This document shows positions 1-64,000 of a DNA stretch of 64,000 nt, piece by piece. Numbering within the stretch: the stretch's first letter is position 1; each line of letters opens with the position of its first letter. Below the pieces are notes generated by a model. The model ran no database searches and was not told the DNA's origin. It worked only from the letters and a program-made list of their open reading frames with translations. The translations under genes were made by a program, and so were the position numbers. Source of the stretch: Polaromonas sp. (lineage in GTDB: Bacteria; Pseudomonadota; Gammaproteobacteria; Burkholderiales; Burkholderiaceae_C); the NCBI GenBank assembly GCA_013298815.1, contig JAAFJF010000007.1, positions 1-64,000 on the forward strand, given 5' to 3'.

Positions 1-620
1 ATAGAAAATAGTAGCGGAGCTTGATTTGTTTCAGAGCTGCTTTTCGCCCCACGGATAGTTAACGCCCAATGATAAATCCTAGCTGCAGTAAGTTGATTTT
101 TAAAGTCATGCTCGTGTTGACCTTTGGCTTCAGGCGATAACTTTGTACCTTCAATATTGTTGTCCTCGTCCATTGATAGTTCAACCAACGGGAAACTGGT
201 GTTTACTCTAGATTCATGATGTAAAAACCCACCAAATGCAGTTTTACAAAACGCTTGGTATTCCCGAGTCTCGCAAATAAACGCATGCCAACAGCTATCC
301 ACCAACTTTGAAGGCATCGCCACTAGCTTTGACGAGCCTGGTGACCGATACACCAAACACACCTCAAAGTACAGCCGTAATTGTTCAAATGCGACCTTGA
401 CTTGTACATCTGTCAAATACGGGTACCGTTGCTGTACCTCTGCATAGCAATTCTCCGGAAAAACATAGACTTTGAGAAAACTGCGCCGTTTTTCTTCCCT
501 CCGATCAAAATAAGCATTGATGCCCTTCAAAAGTAGAAGCACAGCGCTTGTAGAGCCCGCAATCACCAGAACAAAGATTCCAATTGCGGACAAAATGTCT
601 GCGAGTAAAAAAGTTTTCAT
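1..620 (-). CDS. GRDP-like (glycine-rich domain protein-like) protein, 3' part missing
   Basis: The frame is open from the ATG at 618-620 to the window edge, so about 206 residues are seen and the C-terminus is missing. Residues 1-30 hold one membrane segment. The middle carries P-S-K-L-V-D-S-C-W-H followed by Y-x2-F-C and F-G-G-F-L-H-H-E, which resembles the conserved WH...FC...FGxFLHH pattern of the glycine-rich domain-containing protein-like family. Its biochemical role is unknown. An AGGAGG ribosome site lies just before the start, and the start overlaps the stop of the upstream gene as ATGA, so the two are probably translationally coupled. The sequence is AT-richer than the core genes to the right, suggesting accessory DNA. 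Confidence 0.6.
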   Translation of the reverse strand, partial: MKTFLLADILSAIGIFVLVIAGSTSAVLLLLKGINAYFDRREEKRRSFLKVYVFPENCYAEVQQRYPYLTDVQVKVAFEQLRLYFEVCLVYRSPGSSKLVAMPSKLVDSCWHAFICETREYQAFCKTAFGGFLHHESRVNTSFPLVELSMDEDNNIEGTKLSPEAKGQHEHDFKNQLTAARIYHWALTIRGAKSSSETNQAPLLFS

Positions 621-979
621 GCTGCCTCCTTGGTTTGCAGGACACCGGTTCTATAAGAACGCCAGACCGCACTCCCAATGTTGGCGATCATGGAAGTGGC
701 AAGCAAACAAACTGCAATACCTAGGCATTGAATCGCCCACTGGCCAAAAGCGCACAAAATTAAACCATCGACCAGGATAAACAAAACAAAAAAGCTCAAT
801 GACCAAAAGTTGGCTTTTAAGTCTTGGTTCTTTTGCACTTCCAACATGAATGGTGAATATCGTCCATGAGCAGCAAGCTCTTCATTGATCCAATACGTCT
901 CAAGTTTGTTGATTAGTGTTTCGTTTTTGATGCCGTGTATAGCCACAGCCAGCGCTAAGTTTGAGATGGGAGAATTCAT
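617..979 (-). CDS. Small two-helix membrane protein, unknown function
   Basis: This 120-residue protein has two adjacent hydrophobic stretches around residues 58-98 and a short charged tail, so it is probably an inner-membrane hairpin protein. I recognise no family. The start has an AAAGGA site about 7 bases upstream. Its stop codon overlaps the start of the following GRDP-like gene (ATGA), which argues for a real two-gene operon. Confidence 0.55.
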   Translation of the reverse strand: MNSPISNLALAVAIHGIKNETLINKLETYWINEELAAHGRYSPFMLEVQKNQDLKANFWSLSFFVLFILVDGLILCAFGQWAIQCLGIAVCLLATSMIANIGSAVWRSYRTGVLQTKEAA

Positions 980-1177
980 TTTTCATTCCTTTGCTTTTAA
1001 ATGTTGTTGAACTTTTAAAATAGCAAATTGTTTTGCGCGTGCAACTCAAAATTTTTTAAAATCGTTCAAAGACGCTTAAAGAGAATAAAAATTTGAAAAA
1101 TAATTTGAACTGCCAAAATTGATAGGACAAAAAAATCAGCCGAACTAGCTGATTTTTAGATGACATAGGTTTGATCT

Positions 1178-2152
1178 CTAACTGAGCGCTTTGCCCACAG
1201 CTGCCAAACTCGTGAAAAATAGCATGTTAAATACCCAGTACCCAAATGGCCTATCCGATTGATGTATCAATATTGGTTGTGCTTCCAGTTCAACCAAGCG
1301 TCTATGGTTACTTTGATAAGTCTTCACAGAATCAGAAGAGGGTGATAAACGCATCATGTGGTTATGCATTGCATTCGGCGATCTATCTAAACAAAGTTGG
1401 ATTTGTTCAGCCAAGTCGTAAGCATCGTAGCCGCCTTCACCTTCATATGTCGTATTATCAAAAAACGCAGCAGCTTGTTGACGAAAGTAATAAGTCAGCT
1501 CGCTGATATGCAGGTAATTAGGAGGTAGCTGGGCATCCACATTGCCTTCGTTATCGGTAAATACCACCAGAGCTTCTGCATGGACATTGGTTAAGTTGGT
1601 GCGATTCAACAAGTCGTAGAGTTTGTTCTGCGTTTTAAGCAATGGAGCAGGGCGGTCATTGGATGGGTGTTGACTGCTGTTGTCGCTAATATTGATACCG
1701 CTTTTATTACTTACCTTGCTCAACAGATGAGGTTGGTCGTACTTGGCTGCCCATATACCTCGCCAGTCTTTTACTTCAATTACAAAGATACCAATTTCGC
1801 TTGCAATAAGTAAATCGATCTCCTTAGAGTACTTGTCGTTTCCTATAGGTAACAGGATCGCATGAGGGCAGCTGAGTTGACGGTTAGAAATGCATTCAAT
1901 CTTTAGTGATTGAAATATCGATAAAACGGCGTGATAAACCGCATCTTCCCCTTTTTTGCCTTTGCCAGAGTTAAGAATTTTGTGATTTGCAGCACGAAGT
2001 GAATCAATGTCAGTTTTCCTGATCGCGTTGGCTTCTAAGATTTTTTTGGCTACTTGGTTGTTGGCAAATACATGCCATGCCAGCACGAAAAGGCAAAAAA
2101 GTATTGCTGCAGATAAGCTGTACTGAAAGTTAATGAGTGAAAAATATTGCAT
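1178..2152 (-). CDS. NERD (nuclease-related domain) membrane protein
   Basis: The 324-residue protein has an N-terminal membrane segment (about residues 8-30), then a NERD-type domain starting near G-K-G-K-K-G-E-D-A-V-Y. The putative catalytic residues of the PD-(D/E)XK-like fold are visible as K-E-I-D-L-L and, about 15 residues later, V-I-E-V-K-D-W. A second hydrophobic stretch sits at the C-terminus. NERD proteins are thought to act in DNA processing or defence-like functions, but the substrate here is unknown. The gene stands alone on the minus strand in the same accessory segment as the two genes before it. Confidence 0.7.
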   Translation of the reverse strand: MQYFSLINFQYSLSAAILFCLFVLAWHVFANNQVAKKILEANAIRKTDIDSLRAANHKILNSGKGKKGEDAVYHAVLSIFQSLKIECISNRQLSCPHAILLPIGNDKYSKEIDLLIASEIGIFVIEVKDWRGIWAAKYDQPHLLSKVSNKSGINISDNSSQHPSNDRPAPLLKTQNKLYDLLNRTNLTNVHAEALVVFTDNEGNVDAQLPPNYLHISELTYYFRQQAAAFFDNTTYEGEGGYDAYDLAEQIQLCLDRSPNAMHNHMMRLSPSSDSVKTYQSNHRRLVELEAQPILIHQSDRPFGYWVFNMLFFTSLAAVGKALS

Positions 2153-2261
2153 GCTGCATCCCCTGAAGTTATTGATTCTTCAAAGTAGCACTAAGAAAGT
2201 GCTGCGCAACTTAATTTCAAGTCTTGCACGCTACTAAGTCCACACAGCCACCTCAGACTAA

Positions 2262-2411
2262 AGATTTAGGCAAACCCCGATTTGGATAGGCAACGTTGAC
2301 AGTCCGAATGCTATTGCACCAGATCACCCGTGGGTATTGGATATGCAGGCGCTTAGAAAAAAAGCATTAGATGCCTATGAAAATTGGCGAAGTATCTGCG
2401 AGTTTCCGTAA
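2262..2411 (+). pseudogene. Possible remnant of a coding sequence (C-terminal about 49 codons)
   Basis: An open frame without an early start codon runs from 2262 to the TAA at 2409-2411. It encodes a protein-like peptide that includes D-S-P-N-A-I-A-P-D-H-P-W and A-Y-E-N-W-R-S. Composition looks coding, but there is no ribosome site and upstream stops close the frame. I do not recognise the family. It may be the tail of a gene cut by a rearrangement, or chance. The rest of 2153-2626 shows only the tRNA-like end and terminator listed separately. Confidence 0.25.
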
Positions 2412-2530
2412 GCAATAAGTATTTCCAACAACACCAAGTCAAAGCAATGACAAGTCTGTAGCTGTTTATGGTATTTCAGATGGTATTTTTAATGCAAACT
2501 ATTGATTTATATAAGTAAATTGCAGACGCC

Positions 2531-2540
2531 TTCTCCGCCA
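2531..2540 (+). other. tRNA-Ser-like 3' end, possible attachment-site remnant
   Basis: TTCTCCGCCA looks like the 3' acceptor end of a bacterial tRNA-Ser. No T-loop or other tRNA parts precede it, so it is not a tRNA gene. It lies directly before a strong terminator, as a real tRNA 3' end would, and separates AT-rich accessory genes on the left from core-like genes on the right. This could be the distal att repeat of an element integrated in a tRNA-Ser gene beyond the left edge. Ten bases is too little to be sure. Confidence 0.25.
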
Positions 2541-2560
2541 ATTTTAATTGGCTAAAAATT

Positions 2561-2598
2561 AAAGCCTTGTAACTCAATCGGTTACAAGGCTTTTTTCA
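2561..2598. terminator. Strong intrinsic terminator
   Basis: A perfect 13-bp stem (AAAGCCTTGTAAC paired with GTTACAAGGCTTT) with a 7-base loop is followed by a T run on the plus strand. It can also act for the minus-strand lipocalin gene, whose stop lies 29 bases away. Confidence 0.85.
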
Positions 2599-2626
2599 TG
2601 TGAATTTCATGAAATTTGCGGTAAAT

Positions 2627-3175
2627 TTACGGACTCATCTCAAAAGCAGAGCGGTCATAACCCAAGGAAACTGCTCGGTCTAAGATTTGATTCAAAGTTG
2701 CAGGATCTAGTTTTGTATCACGCGCTAGCACCCAACCAAAGGTGCGTTTGGGCTCACCGACCAGCACCCATTTGTAGTCAGTGTCTAGCGCCAGCACCCA
2801 GTAGTTGCCATAAAAAGGGCGGAAGAAGCTAACGCGTAGTTTGGCGTTGTTGCTGCCTTCTACGATTTTGGCAACGCCGATGGCTTCGGTCGTTTTGCCA
2901 GCTGCATCTTTGCACTGGTTTTGCACTCGCAGATCTTTTCCATCTAGTGTGTAGGTGGCCTTGGTGTCAGATGCGCAACCTCCTTGAAAGCTGTTGGGAA
3001 TCCAAGCGACTTGGTGCCAAGTACCTAGATACTTAGCAACTTCGACGTTTGCGACGACGGGTAGGTGCGCTAAATTTGCTTCATTTGAGGTGCTGCAAGC
3101 TGCTAGCAGGGTGGCAAGGCCAACTGAAACGGCTACGGCAGTTGTTTTGTAATTTAAACGATTTAGTTTTTTCAT
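2627..3175 (-). CDS. blc: Outer-membrane lipocalin lipoprotein (Blc-like)
   Basis: The 182-residue protein starts with a lipoprotein signal peptide ending in the lipobox L-L-A-A-C (Cys about 27). The lipocalin signature K-Y-L-G-T-W-H-Q-V-A begins near residue 49, and the third conserved region is seen as Y-K-W-V-L-V-G-E-P. Length and order fit bacterial Blc lipocalins, which bind lipids such as lysophospholipids at the outer membrane. It is a single-gene unit with a terminator downstream. Confidence 0.88.
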   Translation of the reverse strand: MKKLNRLNYKTTAVAVSVGLATLLAACSTSNEANLAHLPVVANVEVAKYLGTWHQVAWIPNSFQGGCASDTKATYTLDGKDLRVQNQCKDAAGKTTEAIGVAKIVEGSNNAKLRVSFFRPFYGNYWVLALDTDYKWVLVGEPKRTFGWVLARDTKLDPATLNQILDRAVSLGYDRSAFEMSP

Positions 3176-3220
3176 AACTGCATCGTATACTAAATTCGAA
3201 TGTGGCGAACTATGTAGAGT

Positions 3221-4024
3221 TCAAGACGAGCAGTTGGCTGACACGGCTTGTATTGTTTTGCCAGTTTTGGGATCAAAAACCACCAAATTGACCTGCCTTT
3301 CGTGGCCAGGCGTGGCTGATACGCCTCGAAAACTCAGCTTTTGCGGTGATGCTGCGCTGTATTCGCCCACAGGGGTGTATTGTCTGACAACAAAATCATG
3401 TAGCAGCGTCTCGCCGCTATTTTCACCCGCTTTGACCTTGGTAACATGGCCGTGCTCGGTGATGGTCCAATACGCTGACCATGCGCCTGAAGGTGAATTT
3501 GTCCCCGAAGCTGGGCTGACAATGGCTTCAAACTGGTCCGCCCCTATTTGGTTTAGGCTGATTGAACTTGACGCAATTGCTTTTGAAGCGGGGACAACAG
3601 AACTGAGAGGTCCAATTCCGCCCCAGCCACGCCAATCGCCGCCGTTCAACACCATTTGCGGCGTGTAAATGCCGTTTTGCTTGTTCCACGCAGAAACCTG
3701 ACGCTGCCGATTCGTGTGGGCCGCCGTGGCAAAACGGTCTGGCCAGCCAATGTAGTCCCAATAATTGACGTGGAAAGCTTGAATGACCGCTGGATTAGCG
3801 CTTGAATTGGATACGGTTTTTGCTTTCAAAGTATTCAGCCATTTCTCCGCTGGTGGGCACGAGCTGCAACCTTCAGAAGTGTAAAGCTCAACAACTGGGG
3901 TGATATTGACGTTAGATGCTGCTTTACATGCCGTAGAGGCACTAAATTGAGCTATAGCCGACGTATTTACTGACTGAATAGCTATTAAAAATATAGCAAA
4001 TTTGAAATTATTGATAAACCGCAT
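3221..4024 (-). CDS. DUF1223 thioredoxin-fold secreted protein
   Basis: The 267-residue protein has the DUF1223 start V-V-E-L-Y-T-S-E-G-C-S-S-C-P-P, with a CxxC pair in a thioredoxin-like position, and the later Y-W-D-Y-I-G-W motif. It is probably periplasmic and its reaction is unknown. The Sec signal peptide (about residues 1-26, cleavage after S-A-I-A) is encoded almost entirely by a copy of the dispersed 60-bp repeat; the repeat supplies the hydrophobic core and the AxA-like site. The rest of the protein shows no repeat sequence. Confidence 0.85.
   Translation of the reverse strand: MRFINNFKFAIFLIAIQSVNTSAIAQFSASTACKAASNVNITPVVELYTSEGCSSCPPAEKWLNTLKAKTVSNSSANPAVIQAFHVNYWDYIGWPDRFATAAHTNRQRQVSAWNKQNGIYTPQMVLNGGDWRGWGGIGPLSSVVPASKAIASSSISLNQIGADQFEAIVSPASGTNSPSGAWSAYWTITEHGHVTKVKAGENSGETLLHDFVVRQYTPVGEYSAASPQKLSFRGVSATPGHERQVNLVVFDPKTGKTIQAVSANCSS
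3941..4003 (-). repeat. Dispersed two-hairpin repeat, copy 1 (in the DUF1223 signal peptide)
   Basis: In gene orientation it reads TTTGCTATATTTTTAATAGC, then CAGTAAATACG and CGGCTATAG, matching the intergenic copies near 20.5 and 21.9 kb. It lies in frame and codes for residues 8-28, including F-A-I-F-L-I-A-I and S-A-I-A. Confidence 0.85.
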
Positions 4025-4114
4025 GGCAAACTCTTTCTACAAGTATTGCCAGTTGGTCGTTGCAGCACTGCAGGTTCTTACAGCATCGTTGGTGTAAGTA
4101 GTTTAAACATTACC

Positions 4115-5263
4115 TCACCAAACGTCCGACCTAATCAACGGCTCCCACTTGCCTGCACCTAGGCTGTAGATGGCAATGGCGCCATAACGTTGCTCGCCAG
4201 TTTCATCAAACCGGTAAGAACCGGTGACAGGTGCGTAAATATCCATCTTGCGAAGTGCTGCTGTGATGTCCGCTGGTTTGACCGATTCCGCACGCTTGAT
4301 AGCAGCTGCAATGGCATAAGTGGCATCGTAGGTGTAATGACCGGCGTATTCGGGCTCTTTTTTATAGGCGGCGCGGTACTTGGCTAAGAATTCTTTGCCT
4401 GCCGCAAATTCTTCTGCCTCTAAAATAGGAGAACTTGCGTAGATGCCTGTAACTTCACCAGCAGACTTGAACATCAGCGTGGTCTTTAGCGTATCGCCAC
4501 CTAAAATTTTGATTTTTGTGTAGTCGATCTTTTTCAAAGCACCAATCAGCGCTATAACCTGAAAATCACTCTGTGTGGTGATGAAAACCTCAACTTTACC
4601 GTCTTTTAGTTTTTGTGCCAATCCTTCTAACGCCACGGTATCTTTGTCAAAAGACTCGCTAAACACAACATCTTTTTTTGCTAGTTTGAGCTGTGCCAAC
4701 GCACCATCGGCTAAACCTTTGCTGTAGGTGGTGCCGTCGTCGGCAACAGCATATTTGCTGGCATTCAGTTGGTTCACTGCATAGCTGCCTATCGCTTTGG
4801 CTTGCAAAATATCGTTACCCACCAGCCTGAGCGTGGTCGGAAAGCCCAAAGCGGTGAATTTTGGGTTAGTAGATATAGCTAATTGCGCAATGCTTTTTTC
4901 AGCATAAATAGGCGCGGCTGCAATGCTGACGCCAGAGTTTAAGTGTCCTACCACCGCAACGACACCTGCTTCAACCAGCTGCTTGGCAACCGTTACGCCC
5001 GTTTGTGGGTTTGCGCGGTCATCAACAGCCACCAATTCCAGGGTCACTGATTTGCCTTTGACCTTGAATCCGGCTTTGTTAATCTCATCAACAGCGAGCT
5101 TGACGCCGTTGAGCAAGTCCTGTCCTTGACCCGCTTTGTTGCCCGTCAACGGCTGAGCTGCACCAATTTTGATCACGTCGGGGATGCTGTTGCTGCAGCC
5201 AACTAAGCCGCTTGTAATTGCTAATGCCAAGATACTGTGGCTCAGTAAGTGTTTCAATGCCAT
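4115..5263 (-). CDS. ABC transporter substrate-binding lipoprotein, branched-chain amino-acid type (LivJ-like)
   Basis: The 382-residue protein has a lipobox L-V-G-C at residues 20-23 and the type-1 periplasmic binding fold from I-K-I-G-A-A-Q-P-L-T-G onward. The conserved segments V-D-D-R-A-N-P and V-V-A-V-V-G-H-L-N-S-G are present. It binds small ligands, typically branched-chain amino acids or other amino acids or amides. No permease or ATPase gene lies nearby, so it either serves a transporter elsewhere or is an orphan sensor. The neighbours argP and dadA make an amino-acid ligand plausible. Confidence 0.85.
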   Translation of the reverse strand: MALKHLLSHSILALAITSGLVGCSNSIPDVIKIGAAQPLTGNKAGQGQDLLNGVKLAVDEINKAGFKVKGKSVTLELVAVDDRANPQTGVTVAKQLVEAGVVAVVGHLNSGVSIAAAPIYAEKSIAQLAISTNPKFTALGFPTTLRLVGNDILQAKAIGSYAVNQLNASKYAVADDGTTYSKGLADGALAQLKLAKKDVVFSESFDKDTVALEGLAQKLKDGKVEVFITTQSDFQVIALIGALKKIDYTKIKILGGDTLKTTLMFKSAGEVTGIYASSPILEAEEFAAGKEFLAKYRAAYKKEPEYAGHYTYDATYAIAAAIKRAESVKPADITAALRKMDIYAPVTGSYRFDETGEQRYGAIAIYSLGAGKWEPLIRSDVW

Positions 5264-5458
5264 TGAGATTCTCCAATTGTTCGCGCAAACATCGACAAAA
5301 ATGTGTCATAAAAGTTGCTGCTGAACTGTAAGCAGTTCGTTACAACTGGCCCTCTGGTGCAAACCCTAGTATTTGAAGCTTTTATGGCATATTCAAATGA
5401 GTAATATGCATAGCCTCTTAAAATGTGGCTGAAACCCTTGTTTTAAATACAGCTTCAG

Positions 5459-6373
5459 CTATTCTTTTAGAAGCGATACGTTTGCAGCATCTAACAGTGC
5501 AGTTGTTAAGGCATCCAAAACGTCTGATTCCAAATTCCAGCAATGCCAATACAGCTGAATAGGCAATACCTTGTTGGGTGCAATGTTGATCAATCTACCC
5601 GCCGCGATGTGTTCTCTTGCAATCAGCTCTGGCAGAACACTAGCACCCCAGCCGGCTAGCGCGGCGCGCACTTGGCCCTCAGAGCTGGGTACAAAGACTT
5701 GGTTTAGCGCAACCCGCTTAAGCCCGAAAACATGGTTGACAAACTCACCCTGCATATCGTCTTTGCGGTTGAACGCGACAAAGGGTGTGGCGCGAAAGTT
5801 ATAGGCGGTCATGCCTTCGGGGTAATGTTTCGCGGCGTAGGTGGGTTCGGCCACGGCGATGTAGTTCATCGCACCCAATGGTACAACTTTGCAGCCGCGC
5901 AAAGCCAGTTTCAAGGTGGTGACGCAGCCCAGCACTTGACCGCTGCGTAGCCATTCTTGGGTGAAATCTTGGTCGTCGGTGATGATTTCTAGTGGCAAGC
6001 CCTCGGTTGCCAGTTTGTTTAGCGCACCCAACACCCAAGTGGCGATGCTGTCGGCGTTGATGGCGATGGAAATGCGCTCCTCCTCGCGTGAGCCACCTAG
6101 CGAACTGGGCGCAAGTTCTTTCAGATCCCGCTCCAAATCCGCCCGTAAAAGCCGTATCATTTTGGTGTGCTTCAACAGCAATTGCCCCGCTTGGGTAGCT
6201 TTTAGCGGGCGGCTGCGAACGATCAAGACCGTTCCCACTTGCGCCTCCAAAGCTCGCAAACGTTGGGACACAGCAGATTGGGTGATGGATAAACGCTGAG
6301 CTGCACGCTCAAAACCGCCTTCTTCGACGATGGCCGCTAGGCATTCGAGGGCATCTGGGTCAAATGTGCTCAT
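5459..6373 (-). CDS. argP: LysR-type regulator ArgP (IciA)
   Basis: The 304-residue protein has an N-terminal winged helix (F-E-R-A-A-Q-R-L-S-I-T-Q-S-A-V-S-Q-R-L-R, residues 21-40) and a LysR effector domain. Its opening, D-P-D-A-L-E-C-L-A-A-I-V-E-E-G-G-F, is characteristic of ArgP, which senses lysine and arginine and controls genes such as argO. It is divergent from dadA across 152 bases, so it may control dadA and itself; that is inference from position. Confidence 0.85.
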   Translation of the reverse strand: MSTFDPDALECLAAIVEEGGFERAAQRLSITQSAVSQRLRALEAQVGTVLIVRSRPLKATQAGQLLLKHTKMIRLLRADLERDLKELAPSSLGGSREEERISIAINADSIATWVLGALNKLATEGLPLEIITDDQDFTQEWLRSGQVLGCVTTLKLALRGCKVVPLGAMNYIAVAEPTYAAKHYPEGMTAYNFRATPFVAFNRKDDMQGEFVNHVFGLKRVALNQVFVPSSEGQVRAALAGWGASVLPELIAREHIAAGRLINIAPNKVLPIQLYWHCWNLESDVLDALTTALLDAANVSLLKE

Positions 6374-6525
6374 GTTTTGTCTCTTTCTTTGGTTTTGTAT
6401 TGAGATGTTTAGAATATTCTTCTATTAGTAATCTTGATATTTTTGCTGATAGTTTAATCAAGCTTCTATTCGTTGGCAACTTGATGCACACTTGTATCAG
6501 TTAAAACGACAGGGTATAAAAAAGT

Positions 6526-7917
6526 ATGAAAGTCATAGTTTTAGGCGCAGGCATTATCGGCATCAGCACCGCTTGGCATTTGCTGGAACTGGGTCATGAT
6601 GTGACTGTGGTTGACCGCCAACCGGCTGCAGCGCTTGAGACCAGCTTTGCGAACGCAGGGCAAATATCGGTCAGCTACTGTGAGCCTTGGGCCAACAAAG
6701 ACGCACCACTCAAAGCTTTGAAATGGATGTTCAGCAAAGAAGCACCGCTGTTGTTTAGGCCGCAGTGGCCCACGTTTGGCCCGAGCGCCAAGTTCGGCGG
6801 CGGCTGGCAGCAATGGCGCTGGGGCATGCAGTTTTTGGGGCAGTGCAACGACGCTGCGTTTGAACGAAATGTGCAGCAAATCGTCGCCCTGGGCGCCTAC
6901 AGCCACCTCGCGCTGAAAGATATTGTTGACGCTACCAATATTGACTACAACCGGCTACAGCAGGGCATTGCCCACTATTTCACCGACCAACACGCTTTAG
7001 ATGCAGCGGGTGAAGCCGCTTTGCTGATGCAAAAATATGGTGTTAGTCGACAAGTCATGGGACGAGATGCGATTTTGACCATCGAGCCTGCTTTGAAGTC
7101 GTTTGCTGCCCACATCGTAGGGGGCACATACACTGCGAGTGACGAAAGCGGCGACGCACGTGTTTTTACGCAAAAACTAGCGCGACTTTGCGAAGCAAAA
7201 GGTGCTGAGTTTTTGTATGGGCATGAAGTCTTGGCGTTGAATAAGTCAAATAATACTATCAAATCTATAGCTGTTAAGGCAGTAAATGCGGGGTCTAGAT
7301 GCCAAAATAGGGGTATAAATAGCTATGAAACTGACGAATTTGAGGCTAAAACCCTCATGGCAGACGCCTTTGTCGTGGCTTGTGGCTCTTTTACAGCGCC
7401 ATTGTTACGTACTGTTGGTGTCGATGTACCTATTTACCCAGGCAAAGGCTACAGCGCCACTTTCAAGATTTTGAAACCGGAGCTGGCTCCCAATGTGTCC
7501 GTGATTGATGATCAAGCCAAGTGCGCCATTACCCGCTTGGGCGACCAATTGCGCGTTGCGGGAACAATTGAAATCGGCGCTTTCGACAACACGATTAGCT
7601 CAAACCTTTCGCAAATACGCTGTCGCATGCTGACCAAAAGGGTTGAGGCCGTATTGCCAGGTGTGTGCGATACCCGAAGCATGGAGGAGGGCGGCTCGCC
7701 CAATTACTGGTCAGGTTTACGCCCAGCTACGCCGACTAATATACCTATCATTGGCAAAACTAGCGTCGACAAGCTATGGGTCAACGCTGGTCACGGCACG
7801 CTGGGGTGGACGCATGGCGCAGGCTCTGGCAAAGCAATTGCACAGCTGATAGATGGGCAAATGCCCGTGATTGCACAGAGCAAAGCAGGCTATCCGTTCA
7901 AGTTTTACGGTTTTTAA
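6526..7917 (+). CDS. dadA: D-amino acid dehydrogenase, small subunit type (DadA)
   Basis: The 463-residue flavoprotein opens with the FAD-binding motif G-A-G-I-I-G-I-S-T-A-W-H (residues 7-18) and ends with the family motif around N-A-G-H-G-T-L-G-W-T. It oxidises D-amino acids, mainly D-alanine, to 2-oxo acids, passing electrons to the respiratory chain at the inner membrane. It is about 30 residues longer than the usual form. The excess coincides with a copy of the dispersed repeat read in frame at about residues 242-263, just before V-V-A-C-G-S-F. Its stop lies only 2 bases from the convergent Sel1 gene, with no terminator between. Confidence 0.9.
   Translation: MKVIVLGAGIIGISTAWHLLELGHDVTVVDRQPAAALETSFANAGQISVSYCEPWANKDAPLKALKWMFSKEAPLLFRPQWPTFGPSAKFGGGWQQWRWGMQFLGQCNDAAFERNVQQIVALGAYSHLALKDIVDATNIDYNRLQQGIAHYFTDQHALDAAGEAALLMQKYGVSRQVMGRDAILTIEPALKSFAAHIVGGTYTASDESGDARVFTQKLARLCEAKGAEFLYGHEVLALNKSNNTIKSIAVKAVNAGSRCQNRGINSYETDEFEAKTLMADAFVVACGSFTAPLLRTVGVDVPIYPGKGYSATFKILKPELAPNVSVIDDQAKCAITRLGDQLRVAGTIEIGAFDNTISSNLSQIRCRMLTKRVEAVLPGVCDTRSMEEGGSPNYWSGLRPATPTNIPIIGKTSVDKLWVNAGHGTLGWTHGAGSGKAIAQLIDGQMPVIAQSKAGYPFKFYGF
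7250..7315 (+). repeat. Dispersed repeat, copy 2 (inside dadA)
   Basis: ATAGCTGTTAAGGCAGTAAA and TCTAGATGCCAAAATAGGGG match the repeat in the same frame as copies 1, 9 and 16, giving I-A-V-K-A-V-N-A. The reading frame is kept. Confidence 0.75.
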
Positions 7918-7919
7918 GT

Positions 7920-9113
7920 TTATGGGTTAACAGCAGCTAAATTTTTTAAATGCTGCGGTATCAAATCAAACAAAGGGGTTGTTTCGCGCTTGAGTGTCGC
8001 AGTTAAACTCGTGCTGTCGATGCTGAGTGATAAATTGCCAGCATTCAAATTAGCTAATTGCTGCATCCAGCCAATGTTGAGACTGCCATTCTGTCCAGGT
8101 TTTGAATAGATGAGTGATAGCATCCGTTTGGCGGAGAGATTGCCTTTGATAGCCGCTAAGTTGTACAAGCGAATGGCCTCTGCATAATTTACTTGGCAAC
8201 CACTGGGGCCTGCTTGGCCTCGGTGCAGCGCTTGTGCCGTGCTGAAAAGTATTGAGTCAGACAAGTCGGCAGTATTTTGTATTTTGCAATTTACTGGGTT
8301 ATCAGTTTGCCGTGCTTGCAGCAAGGTAGCATTTTGAGCAGCAACCATCGAATATGGAGCGGCAGTTGAAAAATAGCCCTGTGCCTCCTTTATTTTTTCT
8401 GCGGCCACAGCATCAAAACCTAGTTCAATCAATGCTTGTACATCGTACAGCTTAGCCGCATTGAGCAATATTTGCCGCCGCTGTTGGCGGGTTTTCTCAA
8501 GCAGACCGGCGCTTGCAGCAGAGTTGTTATGCAGTGGCGAAAAAGTGTCCTCTAAAAGCCAGTCCAAATACAGTGCTCGGCCAGGCTTGACTGTGCGCAA
8601 TTGCGCTATCCAAGCGCGGGCTTTGTTGGCGGACGGCAGGCTCTCGCAGCCTTGAATCTCACACCATGCCAAACCAGCAAATGCTGAAGCTTCGCCAAGT
8701 TGTTGGGCTTGTCTGAAACGCAGCAGTGCTTCGCTGTAATCAACCTCAACTCCAAAACCGTTGGCAGACAACAAGCCCAGTACCCACGCCGCGTTGGCAG
8801 CTTGTCTTCTCTGTTGTAAAGCGGTTGGGGTGGTTTTTCCTGCGACACCAGCGCTTGCTTTATTGACAACTGCTTTGAGATTTTCGATTTCAGTTTGTAG
8901 CGCAATCTGGTTTTTGATTGGCTGAACCGAGGGTCTTTGTTGTGGCTGTGCTTCTCTGGGCAGGCTAACTCGGTCTTCAACTGGGTTACCCGCTGGTGTG
9001 CTGGCAGAGGGCTCTACTTGCACGCTGTGGGCTAACTTTGGTGTTAGCAGCACGATTGCTGCAGCGCAAGCTAACACCGTATTTACGACGATTGTCAAAT
9101 GATCGTGCTTCAT
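7920..9113 (-). CDS. Sel1/TPR-like repeat protein, last gene of the amyloid-like operon
   Basis: The 397-residue protein has one N-terminal hydrophobic segment (about residues 10-30; signal anchor or signal peptide), a short coiled-coil-like stretch (I-A-L-Q-T-E-I-E-N-L-K) and at least two Sel1-like repeats. These are around N-A-A-W-V-L-G-L-L...A-L-L-R-F-R-Q-A and Y-A-E-A-I-R-L-Y-N-L-A-A-I-K-G. Such repeats are protein-protein scaffolds. It follows the CsgG-like gene by 21 bases on the same strand, so it is probably co-transcribed and may assist assembly in the periplasm. No direct family match recognised. Confidence 0.65.
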   Translation of the reverse strand: MKHDHLTIVVNTVLACAAAIVLLTPKLAHSVQVEPSASTPAGNPVEDRVSLPREAQPQQRPSVQPIKNQIALQTEIENLKAVVNKASAGVAGKTTPTALQQRRQAANAAWVLGLLSANGFGVEVDYSEALLRFRQAQQLGEASAFAGLAWCEIQGCESLPSANKARAWIAQLRTVKPGRALYLDWLLEDTFSPLHNNSAASAGLLEKTRQQRRQILLNAAKLYDVQALIELGFDAVAAEKIKEAQGYFSTAAPYSMVAAQNATLLQARQTDNPVNCKIQNTADLSDSILFSTAQALHRGQAGPSGCQVNYAEAIRLYNLAAIKGNLSAKRMLSLIYSKPGQNGSLNIGWMQQLANLNAGNLSLSIDSTSLTATLKRETTPLFDLIPQHLKNLAAVNP

Positions 9114-9134
9114 ATGAACACATGGATTGACGGT

Positions 9135-10826
9135 TTACTTCTGAGCTGCTTTTACAGTTTTTGGTGTGACTTTCCATGTCACCGTCGCTTGGCTTAAACC
9201 CGCTTCACCTGTAATTTGTGCAAAAGCGCTCAAAACATCGGCTTTGCTGGACATACCTGCTATGGGTTTGAAAGCTGCAACTTGCATGGCAGCGGGTAGT
9301 TTGGGCATCACATCTTCATCAGTTGCAATGCAAGTCACATACTCATTGCCCGGGGCGGCTGCATCCAAAATAAAACCTGGCTTTGGGTTGATCCAATCCG
9401 GTATGCGCACAGACACATCAGCTGTCATCAAAGACTCAGCGTTGGTTGCGTTTGGCAACAAGCGCAACACATTGCCAGTGGCTTCTTGCAGGTAGCAGTA
9501 AACATGTGAAGCCCTAGAAACACTGGTAGATAAGAAAATTTGGTCTCCTACTTCAAACGAAGTTTTGTCAAGCTGCACGTTCTTTATTTGTAAATCCATG
9601 CTGCGTGGTACGTCAGCTAGTTTCAACTCTCCACTCGGAGTCCAGTCCACTGGAACCAGTTTACCGTCAGTGTCGAGCTTGGTGTAGTTGCGCATCACGC
9701 GTTCGTATGTTGGGAAGTCGATAACACCCGTAACCACCATACCCGAATCTGCTTGGTATTTACCAAGTATGGCTTTGAAAGTAGCTGTGTTATCTGGCTC
9801 TACAACTTGTGGCTGCTTCATGTAGCCCAAACCGACTAAGGCAGTTTTAACCAATTTTGAATGTGTTTCAGGTCTGCCAGCGTCATACCAGTCGCGCAGT
9901 TGGCGTTGTAACTCTGGATGTGTTTGGTCCAAAGTCAAACAACGCCAGTACGGCAGGCGCGACCATTTGCCGATCAGCTCAATCATAGCCAAATCTACCA
10001 AAGTACGAATAGCAGCGCCAGGACCTTGCGTGTAATCACGCCCCACATTGAACTGAACGCCGTAGCTGCCAATTTTCCCAGCCAAATCTAGTCCTTGGCT
10101 GGCATTGCCAATCACAACTTCGTTGGCTGAGTCTAGGCCTGGAATTATGGTTCGTGTTTTGAAGTCCCCCATGTGCAAGTCAAGACCAATCAGGGTTGCA
10201 TTTTTGTTTGTGCTGTAACCAGTCTCCAACCGCGTGGCTGAAGTACCGGCTTCAAAATGGTTGCTAATGATGTTTTGATCTACAAAAGACACTGCACCTG
10301 AAACATACAAAGCAGGCTTTTGTAATTGCATTTGGTTGTTGTTTAACATGATGGCGGTCATGTTTTGAACGGTGTCTTGGCGGGAAATGTCAACCTCATA
10401 ATCAATATACCTAAACGCGTTTGACAAGCGCGACATTTGCGACAAGGCTGTAACAATCATGTCTTTGGTTGCCACTGCAATCTTGCCTGTCACATCAGGA
10501 ATTTGTTTCGAAGTGATGAGTGTTGTGGGTAAATCGGCTTGCCTAAACATGTGGTCCATACACATCAAAGACGGTGACATGCTAGAGAGCGAACGTGTTG
10601 GACGTGAAGTTGGACGGTCTGCAATCGACGCATTCGATTGGTATTTTGCGTCTTTGCGTGCGTCCATAGGTGCAGCACAGCCAGTGATAATCAACGATGC
10701 CAACAACGGCAACAGAACGGGTAAACGTATCGGCAAGCGATCTGATAAACGCATCGGTGAGTGAATCAGTAAATCAAGGCGACCATGAATTGTTGATGAT
10801 TTACTGGTTGTAGTGACGGTATTCAT
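9135..10826 (-). CDS. CsgG-like lipoprotein fused to peptidoglycan-binding-like and DUF4384 domains
   Basis: The 563-residue protein has a lipobox I-T-G-C at residues 47-50. Residues about 110-290 resemble CsgG, the curli export pore: an N-terminal alpha/beta region, A-L-Y-V-S-G-A-V-S-F, a strand pair around L-I-G-L-D-L-H-M-G-D-F-K-T-R, then a region ending in R-T-L-V-D-L-A-M-I-E-L-I. Residues about 322-380 look like a peptidoglycan-binding domain (V-K-T-A-L-V-G-L-G-Y...F-K-A-I-L-G-K-Y-Q). Residues about 420-510 match DUF4384 (F-E-V-G-D-Q-I-F-L-S and Y-C-Y-L-Q-E). It is more than twice as long as E. coli CsgG. An alternative start at Met25 (10754) gives a tighter signal peptide; the longer start has an AAGG site. 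The role as exporter of the adjacent repeat proteins is inferred. Confidence 0.72.
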   Translation of the reverse strand: MNTVTTTSKSSTIHGRLDLLIHSPMRLSDRLPIRLPVLLPLLASLIITGCAAPMDARKDAKYQSNASIADRPTSRPTRSLSSMSPSLMCMDHMFRQADLPTTLITSKQIPDVTGKIAVATKDMIVTALSQMSRLSNAFRYIDYEVDISRQDTVQNMTAIMLNNNQMQLQKPALYVSGAVSFVDQNIISNHFEAGTSATRLETGYSTNKNATLIGLDLHMGDFKTRTIIPGLDSANEVVIGNASQGLDLAGKIGSYGVQFNVGRDYTQGPGAAIRTLVDLAMIELIGKWSRLPYWRCLTLDQTHPELQRQLRDWYDAGRPETHSKLVKTALVGLGYMKQPQVVEPDNTATFKAILGKYQADSGMVVTGVIDFPTYERVMRNYTKLDTDGKLVPVDWTPSGELKLADVPRSMDLQIKNVQLDKTSFEVGDQIFLSTSVSRASHVYCYLQEATGNVLRLLPNATNAESLMTADVSVRIPDWINPKPGFILDAAAPGNEYVTCIATDEDVMPKLPAAMQVAAFKPIAGMSSKADVLSAFAQITGEAGLSQATVTWKVTPKTVKAAQK

Positions 10827-10867
10827 GGTGTGCTAGCCTTATTGATAGATTTTTTTGTTAAAGAGTT

Positions 10868-11293
10868 TTACTTGCAAATATTGACCAAATCGCCTTTTAA
10901 AACCACGATTTGTGCACCGCCTTTGGGTCCGTACTTACCAAAACCTGTGGCTGTTGATGCTGAGCTGCCCACCTCTTGTACGCAAACTTTATTCAAACCT
11001 TGTGCGCTGGCAGTCGTTACCGCATCGTTGTCTGTCAGAAGATTGTCGGTACCGTTATCAGAATAGGCGCGTGCTTCATATCGCGTGACACGTGCCCGTA
11101 GCCAGCCCTGCATGCCGAAAAGCGGATCTAAACTACCAGAGACTTGCTGCGGCGCTGTGGGCCTCAGCTCTGTTTTTGAAAGTTTAGTCAAATTAATGGG
11201 GTCTTCGCCTGGTGCGAACTGTGCGAAAGCAGCCAGTGGCGTTAAGAGGCACATTGCTAGGCAAAGTGAAGAAATTTTTAAATGGTTTTTCAT
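10868..11293 (-). CDS. Small exported protein of the amyloid-like operon, unknown family
   Basis: The 141-residue protein has a clear Sec signal peptide ending L-A-A-F-A (residues 20-24). The mature part has no repeats, with R-A-R-V-T-R-Y-E-A-R-A-Y in the centre and two cysteines (C-V-Q-E-V and I-C-K at the end) that could form a disulfide. It lies between the second amyloid-like subunit (50 bases) and the CsgG-like gene (41 bases), where curli systems encode accessory factors such as CsgE or CsgF. I see no sequence similarity to those. An ACAGGT ribosome site precedes the start. Confidence 0.65.
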   Translation of the reverse strand: MKNHLKISSLCLAMCLLTPLAAFAQFAPGEDPINLTKLSKTELRPTAPQQVSGSLDPLFGMQGWLRARVTRYEARAYSDNGTDNLLTDNDAVTTASAQGLNKVCVQEVGSSASTATGFGKYGPKGGAQIVVLKGDLVNICK

Positions 11294-11342
11294 GATGATT
11301 TACCTGTAAAAAATTCATTAAAAGAATGAGTAACCACTAGGG

Positions 11343-11801
11343 TTAACGTCTAGTGCCACAATTGCCAGATGGACAACTGAAGCAAGCATTGTTAGATGCG
11401 ACGTTTTGAATGGCATAAGTGCTGTGGCCTTGCGCACTGTTGTAGGCATAAGCGCCTTGCATGGATGTGATCTGCATAGATCTACCGCCAATGCGTGTAT
11501 CACCTAGATTGGATGAAAAATTTTGACTGGCCATGCTTTCGCTGCCAATGACTTCATTGCGTGCAAAACTGCCCTGTGCTGCAACCATTTGTACTGAGCT
11601 ACCGGTAATCACCACGCCACCTGTGTTGCTTGCCAAATTTTGTTGTGCTGTGCTAGCGTTACCAAAGACGACGTTGCTGACGGTCGTGTTGTTGATTGAT
11701 GCTATTTGCATAGATGTACCTGATATCAAAACCGGGTCATACCCAGAGGCACTTGCGTTTGCAATAAACAAACTCAGTAGCAGTGACAAAATGGTTTTCA
11801 T
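11343..11801 (-). CDS. Secreted 39-residue-repeat protein B (curlin-like amyloid subunit candidate)
   Basis: The 152-residue protein has a signal peptide cleaved near A-S-A (residues 16-18). The mature chain is three repeats of exactly 39 residues (about 23-61, 62-100, 101-139). Each begins with a I-x-G-x-S-x-Q core (Gln at 32, 71 and 110) and ends in Q-N-x-x-S-N. The tail C-F-S-C-P-S-G-N-C (Cys 140, 143, 148) is unusual for an amyloid. It is a clear paralogue of the next upstream gene (same period, phase and tail), as CsgB is to CsgA. Compared with that paralogue its repeats are less regular and contain Met and bulky residues, so it may be the nucleator or minor subunit. That functional split is inference. 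Confidence 0.7.
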   Translation of the reverse strand: MKTILSLLLSLFIANASASGYDPVLISGTSMQIASINNTTVSNVVFGNASTAQQNLASNTGGVVITGSSVQMVAAQGSFARNEVIGSESMASQNFSSNLGDTRIGGRSMQITSMQGAYAYNSAQGHSTYAIQNVASNNACFSCPSGNCGTRR

Positions 11802-11847
11802 AGCCGTTCCCTAGTACGCTTGCAATTTAGATATTCAACAAATTCTC

Positions 11848-11916
11848 AAATACTTTGAAGCTTTCAAAAACATGGCTTGCCGTTTCGAGCGCAGCAACAT
11901 GTTCTTGAAAGTATTT
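11848..11916 (-). promoter_or_regulatory. Intercistronic inverted repeat between the two amyloid-like subunit genes
   Basis: AAATACTTT at 11848-11856 pairs with AAAGTATTT at 11908-11916, and TTCAA...AACATG further in pairs with CATGTTCTTGAA. The result is an imperfect hairpin of about 17 bp around a roughly 25-base loop. No T run follows, so it looks like an mRNA-stabilising or attenuating element rather than a terminator. It would favour expression of the first subunit over downstream genes. Confidence 0.5.
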
Positions 11917-11928
11917 AGCTAATACAAA

Positions 11929-12408
11929 TTAACGAGTTCCGCCAACGCAAGTTGTACAAGAGTTGTTAGATGCAATGTTTTGCGTGCCAGAGTTGTCACG
12001 ACCGCTGACGTGGTTGCTCACGTTGGCGTAAGTTGTCGATGTTGTCTGTGTCGATGTTCCGCTGATAGAAACAGAACCAACATTTGACGACAAGTTTTGG
12101 CTTGCGACGTTGTCATTGCCTGTCACTGTGTTGGTGATAGAGCCGCCACGTGCAGACACAGTTTGAGTTGAACGGCCACGAATATCGATGTCACCGGCGT
12201 TTGATGCCAAGTTTTGTTGACCGATGTTGTCATTGCCGGATACACGGTTAGACACATTCACGCCATTGAGGGTGGCGCTTTGAGTTGATGTACCGCTGAT
12301 AACAACGTCAGTTGCAGCAGAAGGACCGCTACCGCCACCGTGACCGCCACCTGATGCGAATGCTGTTGCTGCAAACAAAGCCAAAGCCAAGATAGAAAGT
12401 TTTTTCAT
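11929..12408 (-). CDS. Secreted 39-residue-repeat protein A (curlin-like amyloid subunit candidate, major)
   Basis: The 159-residue protein has a signal peptide cleaved after A-F-A (residue 18) and a Gly/His-rich linker (19-29). Three exact 39-residue repeats follow (34-72, 73-111, 112-150). Each contains I-x-G-x-S-T-Q at its start (Gln 43, 82, 121), V-x-G-x-D-N in the middle and Q-N-x-x-S-N near its end. A C-x-x-C tail follows at 151 and 154. The G-N-D-N-x-x-x-Q-N spacing recalls curlin repeats, although the period is about two curlin units. Composition is Ser/Thr/Asn/Gln/Gly-rich, as in functional amyloids. It is first in the operon and has a strong AAAGGGGA ribosome site, consistent with a major extracellular subunit. 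Confidence 0.72.
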   Translation of the reverse strand: MKKLSILALALFAATAFASGGGHGGGSGPSAATDVVISGTSTQSATLNGVNVSNRVSGNDNIGQQNLASNAGDIDIRGRSTQTVSARGGSITNTVTGNDNVASQNLSSNVGSVSISGTSTQTTSTTYANVSNHVSGRDNSGTQNIASNNSCTTCVGGTR

Positions 12409-12449
12409 GATAAATCCCCTTTAAGAAACGATTAAATTAATTTAAAAAT

Positions 12450-12483
12450 TTCCGAACATCTTTTTGCTCAACGGTGCTCGGAA
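12450..12483 (-). promoter_or_regulatory. Inverted repeat in the 5' leader of the amyloid-like operon
   Basis: TTCCGAACA (12450-12458) and TGCTCGGAA (12475-12483) form a nine-base inverted repeat with one mismatch, about 42 bases before the start codon of subunit A. It could be a leader hairpin or a regulator site. Confidence 0.4.
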
Positions 12484-12567
12484 GCTTTGATGAAACCAGT
12501 TGCCATGCATGCAGAATTTGTTTGCACATCGCTTCTGTTTTCATCTGGCGCTAGTTTCCGGCGAGGA

Positions 12568-12575
12568 GGGGGGGG
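12568..12575. other. Homopolymer of eight G in the divergent control region
   Basis: A G8 tract sits between the amyloid operon leader and the direct repeats. Tracts of this length can slip during replication and alter promoter spacing, but nothing else here demonstrates phase variation. Confidence 0.4.
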
Positions 12576-12579
12576 CTTC

Positions 12580-12613
12580 AATACCGTGTTATGCCTACCA
12601 AAAATACCGTGTT
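12580..12613. promoter_or_regulatory. Direct repeats, candidate operator of the divergent response regulator
   Basis: The 11-mer AATACCGTGTT occurs at 12580-12590 and again at 12603-12613, with starts 23 bases apart (about two helical turns). The repeats lie between the amyloid operon and the LuxR-type regulator gene. The spacing suits tandem dimers of a NarL/FixJ-type regulator. The link to this regulator is inferred from position. Confidence 0.5.
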
Positions 12614-12788
12614 TTATTACCCAAAAAATGAGTACTTTTTGATGCACTTAGAGTTAAACGCTAAGAAATTGAATACCTTCGATTAGGTATAAGGTTTTAA
12701 AAATGGTAGTTTCTTAGTGAATCAAATGTAAATTTTTGAAACATTTCAAATAAATGCGTCATTTTTATTTGCTTTTGTTCAATCTTTT

Positions 12789-13001
12789 ATGGCTTTCCAT
12801 GAAGCACATAAAAAGCAACCCTTGTCATTGGAAAAAGAAGCTTTAAATGAAGCTCAATGGTTGAGAACTGCATCGTTTATGTTTAAAAATCGGGTGATTT
12901 GTAATTCAAAAGATTCTATTTTTGGGGATTATTTACATAGCATTTGTCATCAAGAATGGTTAATCTTCCTTCAAGCTATAAGCCAAGAATTAACCAAATG
13001 A
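12789..13001 (+). CDS. Possible small protein upstream of the amyloid-locus regulator
   Basis: A 70-codon frame ends 22 bases before the regulator gene. It starts with M-A-F-H-E-A-H-K-K-Q and has no signal peptide and no recognisable domain. No good ribosome site precedes it, and the region is AT-rich, which lowers confidence. It could instead be untranslated leader of the regulator mRNA. Confidence 0.3.
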   Translation: MAFHEAHKKQPLSLEKEALNEAQWLRTASFMFKNRVICNSKDSIFGDYLHSICHQEWLIFLQAISQELTK

Positions 13002-13023
13002 TACGTATCAAAGGAGGTTTAAG

Positions 13024-13860
13024 ATGAATCAACACGTAACCAGTTTCGGTGACAAAAACAAAGCTAGCGACATGAATCTTTCAAATGTCGGCAACGCAAA
13101 CGCCAACAAATTAGCGTCACAGGGGCAATTTGCTTACTTTGCTAATCCTGCAAATTTATGGCCTGACTTTTTGTTGGGTCAAGCCAGCCAACCACTGCGC
13201 GTTATTTTGATCGAGGAAGACGCACACATGCGCAGTGTCGTTGGTCAAGAGCTTGGTGGCGACCCCCGTACAACGCTGGTGGCAACTGCCAGCAATATGC
13301 GAGAAGGCAAAAATTTAATAGCAAACTATGCATTTGATGTGATGCTTTTAGACTTGAATTTGCGAGATGGCATGAGCTTTGAATTGTTGAAATACATGCG
13401 CATGCATAGACCTGCAGCTGAAGCTCTGGTGATATCCATGATGGACGATGAGGAAAAAGCCATCACCGCGTTTGACCTTGGCGCGAATGGTTATATTGTT
13501 AAAAATTCATGGTTCGGCAATTACGCCCAAGCTGTGCTGCAAGTGGCCAATGGCGGCGCTTTTATATCGCCAAGCCTTGCGCGCAGGCTGATAAAAAAAT
13601 TCGCAAATAGCTCACATGCTGAGCTGCAACAAAACCGCAACCAAGTGATTCCATTGCACACCAATGGCGTTTTGTCGTTCAGAGAGCGCGAAATTCTAGA
13701 ACTGGTTGCAGACGGTTGCACCAGCAGCGCCATTGCCTTGAAAATCAACATCAGCACCCAAACCGTCACGACCCACATCAAAAACATCTACCGCAAATTG
13801 CAAGTACACACGCGTGCGCAAGCGGTCAGCAGTGCAAAGAACCAAGGCTTGCTCAGTTAG
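13024..13860 (+). CDS. LuxR/NarL-family response regulator with curlin-like N-terminal extension
   Basis: The 278-residue protein has a receiver domain (about 58-175) with acidic residues 64-66, phosphoacceptor Asp110 (V-M-L-L-D-L-N) and Lys160. A LuxR-type helix-turn-helix follows (about 216-272; L-S-F-R-E-R-E-I-L and V-T-T-H-I-K-N-I-Y-R-K-L). A 57-residue N-terminal extension precedes the receiver. Its residues 9-34 (G-D-K-N-K-A-S ... N-V-G-N-A-N ... A-S-Q-G) look like a curlin or subunit-A repeat. The start has an AAAGGAGG site. It is divergent from the amyloid-like operon, as csgD is from csgBA, and has no adjacent sensor kinase. Confidence 0.85.
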   Translation: MNQHVTSFGDKNKASDMNLSNVGNANANKLASQGQFAYFANPANLWPDFLLGQASQPLRVILIEEDAHMRSVVGQELGGDPRTTLVATASNMREGKNLIANYAFDVMLLDLNLRDGMSFELLKYMRMHRPAAEALVISMMDDEEKAITAFDLGANGYIVKNSWFGNYAQAVLQVANGGAFISPSLARRLIKKFANSSHAELQQNRNQVIPLHTNGVLSFREREILELVADGCTSSAIALKINISTQTVTTHIKNIYRKLQVHTRAQAVSSAKNQGLLS

Positions 13861-13918
13861 TCAGAGTTTTCGAGGCAAGACCCTCGTAAAATAGGGATAA
13901 ATCGAAACTTGGCAACAA

Positions 13919-13948
13919 GGGCTTTTCAGATTGAGAAGCCCTTTTTTT
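13919..13948 (+). terminator. Intrinsic terminator after the response regulator
   Basis: GGGCTTTTCA pairs with TGAGAAGCCC (one wobble) around a 3-base loop, followed by seven T. It ends the regulator transcript and isolates tex. Confidence 0.85.
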
Positions 13949-13990
13949 ATGCCTAAAATTTCAGTCTTTCTTCGTTAGCCTTCACGTTTC

Positions 13991-16444
13991 ATGCATCAAA
14001 TCATTCAGCAAATAGCCCAAGAGATCAAAGTCAAGCCCGAGCAGGTCAAAACCGCCATTGAACTGCTGGACGGCGGCGCAACTGTCCCCTTCATCGCCCG
14101 CTACCGCAAGGAAGCTACCGGTGGCTTGGACGACATTCAGCTGCGTGAACTGGAATTCCGCCTGTCCTACCTACGCGAGCTGGCCGACCGCCGTGAAGTC
14201 GTCCTCAAAGCCATTGAAGAGCAGGGCAAACTGACCGACGCGCTACGCTTATCCATTGCCGACTGCGCCACCAAACAAGAGCTGGAAGATCTGTACCTGC
14301 CTTACAAACTCAAACGCCGTACCAAAGGCCAAATGGCACGTGAAGCTGGGCTCGAGCCACTGGCAGACAAACTTTTTGCAGACCCAACTTTGAACCCAAG
14401 CGTAGAGGCCGAAGCCTTTGTGATTCCCCTCAAGCCGTACGTCGAAGGTGAAGACAAGCAACCCGATTTCTCCACCGTAGCAGCAGTGTTAGACGGTGTG
14501 CGCGACCTGTTGAGCGAGCGCTGGGCCGAAGATGCCGCGCTGGTGCAAAGCCTGCGTGAATGGCTGTGGGACACTGGTCTGCTGCAAAGCAAGCTGATGG
14601 CCGGCAAAGACCAAAATAACGCCGATGTCGCCAAGTTTCGCGACTATTTTGAGTACGACGAACCGATTGGCCGCGTACCCTCTCACCGCGCTCTGGCGGT
14701 GTTTCGCGGGCGTGGGTTAGAGATTTTGGATGCGAAGCTGGTTTTGCTACCATCCCCAGAAGCGCCCGTTGCAGGCAAAGCCGCGCCAGTTTCGTTGGCA
14801 GAAGCCCGCATCGCCCTGCACCTGGGCTGGAGCCACGCTAGCAGAGCAGGGGACGACTTGATCCGTAAATGCGTCGCCTGGACGTGGCGCGTCAAGCTCA
14901 GTTTGTCCACAGAGCGCGATTTGTTCGCCCGACTGCGTGAAGACGCCGAAAAAGTCGCCATCAAGGTGTTTGCCGACAATCTGCGCGACTTGCTGCTGGC
15001 CGCACCCGCCGGCCCACGTGTGGTGATGGGCTTGGACCCCGGTATCCGCACGGGCGTGAAGGTGGCGGTGGTTGATGCGACTGGCAAACTGGTTGAAACC
15101 GCCACCATCTACCCCCATGAGCCGCGCAAAGACTGGGACGGTTCGTTGCATGTTTTGAGCAAACTCTGCGAGAAACACGGCGTCAACCTCATCGCCATCG
15201 GCAATGGCACCGCCAGCCGTGAAACGGACAAACTGGCGGCTGATTTGATCAAATTGGTGCTTAAAAACAGTAAAAATGAGTCAAATATGCCTTTATCCGG
15301 CGTATCTACTGCCTTAGCAGCTATAGAAAATGTAGTGAAACTTGAGAAGGTTGTCGTCAGCGAAGCCGGAGCCTCCGTCTACAGCGCCAGCGAGTTCGCC
15401 AGTCTGGAGATGCCCGATGTTGACGTCAGCCTGCGCGGCGCGGCCAGCATTGCGCGGCGCTTGCAAGACCCTCTCGCCGAGCTGGTCAAAATCGACCCCA
15501 AAGCCATTGGCGTGGGCCAGTACCAGCATGATTTGAACCAGTCCGAGCTGGCGCGCAGCCTCGGCTCGGTGGTGGAAGATTGCGTCAACTCGGTCGGCGT
15601 CGACCTGAACACCGCCAGCGTCCCGCTCTTGAGCCGCGTTTCCGGCCTTTCGAGTAGCGTCGCCAAGTCCGTCGTGCGCTGGCGCGAGGCCAACGGCGCG
15701 TTCAAAAACCGCCGTCAACTCAGCGAAGTTACTGGCCTCGGCCCCAAAGCCTTCGAGCAATGCGCCGGCTTTTTGCGCATCCGCGGTGGCGACAACCCGC
15801 TGGACATGACGGGCGTTCACCCCGAAACCTACCCCGTGGTAGAGCAAATCATCACCACAACTGGCAAACCTGTGAGTGAATTGATGGGCAGGGCAGACAT
15901 GCTCAAAACCCTGCGCCCCGAGTTGTTTGCCAATGAGAAGTTCGGTGTCATCACCGTCAAAGACATCCTAGCCGAGCTGGAAAAACCCGGCCGCGACCCG
16001 CGCCCAGATTTCAAAGTGGCGCGCTTCAACGACGGCGTGGAGGACATCAAAGACCTGCGCGAAGGCATGATTTTGGAAGGCACAGTGAGCAACGTCGCCG
16101 CCTTTGGCGCGTTTATCGACCTGGGCGTGCATCAAGACGGCCTAGTTCACGTCAGCCAGTTGAGCCACAAATTCACTACCGACGCCCGCGAAGTCGTCAA
16201 AACCGGCGACATTGTCAAAGTGCAGGTGGTAGAAGTTGACGTCGCCCGCAAACGCATTGGTTTGACCATGAAGCTGGGTGAAAAACCACAGCAAAGAGGT
16301 GAACAGCGTCACAATGGGGGACAAAACAGGTTTGAGGGCGCGGCTAGGGGGCAGCAGCAACGCGGCACTAACAATCAATCCACAGCCCAAGCCCCATCCG
16401 CAATGGCATCCGCCTTCTCAAAACTGCAAGCTTTGCGGAAATAA
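13991..16444 (+). CDS. tex: Tex, RNA-binding transcription accessory protein
   Basis: The 817-residue protein has the Tex N-terminal domain (I-P-F-I-A-R-Y-R-K-E-like start near residue 34), a YqgF-like RNase H fold (G-L-D-P-G-I-R-T-G near 346-354), helix-hairpin-helix motifs (G-V-D-L-N-T-A-S-V-P-L-L) and a C-terminal S1 domain (G-A-F-I-D-L-G-V-H-Q-D-G-L-V-H). It is a cytoplasmic nucleic-acid-binding factor acting in transcription and toxin-gene expression. Residues about 430-451, just before V-V-S-E-A-G-A-S-V-Y, are encoded by a dispersed-repeat copy and appear as extra sequence compared with E. coli Tex. Confidence 0.95.
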   Translation: MHQIIQQIAQEIKVKPEQVKTAIELLDGGATVPFIARYRKEATGGLDDIQLRELEFRLSYLRELADRREVVLKAIEEQGKLTDALRLSIADCATKQELEDLYLPYKLKRRTKGQMAREAGLEPLADKLFADPTLNPSVEAEAFVIPLKPYVEGEDKQPDFSTVAAVLDGVRDLLSERWAEDAALVQSLREWLWDTGLLQSKLMAGKDQNNADVAKFRDYFEYDEPIGRVPSHRALAVFRGRGLEILDAKLVLLPSPEAPVAGKAAPVSLAEARIALHLGWSHASRAGDDLIRKCVAWTWRVKLSLSTERDLFARLREDAEKVAIKVFADNLRDLLLAAPAGPRVVMGLDPGIRTGVKVAVVDATGKLVETATIYPHEPRKDWDGSLHVLSKLCEKHGVNLIAIGNGTASRETDKLAADLIKLVLKNSKNESNMPLSGVSTALAAIENVVKLEKVVVSEAGASVYSASEFASLEMPDVDVSLRGAASIARRLQDPLAELVKIDPKAIGVGQYQHDLNQSELARSLGSVVEDCVNSVGVDLNTASVPLLSRVSGLSSSVAKSVVRWREANGAFKNRRQLSEVTGLGPKAFEQCAGFLRIRGGDNPLDMTGVHPETYPVVEQIITTTGKPVSELMGRADMLKTLRPELFANEKFGVITVKDILAELEKPGRDPRPDFKVARFNDGVEDIKDLREGMILEGTVSNVAAFGAFIDLGVHQDGLVHVSQLSHKFTTDAREVVKTGDIVKVQVVEVDVARKRIGLTMKLGEKPQQRGEQRHNGGQNRFEGAARGQQQRGTNNQSTAQAPSAMASAFSKLQALRK
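15278..15342 (-). repeat. Dispersed repeat, copy 3 (inside tex)
   Basis: Read on the minus strand it holds the ATAGCTGCTAAGGCAGTAGA core and ATACGCCGGATAA. In tex it is read in the antisense frame as S-G-V-S-T-A-L-A-A-I. The frame of tex is kept. Confidence 0.75.
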
Positions 16445-16465
16445 CCGGTAAAAAGGATTCAAATC

Positions 16466-16693
16466 ATGGCAAAAACCGGCGAATGGGCCACCAAAGTGCT
16501 CGCAGTCATCAAAAGCGGCAACCTTGATGCGGCAATTGCCCAAATCAAAGTAGCCCCCACAGTGAAAGACCTCAACCAACTCAAAGCCGCCATGATCGTC
16601 GGCGCTTTGATGGCGAAACACAAAAACGTGGAAGCGGCGGTGAATGAGAATTTGCAGCTGCTGTCAGCGCCTAGGCTGCATCGGTCGCCTTGA
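16466..16693 (+). CDS. Small conserved-looking protein downstream of tex
   Basis: The 75-residue protein is Ala/Lys-rich and helical (A-K-T-G-E-W-A-T-K-V-L-A-V-I-K-S-G). It has no signal peptide and no family I recognise. The start follows an AAAAAGGAT ribosome site 21 bases after the tex stop, so it is probably co-transcribed with tex. Its stop lies immediately before a dispersed-repeat copy. Confidence 0.55.
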   Translation: MAKTGEWATKVLAVIKSGNLDAAIAQIKVAPTVKDLNQLKAAMIVGALMAKHKNVEAAVNENLQLLSAPRLHRSP

Positions 16694-16762
16694 GGGGTAT
16701 TTTTTGGCTGTAGCCGGCGTATTTATTGCCTGAGGTGCTGCATTATTTATAGTAAAACTATC
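16694..16762 (-). repeat. Dispersed repeat, copy 4
   Basis: TAGCCGGCGTATTTATTGCC followed by a degenerate GCTG...TATAGT arm matches the family in minus orientation. It is intergenic and begins right after the small gene downstream of tex. Confidence 0.75.
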
Positions 16763-16802
16763 AGAATAACGATAAAAATCAACGCGCGGCTGATCCCATC
16801 AG

Positions 16803-17330
16803 CTATAGCGAGTTGCTAAATTTCTGTGATGTCAATATCAGTGTTCGAATAGCTTCTGCACCTTGCACTGGGCTCATAACAGACGTGTCTATTGACAGGT
16901 CATAAGTGCGACGAAAAACCGGATGGTTAGCCTGCTCTCGAGCCATACCGTTAGCACGGTCATCACGAAGTCGCTCCCTCTGCTCGAGCACTTCTATCGG
17001 TGCCCACACGTGAATTTGATACAGGGGTCTTGTTGCAAGAGCACGAAGGCATTCATGAAGCTCTTCTTCGTGACGCAGCACGGTGTCAAAAATTATCTCG
17101 AAGCGCGTCGCAGCCAACCGTGTCAAGGTTGATCTTAGGTTTTCACAATGAATGTGATACACCTCGGCAGTCTCTTCCGAGCTTCTCATGTCGCGTCGTC
17201 GAGACATAGTTACAAATGCGTCAAGAGAAATATGAAATGCCGGAATTGGCGCGCAATCTTGCAGCGCTTGGGCAAGACTAGATTTACCTGCGCTCGTCGG
17301 CCCGTGCAGAAGGATAGCTGCCGATTTCAT
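16803..17330 (-). CDS. Chloramphenicol phosphotransferase-like (CPT-like) P-loop protein
   Basis: From Met at 17330 the protein has about 175 residues and opens with a P-loop, L-L-H-G-P-T-S-A-G-K-S-S. Downstream are F-H-I-S-L-D-A-F and a helical region with R-E-R-L-R-D-D-R. This matches the CPT-like P-loop kinase family, whose founding member phosphorylates chloramphenicol; most relatives have unknown substrates, so resistance should not be assumed. The frame is open 18 codons further upstream, but those codons lie in a dispersed-repeat copy, so I prefer the start at the P-loop end. No clear ribosome site supports either. Confidence 0.7.
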   Translation of the reverse strand: MKSAAILLHGPTSAGKSSLAQALQDCAPIPAFHISLDAFVTMSRRRDMRSSEETAEVYHIHCENLRSTLTRLAATRFEIIFDTVLRHEEELHECLRALATRPLYQIHVWAPIEVLEQRERLRDDRANGMAREQANHPVFRRTYDLSIDTSVMSPVQGAEAIRTLILTSQKFSNSL

Positions 17331-17348
17331 GAAATTTACCATATTTAA

Positions 17349-17408
17349 CTGCAAAAAAAATAGCACCTTAGGCAATAAATACATTGGCTACAGCCATATG
17401 TAGCCCCC
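17349..17408 (+). repeat. Dispersed repeat, copy 5
   Basis: AATAGCACCTTAGGCAATAA and ATACATTGGCTA match the family in plus orientation. It fills the space between the CPT-like gene start and the MazF-like gene end, and would add an artificial N-terminus if the longer CPT-like frame were used. Confidence 0.75.
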
Positions 17409-17410
17409 AT

Positions 17411-17737
17411 TCACTCAAATATCGGCGAAACAGCCTCCACAACCGCTTCAATCACCGCAGCCGGTGCACTTTCAACTTTGCGGGCTTTTCTAGCCAAAAT
17501 ATCCAGCGTTCGCACTTGGTCGCAGCGCACGATGCCTTGGGTTTTGGTGCCTACCAGTTCAACAGCAAAGCCACGGATTCGCGCAAAGTTGCCGCCGTTG
17601 GTGATGGGTGCGACCACGGGGGTTTGCGTTAATTTGTTGAATGCTGTGGCTGAGACGATCATCACGGGTCGATGGCCGCCTTGCTCGTGGCCTGCGATGG
17701 GGTCGAGCGAGACCATGTAGATGTCGCCGCGTTTCAT
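17411..17737 (-). CDS. MazF/PemK-type mRNA interferase toxin
   Basis: The 108-residue protein starts M-K-R-G-D-I-Y-M-V-S-L-D-P and holds G-H-E-Q-G-G-H-R-P-V-M-I-V-S, the hallmark of MazF/PemK ribosome-independent endoribonucleases. The later C-D-Q-V-R-T-L-D is also conserved. The start overlaps the antitoxin stop (ATGA), so expression is coupled. Closest by appearance to ChpB/MazF-like toxins. Confidence 0.9.
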   Translation of the reverse strand: MKRGDIYMVSLDPIAGHEQGGHRPVMIVSATAFNKLTQTPVVAPITNGGNFARIRGFAVELVGTKTQGIVRCDQVRTLDILARKARKVESAPAAVIEAVVEAVSPIFE

Positions 17738-17994
17738 AGAAGCTCGTTACCCACTGGGCGAAGTGTGTCCCAATCGGCATCTGGTGCGGGCATGGGGGCA
17801 TTAACGTCGCATTGGGCTAACAAGTCGTTCAATGTGGGTTTTTTACGTTGCAATGGCTTGATGACTATGGCATTGCTGCTGTTCAGCTCAAGGCTCACGT
17901 TTTCACCAATGTGCAGGTTCAGCATGTTGATAATAGAGGGTGGAATGGCAATCATGGCGGAGCCGCCAACTTTGCGTAATGAGGTTGCGTACAT
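17734..17994 (-). CDS. MazE-type AbrB-fold antitoxin
   Basis: The 86-residue protein has the SpoVT/AbrB-like DNA-binding fold (L-R-K-V-G-G-S-A-M-I-A-I-P-P, residues 6-19). Its acidic C-terminal tail (D-A-D-W-D-T-L-R) would wrap the toxin. It precedes the toxin gene with a 4-base overlap and should repress its own promoter with the toxin as co-repressor. Confidence 0.88.
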   Translation of the reverse strand: MYATSLRKVGGSAMIAIPPSIINMLNLHIGENVSLELNSSNAIVIKPLQRKKPTLNDLLAQCDVNAPMPAPDADWDTLRPVGNELL

Positions 17995-18007
17995 TTGAAA
18001 CTCCTTT

Positions 18008-18027
18008 TGTTATATTTAAGTATAACA
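18008..18027. promoter_or_regulatory. Palindrome upstream of mazE-like gene, candidate autoregulatory operator
   Basis: TGTTATA and TATAACA form perfect 7-bp arms with a 6-base centre, 14 bases upstream of the antitoxin start. It overlaps the position where its promoter should be and also faces the divergent DUF1272 gene. Confidence 0.55.
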
Positions 18028-18058
18028 TTGAGATGACATATTCACAATAAGGAACCCC

Positions 18059-18370
18059 ATGCTAGAACTCCGCCCAACCTGTGAACACTGCAACACATCA
18101 TTGCCGCCGGACTCGCTCGAAGCCCGCATCTGCAGCTTCGAATGCACGTTTTGCGTCACCTGCGTTGAAACGGTTTTGAAGAGCAATGCCTGCCCGAACT
18201 GCGGTGGTGGGTTTGTGCAGCGGCCGGTTCGGCCATCTCAGGATTGGAAAAATGGCAACTTTTTGGGGAACGACCCAGCTAGCACTACGATGAAGCACAG
18301 ACCGGTGGATTTGGTGGCTTATGCGAAGCTGGTGGGTGCGATTAATGGGCTGTTGCCTGAAAAGCGGTAG
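18059..18370 (+). CDS. DUF1272 zinc-ribbon-like protein
   Basis: The 103-residue protein starts M-L-E-L-R-P-T-C-E-H-C and contains further cysteine pairs (C-S-F-E-C-T-F-C-V-T-C and C-P-N-C-G-G-G-F). This is the pattern of the DUF1272 family, a likely metal-binding protein of unknown function. The core family is about 60-80 residues; the tail after residue 65 is extra. Confidence 0.82.
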   Translation: MLELRPTCEHCNTSLPPDSLEARICSFECTFCVTCVETVLKSNACPNCGGGFVQRPVRPSQDWKNGNFLGNDPASTTMKHRPVDLVAYAKLVGAINGLLPEKR

Positions 18371-18410
18371 TCCATATCGGCCGCATTTTCAGGCAAAGCA
18401 TTTAAAAGTA

Positions 18411-19310
18411 TCAAATATAGCGATTGCTAAAGTCGAAGATTTGCTTGGCGTAGTCTGCTTCATTGCTGGGCAGGTAGGGTTTTAAGATATGACCAGTAAA
18501 TTCGACGTAATCACCACTGTTTATTGTTTTGTTTCGTAGAAGAATTTCTGCCAACGCGGCAGAGGAACGCTGTGGCGTGCTAGTTCCTTTCATGAATTTT
18601 GCAGCAGTTGGCAAAATATACTTCCAAGCCAAACGCTGTATTGCGCCGCCTTCACGTGCCAAACCCGTGCCTGGCATTAAACCAGGGTCGAACGAAAAGT
18701 ATCTTCTCGTTGGGTTTATCGGTGCAAAGTGACGCGCAGATAGGATGTTCAAGCCCTTGGAGGTTGAATAAGCGTTACGACTTGCTTGACTGTTGTCCGA
18801 TATATTGGGAAATTCGCCTTTTACTAGCAATTCAGGGGCAATGTAATGTGCACCTGTGTAGCCAAAGGTTTTAGCCAATTCTGGGTGATGCGTGCCGCTT
18901 CCAACCCAGCCAATGACGGCGTTCGGACTCAAAAGCTGCTCGATGTTGCTCAAGAGCACGTGGTGCGCCAAGTGATTGACGCCAAATGTTTGCTCTAAGC
19001 CATCGTCGGTATAAATAACTTGCGTCGCCGATTGTGTGCCAGCGTTCAGCATCACGATATCTAACGACCCCTTTAGCGACCCAGCAAAAGCCCGAACGCT
19101 GGCTAAATTTGACAAATCCATGGTGGGAAAGCTGACTTGATTAGGTTTTGCTACCGTTAGCGCTAATTGCAACTCCTTTGCGCGCTGAGCATTACGGACG
19201 GGCAAAATAAGTTGAATATCGCTTTGCTGCAGTAAGTTTTTTGCCAAAGCCAAGCCAAGACCTGAGGTTGCGCCAGTAATTAATGCTGTTTTTAATCCTA
19301 TTTTTTTCAT
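18411..19310 (-). CDS. Short-chain dehydrogenase/reductase family oxidoreductase
   Basis: The 299-residue protein has the nucleotide-binding motif T-G-A-T-S-G-L-G (residues 13-20), the N-A-G motif (L-N-A-G-T) and the catalytic pair Y-S-T-S-K (Tyr and Lys). This is the classical SDR layout, resembling the protochlorophyllide-reductase/retinol-dehydrogenase subgroup. Substrate unknown. It is divergent from a TetR regulator 73 bases away, which probably controls it. Confidence 0.85.
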   Translation of the reverse strand: MKKIGLKTALITGATSGLGLALAKNLLQQSDIQLILPVRNAQRAKELQLALTVAKPNQVSFPTMDLSNLASVRAFAGSLKGSLDIVMLNAGTQSATQVIYTDDGLEQTFGVNHLAHHVLLSNIEQLLSPNAVIGWVGSGTHHPELAKTFGYTGAHYIAPELLVKGEFPNISDNSQASRNAYSTSKGLNILSARHFAPINPTRRYFSFDPGLMPGTGLAREGGAIQRLAWKYILPTAAKFMKGTSTPQRSSAALAEILLRNKTINSGDYVEFTGHILKPYLPSNEADYAKQIFDFSNRYI

Positions 19311-19383
19311 ATTAAATGTTTGAAAAGTTGTACACAGGAGTAATATATGAACTATTCGTCAGTTTTACTAGTCGCGTTTTATT

Positions 19384-20016
19384 ATGGTCAACACAATCAA
19401 TATTTCTCCAAGGAAATCACCACTTCAGCAGCGTTCCATCGCTACTGTTGATGTCATTTTGGAAGCAACTATTCAGGTTTTACTATCGCAAGGTCACGAC
19501 GCTATGACGACAGCACGCGTCGCTTCACGTGCCGGTGTCTCAGTGGGGTCGGTGTATCAGTACTACCCCAACAAACAAGCTTTGCTGGTGGCGGTGATAA
19601 CACGCCATCTGAACAATGTGATTCAAGCTGTTGAGCGGGTTTGCCAAGAGCAGCGCGGGCAATCTATGGCAGAGATTGCCAAGCATGTGGTGTCAGCCTA
19701 CGTTCAAGTCAAGCTGCAGCGACCAGATGCGTCACGGGCTTTGCTGGCGCTGCCCTCAAATGCTGCGACTAATCACGTCATTGCATCAATAACGACGCGC
19801 GGCCAGCTCGCCATTTGTGACTTGTTAGCGAGTTGTAGTGACGCACGATTTCAAGATCCCAGTCTTGTCGCTATCGTTATGACAGGCTCACTCATTGGCC
19901 CTGTGCAATTGATGTTAACTGGGGTCGTGCCGCTAGAGCGCTCAGAAGCTGTCACAGCGCATTTAATCTTGCTGTGCACAGAGTATTTACGCAGTGTTGG
20001 TGATTCAATAATTTAG
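19384..20016 (+). CDS. TetR-family transcriptional regulator
   Basis: The 210-residue protein has an N-terminal TetR helix-turn-helix (A-T-V-D-V-I-L-E-A and V-A-S-R-A-G-V-S-V-G-S-V-Y-Q-Y-Y-P-N-K). The C-terminal domain is typical of drug- or lipid-responsive repressors. It is divergent from the SDR gene, its likely target. Confidence 0.88.
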   Translation: MVNTINISPRKSPLQQRSIATVDVILEATIQVLLSQGHDAMTTARVASRAGVSVGSVYQYYPNKQALLVAVITRHLNNVIQAVERVCQEQRGQSMAEIAKHVVSAYVQVKLQRPDASRALLALPSNAATNHVIASITTRGQLAICDLLASCSDARFQDPSLVAIVMTGSLIGPVQLMLTGVVPLERSEAVTAHLILLCTEYLRSVGDSII

Positions 20017-20028
20017 AGAAATTTACGA

Positions 20029-20090
20029 AATTTGCTATATTTTAAATAGCTGCTCAGGCAATAAACACGCCGGCTAGGTGCCAATTTTTG
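20029..20090 (+). repeat. Dispersed repeat, copy 6 (supplies the stop of the DUF6010-like gene)
   Basis: TTTGCTATATTTTAAATAGC, then TGCTCAGGCAATAAACACGC and CGGCTAGGTGCC. On the minus strand the CTAG of the repeat end gives the TAG stop and the last codons of the neighbouring membrane-protein gene. Confidence 0.85.
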
Positions 20091-20472
20091 CTCTAAATTT
20101 CAATAAAATCATCAAATAAAGAGCTGCTGTGACATCATATGCAAGGCAAAAGCCCGGCCACCAGCGGGGGACGCCAGGGTTGTGCGCTAACAGCGGGTGC
20201 AGCAAGTCAAAAGCGCCGTGTGCTGCTAAGCCGATGACGACAAACCACGGGTTGCGTTTAAACCCAACGACGGCTACCACGGCAAACGCGCCCGCAGCCG
20301 CTAGCTCGATGAGCAAGGTTTGTATGGATGCGCCCATTGCCGCGAACAAAATGTAGTATGACGCGATGACGATTAAAACGACAGGATAAAAGGCGCGGTC
20401 TTTGTCAAAACCGACAAGGCTGGCCGCTAGGCAGACTGAAATGGCAGTGGCTGAGCCGATTAAATATTCCAT
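20074..20472 (-). CDS. Four/five-helix membrane protein (DUF6010-like)
   Basis: The 132-residue protein is almost wholly hydrophobic with four or five membrane segments. It contains G-L-A-A-H-G-A-F-D-L-L-H and W-W-P-G-F-C-L-A-Y-D-V, features I associate with DUF6010-type proteins. Function unknown. Its last codons and TAG stop lie in a dispersed-repeat copy, so the native C-terminus may have been replaced. Confidence 0.7.
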   Translation of the reverse strand: MEYLIGSATAISVCLAASLVGFDKDRAFYPVVLIVIASYYILFAAMGASIQTLLIELAAAGAFAVVAVVGFKRNPWFVVIGLAAHGAFDLLHPLLAHNPGVPRWWPGFCLAYDVTAALYLMILLKFRAKIGT

Positions 20473-20492
20473 ATTTCCATTATATTTGGGGT

Positions 20493-20560
20493 CAAAATAC
20501 TATACTTTTAATAGCTGCTTAGGCAATAAATACGCCGGCTAGTGTCGTATTTAACCCTTA
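20493..20560 (+). repeat. Dispersed repeat, copy 7 (near-consensus)
   Basis: CTATACTTTTAATAGCTGCT, TAGGCAATAAATACGCCGGC and TAGTGTCGTATTTAACCC make a nearly complete copy. TAGC can pair with the upstream GCTAT arm or with the downstream GCC-GGCTA arm, giving two alternative hairpins. Confidence 0.9.
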
Positions 20561-20664
20561 AAAAATCCATATTTCTGCGCCCAAGGTGACAGCAGGTGAC
20601 TGTAATTGGGTTCATACTAGCAAAACTGCAATCATTCATCAAAATATCTAGCTGGAGACCCACC

Positions 20665-21444
20665 ATGACCGCCTTGAACATCCCCTCCCTCAAAGACAAA
20701 GTCAGCCCTGAAGAATGGCAACTGCGGGTTGACCTCGCCGCCTGCTACCGCTTGATCGCCGCCTACGGCTGGAGCGATTTGGTGTTCACGCACGTCAGCG
20801 CACGTGTACCTAATGTTTCAGCTGGGCCTGAGCACCACTTCCTTATTAATCCATACGGGCTGATGTTTGACGAAATCACCGCTTCCAGCTTGGTGAAAAT
20901 CGACCAAAGCTGCAACAAATTGAGCGAGTCTGCTTTTCCGGTCAACCCGGCGGGTTTCACGATTCACAGCTGCGTGCATGAGGTGCGGGAAGACGCGGGC
21001 TGTGTGCTGCACACCCATACGCGGGCAGGTATCGCAGTCAGCGCGCAAAAGGGCGGTTTGCTGCCGCTGAGCCAGCAATCGACATTTGTATTAGCGTCTT
21101 TGGCCTACCACGACTACGAAGGCGTCGCCTTATACGCCGCTGAGAAACCACGCCTGCAAGCCAATTTGGGCAAAGCCAACTACCTGATTTTGCGCAACCA
21201 CGGCTTGTTGACGGTTGGCAGGACGATTCAAGACGCGTTTTTGCATATGTACACGTTTGAGAACAGCTGCCGCATTCAAATTGACGCCCAAGCCGCAGGT
21301 GGGCCGTTGAACCTGATTCCACAAGCCGTGTGCGATGCAAACTTGGGCATCATGAAAGTAGCCACAGCCGGGCAGGGCGCAGCGCTGGCTTGGCCGGCTT
21401 TGCTGCGCAAGTTGGATAGGATGGATGAGAGCTATAAAACGTAA
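20665..21444 (+). CDS. Class II aldolase/adducin family protein
   Basis: From the ATG at 20665, which follows a CTGGAGA ribosome site, the protein has 259 residues. It shows Y-G-W-S-D-L-V-F-T-H-V-S-A-R, the zinc-ligand pair H-T-H-T in L-H-T-H-T-R-A-G, and a later N-H-G-L-L. Such enzymes cleave sugar phosphates or act as decarboxylases/epimerases; the substrate cannot be read here. The longer frame starting at 20596 lacks a ribosome site. Confidence 0.88.
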   Translation: MTALNIPSLKDKVSPEEWQLRVDLAACYRLIAAYGWSDLVFTHVSARVPNVSAGPEHHFLINPYGLMFDEITASSLVKIDQSCNKLSESAFPVNPAGFTIHSCVHEVREDAGCVLHTHTRAGIAVSAQKGGLLPLSQQSTFVLASLAYHDYEGVALYAAEKPRLQANLGKANYLILRNHGLLTVGRTIQDAFLHMYTFENSCRIQIDAQAAGGPLNLIPQAVCDANLGIMKVATAGQGAALAWPALLRKLDRMDESYKT

Positions 21445-21479
21445 AATCCACGCTAGTTTTGTATGGTTTGGAGTGAATT

Positions 21480-21887
21480 TTGAACGCAGATATTGTCCTT
21501 GAAGCCGCCCGCGCAACGTTGACCGGCTCGATGCCCTTCCCAGAAATTGTCGGAAAATTGATGGAAACAGGCGTGGAGTATTACCACGTCGATTACGCAG
21601 CCCGTCAAATGCGCTTTTACAGCGCTGCAGGCAGTCTGGTGACAGCGCCTTTGCTGTTTGAAGACTTGCCAACTATTGCCGATGATTTTGACGTTGCTGG
21701 TTTAAAGGCTGCGGTTTTTGACAGTCAGCAAAACGGTCAAAAATTCCGCCAATTCTCACAACGCACCATGCAAGCTGGTGTGCAAGGCTACTTCGCCTTT
21801 TTGCGTGGCAAACGTGTGGTTTATATGGGCAGGCAGGGCGATCAGCACACGGAGTGGTTTCCAGGTACTAAGCCAGCTGGAAACTAA
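21480..21887 (+). CDS. DUF1398 family protein
   Basis: The 135-residue protein has F-P-E-I-V-G-K-L-M-E-T-G-V-E-Y-Y-H-V-D and a C-terminal G-Y-F-A-F-L-R-G-K-R-V-V-Y, matching DUF1398 (YbcV-like) proteins of unknown function. It uses TTG as start with GGAG about 7 bases upstream. It follows the aldolase gene by 35 bases and may be co-transcribed. Confidence 0.8.
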   Translation: MNADIVLEAARATLTGSMPFPEIVGKLMETGVEYYHVDYAARQMRFYSAAGSLVTAPLLFEDLPTIADDFDVAGLKAAVFDSQQNGQKFRQFSQRTMQAGVQGYFAFLRGKRVVYMGRQGDQHTEWFPGTKPAGN

Positions 21888-21894
21888 AGCATCT

Positions 21895-21960
21895 TAATTG
21901 CTATACTTTTAATAGCTGCTCAGGCAGTAAATACGCTGGCTATAGTCATATTTAGGGGTC
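21895..21960 (+). repeat. Dispersed repeat, copy 8 (near-consensus)
   Basis: TTGCTATACTTTTAATAGCT, GCTCAGGCAGTAAATACGCT and GGCTATAGTCATATTTAGGG match the family. It lies between the DUF1398 gene and rhlE. Confidence 0.9.
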
Positions 21961-22002
21961 TAAAAACGGGTTTACGCGGCTTTGAGCGGTTACAATGGGT
22001 GC

Positions 22003-23394
22003 ATGACTACTACATTTGACTCTTCACTCGACGCTAGTTTCGATACTCTGGGCTTGTCGCCCGCCATCCTCAACGCCATCAAGCTGCAAGGCTATGAGGT
22101 GCCCACAGCCATTCAAACCGAGGCGATTCCTGCGGTTTTAGCTGGTAAAGACGTCTTAGGATCGGCTCAAACCGGTTCTGGCAAAACCGCAGCGTTTTGC
22201 TTGCCGTTGTTGCAGCAACTCCTTCAACAGCAAGAGGGCAAAGCGCGTAGCGTGCGCCATGCGGGGCGCTATACCTCGGCTTTGATTTTGGTGCCGACGC
22301 GGGAGCTGGCGGCGCAAACGGGCGAGTCGATTCGCAGTTTGGCGCAGCATTTGCCGATGCAGCTTAAAGTGGCTGTGCTTTTCGGTGGTGTTTCTATCAA
22401 CCCGCAGATGATGAATTTGCGCGGTGGAGCGGACATTGTGGTCGCCACGCCAGGGCGTTTGCTGGATTTGGTGGCGCACAACGCGCTCAAATTAGGTTCG
22501 GTGCAGATGCTGGTGTTGGACGAAGCGGATCGATTGCTCGACATGGGTGGAAACCCCTCGGCGGGTGGCACGATTCGTACCGGTGGGTTTGCCGAAGAAC
22601 TGGCTGCTATCTTGGCTTTGTTGCCTGAAAAGCGCCAAAGCTTGTTCTTTTCAGCGACCTTTCCCAAAGACGTGCAGGCTTTGGCGGATACGCTGTTGCG
22701 CGACCCAGTGCGGATTGCGGTCGAATCGACCCCGACAACCTCGCCTATCATTTTGCAGCGTGCGATTCAAGTTGACCCAAAACGCCGCACGATGCTGTTG
22801 AAAAAATTGGTAGAAACCAGCGATTGGGAGCAAGTGCTGGTGTTTGTGGCGACCAAGTACGCTGCAGAATTGGTAGCCACTAAGCTTTACAACGCTGGGA
22901 TGAACGCCGTGCCTTTCCACGGCGAGCTGAGCCAAGGGAATCGCACGCAGACGCTGGCGGATTTCAAAGCGAAGAAATGGCAAGTGGTTGTTGCCACCGA
23001 TGTGGCCGCACGCGGTATCGACATTGCCAATCTGGCTGCCGTGGTGAATTACGACTTGCCGCGCTCCAGCGTGGACTACATCCACCGCATTGGCCGCACG
23101 GGCCGCGCGGGTGAGAGTGGGGTGGCGATTAGCTTTGTGAGTGCGGACACAGAAGCGCATTTTCGCTTGATTGAAAAGCGCCAAGGCTTGAATTTGATTC
23201 GTGAGCAAATTGAAGGCTTTGAGCCCGAAATCGTTTTAGCGCCGATCAAACCAGTTGTGACGAGTGAAGATGGTAGCTCTGATGAAGCTTTGAAATCACC
23301 GAATCACCCTAAAAACGGCGGCATCAAAGGCAAACGCCCGAGCAAAAAAGACAAGCAGCGTGCTTTGGCTGCAAAAGGGCATGGTCAGGGGTAA
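22003..23394 (+). CDS. rhlE: DEAD-box RNA helicase, RhlE type
   Basis: From Met at 22003 the protein has 463 residues with the full motif set: Q motif (Y-E-V-P-T-A-I-Q), A-Q-T-G-S-G-K-T, P-T-R-E-L-A, T-P-G-R, D-E-A-D, S-A-T, and the C-terminal A-R-G-I-D and H-R-I-G-R-T-G-R. The basic tail is typical of RhlE, which unwinds RNA in ribosome maturation and RNA decay. Confidence 0.92.
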   Translation: MTTTFDSSLDASFDTLGLSPAILNAIKLQGYEVPTAIQTEAIPAVLAGKDVLGSAQTGSGKTAAFCLPLLQQLLQQQEGKARSVRHAGRYTSALILVPTRELAAQTGESIRSLAQHLPMQLKVAVLFGGVSINPQMMNLRGGADIVVATPGRLLDLVAHNALKLGSVQMLVLDEADRLLDMGGNPSAGGTIRTGGFAEELAAILALLPEKRQSLFFSATFPKDVQALADTLLRDPVRIAVESTPTTSPIILQRAIQVDPKRRTMLLKKLVETSDWEQVLVFVATKYAAELVATKLYNAGMNAVPFHGELSQGNRTQTLADFKAKKWQVVVATDVAARGIDIANLAAVVNYDLPRSSVDYIHRIGRTGRAGESGVAISFVSADTEAHFRLIEKRQGLNLIREQIEGFEPEIVLAPIKPVVTSEDGSSDEALKSPNHPKNGGIKGKRPSKKDKQRALAAKGHGQG

Positions 23395-23410
23395 ACTCAT
23401 GATTTATGAA

Positions 23411-23476
23411 TTCCCGCCTTCGCAGGAATGACGGGATTATTGCAGGAATGACGGGATTATTGCAGGAATGACGGGC
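23411..23476. repeat. ATTCCCGC-type repeat with three tandem 20-bp units before ispF
   Basis: An inverted repeat (ATTCCCGCCTTCGCAGGAAT) runs into three head-to-tail units of GCAGGAATGACGGGATTATT, the last partial. They begin at 23422, 23442 and 23462. The array ends 5 bases before the ispF start, so it forms most of the leader of that gene. Confidence 0.85.
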
Positions 23477-23480
23477 TTTT

Positions 23481-23963
23481 ATGAACATTCGAATTGGTGA
23501 AGGCTGGGACGTACATGCGCTGGTAGCTGGGCGCAAGCTGGTTATTGGCGGGGTGGAGATTCCACATACCACGGGTTTGCTGGGGCATTCGGATGCAGAT
23601 GTGCTGCTGCACGCAATCACCGACGCGCTCTTGGGAGCTGCTGGTTTAGGTGACATTGGCCGGCATTTTCCGGATACGAGTGCCGATTTTAAAGATGCGG
23701 ATTCCTGGGTACTGCTGCAATTGACGGGGCAGCAGATTGAAGCCAAGGGCTACGCAGTCATTAATATCGACAGCACAGTGATTGCACAAGCACCCAAACT
23801 TGCGCCGTATATCAACGCCATGCGTGAACGGATTGCGGCTGCATTGGGTGTTACCGTGTCCCAGGTAAATGTGAAGGCTAAGACCGCGGAAAAGATGGGA
23901 CCAGTAGGTGAACTGAAAAGTATGGAAGCGCGCGCTGTAGTGCTGTTAATTTCCAGTAATTAA
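23481..23963 (+). CDS. ispF: 2-C-methyl-D-erythritol 2,4-cyclodiphosphate synthase
   Basis: The 160-residue protein has the metal-binding G-W-D-V-H (residues 8-12) and [10 protein letters not shown]. The C-terminal K-A-K-T-A-E-K-M-G completes the family pattern. It converts CDP-ME-2-phosphate to MEcPP in the non-mevalonate isoprenoid pathway. The usual partner ispD is not in the window. A tandem repeat occupies its leader, and its TAA stop shares bases with the stop of the convergent kinase gene. Confidence 0.95.
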
Positions 23964-25525
23964 GGATTTTTATCGTTGGCTGTTTTTTGCGCAGCTAGTT
24001 TGTGCTCTGGGCGCATGAGGCTGATTTCTGCCATGAATCCTCCGTCTTCACCTGCTTTTCGTTGACGCTGCGCTAAATTATCGTCCTTGTCTTGCGGCAG
24101 AGGTCTGCCCCAGTTACTCAGGCTGAGTTTGCCTTGCATGCCTTGCACTGCTTTTTCTACAATGGCTAAACCTAAGCCCGTACCCGTTACGTTACTGCGC
24201 GCTTCATTGGCGCGAAAGAAAGGTACATTGAGCTGGTTAAGGACTTCTGGCGATACGCCGGCACCATGATCGCGGACGATCAATACCACCCAATCTCCCT
24301 GAATGCGGGCATCAATATCAACTTTTGCAATTTCAACAGGCTCTTCAAACAATCGCGTGGGTGACCATGCTTCGTCGTCTGCCTCATAGCTTTGTGCGTC
24401 GGGAATCGGTAGCACATGTTGCAGGTGTTTGGTATCCAGCATATGTGCCGGGTAGATGGTGGACTTGCCATACCGACGCGCGTTTTCAAGCAAATTTGCA
24501 ATCACGCGCTGTAACTCCACGGCATCAGCCATGACCTGTAAATCGGGTGAAACATTATTGGACACCGCAATATCTTGCGCATCTTTGGCAGCGTTGTTGA
24601 CGAACTGGGCAGCAGCTGCAACCACAGTTGCTAAATTAATAATCTGCAACTGAGACACATGTGGACGCGCATAGTCTAAAAATTTACCCAAAATGGCGTT
24701 GATTTGCTCTATGTCTTGACTCATTTCAAAACGCGCATCGTTGTCTGACACGCTAAGCTCTGTCTCCAAGCGTAATCTGGCTAATGGGGTTCTTAAGTCG
24801 TGTGAAATGCCCGCCAGCATGACTATGCGATCTGCCTCGACCTTGGACAGTTGAGCCGTCATTTTGTTGAAACCTCGATTCACCTGATGAATTTCAGTGG
24901 TGAATACGTTTTCATTGAGTTTGACTTTGTCAAAATGACCTTGCCGAACGTGATTAGCTGCTAAAGATAGCTGCTTTAAGGGGCGATTGAGCAAACCACC
25001 AATTGCCAAAGAACCTACCATAGACATAGCGATCGCTAAGGCAATCCAGTACAACCATGCGTCGCTGTTAACTGGTTCAATCCTAACCATGTCGGTTTGT
25101 AGCCAGTAGGGGTCACCTTGGATAGCAAAACTGACCCATAAACCTGGCATACCGTTGACGCGATCTGAGACAATCGTTTCATTACCAAGTCGCTTTTTAA
25201 GCTCAAGCTCTAGCAGTTGACGGTAGTTGTCAATCGCATAGGTAGATATTTTGTCTTCGGGCTCACGTGGACGGATGTACAAGCCTTCTTGGTCAGAAAT
25301 ATTTTTAATCAACGCCGTGCGGTAAATCGCATCAGCATGAACCAAAGAACTGCGGGTTAAATTGACTGCAGAGCTGATTTGACGTGCTGCTAACTGCGCC
25401 CGTGAATCGTATTCCAATGCTTTGAAGCTGATATACCAAACTATAGAGGAAGCCAAAATCAGAAGTACCAGCAGCACAAATGTGCGCCAGAATAAACTGA
25501 TTTGAAGAAGATGGCGAATTTTCAT
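23960..25525 (-). CDS. envZ: OmpR-cognate sensor histidine kinase (EnvZ-like)
   Basis: The 521-residue protein has two membrane segments (about 12-32 and 160-182) around a periplasmic sensor, a HAMP domain, the phospho-accepting H-box [12 protein letters not shown], the N box (N-L-L-E-N-A-R-R-Y), and D-H-G-A-G-V and G-T-G-L-G-L-A-I for ATP binding. The ATPase domain contains an insertion of about 40 residues after the N box. It follows ompR by 63 bases in the same operon. Confidence 0.88.
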
Positions 25526-25588
25526 GGCTATAGCTCAGGTAGTCACCCCGAGTTTAAGCCAATACATGGCTCAAATTGAATGACAAAT

Positions 25589-26335
25589 TTAGTGTGTTGA
25601 GCTGGATTGCTCAGTATCTGGAACAAATACGTAGCCCACACCCCACACGGTTTGAATATGGCGCGGCTTTGCAGGGTCGATTTCAATAAGTTTTCGTAAC
25701 CGTGAAATTTGCACGTCTAAACTGCGATCAAAAGCTTCAAACTCACGACCACGCGCTAGCTGCGCCAATTTGTCGCGCGACATAGGGATACGCGGGTGAC
25801 GTACCAGCGTTTTGAGCATAGCAAATTCACCTGTGGTAAGAGGCAAATCCTCGCCATTTTTGGACAAACTGCGGGCTGCCATGTCAAACAAGTACTCTCC
25901 GAACCTGACTGGGGTGTCATCGCTGGACGGTGCGCCAGGTGCTTCAGTTGCTGGGCGACGGCGCAAAACAGCGTGGATGCGGGCTAACAATTCGCGTGGG
26001 TTGAAGGGTTTACTCAGGTAATCGTCTGCGCCAACTTCCAAGCCAACAATGCGGTCAACATCTTCACTTTTAGCGGTCAACATGATGATTGGGATGCGGT
26101 TATTCGCAGAGCGCAAGCGGCGGCAAATAGACAAACCATCTTCACCAGGCATCATCAGGTCGAGCACGATCAGGTCAATAGCATCACGTTGCATAAATCT
26201 GTCCATGGCTTTGCCGTCTTCCGCCAAAATCACGTCAAATCCTTCCTGCGTCAAATAACGGCGCAGCAAGTCACGGATGCGGGTGTCGTCGTCAACGACC
26301 AAAATGCGGGTGGTTTGTGTGGTGCTTTGGTTCAT
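25589..26335 (-). CDS. ompR: OmpR-type response regulator
   Basis: The 248-residue protein has a receiver with V-V-D-D-D, phosphoacceptor Asp in V-L-D-L-M-M-P-G, and K-P-F-N-P-R-E-L. A winged-helix domain follows (R-S-L-D-V-Q-I-S-R-L-R-K-L-I and W-G-V-G-Y-V-F). It controls outer-membrane and osmotic responses with the downstream kinase. Confidence 0.92.
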   Translation of the reverse strand: MNQSTTQTTRILVVDDDTRIRDLLRRYLTQEGFDVILAEDGKAMDRFMQRDAIDLIVLDLMMPGEDGLSICRRLRSANNRIPIIMLTAKSEDVDRIVGLEVGADDYLSKPFNPRELLARIHAVLRRRPATEAPGAPSSDDTPVRFGEYLFDMAARSLSKNGEDLPLTTGEFAMLKTLVRHPRIPMSRDKLAQLARGREFEAFDRSLDVQISRLRKLIEIDPAKPRHIQTVWGVGYVFVPDTEQSSSTH

Positions 26336-26541
26336 AGAGTGCCTGAAATATATGTTGCCTGAAAGTTAAAATACGCGGTTACATTTACAAGAACGTATTT
26401 TGCAGCGTAGAACGCCTTCTGCAAGACTTTAAAGCCTTACTTTGACAAATTCTTACAACTCTTGCGAAATTGAGCATATAGTTTTTAAGCCACATGGACA
26501 AGTTACGTGCACCAATCCGTTACAGTAACTACTTCTTCATC

Positions 26542-26949
26542 ATGAAAACTTATAGCGTTTATCTTCAGTTTGGCTTATGGTTGGCTGCATGCATGCCATT
26601 GCCCAGTTACGCCGGTATGGAGGTGCCACATTGGCTATATCCAGAGTGGATAGCGGCTAAGGTCATGGAGTTTCATGCCCGAAACTCAGAGCGGTATGAG
26701 CAGACACAAATAGTCGCGCAATTAAAAACTACGACCACCCCTATATCTTCGTCAAATTCTGTCTCCATCGTCACGATAACAGCATCACCGACTGCGGGAA
26801 CCACAACCCCAACAACAACGATGAACAGCGAAACAAGTGCTCGCAAAATCAGCCTGGCGCCAGTGGAAACTGCAACCGCTAAAGTCAATGAAAAGTACCT
26901 CTCTAAAGAAGAGTTGATAGAGCTGAGGAAGCAGTTACGTCAAAAGTAA
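26542..26949 (+). CDS. Exported Thr/Ser-rich protein, unknown function
   Basis: From Met at 26542 the product has 135 residues, with a signal peptide ending near P-S-Y-A. A conserved-looking block P-H-W-L-Y-P-E-W-I-A-A-K-V-M-E-F-H follows, then a Thr-rich low-complexity linker and a charged C-terminus (K-E-E-L-I-E-L-R-K-Q-L-R). The upstream start at 26494 is possible but would put 16 residues before the signal peptide. Family not recognised. Confidence 0.6.
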   Translation: MKTYSVYLQFGLWLAACMPLPSYAGMEVPHWLYPEWIAAKVMEFHARNSERYEQTQIVAQLKTTTTPISSSNSVSIVTITASPTAGTTTPTTTMNSETSARKISLAPVETATAKVNEKYLSKEELIELRKQLRQK

Positions 26950-26995
26950 ACGTTACCCAGTCATGAAGCTATTTTTAAACGAAGTTAAGATATAA

Positions 26996-27733
26996 ATGAT
27001 GAAGCAGTGTATTAATTTTGCTATTAAATTTATAGCGATAAATTTAATAATAATGCCGGCTAGTATCGTATTTTCCCAATCAAATCAAGATATTGGTCGT
27101 TACAAAGAACCGCAAAATATCGTGCAGCTAAGTGTTAACGCCGCACTTGAAGTACAACAAGATATTTTGACCATCAGTTTGAGCGCAACGCGCGAAGCTG
27201 CAGATGCGAATGTGGTTCAAACACAGCTTAAAACGGCGCTAGAGGCAGCATTGTCAGAGGCTAAAAAAAATGTCCAGCCCGGGCAAGTTGATGTCAAGAC
27301 CGGCAACTTTAGTTTGTATCCTCGCTACAGCAGAGATGGCAAAATCAATGGGTGGCAGGGTACGACAGAGTTGATTTTAGAAGGGCGAGACTTCGCAAAA
27401 ATCAGCTCAGTTGCAGGAAAAATTCAAACTTTAACGATTGCAAATGTTGCTTTTAGCCTTAGTCGTGACCAGCGTGCCAAAGTAGAAACAGAAGCACAAC
27501 ATATGGCCATAGACCGTTTTCGTGCCAAAGCATCAGATATTGCTAAAAACTTTGGCATGACCAGCTACAGCTTGCGAGAAGTGGCTGTCAACGCGGGCGA
27601 CCAAGGCTTTGTCGCGCGACCTCGTATGGCTGAAATGAGTATCAAAATGTCATCAGCTGACGCACCCGTACCCGTAGAAGCTGGTAAAACCAGTGTCGTT
27701 GTGACAGTAAGCGGAACTGTGCAACTTCGCTAG
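26996..27733 (+). CDS. SIMPL (DUF541) domain periplasmic protein with repeat-derived signal peptide
   Basis: The 245-residue protein matches SIMPL/DUF541 proteins (I-V-Q-L-S-V-N-A-A-L-E-V near residue 41, and W-Q-G-T-T-E-L-I-L-E-G). The family is periplasmic and linked to stress tolerance, with unclear mechanism. Residues about 7-27 of the signal peptide (N-F-A-I-K-F-I-A-I-N-L...A-S-I-V-F-S) are encoded by a dispersed-repeat copy in the same frame as in the DUF1223 gene. Start at 26996 or 26999, no strong ribosome site. Confidence 0.82.
   Translation: MMKQCINFAIKFIAINLIIMPASIVFSQSNQDIGRYKEPQNIVQLSVNAALEVQQDILTISLSATREAADANVVQTQLKTALEAALSEAKKNVQPGQVDVKTGNFSLYPRYSRDGKINGWQGTTELILEGRDFAKISSVAGKIQTLTIANVAFSLSRDQRAKVETEAQHMAIDRFRAKASDIAKNFGMTSYSLREVAVNAGDQGFVARPRMAEMSIKMSSADAPVPVEAGKTSVVVTVSGTVQLR
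27015..27076 (+). repeat. Dispersed repeat, copy 9 (in the SIMPL signal peptide)
   Basis: TTTGCTATTAAATTTATAGC, then a diverged middle, then ATGCCGGCTAGTATCGTATT. Both ends match copy 7 closely. It encodes the hydrophobic core of the signal peptide. Confidence 0.75.
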
Positions 27734-27808
27734 GCGTAGGCATTGCACAAGCATCGTGATATATTTCTACATTATCCATCTTTGGGCGTGGAAAGAAGTG
27801 AATAGGTC

Positions 27809-28198
27809 ATGATGCAACAAACCATTGATGAGCGCGCAAATAATAACTACCTTTATGTAGCTGAAGCTGTAAAAAAGGTTTGTGATATTGATCTGGTGCA
27901 TGAAATGTTATTCATGCTTCATGCGTCGATTCAAAATGATTGGTCTGAATTTGAAAATTTTTCCAAATTGCGCCAGTTTGCATCAGCAGCCAATGTTTTG
28001 CATGGGATGAAAGGCACGATACCGATTTTTTCAGATAGAAAAACTGAAGAAATAATGCAGAAAACCGAATCGCTACTGCGAACTTCTTCAAGCGAATCTG
28101 ACATCAAAAGCTCGACGGACGATCTGCGTTTTCAAATGCAAGGCTTTATGTATGAACTAGATTTGTGGGTCAAAGCGCAACAAAAAATTACTATTTGA
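27809..28198 (+). CDS. HPt-like phosphotransfer protein
   Basis: The 129-residue helical protein has the motif V-L-H-G-M-K-G-T-I-P-I-F around residue 70, resembling the phospho-accepting HxxKG of HPt domains. There is no other domain. It would relay phosphate between a hybrid kinase and a response regulator. Unpaired regulators in this window (the amyloid-locus regulator, the HD-GYP protein) are conceivable partners, but nothing in the sequence shows this. Confidence 0.6.
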   Translation: MMQQTIDERANNNYLYVAEAVKKVCDIDLVHEMLFMLHASIQNDWSEFENFSKLRQFASAANVLHGMKGTIPIFSDRKTEEIMQKTESLLRTSSSESDIKSSTDDLRFQMQGFMYELDLWVKAQQKITI

Positions 28199-28218
28199 CC
28201 CCCTTCATCTTGCAAAAA

Positions 28219-29163
28219 TCAGAGCTCCATATTTTGTAAAAATTGACGAAAAGCAGCGCCCACTTCAGGATGCTGCAGCGCAAGCTCTACGGTAGCCTCC
28301 AAAAAACCTTCTTTGCTGCCGCAGTCGTATCTTTTGCCAAAATACTGGTAAGCGTGTACGTGCTGCGTTTTCAGTAGATTTGCGATACCGTCTGTGAGTT
28401 GAATTTCGCCGTGAACGCCAGTTGCTTGTTGTCTGATTTGGTTGAAAATCTCAGGTGTCAAAATATATCGACCTGCAACGGCTAAATTTGACGGTGCGTT
28501 CTCTTGCCTAGGTTTTTCTACTATTTTTGTTACTCTGCTCAAACGTTCTTCAACCTCTTCGCTAGCCACAATACCGTATCTGCTAACCATATCCATTGGT
28601 ACTTCTTGCACAGCTAAGATAGATGTTCCTAAATGCTCATAAAGCTTGACCATTTGCGCCAAAACAGACAAATGTGTTGCACTAATTTGGTCTGGAGTAG
28701 GTTTGTTAATCATCAAATCATCAGCCAACAGAACTGCAAATGGTTCGTTGCCAACCATGCGTTCTGCACACAGAACTGCATGTCCTAGTCCCAACGATCG
28801 CGGTTGTCGAACGTACGAGCAGTCCATATCATCAGGTTTTATGTCTTGAACTAACTTTAATAATGCATGTTTGTTGTTGGTTTCTAACTCCGCTTCAAGT
28901 TCATATGCTGTATCGAAATGGTCCTCAATTGACCGCTTGTTGCGACCCGTCACAAAAATCATATGCCTGATACCAGCTGAATAGGCTTCTTCTATTGCGT
29001 ATTGGATTAAAGGCTTGTCAACAACAGGCAGCATTTCTTTAGGTTGCGCCTTAGTTGCGGGTAAAAATCGGGTGCCCAGTCCGGCAACTGGGAATACAGC
29101 TTTTGTAACTGCAGCTCTAGCAATATTTGGTTTGACATGGTTAGTAAAATCAGAAAGTGCCAT
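28219..29163 (-). CDS. galU: UTP-glucose-1-phosphate uridylyltransferase
   Basis: The 314-residue protein has [15 protein letters not shown] (residues 24-38) and V-D-K-P-L-I-Q-Y-A, the GalU nucleotidyltransferase signatures. It makes UDP-glucose, a precursor for the exopolysaccharide encoded next to it. Confidence 0.95.
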
Positions 29164-29216
29164 GGTGATGTCTCCTATATAAAATTTTAAGCAAGGTGAT
29201 TTTAAAAATGAATAAC

Positions 29217-30350
29217 TTATTTAAATTTAACTAAAGCTTTGTCAATTTCAATTTGAAATTTCTCTTTGAATTTAGGTATTGCGAAAGCCTGAGCATGGTT
29301 ATGTATGTCATTTGGTACAAATTTTGATGCATTAACTTCAAAATCTTGTATGGCTTGAATAATCGATGACGCGGTTTGTTCGTGAAAGAACATGCCTGTC
29401 GGCGCAAAACCTGGCACGCCAATTGATACAACCGTTTCTAGAGCACCTCCTTTGCCGAACGCAATGACAGGTGTACCACAAGCTTGAGCCTCAACGGGGA
29501 CAATTCCAAAATCTTCTTCCGACGGGAATATAAAAGCTTTTGCTTTTGATAAATAGTTATTAACTTCTGCAGCAGGTAAAAAGCCAGGAAATATTGTGTT
29601 CGGTCCAGCTTTATTTTTTATTTTTTCCATCTCAGGCCCATCTCCAAGAATATACAGTTTTTTATCTGGCATATTCTTAAATGCCTCGGCTACGATATCT
29701 AACCGTTTGAAGGGAACAAATCTTCCTGCTGTGACGTAATAATCGTCTTTTTCATGTTGAAGCTTAAATATAGAAGTATCAACTGGCGGATTGACTATAG
29801 TACTTTCTCTGCCGTAGTATTTGGAAATACGACGGGATACAAATTTTGAATTAGATACGAAATGATCAACACTGTTGTTTGATCGAACGTCCCATGTTCT
29901 GATTTTATGTAATTGCCAGCGAGCAAACCAGCTTTTAAGTCCTTTTTCTAAGTTCATTTCACGTAAATACTCATGGTAATGATCCCACGCATATCTCATG
30001 GGTGAATGACAATACGAAACATGTACCTGGTTAGGTCCAGTTAAAACGCCTTTAGCCACGCAGTAGGTGCTCGAGATAACTAAATCGTAATGTGATAAAT
30101 CAAATTGTTCAATAGCAAATGGCATTAAAGGCAAAAATTTGCGGTAATGCCGTTTTGCACCAGGCAAATTTTGTAGAAAACTTGTAATCGGTTTTTTACC
30201 TCTTAAAAAATGGCGTTGATTATCTGGAACAAAGTCAATAAGTGAAAAAACATCTGCCTGCGGATACATGTCTAGTATGTGCTCCAAAACACGTTCAGCA
30301 CCACCGTATATAACTAGCCAATCATGAACAACTGCTACTCTCATTTGCAA
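29217..30350 (-). CDS. Glycosyltransferase family 4 (WbaZ-like)
   Basis: The 377-residue protein starts [18 protein letters not shown]. The GT-B C-terminal half has [22 protein letters not shown], the retaining GT4 donor-binding motif. It adds a sugar to the lipid-linked repeat unit at the cytoplasmic membrane face. It lies between galU and another GT in a minus-strand group. Confidence 0.88.
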
Positions 30351-30407
30351 GCTCCTATAATATTTGATTTATATATGTTTATTTCATTAAATGTATTTAA
30401 TGCTTGC

Positions 30408-31520
30408 TCAAATTTTTACTGACTTTTCTAAAATTTTCAGCAAATGTGTAGCACTTTTCCTCCATGTGAATTGTTTTGCGTGAACTTTACTTGCTTCGCG
30501 CATGACGCTTACTTGTTCTGGATTTTTGACTAAAAAAGAAATTGAATTAGCTATAGTGGAGGGATCATTGGGATCGCAATACAAAGCAGCTGATCCGCAC
30601 ACTTCTGGTAATGATGAGCAATTACTCGTTATAACAGGACATCCGAGCAGCATAGCTTCTAAAGGTGGGAGGCCAAATCCCTCGTAGAAAGAAGGGAAGA
30701 CAAGACACATAGCATTTTCATACAGGCCTGCTAAAGTTTCGTCGCTGACGTACCCCATTTCAACAACACGATCGCTATTCAATTTCGACTCTTTGAATAC
30801 TTTTGAATACTGTTGACCAACGATAACGCAATGAGGAGCATCTGTCCCAAGAAGTTCAAGCGCTTTTAAAACACTAGCGAAATTTTTATTAGGACTTGCG
30901 CTAGATACTGCAAGCACATAGGGTTTACCATTGAGTTTAGACAATACATCAATAGGAGCTTGCGGTTTAAATTTTTGTATGTGTTCGCAACCAAGAAGAA
31001 CTGTTTCAAATTTTTCGGGAGATATTCCCGTGTATTTAATCAATTCAGATTTAGAAAATTCTGAATTGGTCAAAATCTTTTTACTCCTCCTTCCTGCGAT
31101 GTTTAGCAATGCTTTGTACCACCACTTAAACTTCCAATCAAAGTTTTGAGGAATAGCATAAACTTGGGCATCATGAAAGAAGATAACTTGGTTAGCTCTG
31201 AGTAAGGGCCCGGTGTTGCACAGGCTTAGCACCCAGTCCTCAGGTGGCAAATTTGCCAAATCAAGCTGCTCCCAAATATGCCCTTTGCGTCGTCCAACTG
31301 TCTTGATCTCCCATCCTTTTGCAAAAGACGGGACAGGGAACGATGAGTCGTTTTCAATGGCCAGTTTGAAATGTAATTGATGACCGTTGTGATCGTAGCG
31401 ACCTTGGTCGTCTAAGTAGTCATGAGAAAGGCTAGACAAGATTTCGCCAGCTACCCTTTCCACGCCTGTTATTTTTCGTGTCAAGAATCGACCGTTAACC
31501 CAAATTGTTTTTGAATTCAT
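30408..31520 (-). CDS. Glycosyltransferase family 4
   Basis: The 370-residue protein has W-V-N-G-R-F-L-T-R-K-I-T-G-V-E-R at its start and F-P-S-F-Y-E-G-F-G-L-P-P-L-E-A-M near residue 280, the E-x7-E motif of GT4. Sugar specificity cannot be read. It is divergent from the initiating sugar transferase gene across 147 bases, which must hold the promoters of both arms of the cluster. Confidence 0.88.
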   Translation of the reverse strand: MNSKTIWVNGRFLTRKITGVERVAGEILSSLSHDYLDDQGRYDHNGHQLHFKLAIENDSSFPVPSFAKGWEIKTVGRRKGHIWEQLDLANLPPEDWVLSLCNTGPLLRANQVIFFHDAQVYAIPQNFDWKFKWWYKALLNIAGRRSKKILTNSEFSKSELIKYTGISPEKFETVLLGCEHIQKFKPQAPIDVLSKLNGKPYVLAVSSASPNKNFASVLKALELLGTDAPHCVIVGQQYSKVFKESKLNSDRVVEMGYVSDETLAGLYENAMCLVFPSFYEGFGLPPLEAMLLGCPVITSNCSSLPEVCGSAALYCDPNDPSTIANSISFLVKNPEQVSVMREASKVHAKQFTWRKSATHLLKILEKSVKI

Positions 31521-31667
31521 GTTGATAGCTTTGAAGAAAGTTTAAAAAAATGAAAAAGTTTGCATCGATTTGCTTTACTATATTAGAGTTGGAGTTGATT
31601 ACAAGATCAATACAAGAAATTTTTAGTAAAAGCACCAACAAATGTTAAATTTTGTGGAGACGATCAA

Positions 31668-33077
31668 GTGCAATATGCTTCAGGTTCAGATTTTCTAGCC
31701 ATTCGTAGTCCTTTTAGGTACATTATTCAATTAGTCGTACCCGCAGCTTGCGCTATTTTCCTGTCTTGGTTTTATGGCTGGTTCGATACGGGTAGTCAAG
31801 TTCTGTGGCCTGTTTTAATTGTTTTGACAATGACAATGACTTGGGCAAGATTCGATATTCACAAATTAACTAAAATTAAGCGCTATCGATTCATCGTTTT
31901 TAGTGACTTATTTACTAGAACTTTGGTAATATATTTTTTAATTAATGTTATTTTCGCTATAGATGGAACTTTAGATAATAGATGGAGGCAAGTCGTTTAC
32001 TATGCCGTGTTCTTGTGGATGCTTACCTCTATATTAACGGTAGTATTCATTGAAATTTCAATTCTGACTGTCTTTAAAAGGAAGCTAATCAAAATTGCAA
32101 TTGCTGCTGTTACAAGCTCGAGTGTTGCATTTGCTCGTAATTTAGGTGAGCAAAAATTTCTAGCGATCGATTTTCTGGGGTTTTTTGAAGACCGTACAGA
32201 CGACCGGATCCCAGATTACTTACCTTTTAAAATTCTAGCTCGAATTGATGCGATTGCTGACTATATTACAGGGCAAGAGGTTGATCATGTCTTGGTTTCT
32301 TTACCCACAGAGGCCGGTTATCGATTTGGTTTTGTTTTAGAACAGCTGTTGAACAGCACATGTTCTGTACATTATTTGCATGATTTTTTGCTGTTTCGTC
32401 CCATCAGAGAGGCTATGACGCCTATCGGCAGCATGTCTGTATTTACCATCATTGATTCTCCTGGTGCGGGGATTGATTCAGCCGTTAAACGCAGTTTTGA
32501 CATTCTGGGTTCTGCTATCGGTTTGATTCTTTTGATGCCTTTGTTAATACTGGTAGCTATATGGATAAAGATTGATTCAAAAGGGCCAGTGTTTTTTATG
32601 CAAAATCGTTGGGGAAATGGTGCGCAGCCATTTCAGATTTACAAATTCAGATCAATGTCACAGGCCACGAGTAGTGCATCCAGTGATGGTGAGACCGTCG
32701 TGCAGACGACTCAGAATGATATGAGGGTCACCAAAGTGGGGGCATTTATTCGTCGCACATCTATTGATGAATTACCGCAATTGATTAATATTCTTAAAGG
32801 GGACATGAGTATTGTTGGACCCCGACCCCATGCGGCTGGACACAATAAACAGTATAGAGGATTGGTCAAAGGCTATATGTTGCGCCACAAAGTTAAACCC
32901 GGCCTAACCGGGTGGGCGCAAATTCATGGTTTTCGCGGTGAAACTGATACTATTGACAAAATGGAAAAAAGAGTTGAATACGATTTGGAGTATTTGCGCA
33001 ATTGGACACCTATGTTGGATATTTATGTCATATTACGAACGGTAAAGTTGGTTGTAACTGGTAAGAATGCATATTAA
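31668..33077 (+). CDS. Undecaprenyl-phosphate glucose phosphotransferase (WcaJ/PssY-type)
   Basis: The 469-residue protein has four or five N-terminal membrane segments, a CoA-binding-like middle domain and a C-terminal bacterial sugar transferase domain. The latter shows K-R-S-F-D-I-L-G, K-F-R-S-M, R-R-T-S-I-D-E-L-P-Q-L and G-P-R-P-H-A. It starts the repeat unit by transferring a hexose-1-phosphate to undecaprenyl phosphate. The start is GTG with TGGAG 8 bases upstream. Confidence 0.92.
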   Translation: MQYASGSDFLAIRSPFRYIIQLVVPAACAIFLSWFYGWFDTGSQVLWPVLIVLTMTMTWARFDIHKLTKIKRYRFIVFSDLFTRTLVIYFLINVIFAIDGTLDNRWRQVVYYAVFLWMLTSILTVVFIEISILTVFKRKLIKIAIAAVTSSSVAFARNLGEQKFLAIDFLGFFEDRTDDRIPDYLPFKILARIDAIADYITGQEVDHVLVSLPTEAGYRFGFVLEQLLNSTCSVHYLHDFLLFRPIREAMTPIGSMSVFTIIDSPGAGIDSAVKRSFDILGSAIGLILLMPLLILVAIWIKIDSKGPVFFMQNRWGNGAQPFQIYKFRSMSQATSSASSDGETVVQTTQNDMRVTKVGAFIRRTSIDELPQLINILKGDMSIVGPRPHAAGHNKQYRGLVKGYMLRHKVKPGLTGWAQIHGFRGETDTIDKMEKRVEYDLEYLRNWTPMLDIYVILRTVKLVVTGKNAY

Positions 33078-33102
33078 CTTATTTATAAAGTTAGAAAATA
33101 GT

Positions 33103-35493
33103 ATGTTTATATTCAAGATTAACAATACCTTTATTAGTCAGTATTTCCAAGCTGCATTAATTAGTATCATATCTTTGGGTTCTTGTTCGGCGTGGTCACA
33201 GGCTGATACAAGTCAGCCGTCCACCAGCAGTGCTTCTCAATTGTTACAAGCTCCGCTGCCTGGCGATTTGACTAAGGATAATAGAATCTTTTCACCATCT
33301 CGCATCTTTGCAAAACCTGCAGGTGCTGGAGTTGGGTATGATTTAAAAGACAGACCTGCTCCCAAGCCAACTCCTATGCATTTATCAACCACAATAGAAA
33401 CGAAGGTTGAGAACAAGACGACAAATCATATCGGTGGTGGGAATGGTTTTGGTGGTCCGACAGAGGCGGCTGCACCCAGTTTTGCGCCCTCAGCATTGAA
33501 GTTTTCATACGAGTTATCAGACTTGGTGCAAAGTTCTGTTGGAACGGCGCTGCCTATTTTCGGAACTGAACTTTTCGATGGCCGCTCACTACAGTCTGCA
33601 TTAGACCCACTAACAGTGCCTGCAGACTACCGCGTGGGTCCTGGTGACGAGTTATTGATCCGTGCGTGGGGACAAATCGATATTGACTTCCAAGGACAAA
33701 TTGACCGGTCTGGATTGATATTTTTGCCAAAAATTGGTCAAATCATGGTCGCTGGTCAAAAAATATCTGATCTGAAGTCGCTTCTTAACTCACACATAGC
33801 CAAGCAGTTCAAAAGTTTTGAATTAACCGTGACGCTGGGTGCATTAAGACAAATTCAGTTTTATGTTTCGGGGTTTGCAAAGAAACCCGGTATTCATACA
33901 ACAGAGTCGACGGCAACGACATTACATGGGTTGCTTGCTTCAGGAGGGCCGCTACCAGCGGGCGATTTTAGACGTATTGAGTTGCGTCGCGGGGACAAGG
34001 TGGTCGCCGTCGTTGATGCGTATAAGTTGCTTATCGATGGTGACAAAACAAGCGATCCTCCATTGCTTCCGGGAGATGTGATTTTTATTCCAGCAGCTAA
34101 AGGGTTTGTTGCTGTAGCGGGATCTGTGAGAAGACCAGCAATGTATCATTTGCGCGATGCAACAATGATTTCTGATGTGCTCAAATTTGCAGGCGGTTTG
34201 AGCTTAATGCAGCAAAAACCTCGGATCCGTTTAGAGCGCTTGAAAGATGGCGGGCGACAGGTTGAAAATATTGATTTAAGTCTGGCTGGCTCAGATAAGG
34301 CATTACAGGATGGGGACATCTTGATGGTATTGCCAGCGTCACCGCGTTTTGATCAGTTCATAACGGTGCGCGGAAATGTCTCTCAACCTTTACGGCAACC
34401 ATGGACTCCAGGTTTGCGAGTCTCAGACATTCTGAGTCCTAAAGACGGCTTGATACGACCTGCTGCTTGGATGCAACAAAATGGGCGGGCCAGTCTGATG
34501 GGATTATCTGATTTGTCACGAGATACAGATTTCCGTAGAGATTTCCCTGACATGGAATGGGATTATGCTGCAATAGAAAGAATTGATCCTGTTACCTTAT
34601 CCGCAAGTGTTATACCCTTTAGTTTGGCAAAAGCTTTAGCCAAAGATACCGAGAGCGATTTACAGCTTATATCAGGTGACGCTATCGTTGTTTTTTCAAA
34701 GATAGATTTCAAACAACCTCAAGAGAAAAAACTAAAGCTTGTTAAAGTTGAAGGTGAGGTCAAAGCGCCAGGAATTTATTCAGTCGGGTTGGGCGAAACA
34801 TTAAGTCAAGTGATCAACCGAGCTGGGGGGCTTACAAGTCAAGCTTATATTTTTGGAACTATTTTCAGCAGAGACAGTGCAAAACGCGACGAAGCTGTGC
34901 GGCTTAAAGATGCTACAGATCGCATCGAGCAGGATTACTTTAGATATTTAGCGAGTCGTTCTAGAAATGCCACCACCCAAGAGGAGGGCGTAGTAAGCAC
35001 AGGGGAGTTGGAATCGATTAAGTCCTTGGTTGGACGACTGCGCAGCGTTCAGCCAGAGGGGCGCATACCTTTAAACCTTTCAAATGCATCCGCTCAATAT
35101 CGTGATGTCCCATCTATATTGCTAGAGGACCTCGACTCTGTATTAATTCCTACAAAGCCAGCCACTGTAACGGTTGTTGGTTCCGTATTTAGGCAAGGCA
35201 GTTTGTTGTGGAACTCCGCTTGGACAAGTCAAAACTATATAGATAACTCCGGGGGATTGAGACAACATGCTGATCGTTCAGGAATAGTAATATTTCGTGC
35301 GGATGGAACTGTTCGGCAGCAGGGCGGTTGGTTGAACGGCGCGTCTTCTGAAATTAATCCAGGGGATACTATTGTTGTACCGGAGGATGTTCAGTCTCCA
35401 AGTTGGACTCGAATATTCCGTGATTGGAGTCAAATTTTTTATCAAATGGGCCTCGGAGGCGCAGCTATAAAGATACTGCGTTCAACGCTATGA
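33103..35493 (+). CDS. Large Wza-type polysaccharide export porin with SLBB domains
   Basis: From Met at 33103 the protein has 796 residues. It has an N-terminal signal sequence with a possible lipobox (S-L-G-S-C), a polysaccharide-export domain (Y-R-V-G-P-G-D-E-L-L-I-R-A-W-G), then several SLBB domains (around V-A-V-A-G-S-V-R-R-P, V-R-G-N-V-S-Q-P and V-K-V-E-G-E-V-K-A-P-G-I-Y). It is about twice the size of E. coli Wza. It forms the outer-membrane exit channel. The frame is open 12 codons further upstream, overlapping the previous gene. Confidence 0.88.
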   Translation: MFIFKINNTFISQYFQAALISIISLGSCSAWSQADTSQPSTSSASQLLQAPLPGDLTKDNRIFSPSRIFAKPAGAGVGYDLKDRPAPKPTPMHLSTTIETKVENKTTNHIGGGNGFGGPTEAAAPSFAPSALKFSYELSDLVQSSVGTALPIFGTELFDGRSLQSALDPLTVPADYRVGPGDELLIRAWGQIDIDFQGQIDRSGLIFLPKIGQIMVAGQKISDLKSLLNSHIAKQFKSFELTVTLGALRQIQFYVSGFAKKPGIHTTESTATTLHGLLASGGPLPAGDFRRIELRRGDKVVAVVDAYKLLIDGDKTSDPPLLPGDVIFIPAAKGFVAVAGSVRRPAMYHLRDATMISDVLKFAGGLSLMQQKPRIRLERLKDGGRQVENIDLSLAGSDKALQDGDILMVLPASPRFDQFITVRGNVSQPLRQPWTPGLRVSDILSPKDGLIRPAAWMQQNGRASLMGLSDLSRDTDFRRDFPDMEWDYAAIERIDPVTLSASVIPFSLAKALAKDTESDLQLISGDAIVVFSKIDFKQPQEKKLKLVKVEGEVKAPGIYSVGLGETLSQVINRAGGLTSQAYIFGTIFSRDSAKRDEAVRLKDATDRIEQDYFRYLASRSRNATTQEEGVVSTGELESIKSLVGRLRSVQPEGRIPLNLSNASAQYRDVPSILLEDLDSVLIPTKPATVTVVGSVFRQGSLLWNSAWTSQNYIDNSGGLRQHADRSGIVIFRADGTVRQQGGWLNGASSEINPGDTIVVPEDVQSPSWTRIFRDWSQIFYQMGLGGAAIKILRSTL

Positions 35494-36704
35494 GCGTTCC
35501 AAACGTCGGAGTCTCAGGACTCCTATTGCGGCTGTCAAGATACAGATGGCTATTGATTTTGCTATCTGCTGTTGTGGGCCTGGCTGTTGGTGTTCAGTCG
35601 TATAGGGCGCTACCTATATTTACAGCTTATGCGCGGTTATTGCCTCCACAGACCAATACAGCGACAGCGTCTTCTTTGCTCAATCAAATTGGTGGTACAG
35701 CGGTACTGGGTGCATCAGCTCTAACCATCAAAAATCCGTCCGATTTATATGCCAGCTTGTTCTTTAGCCGATCCGTGCAAGACGATGTTATTGAAAAGTT
35801 TGAGTTAAAAAAACACTACAGCGTTGACGATATAGATGATCTCCGAGTTCTTGTGGGCAAACGAACGAAAGTTGAAGTTGGCCGCGATGGAATCATTACC
35901 TTGTCTTACACGGATAAGAATGGAGAGTCAGCTGCACAAATCGCAAACGGAATGATAAGCGCAATGTATACCATTGCAAGAAAACTGGCTAGAGGTGAGT
36001 CTGAACGACGTCTCGAGTTTTATGATGGTTTACTTATTGAAGCACGTAAGAACCTAGAAATATCAACTAAAAACCTCCTTGATATGGAGCGTGCTACTGG
36101 TTTAACCAGGCTTAAAGGTCAAGAGGAGGCTTCATCAGCTGTTATTGTCGAATTGAGAGGAATGATTGCAACCCGACAAGTTGAGCTGCAGAAAATGGCA
36201 GTTGTTGCTACTGAAAATCACCCTGAAGTCGTAAGAATGCAAACTGAATTAGCTGCTTTAAAGTCTCAGCTTTCGACAATCGCTAGCCCGCTTTCAAAGA
36301 CGACGCAGGGTACAAGAAGTCGCGATGGAAAAGTCAAAGCTAGCGACGAAATTTTTGTTCCATTTGAGTCGTATGCAGAATTACGTTCAAAGGTTGAACC
36401 CCTTAGGCGTGAGGAAGAGATAAACAACAATGTGTTTGAGCAGCTTACCAAAGCCCGCGCATTGTCAAGAATTGATGAGTCAAGAGACTTTTCAGTCATT
36501 TCAATTTTAGATCCAGCCGTAGCACCTACAAAAAAATCTGGACCTCGTGTATTCGTTAACGCAGCGGTGGGGTTTTTAGTCGGCTTTTTTCTTGCAATTA
36601 TTCTGGCACTTTCTTGGGATATTCTATTTACAGACAGTGATCGAAGAGACAGATGGAAAAAAGTTTTTACAGCATTCTTACGGTTTAGAAAATCGAAAAT
36701 TTAG
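35490..36704 (+). CDS. Wzz-type polysaccharide co-polymerase (chain-length determinant)
   Basis: From the ATG at 35490, which overlaps the porin stop as ATGA, the protein has 404 residues. It has an N-terminal membrane segment (about 15-35), a long periplasmic coiled-coil region, and a C-terminal segment with P-A-V-A-P-T-K-K-S-G-P before the second membrane helix, typical of Wzz/PCP proteins. No tyrosine autokinase domain is fused and none is encoded nearby, so this is a PCP-1-like form beside a PCP-2-like cluster. Confidence 0.85.
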   Translation: MSVPNVGVSGLLLRLSRYRWLLILLSAVVGLAVGVQSYRALPIFTAYARLLPPQTNTATASSLLNQIGGTAVLGASALTIKNPSDLYASLFFSRSVQDDVIEKFELKKHYSVDDIDDLRVLVGKRTKVEVGRDGIITLSYTDKNGESAAQIANGMISAMYTIARKLARGESERRLEFYDGLLIEARKNLEISTKNLLDMERATGLTRLKGQEEASSAVIVELRGMIATRQVELQKMAVVATENHPEVVRMQTELAALKSQLSTIASPLSKTTQGTRSRDGKVKASDEIFVPFESYAELRSKVEPLRREEEINNNVFEQLTKARALSRIDESRDFSVISILDPAVAPTKKSGPRVFVNAAVGFLVGFFLAIILALSWDILFTDSDRRDRWKKVFTAFLRFRKSKI

Positions 36705-36761
36705 TTTCTAAATTAGTTGATTATTAGCACAAAAATTTTCAGTTAACCTTGCAAATTAAAT

Positions 36762-38000
36762 ATGAATAAAAAAATGGCGTCTACCAGTACCTTTGCCAAA
36801 GCAACGGTATGGCTCGTCATTTTTCAAGTCATAGGGTTGGTTATTCCATTATTGACTTTACCGATATTAGCTAGAAGTCTTGGTGTAACATCATTTGGTC
36901 AAATTATGCTTGCACAAGCAGTTGTATTTTTAGGCGTTGTTTTTGTGGATGCAGGCTTTAATACTGAATCGCAGCGAAAGGCTGCCATAGCTACAAGCAA
37001 GCTAGACGCACATCAGATATTGATAGATAACTTTATTGCGCGGTTGGTTTGTTCAGTTCCAGTACTTTTAGTACTACTGGTTGTAGGATTTCTCATTCCT
37101 GATTTGCCTTTCAAATTGGTTGTTTTATCGCTTTTGTTATTGCTAGGGACATTGATTTTTCCTCAATGGTGGTATGTCGCCAGACAGCAGGGTTTAAAAA
37201 TGGGCATTGCTCTAATGGGTGGTCGTTCAATTAGTGCACTGGTAATTTTTTTATTTGTAAAGTCAAGCAACGATCAAGTAATTGCCTGTGTGGCTTCTTC
37301 TAGTGGGACACTTATAGCAGGGATGTTATTGCTGCCAAGCTGGTGGCCAAACTTTAAGGCGCAGCGTGCTGGGCTGAACTGGTCTTCATGGAGGGGCTAT
37401 TTAAATAGCGTTCGTCATAATATATTTTCAGGATTTTTTTCTAGCGCGAGTGTTTCTATTCCTGTTTTAGCGTTGGGGTTTTTTGCAGGAACATTTCAAA
37501 CTGGGATATTTACAGCAGCTGATAGGTTGACACGCGCAGCTGCGCACGTTTTGAGTTTTGTTGAGCAATCATGCATGGGATGGTTCGCGAAAGAAAATGA
37601 TAAAGATTTAAAACATGCAGATCGTCTGCGTGTCAAAGCGCTCTTCGTTTTAAGTGCCACTTTATTGATAGGTTGCAGCTCTGTCGCACTTATGTCCAAT
37701 TGGATTTTGCAATTGTTATATGGCAATTCATTTTTACCTGCCTCCTTGACTTTACAAATTCTGTGTCTTTGGCTTTTCTTGTATGGTTTACGCAAAGCGA
37801 TGGTCACTTTTTATTGGTCTGCTGCGGGGCAGCTTAAAGCTGTTGCCATCATTCAATGGCTAGAGGCTGCTTTAGTATGTGCTATGGCAGGCTTTGGTGC
37901 TTATTGGTCAGGATCTTTAGGTGCCTCTGTCGGCTTATGTTTTGCCGAGCTTGTTCTAACAATGACTGCAGTCGTTTGGATAAACAAAGGAACCAGATGA
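36762..38000 (+). CDS. Wzx-type polysaccharide flippase
   Basis: The 412-residue protein has about twelve membrane segments and the MATE/Wzx start P-L-L-T-L-P-I-L-A-R-S-L-G. It exports the undecaprenyl-linked repeat unit across the inner membrane. Its stop overlaps the start of the next glycosyltransferase (ATGA). Confidence 0.85.
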   Translation: MNKKMASTSTFAKATVWLVIFQVIGLVIPLLTLPILARSLGVTSFGQIMLAQAVVFLGVVFVDAGFNTESQRKAAIATSKLDAHQILIDNFIARLVCSVPVLLVLLVVGFLIPDLPFKLVVLSLLLLLGTLIFPQWWYVARQQGLKMGIALMGGRSISALVIFLFVKSSNDQVIACVASSSGTLIAGMLLLPSWWPNFKAQRAGLNWSSWRGYLNSVRHNIFSGFFSSASVSIPVLALGFFAGTFQTGIFTAADRLTRAAAHVLSFVEQSCMGWFAKENDKDLKHADRLRVKALFVLSATLLIGCSSVALMSNWILQLLYGNSFLPASLTLQILCLWLFLYGLRKAMVTFYWSAAGQLKAVAIIQWLEAALVCAMAGFGAYWSGSLGASVGLCFAELVLTMTAVVWINKGTR

Positions 38001-39223
38001 AAATCGCAATGGTAATGAGCGTCTACGGTGAAGACGCGATTGGCGGTGCAGAGAGAACAGCCGCAATTCTTGCTAACAATCTAGTACGGCGCGGGCATGA
38101 GGTTTCCATAGTTTCATTAGGAGCAATTAATAGCAAGGAGAGCAGTTTTGAAACTGAGTTCGGAGCAACAGTTTGGCAATTACCTTTGGCGCAAATATAC
38201 GATCCGTATGGGTTAGACGGTGTCAAAAAGCCGCTTCCAAATTCAACTATAAAAAAGGCACTTTGGCATTTTTTGGATGTTTCAAACGTGAAAATGTCGT
38301 CGCGAGTTAGACGTTTATTTCAAAAAATACAGCCTGATATTGTGATGACGCATACTCTCCAAGGTTTTTCAGTTGCCGTATGGAAAGAAGCAAAGAGATC
38401 AGGTGCAAAAATTTTGCACATGACGCACGACCATGCCTTGATATGCCCAGCTACTGCTATGACAAAAGGGGCAAAAGTGTGCGAAAGTGTCTGCACACAG
38501 TGCGCTATCTATTCGAAAATGCGAAAAGCTTTAGCTACGCCGCCAAATGTGGTTGTTGGTCCCTCTCAAATTATTTTAGATAGGCATCGCAAATTTGGTT
38601 GGTTCGGTGAAATTAAGGAAATGAAGGTTATACCCAATGCGTTGCCAGACAACTGGCCAGTTATGCAGCACGAGCTGGTAGTTAACCGCACCATGGTTTT
38701 TGGTTTTTTAGGCCGGTTAGACGAAAGCAAAGGTGTTGATACATTGCTGTCTGCGTTGAAATATTTACCCATAGGTAGCTTTAAAATTAAACTTGGTGGT
38801 TATGGTGATGCCGAGCAACTACGAAAGCTATGGCTGGATTCTGAAATTCCGGCGGACTCGGTTGAATTTCTAGGCTTGGTTAACGCAGCTGAATTTTTAT
38901 CATCTGTTGACATTTTGGTAACACCCTCACGCGCGCATGAGACCTTTTGCAACGTTGTAATGGAGGCCGGTTGTCTTGGCAGGCCAGCTATAGTCTCAGA
39001 CCGCGGTGCACTTCCTGAACGAGTCGAAAATGGGAAAAGTGGTTGGATCTTTTCAGCCGGTGATGCGCAGCAACTTGCAAGGTTGATGCATCATTGCATT
39101 GCAAACCCCGAAGAAGTTTTTCTTAAGGGACAGAATGCACAGTTTCTGAGATCAAGCTACAGCTCACAAGTTCAGTGTGATAAGTTTGAAGTGCTATTTC
39201 AAGATATGTTACTTTCAAGCTGA
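37997..39223 (+). CDS. Glycosyltransferase family 4
   Basis: From the ATG at 37997 the protein has 408 residues. The N-terminus has G-G-A-E-R-T-A-A-I-L-A-N-N-L, and the C-terminal half has G-F-L-G-R-L-D-E-S-K-G-V and S-R-A-H-E-T-F-C-N-V-V-M-E-A-G, the GT4 donor site. A frame 47 codons longer exists but lies inside the flippase gene. Confidence 0.87.
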   Translation: MKIAMVMSVYGEDAIGGAERTAAILANNLVRRGHEVSIVSLGAINSKESSFETEFGATVWQLPLAQIYDPYGLDGVKKPLPNSTIKKALWHFLDVSNVKMSSRVRRLFQKIQPDIVMTHTLQGFSVAVWKEAKRSGAKILHMTHDHALICPATAMTKGAKVCESVCTQCAIYSKMRKALATPPNVVVGPSQIILDRHRKFGWFGEIKEMKVIPNALPDNWPVMQHELVVNRTMVFGFLGRLDESKGVDTLLSALKYLPIGSFKIKLGGYGDAEQLRKLWLDSEIPADSVEFLGLVNAAEFLSSVDILVTPSRAHETFCNVVMEAGCLGRPAIVSDRGALPERVENGKSGWIFSAGDAQQLARLMHHCIANPEEVFLKGQNAQFLRSSYSSQVQCDKFEVLFQDMLLSS

Positions 39224-39225
39224 AC

Positions 39226-40527
39226 ATGAAGGCGCTAGATAGCTGGGTTCATGACAACTTAAATCCGAGTTTTATTCGAAAATGGCAATTCATGTGCCAA
39301 GCTGCGTTGGTACTATTTTTGCTGATGCAGCTCAATGGTGGTGTTGTGCGCTGGGTTCTGGATATGGTGGGTGCTGCGCCGTTGACATACATTCCTAATT
39401 TATTAATGGTGGGATGCACGATATCAATCTTGATTTACAAGCTATATTTTCAAAGGTTTACATTAGGTATTTTTTTATTTATAGCGCTTATATTTCTTTC
39501 CTTGCTTGTGGGCATCATTACAACAAACAGTGTTGTACAGCCAGTTTTTGGATTGTGGGTCTTAGCACCATTTATGTTTGGTCTCACGTGTGCACCAGCA
39601 TTTATGCTGAAGCCACCGCACAGAATGTTGGTTCTTTACTCGATGTTTTTTATTGCAGTCGGCGGAGTTATCGTGCACAGTTTTGTCGCCTATCCTTGGG
39701 TTGGGGTATCTTATCAAGTCGGCGGTGTAGAGCTTGAGGGCGCAAGAGAATGGGAAACTAGCGGTGGTAGCCAACGACTTTCAGGTTTAGCTCGGTCTTC
39801 TTTCGATGTGGCTGGTCAAATAGTCGTTGCAGCTGGGCTTTTGAGTTTAAGAATACCGAAAGGGTTTTTTAGATTTTTGTTGTGGATTTTTTGCACAGTT
39901 GCCGTGTCGTTGTCCACGTCAAAAGGGATTCTATTGGCCTTGTTAATGACGGTTATTGCAAGTGAAGCTCTCATTCGTGATATTTCTTGGCTTTTAAAAT
40001 TTACTTTTGTGATGGGTATTTTTTGGCTATTTGTGCCACCCATGATGGGTTGGACGATGGATTGGCAGGAGGCTGCTCGTACCGATATCGACAACCCGCT
40101 GTATGGCTCGTTCATAGACCGAATGAATGATATGTGGCCCAGAGCTTTGGAGTTAACTACTGAGCACGGCTTGCCCTTGCTAGGGCGTGGTCTAGGTGGT
40201 ATCGGTGTACCTGTAAGTATTTTTGAACCTGCCTTGGCAAACGCCGGCGACAATGTGTTTGTTTATTGCTATGTGTTAGTGGGCGTCTTGGCAATACCAA
40301 TATTCATCCTTGGTATTTCCACTTTATTGAAACTTTCTGGTCGTACAGCTAGGGAAGATATGCAAGACATGTTGCTGTTAGCCGTCGTCATCAATTGGTA
40401 TGGTGGCGTTAGCAACATACTAGAGCATGCTGTGTTGGCTTTGGCTATGGGGATCATGTGTCGATATATTGCGGCTACACTTGCCGGCAATCAATTTAAA
40501 AACTTTGATGATTTAAAAAATGATTAG
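39226..40527 (+). CDS. Wzy-type O-antigen/exopolysaccharide polymerase
   Basis: The 433-residue protein has about ten membrane segments and a large periplasmic loop. It contains R-L-S-G-L-A-R-S-S-F-D-V-A-G and a G-R-G-L-G-G-I-G motif, matching Wzy/O-antigen ligase-type proteins. It polymerises flipped repeat units. It starts 2 bases after the preceding glycosyltransferase. Confidence 0.8.
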   Translation: MKALDSWVHDNLNPSFIRKWQFMCQAALVLFLLMQLNGGVVRWVLDMVGAAPLTYIPNLLMVGCTISILIYKLYFQRFTLGIFLFIALIFLSLLVGIITTNSVVQPVFGLWVLAPFMFGLTCAPAFMLKPPHRMLVLYSMFFIAVGGVIVHSFVAYPWVGVSYQVGGVELEGAREWETSGGSQRLSGLARSSFDVAGQIVVAAGLLSLRIPKGFFRFLLWIFCTVAVSLSTSKGILLALLMTVIASEALIRDISWLLKFTFVMGIFWLFVPPMMGWTMDWQEAARTDIDNPLYGSFIDRMNDMWPRALELTTEHGLPLLGRGLGGIGVPVSIFEPALANAGDNVFVYCYVLVGVLAIPIFILGISTLLKLSGRTAREDMQDMLLLAVVINWYGGVSNILEHAVLALAMGIMCRYIAATLAGNQFKNFDDLKND

Positions 40528-40536
40528 ATTGTTTGT

Positions 40537-41394
40537 TTAGGCGCGAGTTAAATTCTTGCTAGAAAATTTGTTTTTGTACATGATCTTGTCTGCCATTTCG
40601 TAGACTTCTTTGTTAGAAGCATTTTTCAATGGAAACACACAATAGCCCATAGATATTTCTAAGGTTTCAGCAAGATCGCTATTGTCATCGGGATTTATTT
40701 TGATGGCGTTTAAAGCCAGCGGTACTTGTTTAATCAACCTCTCGATGGCCTCTTCGCCTGAGTGTGAGATCAAAATCGCAAATTCATCCCCGCCCACTCT
40801 AGCCACCATTTCATAATTTCGCACCACAGGTGACAGCGCTAAACCAACTTGACGAAGCACACGGTCACCAGCGCTGTGTCCAAACCGGTCGTTGATAGAC
40901 TTGAAATTATTCAAATCTAAAAGTATGAGGGCGCCAGTAATCTTTGTGCGCTGCGCAAACTCGTAGATACGAGAGAATTCATATTCAAATTTTCTACGGT
41001 TTGCAATACCAGTTAATTCGTCTTGCTGGGATTCAATCGTCAGTTGCCTGATCCTAACTTCTTGACTCGTAAGATCTTGAATCGATAAAAGATCCAAAGT
41101 TTCAGCATCGTCGATTGACAGACGTTTTAAGTTACAGCCTAGTACGATACCTGTATTTAAATTTAAAATATAAGATGAGGTGATATTTTCTGGAAAATTA
41201 ATAAAAATTTTAAACTTATCCAAAGAAATAGTATCTGAATCAATCAGTGTCAATAAAGATTTAATGTCAGGTACATCATATTTAAGTGACAAGAAATCTC
41301 TAAAAGCTATATTGATATTAGACAAGTATTTGCCATTGCGAACAATAGCAATACCAACGTCTAAATTTTCAACGATATTTTTATACGTCAACAT
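40537..41394 (-). CDS. GGDEF diguanylate cyclase
   Basis: The 285-residue protein has a PAS-like N-terminus and a GGDEF domain: D-E-L-T-G-I-A-N-R-R, the active-site G-G-D-E-F (A-R-V-G-G-D-E-F-A-I-L), and helix L-D-L-N-N-F-K-S-I-N-D. The R-x-x-D inhibitory site is not evident. It makes cyclic di-GMP. Its start overlaps the end of the HD-GYP gene by 14 bases, so synthesis and breakdown enzymes are co-expressed. Confidence 0.9.
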   Translation of the reverse strand: MLTYKNIVENLDVGIAIVRNGKYLSNINIAFRDFLSLKYDVPDIKSLLTLIDSDTISLDKFKIFINFPENITSSYILNLNTGIVLGCNLKRLSIDDAETLDLLSIQDLTSQEVRIRQLTIESQQDELTGIANRRKFEYEFSRIYEFAQRTKITGALILLDLNNFKSINDRFGHSAGDRVLRQVGLALSPVVRNYEMVARVGGDEFAILISHSGEEAIERLIKQVPLALNAIKINPDDNSDLAETLEISMGYCVFPLKNASNKEVYEMADKIMYKNKFSSKNLTRA

Positions 41395-42424
41395 AATTGG
41401 TCATTATATGTTTAACTGAATCAATTGATTGCATAAATGCATCAACGCATGCCGAGTCCAGACGCACTCCCGATATATTGGTCAATTCATCCAGCGCCTG
41501 GTCCAATGACCAAGCCTCTTTGTAGGGGCGGGGTGACATAAGCGCATCAAAAACATCTGCTACAGCAACAATGCGTGCGCACAAAGGGATTTCATCACCC
41601 TTTTTCCCATTTGGATAGCCGCTACCGTTCCAAGCTTCGTGGTGATTCAAAGCTATCACACCGCCTAACTTTAAAATAGGTGTCACAGAAGATCTCAAAA
41701 TATCATAGCCATAGTTAGTATGACGCTTCATTTCTAGCCACTCATCTGGCGTCAGTTTGCCATCTTTGAGCAATATGCGATCTGGAATACCAATTTTGCC
41801 AACATCATGCATAGGTGCTGCTAGGTATATTTCTTCCGCCTCGTCTTCAGAAAGCCCAAGTGCCAATGCAATTATTCTTGAATACGATGCCATGCGCAGT
41901 AAGTGCGAGCCAGTTTGTGGGTCCCTCGATTCAGCAGCTCTTGCCAAGACAATCAAACTTTCTTGTTCTCGCTCTGCAAGAACTTTTGTCATCTCTTGAA
42001 CACCTTTTTTGAGCTCAATATTATGATTTTTGAGAGAAACTGTTGCCTTGTGAAGTGAGATTAAATTTCTAGCTCTAGCAATTATTTCTGAAGCATCTGC
42101 CGGCTTATGAAGGAAGTCCACAATTCCCAAATCTAACAACTGGTATTTCACGTTAGGGTCAGTAGAGGCTGTCACCATTAAAATGGGTGTCTCCTCGCTG
42201 CCCTTAATTTGCCTGAATTGGCGTATGAAGTCTAGACCGTTCATCCCAGGCATTTGGTAGTCCGCTACGATCAAGTCCCATTGTTGATAGGGGAATAGAT
42301 TTAGAGCCTCATGCGCGTTACCACAAGTCGTGATTTGCATATTAGGCAATTTACTCAGCGTTTTCTTTAAGTAAAGAAGGCTAACAGGCTGATCATCTAC
42401 GAGTAAAATTTTTGTGTGATTCAT
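41381..42424 (-). CDS. HD-GYP response regulator (cyclic di-GMP phosphodiesterase)
   Basis: The 347-residue protein has a receiver (L-L-V-D-D-Q, phosphoacceptor Asp in I-V-A-D-Y-Q-M-P-G) and an HD-GYP domain with M-H-D-V-G-K-I-G-I-P-D, H-H-E-A-W-N-G-S-G-Y-P and A-D-V-F-D-A-L. All metal ligands of the family are visible. It degrades cyclic di-GMP upon phosphorylation. It is co-transcribed with the diguanylate cyclase and sits at the end of the exopolysaccharide cluster, a common setting for c-di-GMP control of EPS. Confidence 0.92.
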   Translation of the reverse strand: MNHTKILLVDDQPVSLLYLKKTLSKLPNMQITTCGNAHEALNLFPYQQWDLIVADYQMPGMNGLDFIRQFRQIKGSEETPILMVTASTDPNVKYQLLDLGIVDFLHKPADASEIIARARNLISLHKATVSLKNHNIELKKGVQEMTKVLAEREQESLIVLARAAESRDPQTGSHLLRMASYSRIIALALGLSEDEAEEIYLAAPMHDVGKIGIPDRILLKDGKLTPDEWLEMKRHTNYGYDILRSSVTPILKLGGVIALNHHEAWNGSGYPNGKKGDEIPLCARIVAVADVFDALMSPRPYKEAWSLDQALDELTNISGVRLDSACVDAFMQSIDSVKHIMTNYVDV

Positions 42425-42616
42425 ATGCTAAAAACTTTAACTTTGAATGTGCGTTGATTTATAAATGACTACCCTTCTGAAATTATGGTGTACTTTGTTG
42501 CATAATTGTTGAGCTATAGGCTCTTACAGAGCGAATTATGTAATCTAGATGCATATTCACCAGATTTCATTATTGATTTCAAGCGATTTTCTTCCCGCAA
42601 TTATTAGATGTAATAC

Positions 42617-43624
42617 TTGAATATTAAAAATAATTCCAGATTAACCCAACCTTGGCGGCTCTCAGTCGCCCCCATGATGGATTGGACCGACCGCCATTGT
42701 CGGTATTTTCACCGCCTGTTGTCCAAAAACACGCTGCTTTACACCGAGATGATCAACGCAGGTGCGATCGTGCACGGCGATGTGCCGCGTCATTTGCGTT
42801 ATAACTCTGAAGAGCATCCTTTGGCTTTGCAATTGGGTGGTAGTGAGCCCGACAAATTAGCAGTTGCCGCCCGCGTGGCGGAAGAGTGGGGTTACGACGA
42901 GGTCAATATCAACTGCGGCTGCCCGAGCGAGCGGGTACAAAAGGGTGCTTTTGGCGCGTGTTTGATGGCTGAGCCAGATCTGGTGGCCGATTGCGTTAAA
43001 GCCATGTTGGATGCGGTGCACGACTCTGCCAAGATGCCCATCACCGTCAAACACCGCATTGGCATTAACAAAACCGAAGACACGCCTGAAAGCTACGGCT
43101 TTGTGCGTGATTTTGTGGGTAAAGTGGCCGATGCGGGCTGCCAAACTTTCATCGTCCATGCGCGCAACGCTTGGCTCAAAGGCCTGTCGCCCAAAGAAAA
43201 CCGTGATATTCCGCCCTTGCGTTATGAGATCGTCCACCAATTGAAGGCAGATTTTCCGCATCTCAACATCGCCATCAACGGCGGCATCACCACCAATGTG
43301 CAAATTGCAGAGCAATTACAAGGCTTAGATGGTGTGATGGTGGGGCGTGAGGCTTATCACAACCCGTGGTTGTTGGCGTCGTGGGATGAGGCGTTCTTCG
43401 GCGCAGACCCACAAATTGAAACGCGCGAGTCGATAGAAGCCCAAATGGTCACCTACATGGCGCGCGAACAGGCACTGCATGGCACACACTGGGCGCCTAT
43501 TGCACGACACATGCTGGGGCTGCGGCATGGTTTAGCTGGCTCACGGCGCTGGCGGCAGGTCTGGAGCGACCACAAACTGCGTGATACGCCGCCTTCAGAA
43601 ATAATGAAACTAGCTCATGCCTGA
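42617..43624 (+). CDS. dusA: tRNA-dihydrouridine(20/20a) synthase DusA
   Basis: The 335-residue protein has S-V-A-P-M-M-D-W-T-D-R-H-C-R-Y-F, the DusA FMN-binding start, then G-C-P-S-E-R-V-Q with the catalytic Cys, and the C-terminal H-M-L-G-L. It reduces uridines in the tRNA D-loop. The start is TTG at 42617; no better start precedes the conserved motif. Confidence 0.92.
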   Translation: MNIKNNSRLTQPWRLSVAPMMDWTDRHCRYFHRLLSKNTLLYTEMINAGAIVHGDVPRHLRYNSEEHPLALQLGGSEPDKLAVAARVAEEWGYDEVNINCGCPSERVQKGAFGACLMAEPDLVADCVKAMLDAVHDSAKMPITVKHRIGINKTEDTPESYGFVRDFVGKVADAGCQTFIVHARNAWLKGLSPKENRDIPPLRYEIVHQLKADFPHLNIAINGGITTNVQIAEQLQGLDGVMVGREAYHNPWLLASWDEAFFGADPQIETRESIEAQMVTYMAREQALHGTHWAPIARHMLGLRHGLAGSRRWRQVWSDHKLRDTPPSEIMKLAHA

Positions 43625-44522
43625 CAACCTGCAAAAACAAACCAGCCGAGCGCTGATCTTGCTGTGGGTCGTCCCCGCGCTGTGGACGGTGAACTACATC
43701 GTCGCTCGCAAAGCCCCCGGTGTGATTGGCCCGCACTTGCTGGCGCTAGGGCGCTGGGGTTTAGCTGCACTGGTTTTGGTAGTCTTGGTCAGAGGAGAGC
43801 TATGGATGCAGCGCGCCAACATCGCCAAAGCGTGGTGGCAATACCTGATTCTGGGCGCTTTGGGCATGTTGGTTTGCGGTGCTTGGGTTTACCAAGGCGC
43901 TCGGTCAACCCAAGCCATGAACATCGCGCTGATTTACGCTGCTTCGCCTGTTCTGATTAGTCTTGGCTCGGTTTGGATGTTGAAAGAGAGCATCAACAAA
44001 CGTCAAATAGTGGGTGTTTGTCTCGCTTTGTTGGGTGTGGTGCATGTTGTGGTGAAGGGGCAATGGACGGCATTGTCCAACGTGCAATTCGTCGTCGGTG
44101 ACTTGTGGATAGTGGCGGCAACCATCGCCTGGGCGGGTTATGCGTTGCTACAGAAAAAATGGCCAAGTCCACTCAGCGCTACGGCAAGATTAGCCGCTAT
44201 TTGCTTAGGTGGTGTCGTCAGTTTGCTACCGTTTTCAATTTGGGAGCTATTCCAGCCGGGTTTGACCGCTTGGGGGGCAGAAGCTATTTGGCTGATCGTC
44301 ATCGCCGGCTTGGTGCCAGGTTTGGGTGCGTATTGGATTTACGGCTGGGCGCAAAAGATTTTAGGCGCAAGCCGCACGGCAGTGGCTTTGTACCTTGGAC
44401 CGCTCTATGCCGCCGTATTGACGTGGACTTTTTTAGGTGAACCCCTAGGCTGGCACCATTTGATAGGTGCTTTGCTGATTTTGCCTGGGGTGTTTTTGGT
44501 GACGAAGCAGACACAAAAATAG
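43617..44522 (+). CDS. EamA/DMT-family transporter
   Basis: The 301-residue protein has ten membrane segments in two EamA repeats (I-V-A-R-K-A-P-G-V-I-G-P at the start, and L-G-P-L-Y-A-A-V-L-T-W near the end). The substrate is unknown, but metabolite efflux is usual. It overlaps the end of dusA by 8 bases. Confidence 0.88.
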   Translation: MPDNLQKQTSRALILLWVVPALWTVNYIVARKAPGVIGPHLLALGRWGLAALVLVVLVRGELWMQRANIAKAWWQYLILGALGMLVCGAWVYQGARSTQAMNIALIYAASPVLISLGSVWMLKESINKRQIVGVCLALLGVVHVVVKGQWTALSNVQFVVGDLWIVAATIAWAGYALLQKKWPSPLSATARLAAICLGGVVSLLPFSIWELFQPGLTAWGAEAIWLIVIAGLVPGLGAYWIYGWAQKILGASRTAVALYLGPLYAAVLTWTFLGEPLGWHHLIGALLILPGVFLVTKQTQK

Positions 44523-44552
44523 GCAGAAAAAGCTATAAGGGCAAGTAAATAC

Positions 44553-44605
44553 GCACTTAGCCGGCGTATTTTCTGCCTAAGTAGCTATAAAAATTATAGC
44601 TAAAT
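44553..44605 (-). repeat. Dispersed repeat, copy 10, with a partial head-to-head copy
   Basis: TAGCCGGCGTATTTTCTGCC then TAGCTATAAAAATTATAGCT match in minus orientation. Immediately upstream (44530-44555) a partial plus-oriented piece (AGCTATAAGG, AGTAAATACGC) faces it. The pair lies between two convergent genes and may end transcription. Confidence 0.8.
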
Positions 44606-44610
44606 TCAAT

Positions 44611-45306
44611 TTAGTTCTTTTCCCACCATGCTTGAGCTTTTGCGCGGTCAAACGCTGGAAGAATGGCTTTTTTGACTTCAACGCCCTCTAGTGCTTTAAA
44701 TTTAGCTCGGAATGTTTTCTCGTACGCATCCCATTGGTCGCTGAAAGCTACATCAAATGTACCGCCGGAAGCGCCAGACAAAGCTTGATCTAGCAATGGA
44801 ATAGATGGACCTGCTTTGAATTCGTTGCCGACGCGCTCACGAATGACCGCCTCAGCATGACCTAAGTAGTAAACGCCACTTGGTCCAGATTGAATGGTTG
44901 AGTGCAAAGGAACGATGAAGGTGCCACGGATAGGAAACGATGTTGCAAATCCGAGCATGCCGACCAAGTTGTACTCTCCTGGTGGCAATTGAAAGCGTAA
45001 CAAATAGGTGTTGCCAGTTGATGCATTATCAGATTCTATTTTTGCCGCATTGTCGATGAGGAAATTCAATCGGTCGTTGGCATCTTTAGCCCCTGGCTTT
45101 TCAATGTTAGCGACGATGATCTTTGGCTGGTAGTTTTTATAGGTGTTTTTGACCGTAGTAGTCATTAAGAAAACAGGATTGCTGGTCGCTGTTAATTTTT
45201 CCGACTCATCTTCAAAAGCCATTTTGGTTCGGGTAGCGCAACCTGTTACCAATAGCGTACTGGTCAACAATACCAAGCTAATTAATCGACTCATAGTTAT
45301 CTTCAT
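44611..45306 (-). CDS. Putative lipoprotein, unknown function
   Basis: The 231-residue protein has a signal peptide with lipobox L-V-T-G-C (Cys about 23). The mature domain is probably beta-rich (Y-L-L-R-F-Q-L-P-P-G-E-Y-N-L-V-G) and binds something unidentified. Single-gene unit flanked by repeat copies on both sides. Confidence 0.7.
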   Translation of the reverse strand: MKITMSRLISLVLLTSTLLVTGCATRTKMAFEDESEKLTATSNPVFLMTTTVKNTYKNYQPKIIVANIEKPGAKDANDRLNFLIDNAAKIESDNASTGNTYLLRFQLPPGEYNLVGMLGFATSFPIRGTFIVPLHSTIQSGPSGVYYLGHAEAVIRERVGNEFKAGPSIPLLDQALSGASGGTFDVAFSDQWDAYEKTFRAKFKALEGVEVKKAILPAFDRAKAQAWWEKN

Positions 45307-45405
45307 TTTTTAACCTTCATCAACATTACACAATTTGTAATAAAAATGATTCTAGCTGAACGCTGAGCACCTAGCGTTCAATAAAATGTTAACTAATGTG
45401 ATAAT

Positions 45406-45455
45406 TTATGCACTTATCCAGCGTATTTACTGCCTAAGCAGCTATATATTTAGGA
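45406..45455 (-). repeat. Dispersed repeat, copy 11
   Basis: TCCAGCGTATTTACTGCCTA and AGCAGCTATATATTTAGGAG match in minus orientation. It lies between the lipoprotein gene start and the DyP peroxidase gene end. Confidence 0.8.
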
Positions 45456-45485
45456 GTAAACGAAACGCGTTTTTCAAGCAATAAG

Positions 45486-46379
45486 TCACAGTTTGTAAGT
45501 GATTTCACCAGCCACCGCAGGCGGACACCAAAAATAACTGCCCGTTATTGGCTTCGACATTTGAAAAACCGCATCGATGATGCCATCATCCGCACCTGCC
45601 ATGCGGGCGAGTTGCAACTCAAAGGCTTCGAAGCTTTTACCGAAAGCCGCAAACATGAGTCCAGAATTGACGCCATCGCTCCAAGGCATAGATCTGCGCA
45701 GGTTGAAGCCTTCTGTGCCGTCGGACAAAGTGAAGTCTTCTTGCGTGGTGCGTTTGATGTGGGCCGAGAGTGGGGCGGTTTCTAGTTCGGCGTTGGTTTG
45801 TTTGTTGCGGCCGATGGCTTGGTTTTGCTCGGTGGGGCTCATTTTGGCGATGTTGTCCCATTTGTGTTGCCATTTTTGAAGGGCTAGAAAGCTGCTGCCG
45901 TCAACGGCAAAGCCAAAATCACGCGCTTTTTGACCTTTGGGGTTTTCTGTGCCGTCTTCAAAACCCGTTAAATCCCGGCTTTTCGTACTGTTTTTACTCA
46001 AATGTTGGAAAGCTTCAACAGCCTCCGCTAAAACGAAGGCTTCGCCGAGCAAGGCTTTAACTTTGCGGGAGATGGCCAACAAGTCGCCTCTGTCTTGCGC
46101 GGGTGTGGCGCGCAGCCAGACCAGCAAATCAATGGGGGTTTCAGGCAATTTCAACTTGGTGCCTGCTGGTGTCTTGAAAGCGCGTAGCTCCCTGGGCGCT
46201 TTGATGCCCAGCGTTTTGCACAGATCAGCGCTCAAACCGACAACGATGCGCTGGCCATCCGCCGCTTGCAAAAGCTGCTTCAAACATACCAGCGCAGATG
46301 GCTTGGCGTCCATGCTTTGCAGGTTAAAACTGAGGTAAGTGGCGAGGTGGGGAATGGGTTTGAGAATGCCAGTTTGCAT
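45486..46379 (-). CDS. DyP-type haem peroxidase (YfeX-like)
   Basis: The 297-residue protein holds the DyP signature G-F-E-D-G-T-E-N-P (catalytic Asp) and, about 70 residues later, the proximal-His region in S-A-H-I-K-R-T. It oxidises substrates with peroxide; YfeX relatives are cytoplasmic with no Tat signal, as here. It begins 6 bases downstream of the GntR regulator gene and may share its transcript. Confidence 0.88.
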   Translation of the reverse strand: MQTGILKPIPHLATYLSFNLQSMDAKPSALVCLKQLLQAADGQRIVVGLSADLCKTLGIKAPRELRAFKTPAGTKLKLPETPIDLLVWLRATPAQDRGDLLAISRKVKALLGEAFVLAEAVEAFQHLSKNSTKSRDLTGFEDGTENPKGQKARDFGFAVDGSSFLALQKWQHKWDNIAKMSPTEQNQAIGRNKQTNAELETAPLSAHIKRTTQEDFTLSDGTEGFNLRRSMPWSDGVNSGLMFAAFGKSFEAFELQLARMAGADDGIIDAVFQMSKPITGSYFWCPPAVAGEITYKL

Positions 46380-46385
46380 AATTTA

Positions 46386-47165
46386 TTATCCAGCAGCTTC
46401 CAAGCCATTTTTAAAATGCGCCTTCATTGCCGCTACTGTCGCCGCTGCATCTCTGGCGTAGAGTGCCGACATGATGGCGCGGTGTTCGTCCAAAGATTCT
46501 GCAATGCGACCAGTTTTAAGCAGGGAGTTGTGGCGGTTAAGCTTCATCACCTTACGCAAGTCAGCCACCATTTGGTCGCGCCATTTATTATTGGCAATGG
46601 CTAAAAGTCGCATATGGAATTGCTCGTTAACTGAGAAAAATCTATCTGTATCAACTAGTTGTGTGTTGATGATTGAGTCTGAGTTGTCGGGGACGGTGGC
46701 CTCAAGCGCTTCGTGTAACTTGCCCAATTCGGTCATTTGTGCATCCGTCGCGGTGGTGGCTACCACGCCGGCAGCGTCGCTCTCTAGCAGGCTGAGCAGG
46801 TGGTAAACATCGTTCAAATCTTGCTCAGATACCTCGGTCACATACGCGCCTCGTCGCACTTTCATGGTGACTAAGCCTTCGGTTGCTAGAACTTTGAGCG
46901 CTTCACGCAAGGGTGTGCGGCTGATGCCGTATTCTTCCGCCAGTTTTAACTCGTCAATCCAGCTGCCAGGCTCCAAATCGCCAGCGCTGCGCTGAAAAAT
47001 GCGCTGACGCAGCAATTCGGCCACTTCTAAGTAGAGTGCTTTGGATGATAAAGCTCTGGAAGCAGGCTGTGCAGGGGCTAAATCGCCCGTACTTCGCGCA
47101 TCTGTCGCTAAAGTAAAGGTATTTGTCGTGGAGAGAGGTTGTTTTAGCTGAATGACGGCTGGCAT
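46386..47165 (-). CDS. GntR/FCD-family transcriptional regulator
   Basis: The 259-residue protein has an N-terminal extension, a GntR winged helix (L-K-L-A-E-E-Y-G-I-S-R-T-P-L-R-E-A-L-K, near 69-88) and an FCD ligand domain with metal-type residues (E-Q-F-H, D-E-H-R-A-I). It is divergent from mcm across 83 AT-rich bases and is the likely regulator of the methylmalonyl-CoA genes. Confidence 0.88.
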   Translation of the reverse strand: MPAVIQLKQPLSTTNTFTLATDARSTGDLAPAQPASRALSSKALYLEVAELLRQRIFQRSAGDLEPGSWIDELKLAEEYGISRTPLREALKVLATEGLVTMKVRRGAYVTEVSEQDLNDVYHLLSLLESDAAGVVATTATDAQMTELGKLHEALEATVPDNSDSIINTQLVDTDRFFSVNEQFHMRLLAIANNKWRDQMVADLRKVMKLNRHNSLLKTGRIAESLDEHRAIMSALYARDAAATVAAMKAHFKNGLEAAG

Positions 47166-47248
47166 GGTGTGAATTGTAAGCTCAGAATAATATTTTGCAT
47201 TAATAATTATAAATAACGTAGAATAAAACCAACAACCGTAAAAAGACC

Positions 47249-49428
<2,180 letters not shown>

Positions 49429-49432
<4 letters not shown>

Positions 49433-50175
49433 ATATTACTCACCCCGTTCGCCCTGAGCTTGTCGAAGGGTTGGATTTGAGAGAGATTGTAGATTTTAAG
49501 AATCTGCGAATTGCTCATTGGGAATTAATAAATACCAAGTCATTTGAAACTAGCAATCAAGTGCATGAATTGATGCTTCTGTATGCGCTTCAGATTAACG
49601 ATTTAAGTCGTGGTTTAGATGTACTAAAAAAGCCAATATCTAATGATGGACACGTGTTACAGCAATCTCAATGGGTGTTGTTGCGGGCTATGTTTGAGGC
49701 AACTATCAAACTAAGTTATTTGTGTTGCGATTCAAAAATGACTCAAACAAGATTTAATGAGCTTGAGCGTGATGGTTTACGAGACCAGTTAAATAGCATG
49801 AAAGCTATGAGAGCGTCTTTTCCAGATGAGAAAAAAGCAGATATAGCTATTGCTTTAGTAGAAGCAAAATTTTCTCAGCTGCAAAACATAACAGTTTTGA
49901 ATATGGAGCAGCGTTTGAACGTCATATGTGATTTTTATAGCAACACGGAATTAGCGGAACAATTGAAGATTATTTGGAAACGTTTATGTGCTGCATCACA
50001 TAGCAGACCAAGTGAGTTATTTCGGATATTTATTGGAGAAAATCGTGGTTTCTTTGAGCCTTTTACAAAGTTGAAACCTGATTCTGCGAATGAAGTCGAT
50101 TTCATGGCAGCATGTTTCCTCTCAATGGCTGGCAAATTTCTAGTTGTCTTGCCAGATAAAAATAGTCAAGCATGA
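49429..50175 (+). CDS. Unknown helical protein (DUF5677-like), repeat-derived N-terminus
   Basis: The GTG start overlaps the mcm stop. Of 248 residues, the first 15 or so ([10 protein letters not shown]) are encoded by a widespread intergenic repeat, so the native start may be a TTG near 49471. The body is helical ([16 protein letters not shown]) and vaguely resembles DUF5677 proteins. It is much more AT-rich than mcm and meaB and interrupts their usual adjacency, so it looks like inserted cargo. Confidence 0.6.
49443..49473 (-). repeat. CTGAGCTTGTCGAAGGG-type repeat
   Basis: CGTTCGCCCTGAGCTTGTCG followed by AAGGG is the common proteobacterial repeat that translates as V-R-P-E-L-V-E-G. It lies at the 5' end of the gene after mcm, and the same family forms the array at 50.5 kb. 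Confidence 0.85.
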
Positions 50176-51635
50176 TGTTCTTCGTCTATTTACTGCGTTG
50201 TTCTGACAATTCCTACTACTGCGGTCAAACCGACAGTATAGATAGCCGTCTGCAGCAGCATCAAGAGGGAAAAATTGGTTACACCTCGACCAGAAAACCT
50301 GTTGAACTCGTTTGGCAAGGCGAATTTGAAACCCGAGCAGGTGCCATTGAGTTCGAGCAGCAAATAAAGGGTTGGTCGCGTGCGAAGAAAGAGGCGTTGA
50401 TTCGTGGGGATTGGGAGGGGATCAAGCAGCTTGCTAAACCCCAAAGTACATCCAAATTGAACACAATTACCCCATCCGTTCGGGCTGAGCTTGTCGAAGT
50501 CTCTCAAGCCCTTCGACAAGCTCAGGGTGAACGGATAACTAATCCTTCGACAAGCTCAGGACTAACGAATGCAACCCTTCGACAGGCTCAGGGCGAACGG
50601 GGAGGGGCGCTGGACGAACGAGGACTAAAGGGCGAACGGACATTGCTGGATGGCGTATTAAGCGGCGAATCCCTTGCCCAGCGCCGCGCTATCGCCAAAG
50701 CCATCACCCTGCTTGAATCCACCCGCGCCGACCATCGGGCGCAGGCTGACGAGTTGCTGACTACACTTCTGCCGCACACCGGCAAATCGCTGCGTTTAGG
50801 CATCAGCGGTGTGCCGGGCGTGGGTAAATCGACGTTTATTGAAGCTTTGGGTTTGTATCTGATTGAACTAGGTCATCGTGTCGCGGTCTTAACGATTGAC
50901 CCGTCTTCCACCGTCTCAGGTGGTTCGATTTTGGGCGACAAGACGCGGATGGAGAAGCTCTCGGTTGACGAGCGCGCCTACATCCGCCCCAGCCCTAGCA
51001 GCGGCACACTAGGTGGCGTGGCCGAAAAAACCCGCGAGGCCATGCTGGTGTGCGAGGCGGCGGGGTATGACATTGTGATTGTTGAAACCGTCGGCGTGGG
51101 GCAGAGCGAGACGGCGGTGGCTGGCATGACCGACATGTTCGTGCTGATGCAGTTGCCCAACGCGGGCGACGATTTGCAGGCCATCAAGAAGGGGGTGATG
51201 GAGTTGGCGGATTTGGTTCTGATCAATAAGGCCGACATCGACCCGCTGGCTGCCGAGCGGGCTAGGCTGCAAATCACGGCTGCGATGCAACTTTTGGGCA
51301 TGTTTGGGGGCTATTCGGAGCTGAATTGGCACCCCAAGGCGCTGCCCTTAAGTGCTTTGAACGGTCAGGGCGTTGATGCTTTTTGGGCTGCGGTGAACGA
51401 ATTCAAGGCTTTGCAAAATGCCAATGGCAAGTTGGCAGAGCGTCGCCAAGCACAGTCGCTGGCTTGGATGTGGGAACGGATTGATGCGGGTTTGAAGCTG
51501 CAATTCAAGCAAAACCCGCAGGTGAAAGCCATGTTGCCGCAACTGCTCAAAGAGGTGTCCGAGGGGCGGCTGGCGGCGTCTACAGCGGCCAGAAATCTCT
51601 TAAATGTCGAAAATACGGGTCAAATTGGCCTCTAG
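50172..51635 (+). CDS. meaB: GIY-YIG domain fused through a repeat-derived linker to MeaB GTPase
   Basis: One uninterrupted frame of 487 residues. Residues 1-90 are a small GIY-YIG endonuclease-like domain (F-F-V-Y-L-L-R-C-S and Y-Y-C-G-Q-T-D). Residues about 95-155 are coded by inverted and direct copies of a known intergenic repeat ([15 protein letters not shown] twice). Residues about 158-487 are MeaB/ArgK: Walker A G-V-P-G-V-G-K-S-T, V-E-T-V-G-V-G-Q-S-E, and N-K-A-D. MeaB protects and reloads methylmalonyl-CoA mutase. MeaB could be made separately from a TTG at 50643. The TAG stop comes from dispersed-repeat copy 13. The first ATG overlaps the previous stop. Confidence 0.85.
   Translation: MMFFVYLLRCSDNSYYCGQTDSIDSRLQQHQEGKIGYTSTRKPVELVWQGEFETRAGAIEFEQQIKGWSRAKKEALIRGDWEGIKQLAKPQSTSKLNTITPSVRAELVEVSQALRQAQGERITNPSTSSGLTNATLRQAQGERGGALDERGLKGERTLLDGVLSGESLAQRRAIAKAITLLESTRADHRAQADELLTTLLPHTGKSLRLGISGVPGVGKSTFIEALGLYLIELGHRVAVLTIDPSSTVSGGSILGDKTRMEKLSVDERAYIRPSPSSGTLGGVAEKTREAMLVCEAAGYDIVIVETVGVGQSETAVAGMTDMFVLMQLPNAGDDLQAIKKGVMELADLVLINKADIDPLAAERARLQITAAMQLLGMFGGYSELNWHPKALPLSALNGQGVDAFWAAVNEFKALQNANGKLAERRQAQSLAWMWERIDAGLKLQFKQNPQVKAMLPQLLKEVSEGRLAASTAARNLLNVENTGQIGL
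50475..50640. repeat. Array of CTTCGACAAGCTCAGG-type repeats inside the GIY-YIG/MeaB frame
   Basis: Copies at about 50475-50500 (minus), 50507-50534, 50542-50569 and 50574-50600 (plus), plus a partial GGGCGAACGG at 50630-50639. The first two face each other and could form a long hairpin. All are read in frame as the linker peptide. Confidence 0.85.
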
Positions 51636-51678
51636 CCGGCGTATTTATTGCCTAAACTGCTATTAAATTTATAGTAAC
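51617..51678 (-). repeat. Dispersed repeat, copy 13 (supplies the meaB stop)
   Basis: GGTCAAATTGGCCTCTAGCC, GGCGTATTTATTGCC and CTGCTATTAAATTTATAG match in minus orientation. The CTAGCC of the repeat gives the TAG stop, and the last residues G-Q-I-G-L are repeat-coded, as in the gene ending at 20074. Confidence 0.88.
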
Positions 51679-51741
51679 TTCTTGATTCCACCGTATCGCA
51701 CCGCGCCACACTTCATCTCATTTCACTTTAAAAGACAAACC

Positions 51742-53274
51742 ATGCAAGACATCCTCAAACAACTCGAATCCAAACGTGAGCTCGCCCGCTTGGGCGGTGG
51801 TGAAAAACGCATCGCCACGCAGCACAAAAAAGGAAAACTCACCGCGCGTGAGCGGCTTGAGGTGCTGCTGGATGCGGGCACGTTTGAAGAGTGGGACATG
51901 TTTGTCGAGCACCGTTGTGTGGACTTTGGCATGGAAGACACCAAAATCCCCGGCGATGGTGTGGTCACAGGCTACGGCATGATCAACGGGCGCTTGGTGT
52001 TTGTGTTTAGCCAAGATTTCACCGTGTTTGGCGGTGCTTTGTCTGAAGCCCATGCCGAGAAAATCTGCAAGGTGATGGACCAGGCCATGAAGGTCGGTGC
52101 GCCGGTCATCGGTTTGAATGATTCGGGCGGTGCGCGGATTCAGGAAGGTGTGGCATCGCTAGGCGGCTACGCGGACGTGTTCCAGCGCAACGTCATGGCC
52201 AGCGGCGTGATTCCGCAGATCAGCATGATCATGGGGCCTTCGGCTGGCGGCGCGGTGTATTCACCCGCCATGACCGACTTTATTTTCATGGTCAAAGACT
52301 CGTCCTACATGTTCGTGACCGGCCCCGAAGTGGTCAAAACCGTGACGCATGAAGAAGTGACCGCAGAAGAACTGGGTGGCGCGATAACTCACACCACCAA
52401 GAGCGGCGTGGCCGATCTGGCGTTTGACAATGACGTCGAAGCGCTCTTGATGCTGCGCCGCCTGTACAACTACCTGCCGCTGTCGAACCGTGAAAAAGCC
52501 CCCGTGCGCAAGAGCGGCGACCCGATCGAGCGCATGGATTTGAGTTTGGACACACTGGTGCCTGACAACGCCAACAAAGCCTACGACATGAAAGAGCTGA
52601 TCGTCAAAACCGTGGACGATGGCGACTTTTTTGAAATCCAGCCCGAGTACGCCAAAAACATCATCATCGGCTTTGCGCGCATGGACGGCCAGACCATCGG
52701 CATCGTGGCGAACCAGCCGCTCGTGCTGGCGGGTTGCCTGGACATCAAATCGTCCATCAAAGCAGCGCGTTTTGTGCGCTTTTGCGATGCGTTCAACATC
52801 CCGGTCGTCACCTTTGTCGACGTGCCCGGCTTCATGCCCGGCACTTCGCAAGAGTTTGGCGGCATCATCAAGCATGGCGCGAAATTGCTCTACGCCTACG
52901 CCGAGTGCACGGTGCCAAAAATCACCGTCATCACCCGCAAAGCTTACGGCGGCGCGTATGACGTGATGGCGTCCAAACACCTGCGCGGCGACGTCAACTT
53001 TGCCTGGCCGAATGCCGAAATCGCGGTGATGGGTGCCAAAGGCGCGGTCGAAATCATCTTCCGTGAAGACAAAGGCGACCCAGCGAAATTAGCAGCCAAA
53101 GAAGCCGAGTACAAAGCCCGCTTCGCCAACCCGTTCGTCGCCGGTGCTCGCGGCTTCATCGACGATGTGATCCTGCCCCACGAAACCCGCAAACGCATTT
53201 GCCGCAGTCTGGTGATGTTGAAAGACAAGAAGCTTGAGAATCCGTGGCGCAAACACGGAAATATCCCTCTGTAA
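51742..53274 (+). CDS. pccB: Propionyl-CoA carboxylase, carboxyltransferase (beta) subunit
   Basis: From Met at 51742 the protein has 510 residues and the acyl-CoA carboxyltransferase pattern: [34 protein letters not shown] and the C-terminal oxyanion G-G-A-Y-D-V-M. With PccA it carboxylates propionyl-CoA to methylmalonyl-CoA. The frame is open to 51682 but lacks a ribosome site there. Confidence 0.95.
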
Positions 53275-53327
53275 ATCATTCACAGAAACAACATCAATAA
53301 CCAACGCTGTTTGAAAGAAATATAGAC

Positions 53328-55403
53328 ATGTTTACCAAAATCCTCATCGCCAACCGTGGCGAAATCGCTTGCCGTGTGATCCAGACTGCCCGCAAAATGG
53401 GCATCAAAACCGTGGCTGTTTACTCGGATGCTGACAAAGACGCACGCCATGTGTCACTGGCCGACGAAGCCGTCAACATCGGCCCTGCGCCCAGCCGCGA
53501 AAGCTATTTGGTGGCTGACAAAATCATTGCTGCTTGCAAAGCAACCGGCGCGCAAGCCGTACATCCGGGTTACGGGTTTTTATCTGAGAACTCGGGTTTT
53601 GCGAAGCGGGTGGAAGAAGAGGGCATCATCTTTATCGGCCCCAAGCACCATTCCATTGCTGCCATGGGCGACAAGATCGAGTCGAAAAAACTGGCGGGTG
53701 CAGCGGGCGTGAACTGCATCCCGGGCGTGAATGATGCGATTGAAACGCCTGAAAAAGCGGTTGAAATTGCCCAAGGCATTGGCTACCCCGTCATGATCAA
53801 AGCCTCTGCGGGCGGTGGCGGCAAGGGTTTGCGGGTGGCTTTCAACGACAAGGAAGCCTTTGAAGGCTTCACCAGCTGCCGCAACGAAGCCCGCAACAGC
53901 TTTGGTGACGACCGCGTGTTTATCGAGAAGTTTGTCGAAGAGCCGCGTCATATCGAGATTCAGCTTGTCGGCGACAGCTTTGGCAATGTGATTTATTTGA
54001 ACGAGCGCGAGTGCTCCATTCAGCGCCGCCATCAAAAAGTCATCGAAGAAGCGCCAAGCCCGTTTATCAGCGATGCAACCCGCAAAGCCATGGGCGAACA
54101 AGCCGTGCAACTTGCCAAAGCGGTCAACTACCAAAGCGCTGGCACGGTGGAATTTGTGGTCGGCAAAGACCAGAGCTTCTACTTTTTGGAGATGAACACC
54201 CGCCTGCAGGTGGAGCATCCGGTGACTGAATGTATTACAGGGCTGGACTTGGTGGAGCTGATGATTCGCGTCGCTGCGGGCGAAAAACTGCCGCTGACGC
54301 AAGCTGATGTCAAACGTGACGGTTGGGCGATTGAGTGCCGCATCAACGCGGAAGACCCGTTCCGCAACTTTTTGCCCTCTACCGGCCGTTTGGTACGTTT
54401 CGCACCGCCAGCACAGACTATGTTCCAAGCCAATGTGAACGACTGGTACGGCGTGCGTGTGGATACCGGCGTGCAAGACGGTGGCGAGATTCCGATGTTT
54501 TATGACTCGATGATCGCTAAACTCATCGTCCATGGCAAAGACCGCAACGACGCCATTGCCAAGATGCGTGAAGCGTTGAATGGCTTTGTGATTCGTGGTG
54601 TCAGCAGTAATATTCCGTTTCAGGCGGCCTTACTGGCGCACCCCAAGTTTGTAGCGGGTGACTTCAATACTGGTTTCATTGCAGAAAACTACGGCCAAGG
54701 CTTCAAAGCCGAAGACGTACCGCATGCAGATGCCGACTTTTTGGTCGCGCTGGCTGCCTTTGTGCGCCGCAAATCGCGCGAACGCGCTGCTGGGTTGAGC
54801 GGCCAGTTGCCGGGTTACGGCGTGCAAGCGGGGAGTGACTACACGGTCATTACTTTAGGTGCGAGCGGTGAACACGTCTATACGCCCGTGCACGTAGACG
54901 AGTTCGTGGGTGAGACGGGTACAGCGCAAGTAAAAGTTGGCGGAAAAGAAAGCCATAACAGCTACAAAATTTGCAGCACATCACGTTTGAACGACATCTG
55001 TATTACTGGCGCGGTCAACGGCAAAGCCTTTACTGCGCAGGTCGAGCGCGGCGCAAACAACGCTGCTATGAAAAACCCGTTGGCTCTTCGCGTTCAGCAC
55101 AACGGCACCAAAATCGACGCCATGGTTGTGTCACCTCGCATGGCCGAGCTGCATAAGCTGATGCCGCACAAAGCAGCGCCAGACATGAGCCGCTTCATCT
55201 TGTCGCCCATGCCAGGATTATTGGCAGAAGTTTCCGTGCAAGTCGGCCAAAAAGTGCAAGCTGGCGAGCGCGTTGCTGTCATTGAAGCCATGAAGATGGA
55301 AAACGTGTTATTCGCAGCGGCAGATGGCGTGGTGAGCAAGATCTCGGCTAGCAGGGGTGAATCCTTGGTGGTGGATCAAATCATTGTGGAGTTCGCTGTA
55401 TGA
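53328..55403 (+). CDS. pccA: Propionyl-CoA carboxylase, biotin (alpha) subunit
   Basis: The 691-residue protein has a biotin carboxylase domain ([28 protein letters not shown]), a BT linker domain, and the C-terminal biotinyl site E-A-M-K-M-E-N. It loads CO2 onto biotin for PccB. Confidence 0.95.
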
Positions 55404-55888
55404 GTTCCACGACCAATCGTCCTTTCAAGGTCCTAGGCATCCAGCAAATCGCTATCGGCGCACCTAGCAAAGACAAGCTTCGTGCGCTGTGGGTGGATAT
55501 GCTGGGCTTAGAGGTGACTGGCAACTTCAAGTCAGAGCGTGAAAATGTCGATGAAGATATCTGCGCCATCGGCAGTGGGCCGTTCAAAGTTGAGGTTGAT
55601 TTGATGCAACCGATTGACTCTGAGAAAAAACCAGCGGTTCACACCACGCCGCTGAACCATGTGGGTTTGTGGATTGATGATTTACCAAAAGCGGTGGAAT
55701 GGCTAACTGCAAAGGGCGTACGATTTGCGCCGGGCGGCATTCGCAAAGGGGCGGCTGGATTTGACATCACGTTTTTGCATCCAAAATCTAACGACGAGTT
55801 TCCAATTTCGGGCGAGGGTGTTTTGATAGAACTCGTGCAAGCGCCAGCTGAAGTCGTCAGCGCATTTCAGCGCTTTTCACAAAAGTAA
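55400..55888 (+). CDS. VOC-family protein, probable methylmalonyl-CoA epimerase
   Basis: The 162-residue protein begins [12 protein letters not shown] after a short leader and has [10 protein letters not shown], the metal-binding vicinal oxygen chelate fold. Its start overlaps the pccA stop (ATGA), and it sits between carboxylase and mutase genes, so epimerisation of methylmalonyl-CoA is the most economical role. It differs from classical epimerases at the N-terminus, so glyoxalase-type function remains possible. Confidence 0.75.
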
Positions 55889-55988
55889 TTAATACTTTTT
55901 GTGTAAGGGTAATCCTATTCAATTTTCATAAATTTTTCACACTGCTGCCATTCTTATCTCATAGACTTGTCGCCTAGGAGACGAGTCT

Positions 55989-57104
55989 ATGCTTATAAAT
56001 TTAAGATCAAATGCACTTGCTGCGCTTTTAATGTGTGCGGCCAGCGTGAGCGCACAAATTTTGGTCGGTCAAACTGCAGGCTATTCTGGCCCTGTAGCAT
56101 CAGGTGTGAAAGAAACATCAGATGGCGCTAAGCTTTACATCAATGCAGTGAATGCCAAAGGCGGTGTTAACGGTCAAAAAATTGAGCTCTTAGCCTTGGA
56201 TGACAAGTTTGAGCCTAAATTAGCTGCCGAGAATGCGCGTATTTTGATCGAAGAGAAAAACGTTGTCGCGATGTTTTTGACGCGTGGCACGCCGCACACA
56301 GAAGCCATATTGCCTTTTTTAGATAAAAACAGTGTTCCTTTGATTGGCCCTTCTACTGGCGCGATGGTGTTGCACCAACCGGTCAAGAAACATGTATTCA
56401 ATGTTCGTGCAACCTACCAGCGAGAAGCTGAAAAAGCGGTGATGCATTTGGGTACCTTGGGTATCAAACGCATAGCCTTGATTTACCCCGACGACAGCTT
56501 TGGCGCAGATGGTGTGGTCGGCGCACAAAAAGGATTGGCTACTGCAAAATTAGAAGCGGTGGTAACTGAGAAGTTTGACCGTTCTAAACCTGATTTCTCA
56601 AAAATCGTTCCTAAAATTGTGGCTGCGGACACGCAGGCGGTGATCATGATTGCATCTGGCAGTGCTGTCGTTAGCGGTATAACAGCCCTGCGCGCAGCGG
56701 GCTCTGGCGCGCAGGTGGTGACTCTGTCTAACAACGCGTCTGGTGGCTTTGTGAAAAGCTTGGCTGAGCGCGGGCCGGGTGTGGTGGTGACTCAGGTATT
56801 TCCTAACGAACGTGCTATCAATTACGGTTTCATCAAAGAAGCACAAGACTTGCTCAAAGACAGCAAAGACGCTGTTAGCTTGAGCCCTGCTATGTTGGAA
56901 GGCTTTGCTGCAGCCAAAGTGCTGGTAGAAGCTTTAAAGCGCAGTGGACCTAGTCCAACGAGAGCAAAACTCCAATCATCACTTGAGAATATGAAAAGGT
57001 TTGACATGGGTGGGCTAGAAGTCAACTTCAGCCCAACGGACCACACTGGCTTAGATTTTGCTGATTTATCTATCATCAGCGCGGATGGCAAATTTAAGCG
57101 TTGA
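55989..57104 (+). CDS. ABC transporter substrate-binding protein, branched-chain amino-acid type
   Basis: The 371-residue protein has a Sec signal peptide (cleavage near S-V-S-A) and a type-1 periplasmic binding fold (G-Q-T-A-G-Y-S-G-P-V-A-S-G; I-G-P-S-T-G-A). It is a second orphan Liv-type binding protein in the window, without permease genes, and differs clearly from the lipoprotein at 4.1 kb. Confidence 0.85.
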   Translation: MLINLRSNALAALLMCAASVSAQILVGQTAGYSGPVASGVKETSDGAKLYINAVNAKGGVNGQKIELLALDDKFEPKLAAENARILIEEKNVVAMFLTRGTPHTEAILPFLDKNSVPLIGPSTGAMVLHQPVKKHVFNVRATYQREAEKAVMHLGTLGIKRIALIYPDDSFGADGVVGAQKGLATAKLEAVVTEKFDRSKPDFSKIVPKIVAADTQAVIMIASGSAVVSGITALRAAGSGAQVVTLSNNASGGFVKSLAERGPGVVVTQVFPNERAINYGFIKEAQDLLKDSKDAVSLSPAMLEGFAAAKVLVEALKRSGPSPTRAKLQSSLENMKRFDMGGLEVNFSPTDHTGLDFADLSIISADGKFKR

Positions 57105-57124
57105 GCCTCAAATACAAAGGTTTT

Positions 57125-57787
57125 TTAGCGTTTCATCACAGCCATCAAACCTGCAAAACCGATGAATGCACCACCGGTGACGCGGTTAAACCAACGCAGG
57201 ACGTTGGGTTTACGCAATTGCTGCGCCATACTCAGTCCACCCAGCGCATAGATGAAGTACCACAGGATTTCTAGGACACTGAAAGTTGCTAAAAGAACCA
57301 GCAATTGCGGCGCTTGTGGCAAGCTAGATTGTATGAATTGTGGCAAAAAGGCAGCCGCGAACAATAACGCCTTTGGGTTACTGCCTGCGGTAAAGAAGCC
57401 GGTTTTGTAAAGGCCAAATGCGTTATAGCCAGCGTTTTTGCTGCCTAAGGCGCTATTATTTTTGCTATTGATGGTGTTGTTTTCATCAATGGCAGCAGGT
57501 GTCACGGGTGCTGTCCATACCTTGTAACCTAAGTACGCCAAATACAAAGCACCCATCCAACGCAACGCATCAAACACTGCTGGTGCATTTTGCAGTACCA
57601 CACCCAAACCCAGCGCTGACAGTGTGAACATGATCATCAGTGCGGTCATGCAACCCGCCATGCTGTAGATGCTGGCACGCAGTCCAAAACGCACGCTTTG
57701 GTTCATGATGAGAAGCATGTTCGGCCCTGGTGCGGCGCTGATGAGGAAGGTGGCGGTGACGAATATCCACCAAGTGCTGAGGCTCAT
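57125..57787 (-). CDS. LysE/RhtB-family amino-acid exporter
   Basis: The 220-residue protein has six membrane segments and the family motif G-P-N-M-L-L-I near residue 21. It exports amino acids such as lysine, threonine or homoserine lactone. A loop between membrane helices (residues about 106-122; N-S-A-L-G-S-K-N-A-G-Y-N) is encoded by a dispersed-repeat copy and is a hydrophilic insertion. Confidence 0.88.
   Translation of the reverse strand: MSLSTWWIFVTATFLISAAPGPNMLLIMNQSVRFGLRASIYSMAGCMTALMIMFTLSALGLGVVLQNAPAVFDALRWMGALYLAYLGYKVWTAPVTPAAIDENNTINSKNNSALGSKNAGYNAFGLYKTGFFTAGSNPKALLFAAAFLPQFIQSSLPQAPQLLVLLATFSVLEILWYFIYALGGLSMAQQLRKPNVLRWFNRVTGGAFIGFAGLMAVMKR
57420..57470 (-). repeat. Dispersed repeat, copy 14 (inside the lysE-type gene)
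   Basis: Plus-strand ATAGCCAGCGTTTTTGCTGC and CTAAGGCGCTATTATT match the family in minus orientation. It is read in the frame that avoids the TAG of the core, giving S-A-L-G-S-K-N-A-G-Y-N. Confidence 0.75.
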
Positions 57788-57799
57788 ATTTTTTTCCTT

Positions 57800-58432
57800 T
57801 TAGCTTTTTAGATTTTTAGCGCGTGCTTTGGCTAGGGCTGCAGCAATCACAGCATTTTTATCAACTGCTACAGTATCTACAGTGCTCTTAGATGGGGTTG
57901 TTTGATTGTAGCCGTTGTTTTTTCTGCCTAGGTTGCTATGAATAGTGTAGCGATTCAAGGCATGATTGGCTGCTTCTGCTGACCAGGCTGCCCAGCCAGT
58001 TAACGCACCGCTCACATTTTCAAGTTCTATGCAATCGACGGGGCAGAGCGGAATGCACAGCTCGCAGCCCGTGCAATGTGGCTCGATGACCGTGTGCATC
58101 AGCTTGTTGCTGCCGATGATGGCGTCTGTGGGGCAGACATCGATGCACAAAGTGCAGCCAATGCACCAGTTTTCATCTATAAAAGCGACACTGCGTGGGC
58201 CTTCAATGCCGTTTTCTGGATTAAGAGGTAAAGCAGCTTGCCCCGTGATTTTGCTTAACCGCGAAATACCCTCAGCGCCGCCAGGTGAGCATTGGTTAAT
58301 TGCCACACCATCGTTTGCAATGGCGTTGGCGTAGGCTTGGCAATCAGGATATCCGCAGCGCGTGCACTGAGTTTGGGGCAGGGCGGCAAATATTAATTCA
58401 GAGATGGTATGGGTTTGCTTTTCTAGGCTCAT
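57800..58432 (-). CDS. rnfB: RnfB-type ferredoxin (orphan)
   Basis: The 210-residue protein has an N-terminal cluster motif (C-T-R-C-G-Y-P-D-C and C-S-P-G-G) and two 4Fe-4S ferredoxin motifs (C-I-G-C-T-L-C-I-D-V-C-P; C-T-G-C-E-L-C-I-P-L-C-P). It lacks the N-terminal membrane anchor and no other rnf genes are adjacent. Orphan RnfB proteins are common in Burkholderiales, with electron partner unknown. The C-terminal extension (residues about 160-177) contains a dispersed-repeat copy. Its start overlaps the phaZ stop (ATGA). Confidence 0.85.
   Translation of the reverse strand: MSLEKQTHTISELIFAALPQTQCTRCGYPDCQAYANAIANDGVAINQCSPGGAEGISRLSKITGQAALPLNPENGIEGPRSVAFIDENWCIGCTLCIDVCPTDAIIGSNKLMHTVIEPHCTGCELCIPLCPVDCIELENVSGALTGWAAWSAEAANHALNRYTIHSNLGRKNNGYNQTTPSKSTVDTVAVDKNAVIAAALAKARAKNLKS
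57902..57955 (-). repeat. Dispersed repeat, copy 15 (inside rnfB)
   Basis: Plus-strand TGTAGCCGTTGTTTTTTCTG, CCTAGGTTGCTATGAATAG match in minus orientation. Read in the same frame as in the lysE-type gene: S-N-L-G-R-K-N-N-G-Y-N. Confidence 0.75.
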
Positions 58433-59772
58433 GCCTTGAGTTTAGCCTTTGGCTTTGCAACGGCTTTTGTGTCAGCCTTCAGCACGGGTTTGCCATCTGC
58501 TTTTGGTGCGACATGGTGCGCCAAAATGAAGGCTTGCACCTGTGGGTAGACCTGCTCGCGCCAACGGCGGCCGCTGAAAATACCGTAGTGGCCCGCGCCT
58601 TTGGCCTCGAAGTGCTGGCGTTTGGATTTAGCAATACCGCTGCACAAATCGTGCGCAGCTTGCGTTTGGCCGGAGCCTGAAATATCGTCCAACTCGCCTT
58701 CAACCGTCAACAATGCAGACGTTTTGATATCCGCTGGTTTGACGCGCTCAGGCTTGCCCTCAAGGTTTTTCACATCCCAAGTGCCGTTGACCAATTTGAA
58801 ATCTTGAAATACTGTTGCAATCGTCTCTAAATAGTAATCAGCATCCATGTCCAATACAGCGTTGTACTCATCGTAAAACTTGCGATGTGATTCAACGCTG
58901 GAGTTGTCGCCTTTGATCAAGTCGTTGAAGTAATCAAAATGGCTGTTGCGGTGGTTTTGCGGATTCATGGCGACAAAGCCGCTGTGCTGCAAAAAGCCTG
59001 GGTAAACGCGGCGGCCCGCACCTTCAAAATTGGCTGGCACTTTGTAGATGACGTTATTTTCAAACCAGCTGAACGGTTTGTTCATCGCCAAGTTGTTCAC
59101 CGCTGTCGGTGATAAACGCGCATCAATCGGGCCGCCCATCATGGTCAAGGACAGAGGCGTGATCTCACCACGTGTTGCCATCAGCGACACGGCTGCCAGC
59201 ACGGGCACAGTCGGCTGGCAAACGCTCATGACGTGGCAATTGCCGTATTTGGCTTGAACGTGGCGAATGAACTCTTGCACGTAGTTGACGTAGTCATCCA
59301 AGTGAAATTCACCTTCTGACAAAGGCACAGTGCGTGCGTTTTTCCAGTCGGTGATGTAAACCTTGTGGTCTTTCAGCATCGTAGCCACGGTGTCGCGCAG
59401 TAAAGTAGCGTAGTGTCCGGACAGCGGCGCGACGATCAACACAGCAGGTTGGCCTTTAAGTTGGCTGAGTGTTTCGACATCGTCTGTGTAGCGCTTGAAA
59501 CGAATCAAATCACAAAACGGCTTTTTAACTTCAATCCGCTCGTGGATGGTGACTTCAGTTTCGCCAACTTTCACGGTTTGAATACCAAATTCTGGCTTTA
59601 AGTAGTCTTTTCCCAGTCGGTACATCAAATCGTAGCCAGCAGATACGCGTTGCACCAACGGATTTTGACTGAACGGCGACTTTGCGTTGCCTAGCACCTT
59701 GGAGGTAGCCTTCGCAAAGTCAACAAACGGCTCCATCATGGCGCGCTGTGTTTCGTAGATTTGGTAGAGCAT
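58429..59772 (-). CDS. phaZ: Intracellular poly(3-hydroxybutyrate) depolymerase
   Basis: The 447-residue protein opens M-L-Y-Q-I-Y-E-T-Q-R-A-M-M-E-P and has the lipase-box variant S-V-C-Q-P-T-V-P, with Cys as nucleophile, as in PhaZ of Cupriavidus. A Lys/Ala-rich tail follows the catalytic domain (P-V-L-K-A-D-T-K-A-V-A-K-P-K-A-K) and may help binding to granules or nucleic acid. It mobilises stored PHB. It is co-transcribed with rnfB. Confidence 0.92.
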   Translation of the reverse strand: MLYQIYETQRAMMEPFVDFAKATSKVLGNAKSPFSQNPLVQRVSAGYDLMYRLGKDYLKPEFGIQTVKVGETEVTIHERIEVKKPFCDLIRFKRYTDDVETLSQLKGQPAVLIVAPLSGHYATLLRDTVATMLKDHKVYITDWKNARTVPLSEGEFHLDDYVNYVQEFIRHVQAKYGNCHVMSVCQPTVPVLAAVSLMATRGEITPLSLTMMGGPIDARLSPTAVNNLAMNKPFSWFENNVIYKVPANFEGAGRRVYPGFLQHSGFVAMNPQNHRNSHFDYFNDLIKGDNSSVESHRKFYDEYNAVLDMDADYYLETIATVFQDFKLVNGTWDVKNLEGKPERVKPADIKTSALLTVEGELDDISGSGQTQAAHDLCSGIAKSKRQHFEAKGAGHYGIFSGRRWREQVYPQVQAFILAHHVAPKADGKPVLKADTKAVAKPKAKLKA

Positions 59773-59807
59773 GTTGAACCCAGTGTAGTGTGTAAAAAAA
59801 TGTTATG

Positions 59808-59837
59808 TTGCAGTGCAATATAACTTAAAACGTTATA
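59808..59837. promoter_or_regulatory. Two palindromes upstream of phaZ, candidate regulator sites
   Basis: TTGCAGTGCAA (59808-59818) is a perfect palindrome resembling TGCA-rich sites bound by PHA regulators of the PhaR family. TATAAC...GTTATA (59819-59837) adjoins it. Both lie 36-65 bases before the phaZ start. The PhaR assignment is from resemblance only. Confidence 0.4.
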
Positions 59838-59926
59838 GAAAATAAGGGGGCTACCACCAATTTCTAGTCGATTTGACTGTAATAACTACAATTGAGTGAC
59901 ATATTCGCAAATTTAAGCAATTTTCC

Positions 59927-60859
59927 ATGCAAAGAAGACAACTGTTAAGTGCTGCAGGCTTGATTCCCCTTAGCTTGGCGTCAGCTATGCTTCAGCTCCC
60001 GCGCAGCAGCAATGCAAGCACCAAATCACGTATCAAAACACCTATGAAAACACTAAAAAACTCCCCCAAAATGCCAGTGCTGTTTCTAGGCCACGGCAGT
60101 CCGATGAACGCGATTGAAGACAACGCCTACCGCCGCAGCTGGCAAGCCTTGGGGCAAGAATTCGGCGAAGGCAAAAAATACCCCATGCCCAGCCTGATTT
60201 TGTGCATCTCAGCCCATTGGATCACGCGCGGCTGGTGGCTCACTGGCATGCAAAACCCGAAAACAATTCACGATTTTGGCGGCTTCCCACAAGAGCTCTT
60301 CGCCCAGCAATACCCAGCACCTGGTGCGCCTGCTGTGGCGTAGGAGTTGAGTAAGCAACTCGTATCACCCATTCCCAAAGGATTCGTCGGCGTAGACATG
60401 GACAAGTGGGGTTTGGATCACGGCACTTGGTCGGTGCTGAAACCCATGTTCCCCAACGCAACCATCCCCGTCATGCAGCTCAGTATGGATTACAGTCGCG
60501 CTCCTGTTGAACACTACATGTTGGGTCAACAACTGCGCGAACTGCGCAACCAAGGCGTGCTCATTGTCGGCAGCGGCAACATCGTGCACAACCTGCGCAT
60601 GATCACCAATGGCAAACCGCACGACTGGAATATCGAGTTTGACACTTGGACGTCAGCACAAATGGCAGACAGAAACTACGACGAATTGGCTAATTTTCTA
60701 AAACTAGGCAATTTAGCAACGATGGCACACCCCACGCATGACCACTATCTACCGTTGTTGTACGCAGCGGGCGCGGTGGACAGCAAAGACAACGTCACCA
60801 CCTTCAACGATAGTTTGACGATGGGGTCGATTTCAATGCGGTCGGTGATTTGGAGTTGA
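59927..60859 (+). pseudogene. ygiD: DODA-type extradiol dioxygenase (YgiD-like) split by an in-frame amber codon
   Basis: The reading frame runs from 59927 to 60859 with a single TAG at 60341-60343, between P-A-P-G-A-P-A-V-A and E-L-S-K-Q-L. Both halves match one 4,5-DOPA-dioxygenase-like protein: F-L-G-H-G-S-P-M-N, S-A-H-W and H-D-F-G-G-F-P before it; G-S-G-N-I-V-H-N-L-R and H-Y-L-P-L-L-Y after it. All likely zinc ligands remain. A CAG-to-TAG change would explain it. The N-terminus has a Tat-like M-Q-R-R-Q-L-L signal. It is either a recent pseudogene, a readthrough gene or a sequencing error. Confidence 0.85.
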
Positions 60860-60864
60860 TTTAC

Positions 60865-61737
60865 ATGCATCAACCCAATATTCGGCGTCGCTCTTTCAGT
60901 ATTCGGCTATTCACGCTCCTAGCCAGCTCAGGTCTTGCAGTCAACGCTTTTGCCAAAAACAACGCTGCTAACAGCGTTTTACTTGCTAAAACCGCGCCTG
61001 CCAATATCGACCCTGCTGGCTATTTGGTTAGCGAGAAGCTAGATGGTGTGCGGGCGCTATGGGACGGCAAAGCGCTGCGGTTTCGCAGCGGTCGACCCAT
61101 CGCCGCGCCCGCTTGGTTTATCGCCAAATTACCCAAAGAGTCGTTGGATGGTGAGCTTTGGATAGGGCGTGGGCAATTCGATGCGTTGTCTGGCACGGTT
61201 CGCAAGGCAAGACCTATTGATGCAGAATGGCAAAAAGTCAACTATATGGTTTTTGAGTTGCCCGCTGGCTCTAGCCGATTCAAAGACCGGGCTTTGGCTC
61301 TGGAATCTATCGTCAACGCCACCGCATGGCCGCAGCTACAGGTTATAGAGCAAACCGACATCGCCAACCGCGCCACGTTGCAAGCCAAGCTCGACGATGT
61401 GGTGCAAAGCGGTGGGGAAGGGCTGATGCTACATTTGTCCAGCGCGCCGCTGGCAACGGGTCGAAACGATGTACTTTTGAAGCTCAAACCGTTGAGCGAC
61501 GCTGAAGCTACCGTCGTAGGCTACATTGCAGGCAAAGGTAAATATGCGGGACTAACGGGCGCTTTGGTCGTCAAAACCGACAACGGTCTACGGTTTAACT
61601 TGGGCACGGGTTTGTCAGATGCGCAACACAAAACGCCACCAGCTATTGGAACCAAGGTGACCTACACTTACAGAGATGTCACGCCCAGCGGCAAGCCACG
61701 GTTTGCCAGCTTTTTGCGCATGTATGAAAACCTGTAA
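60865..61737 (+). CDS. Exported ATP-dependent DNA ligase (LigE-type)
   Basis: From Met at 60865 the protein has 290 residues. It has a signal peptide ending N-A-F-A-K, the nucleotidyltransferase motif S-E-K-L-D-G-V-R-A-L-W (catalytic Lys), D-G-E-L-W, E-G-L-M-L and K-L-K-P, then an OB-fold domain. The small minimal ligase with Sec signal fits periplasmic Lig E enzymes, linked to DNA uptake or biofilm DNA. It starts 5 bases after the dioxygenase stop. Confidence 0.9.
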   Translation: MHQPNIRRRSFSIRLFTLLASSGLAVNAFAKNNAANSVLLAKTAPANIDPAGYLVSEKLDGVRALWDGKALRFRSGRPIAAPAWFIAKLPKESLDGELWIGRGQFDALSGTVRKARPIDAEWQKVNYMVFELPAGSSRFKDRALALESIVNATAWPQLQVIEQTDIANRATLQAKLDDVVQSGGEGLMLHLSSAPLATGRNDVLLKLKPLSDAEATVVGYIAGKGKYAGLTGALVVKTDNGLRFNLGTGLSDAQHKTPPAIGTKVTYTYRDVTPSGKPRFASFLRMYENL

Positions 61738-61828
61738 TGAAAACCTGTAAATAGCACCAGCTTGACACCACTTTTTGCTTGTTTTATATTTAACCGAAAT
61801 GTTAATTAACTCTGCGAGTAAATAAACC

Positions 61829-62281
61829 ATGTCAGCCATCACAGTCTCTGAAACCGAAGCGCTAAATGCCGTATTTAGCGCCTTGTCGGACCCGACTCGG
61901 CGAGCGATGCTGGCTCGGCTGTCGCAGGGCGAGGCCTCAGTGAACGAGCTTGCCGCTCCCTTCAAGATGAGCCTGCCCGCTGTTTCCAAACACATCAAAG
62001 TCCTAGAAAAAGCCGGTCTGCTGACCAAAACCATCAATGCCCAACAGCGCCCTTGCAAAATTGACGGCTTGCAGCTCAAACAAGCCGTGGACTGGATAGA
62101 TCAATTCAGTATCAAAATTGCTACAAAAAAGATAGCTGCTAAGGCAGTAAATACGTTGGATAGAGCCAAAAATAAGCCTAAAAAACAGGCTAAAGCTCCC
62201 AAACCCGTTAAAGAAGCCATCAAATCGCAGGAGACAACTGATGACCACGACATTCAACAACAAATTGGATTTGACTTTTGA
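61829..62281 (+). CDS. ArsR-family transcriptional regulator with repeat-coded tail
   Basis: The 150-residue protein has a winged helix ([13 protein letters not shown] and [17 protein letters not shown]) and no metal-binding cysteine motif. Residues about 94-117 are coded by a dispersed-repeat copy, and the following Lys-rich tail is longer than usual. It overlaps the SRPBCC gene by 41 bases, a standard regulator/effector pair. Confidence 0.88.
62109..62180 (+). repeat. Dispersed repeat, copy 16 (inside the arsR-type gene)
   Basis: ATTGCTACAAAAAAGATAGC, TGCTAAGGCAGTAAATACGT and TGGATAGAGCCAAAAATAAG match in plus orientation and are read as I-A-A-K-A-V-N-T, the same frame as in dadA. Confidence 0.8.
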
Positions 62282-62744
62282 ACGCATCATCGACGTGCCG
62301 CCGCACCTCGTCTGGCGTGCTTGGACCGAGCCAGCGCTGCTGAAGCAGTGGTTTTGCCCACTGCCGTGGAAGACCATCGATGCCGAGCTTGATGTGCGCC
62401 CAGGCGGTATCTTCCGCAGCACCATGCAAAGCCCTGAGGGTCAAGAGTACCCGAACACTGGTTGCTACCTAGAAACCGTCAAAAACGAGCGCATCGTTTG
62501 GACCAACGCCATGCTGCCCGGTTTTCGCCCAGCACCCGTGAACGCGCCCTGCGGAGATGACACCGAATTCATGTTCACCGCCAAGGTGGAATTTGAACCG
62601 CACGGTGCAAACGGCACAAAATACCGCGCCACCGTCATCCATGCCGATGAAGCGGGCTGCCAAAAACATGCGGCCATGGGCTTTGAAGGCGGTTGGGGGG
62701 CAGCGCTGGACCAGCTTGTGGCCATGGTCAAAAAAGGGATTTAA
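62241..62744 (+). CDS. SRPBCC (AHSA1-type) protein
   Basis: The 167-residue protein has the AHSA1/SRPBCC start [21 protein letters not shown] and ends [10 protein letters not shown]. Such proteins bind hydrophobic ligands. It is translationally coupled to the ArsR regulator. Confidence 0.88.
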
Positions 62745-62754
62745 CCACTCGTAT

Positions 62755-62783
62755 CCGTCATTCCCGCGAAGGCAGGAATCTAC
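62755..62783. repeat. ATTCCCGC-type repeat
   Basis: CCGTCATTCCCGCGAAGGCA followed by GGAATCTAC belongs to the same family as the array before ispF. It lies between the SRPBCC and VOC genes. Confidence 0.75.
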
Positions 62784-62818
62784 AAATTTCGCTCATATAT
62801 CAATTTAGGAGTAACCAC

Positions 62819-63223
62819 ATGGCCAAACAAATCTTCGTTAACTTGCCAATTGGCAATCTGAAGGCATCTATGGCGTTTTATGATGCCTTGGGCTTTAAAA
62901 ATAACCCGAATTTCACGAATGAATCTGCCGCTTGCATGGTTTACAGCGAACATATCTATGTCATGCTGCACACCGAGCCTTCATGGCGCAGATTCACCCA
63001 GCGCCCAATTCCGCCGTCAAGTTCCAGCGAGGTGATGCTGGCTTTATCCTTGGATAGCAAAGCCGAGGTCGACTCCATGAACGACATCGCCCAAGCTAAC
63101 GGCGGCACGGCAGACATCAACCCCAAGCAAGATCTAGGCTTTATGTACAGCCGCGCCCTGACAGACCCAGATGGCCATATTTGGGAGCCGTTTTGGATGG
63201 ATCCAGCAGCTATTCCTGCCTAA
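62819..63223 (+). CDS. VOC-family (glyoxalase/bleomycin-resistance-like) protein
   Basis: From Met at 62819, with TTTAGGAG just upstream, the protein has 134 residues: I-F-V-N-L-P-I-G-N-L-K-A-S-M-A-F-Y at the start and D-P-D-G-H-I-W-E-P-F-W at the end. This is the PhnB/lactoylglutathione-lyase-like pattern; substrate unknown. Confidence 0.85.
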   Translation: MAKQIFVNLPIGNLKASMAFYDALGFKNNPNFTNESAACMVYSEHIYVMLHTEPSWRRFTQRPIPPSSSSEVMLALSLDSKAEVDSMNDIAQANGGTADINPKQDLGFMYSRALTDPDGHIWEPFWMDPAAIPA

Positions 63224-63414
63224 GCTTCTAGCGCAAAGCCCTCGTTTTGACGACCTAGATTGCCTTGTTACGTGCCGTCAACCTTGGCGGCACTGGCATG
63301 TCCATTCAGGCAAAGGTATGGCGCAAAGAAAGCTGAGAATCCCAGCGGCGAAGACGGGCACAGCACGAAATATGAATACGGTGGGGAAGTTGGTGGAGAT
63401 GGCTGAGAGGTTTA
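63224..63414. other. Region without a convincing gene
   Basis: A plus-strand frame overlapping the VOC gene end continues to 63431 and encodes a basic peptide with N-M-N-T-V-G-K-L-V-E-M-A-E-R-F. It has no independent start signal and no family I recognise, so it may be a gene remnant. Confidence 0.3.
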
Positions 63415-63480
63415 ATCAGCTACAAAATTAATAGCTGCTTAGGCAGTAAATACGCTGGTTAGATGCCAAATTTAACCTTC
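63415..63480 (+). repeat. Dispersed repeat, copy 17 (near-consensus)
   Basis: GCTACAAAATTAATAGCTGC, TTAGGCAGTAAATACGCTGG and TTAGATGCCAAATTTAACC match in plus orientation. It lies upstream of the convergent PPOX gene end. Confidence 0.88.
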
Positions 63481-63500
63481 AAATCAGCTTTTTGACGCGT

Positions 63501-64000
63501 CTAAAGCGTCTGCTGATACCGCACCAGCATCTGTTCCTGCGTTTCAAACACGGTCTCATCTGGCAATTTGCCAACCATTTGGTCGCGCAGCATCTCGCCC
63601 ATGCTGGGCAGTTGGCTGCGGTCTAGGTGTTTGTTGGCGTTCCACAGGTCTGAGCGCATCAGCGCCTTGGCGCAGTGCAAGTAGCTGGCATGTACGCTGA
63701 CGCGAATCACCAGTTTGGGTACACGTCGGCTGTCTTCGCAGAGTTTTCGCTCTGATTCATCAGTAGATAACACGGCAGTGCCGTTCACCCGCAGCGTTTC
63801 ATCCACACCGGGCACCATGAACAGCAACCCAATTTGCCCAGTGGCGATGATGTTTTCCAGCGAATCCAGCCTGTTATTACCCGGCGAATCCGCAATCAGC
63901 AGCGTACCAGCGTTCACCACATTCACAAACCCCGCCTCACCCCCGCGCGGCGACGTGTCCGCCCGCCCATCTGATCCGTAGCTTGAAATAATGATGAATG
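63501..64000 (-). CDS. Pyridoxamine 5'-phosphate oxidase-related flavoprotein, 5' end missing
   Basis: The frame is open from the window edge to the stop at 63501 (about 166 residues). It shows G-R-A-D-T-S-P-R-G-G, N-A-G-T-L-L-I-A-D-S-P-G-N-N-R-L-D-S-L-E-N-I and G-L-L-F-M-V-P-G, the pattern of MSMEG_1061-type FMN-dependent PPOX proteins. The start lies beyond the edge. Confidence 0.85.
   Translation of the reverse strand, partial: FIIISSYGSDGRADTSPRGGEAGFVNVVNAGTLLIADSPGNNRLDSLENIIATGQIGLLFMVPGVDETLRVNGTAVLSTDESERKLCEDSRRVPKLVIRVSVHASYLHCAKALMRSDLWNANKHLDRSQLPSMGEMLRDQMVGKLPDETVFETQEQMLVRYQQTL

Follow-up and report, generated by a model that had tools for sequence, protein, structure and literature searches.

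What kind of export system joins two short, repetitive secreted proteins to a lipoprotein resembling CsgG, and how far does it follow curli? The question is raised by a locus in a 64,000-nt stretch of Polaromonas sp. DNA, called the window here, for which the original prediction was a curli-like amyloid export system. All six genes that it named, five on the same strand and a divergent LuxR-type regulator, were located as claimed, and the features on which the argument draws are these:

7920..9113, minus strand: Sel1-like protein of 397 aa, exported or anchored (Pfam Sel1 below the cut-off)
9135..10826, minus strand: exporter lipoprotein (563 aa; CsgG fold, PG-binding-like and DUF4384 domains)
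10868..11293, minus strand: small protein for export, of 141 aa, which has two Cys at its C-terminal end and finishes in GDLVNICK
11343..11801, minus strand: subB, paralogue of subA and likewise exported (152 aa; three repeats of 39 residues; tail CFSCPSGNC)
11802..11928, minus strand: spacer between subA and subB, with a long inverted repeat that may serve as an attenuator or affect mRNA stability
11929..12408, minus strand: subA, a subunit for export with 159 aa, three repeats of 39 residues and CTTC at its C-terminus
12580-12590 and 12603-12613, upstream of subA: two direct copies of AATACCGTGTT, a candidate regulator site
13024..13860, plus strand: divergent response regulator (278 aa; receiver and LuxR/GerE HTH)

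The genes for subA, subB, the small protein, the CsgG-like lipoprotein and the Sel1-like protein constitute one operon, with the regulator divergent alongside; signal peptides and the lipobox were assigned by eye. This arrangement is widely kept. Of the 60 closest relatives retrieved, 53 keep all five genes in one place, and in the same set the subunit family is present in 58, the Sel1-like protein is matched in 59 and the regulator in 54. Across 200 genomes of the window's family the exporter has a patchy spread (24 genomes, E up to 1e-60); the subunit profile finds 23 genomes, every one of them within those 24, and in all 23 the subunit genes lie no more than 1 kb from the exporter. The proposed linkage between subunits and the CsgG-like gene is near absolute. 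The gene described as encoding a Sel1-repeat protein is where it had been placed, although its Pfam Sel1 match is weak (E 4e-4, 21 bits against a cut-off of 31). None of the titles and abstract openings listed by searches of the open-licence literature gives an account of the present locus, and no paper pairing DUF4384 with CsgG came up; this putative fibre export system, common to many relatives, seems not to have been described previously.

Is the lipoprotein a CsgG? Its architecture comprises a lipobox cysteine (Cys50), a CsgG fold at 79-300, a PG-binding-like region at about 325-375 and DUF4384 at 424-504. Pfam CsgG does not match the window exporter and matches only 1 of 56 chosen exporters. 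Nevertheless, all 25 Foldseek matches in the PDB at E up to 0.001 are CsgG chains, the best structural alignment reaches Z 16.4 over 203 residues, and profile-profile comparison with 13 CsgG-family proteins gives E 3.4e-7 and a score of 50, where 60 column-shuffled controls never exceeded 23. Residues 79-300 are thus CsgG by fold and by profile; the resemblance had been claimed for 110-290. The predicted fusion to DUF4384 is confirmed (E 2e-13 in the window, 56/56 chosen exporters), and the PG-binding-like domain holds in part: PG_binding_1 is sub-threshold in the window exporter (13 bits against a cut-off of 23) but, at E up to 0.01, is found in 52 of the 56 relatives chosen. When the exporter profile was run against solved structures, only this PG-binding-like region was matched. 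Together, the CsgG-type domain and the near-absolute subunit linkage support a curli-like export logic, and we consider a type VIII-like (CsgG-type) system likely here, one in which a wall-tethered pore would export beta-solenoid, amyloid-like fibre subunits.

Could the lipoprotein be a scaffold instead, a ring bound to the wall in the manner of PelC, FlgT or LPHT, with the repeat proteins as soluble or ring-bound adhesins? These proteins do share the core fold (Z 9-10, 121-143 residues aligned) and the lipoprotein carries wall-binding-like domains, but the CsgG rows are higher and align more residues (Z 13-16, 176-204 residues), the exporter model has long strands across 173-266, and the gene is linked to repeat proteins with signal peptides; we regard a scaffold as very unlikely.

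Another possibility is raised by the only curated model that matches the CsgG region of the window exporter, which is HfaB of the Caulobacter holdfast anchor (E 7e-7; at E up to 0.01 it matches 40 of the 56 exporters chosen). HfaA has been described as CsgA-like and amyloid-like, forming multimers resistant to SDS and heat, and the targeting of HfaA and HfaD as requiring HfaB (PMC6707917). By analogy, the exporter might not make long fibres but set on the surface a short subunit polymer that holds a polysaccharide or some other adhesin. We consider this unlikely: the exporter scores 28.7 bits against an HfaB cut-off of 300 and is distant kin, not an HfaB equivalog, the operon has no extra gene of adhesin size, and the NCBIfam scan gave no match for subA or for the small protein at E up to 1, and nothing Hfa-like for subB.

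If the exporter is curli-type, are the subunits curlin-like? They had been described as paralogues with three exact 39-residue repeats and a cysteine-rich tail. The length is indeed exactly 39, whereas the sequences of the repeats are imperfect, with pairwise identities of 16-22/39 in subA and 14-15/39 in subB. Self-identity at lag 39 is 0.39 for subA and 0.31 for subB, above the maximum at any lag among 5000 shuffled controls each (0.27 and 0.23, respectively), which establishes a period unlike that of curli. Gln/Asn columns recur at period 39 and are invariant or almost so, and 49 of the 63 subunit ORFs of the family have three repeats. Both cysteine tails were confirmed (SCTTC in subA, CFSCPSGNC in subB); counting against the favoured reading, Cys is absent from the last 30 residues in 4 of 63 subunits. 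The expected beta-solenoid fares less well, as strands run throughout the repeats in a model of only moderate confidence (mean pLDDT 75, pTM 0.65; two of the five models below 50). None of the three outcomes named beforehand as refuting the original prediction was seen, the one on subunit fold being judged from this moderate model. Foldseek of this model against the PDB gave no significant match, and the subunit profile against solved structures returned weak rows only, the best lectin-like (E 0.019). In the re-alignment an unrelated phage tailspike (Z 4.0) came level with the CsgA fibril (Z 3.8, rmsd 8.0) and with FapC (Z 3.4, rmsd 4.9), which counts against the export reading that we favour. 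Homology to known amyloid subunits was also sought: for curlin there was none by Pfam or by repeat profile-profile comparison, in which repeats this short give little power, and the subunit family HMM gave no signal on FapB/FapC, scores at least as high being reached in 747 (FapC) and 811 (FapB) of 1000 shuffles. Finally, a csgBA-like pair does not appear to be part of the design, because the window is the only two-subunit case among the type-A loci counted and the one other two-subunit locus seen (L151) belongs to a same-genus genome; the pair is a duplication at genus level.

One could argue that the locus is ordinary curli whose CsgE, CsgF and curlin genes have diverged too far for HMMs, given that it unites a CsgG-type exporter, a regulator and exported repeat proteins. 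Moreover, some Alphaproteobacterial curli systems are described as lacking csgE and csgF, and CsgC as missing from many described curli systems (PMC3521004). We find this explanation already strained, and scarcely credible. With E. coli controls positive, a search of the genome at E up to 0.001 gave no match to PF07012 (curlin repeat), PF10627 and PF10614 (CsgE, CsgF) or PF10610 (CsgC), so that the predicted lack of recognisable CsgE, CsgF and CsgC extends genome-wide, and PF07012 is absent among the 25 of 32 Pfam families listed for 41 subunits. In addition, repeat period and motif are unlike curlin, and the locus has a dedicated small protein and a dedicated exporter C-terminus.

How might such a wall-tethered system work? 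Once brought by their signal peptides, unfolded, into the periplasm, the subunits would meet a lipoprotein that oligomerises into a CsgG-like pore in the outer membrane. The PG-binding-like and DUF4384 domains at the exporter C-terminus would fix the pore to the wall and may take delivery of substrate, work that falls to CsgE/F in curli. Once exported, the subunits would take up a beta-solenoid fold in which each 39-mer makes one layer and Gln/Asn residues stack in ladders, and would join end to end into amyloid-like fibres, while the terminal CxxC may, through disulfides, act as a cap, a crosslink or an anchor for the fibre. The small protein is probably a coupling or nucleating factor. Among 97 sources, made up of the window plus 96 loci, an iterated HMM matched it in 82, and all 82 have exactly two Cys within the last 60 aa and a terminus consisting of C plus 0-2 residues.

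The response regulator would switch the operon on. It matches GerE (2e-18) and Response_reg (2e-14), and its C-terminal part matches the CsgD model (5e-13) and, better, the NarL model (2e-30), both below cut-off. The AATACCGTGTT block, its putative site, is also kept in L151, where one copy is off by one base. A family-wide operator, GGTAGTAA, was considered and rejected, as its presence in 14 of 59 upstream regions, against a shuffled maximum of 8, is too few for a claim. Behind the subunit gene, a structured spacer may hold subunits in excess, possibly by attenuation. Against 60 mononucleotide shuffles per spacer, z falls below -2 in 43 of the 60 spacers examined; the window subA-subB spacer, at -28.3 kcal/mol and z only -1.5, is not unusually stable.

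The exporter is a member of a wider family having other repeat-protein partners. In Accumulibacter, Rhodocyclaceae, Gallionella, Magnetococcales and Thiodiazotropha, the loci of related exporters also contain other repeat proteins, and in one related clade proteins with the curli motif QxGxxN (4-12 copies at a spacing of 30-35 residues) adjoin the exporter in 4 of 5 loci. Partner type tracks exporter clade, with 3 changes for 4 groups against a shuffled mean of 21.8. The repeat types, of which type C was initially chosen by eye, are labels of convenience, neither proven separate nor related, because the iterated HMMs cross-match: the type-C model collected type B, and the type-B model matches 20 type-A ORFs. 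Profile-profile comparison of type-A and type-C repeats showed no similarity, short repeats giving little power, and a solved-structure search with one type-C subunit found no match. Tentatively, and as something possible rather than probable, we suggest a third dedicated functional-amyloid pathway, in which wall-tethered CsgG-derived pores would act without CsgE/F, different clades would export differing repeat fibres (Fap-like with 39-mers and CxxC, of a 'GNT' type, or based on QxGxxN), and the small two-cysteine protein would tether or nucleate through disulfide exchange with the subunit tail.

Curli and Fap have been termed paradigms of bacterial functional amyloid (PMC12822426). Because a curli-type exporter is here combined with subunits of Fap-like geometry, the locus would show which pathway parts are interchangeable, and an exporter without CsgE/F would be a simple model of pore gating and anchoring. 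Activated sludge and granules are also reported to contain amyloid, and a study of granules describes amyloid adhesin genes as untranscribed in suspected producers, whose activity was low (PMC12016536); the exporter/subunit family supplies concrete candidates for this amyloid.

Where does the locus stand among known systems? With HfaABD it shares an exporter for which HfaB is the best-matching curated model, and it differs in the extra C-terminal domains and the accessory genes. With curli it shares a CsgG-fold lipoprotein exporter, short exported subunits built of Gln/Asn-rich repeats and a regulator with a LuxR-type HTH, but the repeat period is 39 and QxGxxN is absent from subA and subB, the exporter is fused to PG-binding-like and DUF4384 domains, and the subunits end in CxxC and are typically encoded by one gene. 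Fap subunits are reported to have three imperfect repeats of about 39 residues with conserved Asn/Gln and, in the FapC of some species, a C-terminal CxxC (PMC3792158, PMC6173800, PMC3684753, PMC12392863), all of which subA and subB resemble. However, the locus repeats have no long linkers between them, both subunits have Cys tails whereas FapB is reported as having no Cys, and the exporter is CsgG-type whereas Fap is described as using FapF, a trimeric barrel. The subunit layout is nearer to Fap than to curli, though the pore is curli-type.

We rate the locus as a novel form of CsgG-type amyloid export, and no description of it was found among open-licence papers. Its five genes are separated, in order, by 127, 49, 41 and 21 bases, and the lipoprotein, the putative exporter, is 563 aa long. 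The features of the region are:

12408 to 7920, minus strand: subA and subB (paralogous repeat subunits), small exported protein, lipoprotein and Sel1-like protein, in this order
13024-13860, opposite to the operon: divergent response regulator
16803-17384, minus strand: small kinase near the toxin-antitoxin pair (chloramphenicol phosphotransferase-like 2e-26, zeta toxin 2e-6)
17411-17994, minus strand: MazE/MazF-type toxin-antitoxin pair (Pfam MazE_antitoxin 1e-7, PemK_toxin 8e-27)

The CsgG homology, domain architecture and linkage of the locus are established here. In the window exporter, Pfam recognises DUF4384 (2e-13) and, sub-threshold, a PG-binding domain; Pfam CsgG does not match it and the NCBIfam HfaB model covers residues 45-286 at 7e-7, far below cut-off. 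Among 56 exporters, hand-chosen from 83 listed stretches with near-duplicates thinned, matches at E <=0.01 were obtained for DUF4384 in 56, PG_binding_1 in 52, HfaB in 40 and Pfam CsgG in one, and Cys 89, 296, 444 and 499 are invariant in all 56. The CsgG-like domain anticipated by the original prediction was nevertheless recovered by two approaches. All PDB matches of the AlphaFold model (pLDDT 81, pTM 0.53) at E <=0.001 were CsgG chains (25/25), and re-alignment gave Z 13-16 for CsgG versus 9-10 for PelC, FlgT and an LPHT ring; the predicted model settles the fold as CsgG. Profile-profile comparison of residues 80-302 with 13 CsgG-family proteins gave a probability of 93%, E 3.4e-7 and a score of 50, the maximum of 60 column-shuffled controls being 23, and the PG-binding and DUF4384 parts matched nothing in the same 13 proteins. 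Because the CsgG proteins of two other fetched loci (L129 and L130) finish, by eye, in a similar PG-binding-like stretch, such a tail is not unique to this exporter family. By family logic, a pore, export and a fibre are well-supported inferences for the locus. In the own genome, Pfam CsgG matches one protein alone, a lipoprotein-like orphan of 274 aa that lies on a different contig (C34; L001 1450-2274).

Is this arrangement conserved? One scan gave 151 relatives, of which the best 80 were taken; regulator, subunit, small protein, exporter and Sel1-like gene occur together, with order and orientation kept, in 53 of the 60 closest (L036-L094 and L100). Three of the other seven are truncated at contig ends (L045, L082, L048), two have short upstream sequence (L052, L081) and two have no regulator within 8 kb (L039, L093). 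By title, most of these 60 belong to Comamonadaceae genera (Polaromonas, Acidovorax, Hydrogenophaga, Comamonas and Delftia among them); the rest are labelled Beta-/Gammaproteobacteria, Burkholderiales, Burkholderiaceae, Pseudomonadota or, once, Pantoea. The contig titled Pantoea (L059, NZ_CACSJA010000022.1) carries a Comamonadaceae-type locus that groups with Delftia in the tree, and is probably mislabelled or contaminated. In Ottowia beijingensis (tig00001465; L091 7881-9664) and Diaphorobacter aerolatus (L094 7566-9760) the exporter gene is spread across two frames; L073 is an unsplit copy from the same Ottowia strain. Across 200 family genomes, own genome included and all listed genomes being common to both samples, the exporter (E <=1e-60) was found in 24 and the subunit profile (E <=1e-8) in 23, all within those 24, with the nearest subunit match 0.5-0.9 kb from the exporter match by coordinates. 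The remaining genome (G407) has a more distant exporter. Distribution is patchy: 14/300 genomes of the order have the exporter (E <=0.001), two of four genomes of the genus have subunit matches, and in one congener (G523) neither was found.

Of the three exact 39-residue repeats first proposed for the subunits, the period stood, being clear in subA and subB and equalled in 0/5000 shuffles for each, and the exactness did not (16-22/39 identities in subA, 14-15/39 in subB). The proposed C-terminal CxxC is present near the end of both. Among 63 subunit ORFs, which take in the window's two and those of L021-L023, whose genomes are apparently those of L071, L077 and L057, 49 have three repeats (the others 2 to 8), 51 have CxxC within the last 40 residues, a further eight carry three cysteines spaced differently, and four have no Cys in the last 30 residues. 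Across 41 selected subunits with three repeats, no variation is seen at Q43/82/121, N66 or N70/109/148, and each of N105, Q143, N144, C151 and C154 is retained in at least 90%. In the subA model, strands run through the repeats (pLDDT 84-90 at residues 41-140, 75 overall; two of five models below 50), and the structure search gave no significant PDB match. Of 18 rows re-aligned, the top one is a tailspike (Z 4.0), tied with the two fibrils that come after it, first CsgA of E. coli (68 residues, Z 3.8, rmsd 8.0) and then FapC (106 residues, Z 3.4, rmsd 4.9), a modelled likeness to both fibrils that is suggestive at most. The csgBA-like pair of the original prediction did not hold as the design: among the type-A loci counted (those with the 39-residue subunit family), two subunit genes occur in the window alone; outside that count, same-genus G403 (L151) carries both as well, and the pair is therefore a local duplication.

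Exporters at 22-30% identity share loci with other repeat proteins. Of the 20 distant loci among the best 80 of 151 relatives, 17 gave a match to a 'GNT'-type protein. In another clade (L026-L029), QxGxxN occurs 4-12 times per protein at a spacing of 30-35 residues (shuffled maxima 3-6); L012 of the same clade has none, and Pfam curlin does not match the QxGxxN-bearing proteins. The minimal curli repeat is given as X6QXGX2NX10 in PMC3521004. On a tree of 56 hand-thinned exporters (six rows unlabelled), partner type tracks exporter clade, needing 3 changes for its 4 groups against a mean of 21.8 under shuffling. The partner labels on this tree are hand-set, the repeat HMMs overlap one another and some of the branches are long. 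A branch with 100/100 support separates the 23 type-A rows from all others. Very large exported-looking repeat proteins adjoin distant exporters at L033 (3980-7624, 1214 aa), L034 (9633-13490, ~1285 aa) and L032 (9781-11892, 703 aa); genes near L033 and L034 we take to be OmpA-like. Many-unit repeat proteins adjoin the exporter in Thiodiazotropha symbionts (L112, 6629-7600 and 5139-5756; L115).

An iterated HMM recovered the small exported protein from 82 of 97 sources (the window plus 96 loci); every one of the 82 has exactly two Cys among its final 60 residues and finishes with a Cys followed by 0-2 residues. For the window copy, neither Pfam (E <=10) nor NCBIfam (E <=1) gave a match. We propose that the protein serves as the coupling or nucleating factor. 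Regarding control, 45/58 regulator-bearing loci have a kinase-model ORF in the regulator's orientation and no more than 400 nt from it (at L021 with HATPase_c, HisKA_3 being just below cut-off), and none adjoins the regulator in the window. Upstream of subA, AATACCGTGTT occurs twice, inside a block that L151 conserves. Eight consecutive G at 12568-12575, also upstream of subA and matched by six G in L151, may form a slippage site. There is a mild hint of attenuation at the spacers: 43 of 60 (58 from relatives, two from the window) are more stable than mononucleotide shuffles (z < -2), the window's own having z -1.5 and -0.5.

How does the locus compare with curli and Fap? As originally predicted, CsgE, CsgF and CsgC are not recognisable: these models, and the curlin repeat, match nothing in the own genome, with E. 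coli controls positive every time. Fap subunits are described as having three repeats of ~39 residues with Asn/Gln arrays and, in FapC of some species, a C-terminal CxxC (PMC3792158, PMC12392863, PMC6173800, PMC3684753). The layout of the window subunits agrees with this reported design, whereas their family does not match FapB or FapC in sequence, scores falling inside the range of the shuffles. Therefore, as tested, the locus belongs to neither system, and works like curli export with a Fap-like subunit geometry.
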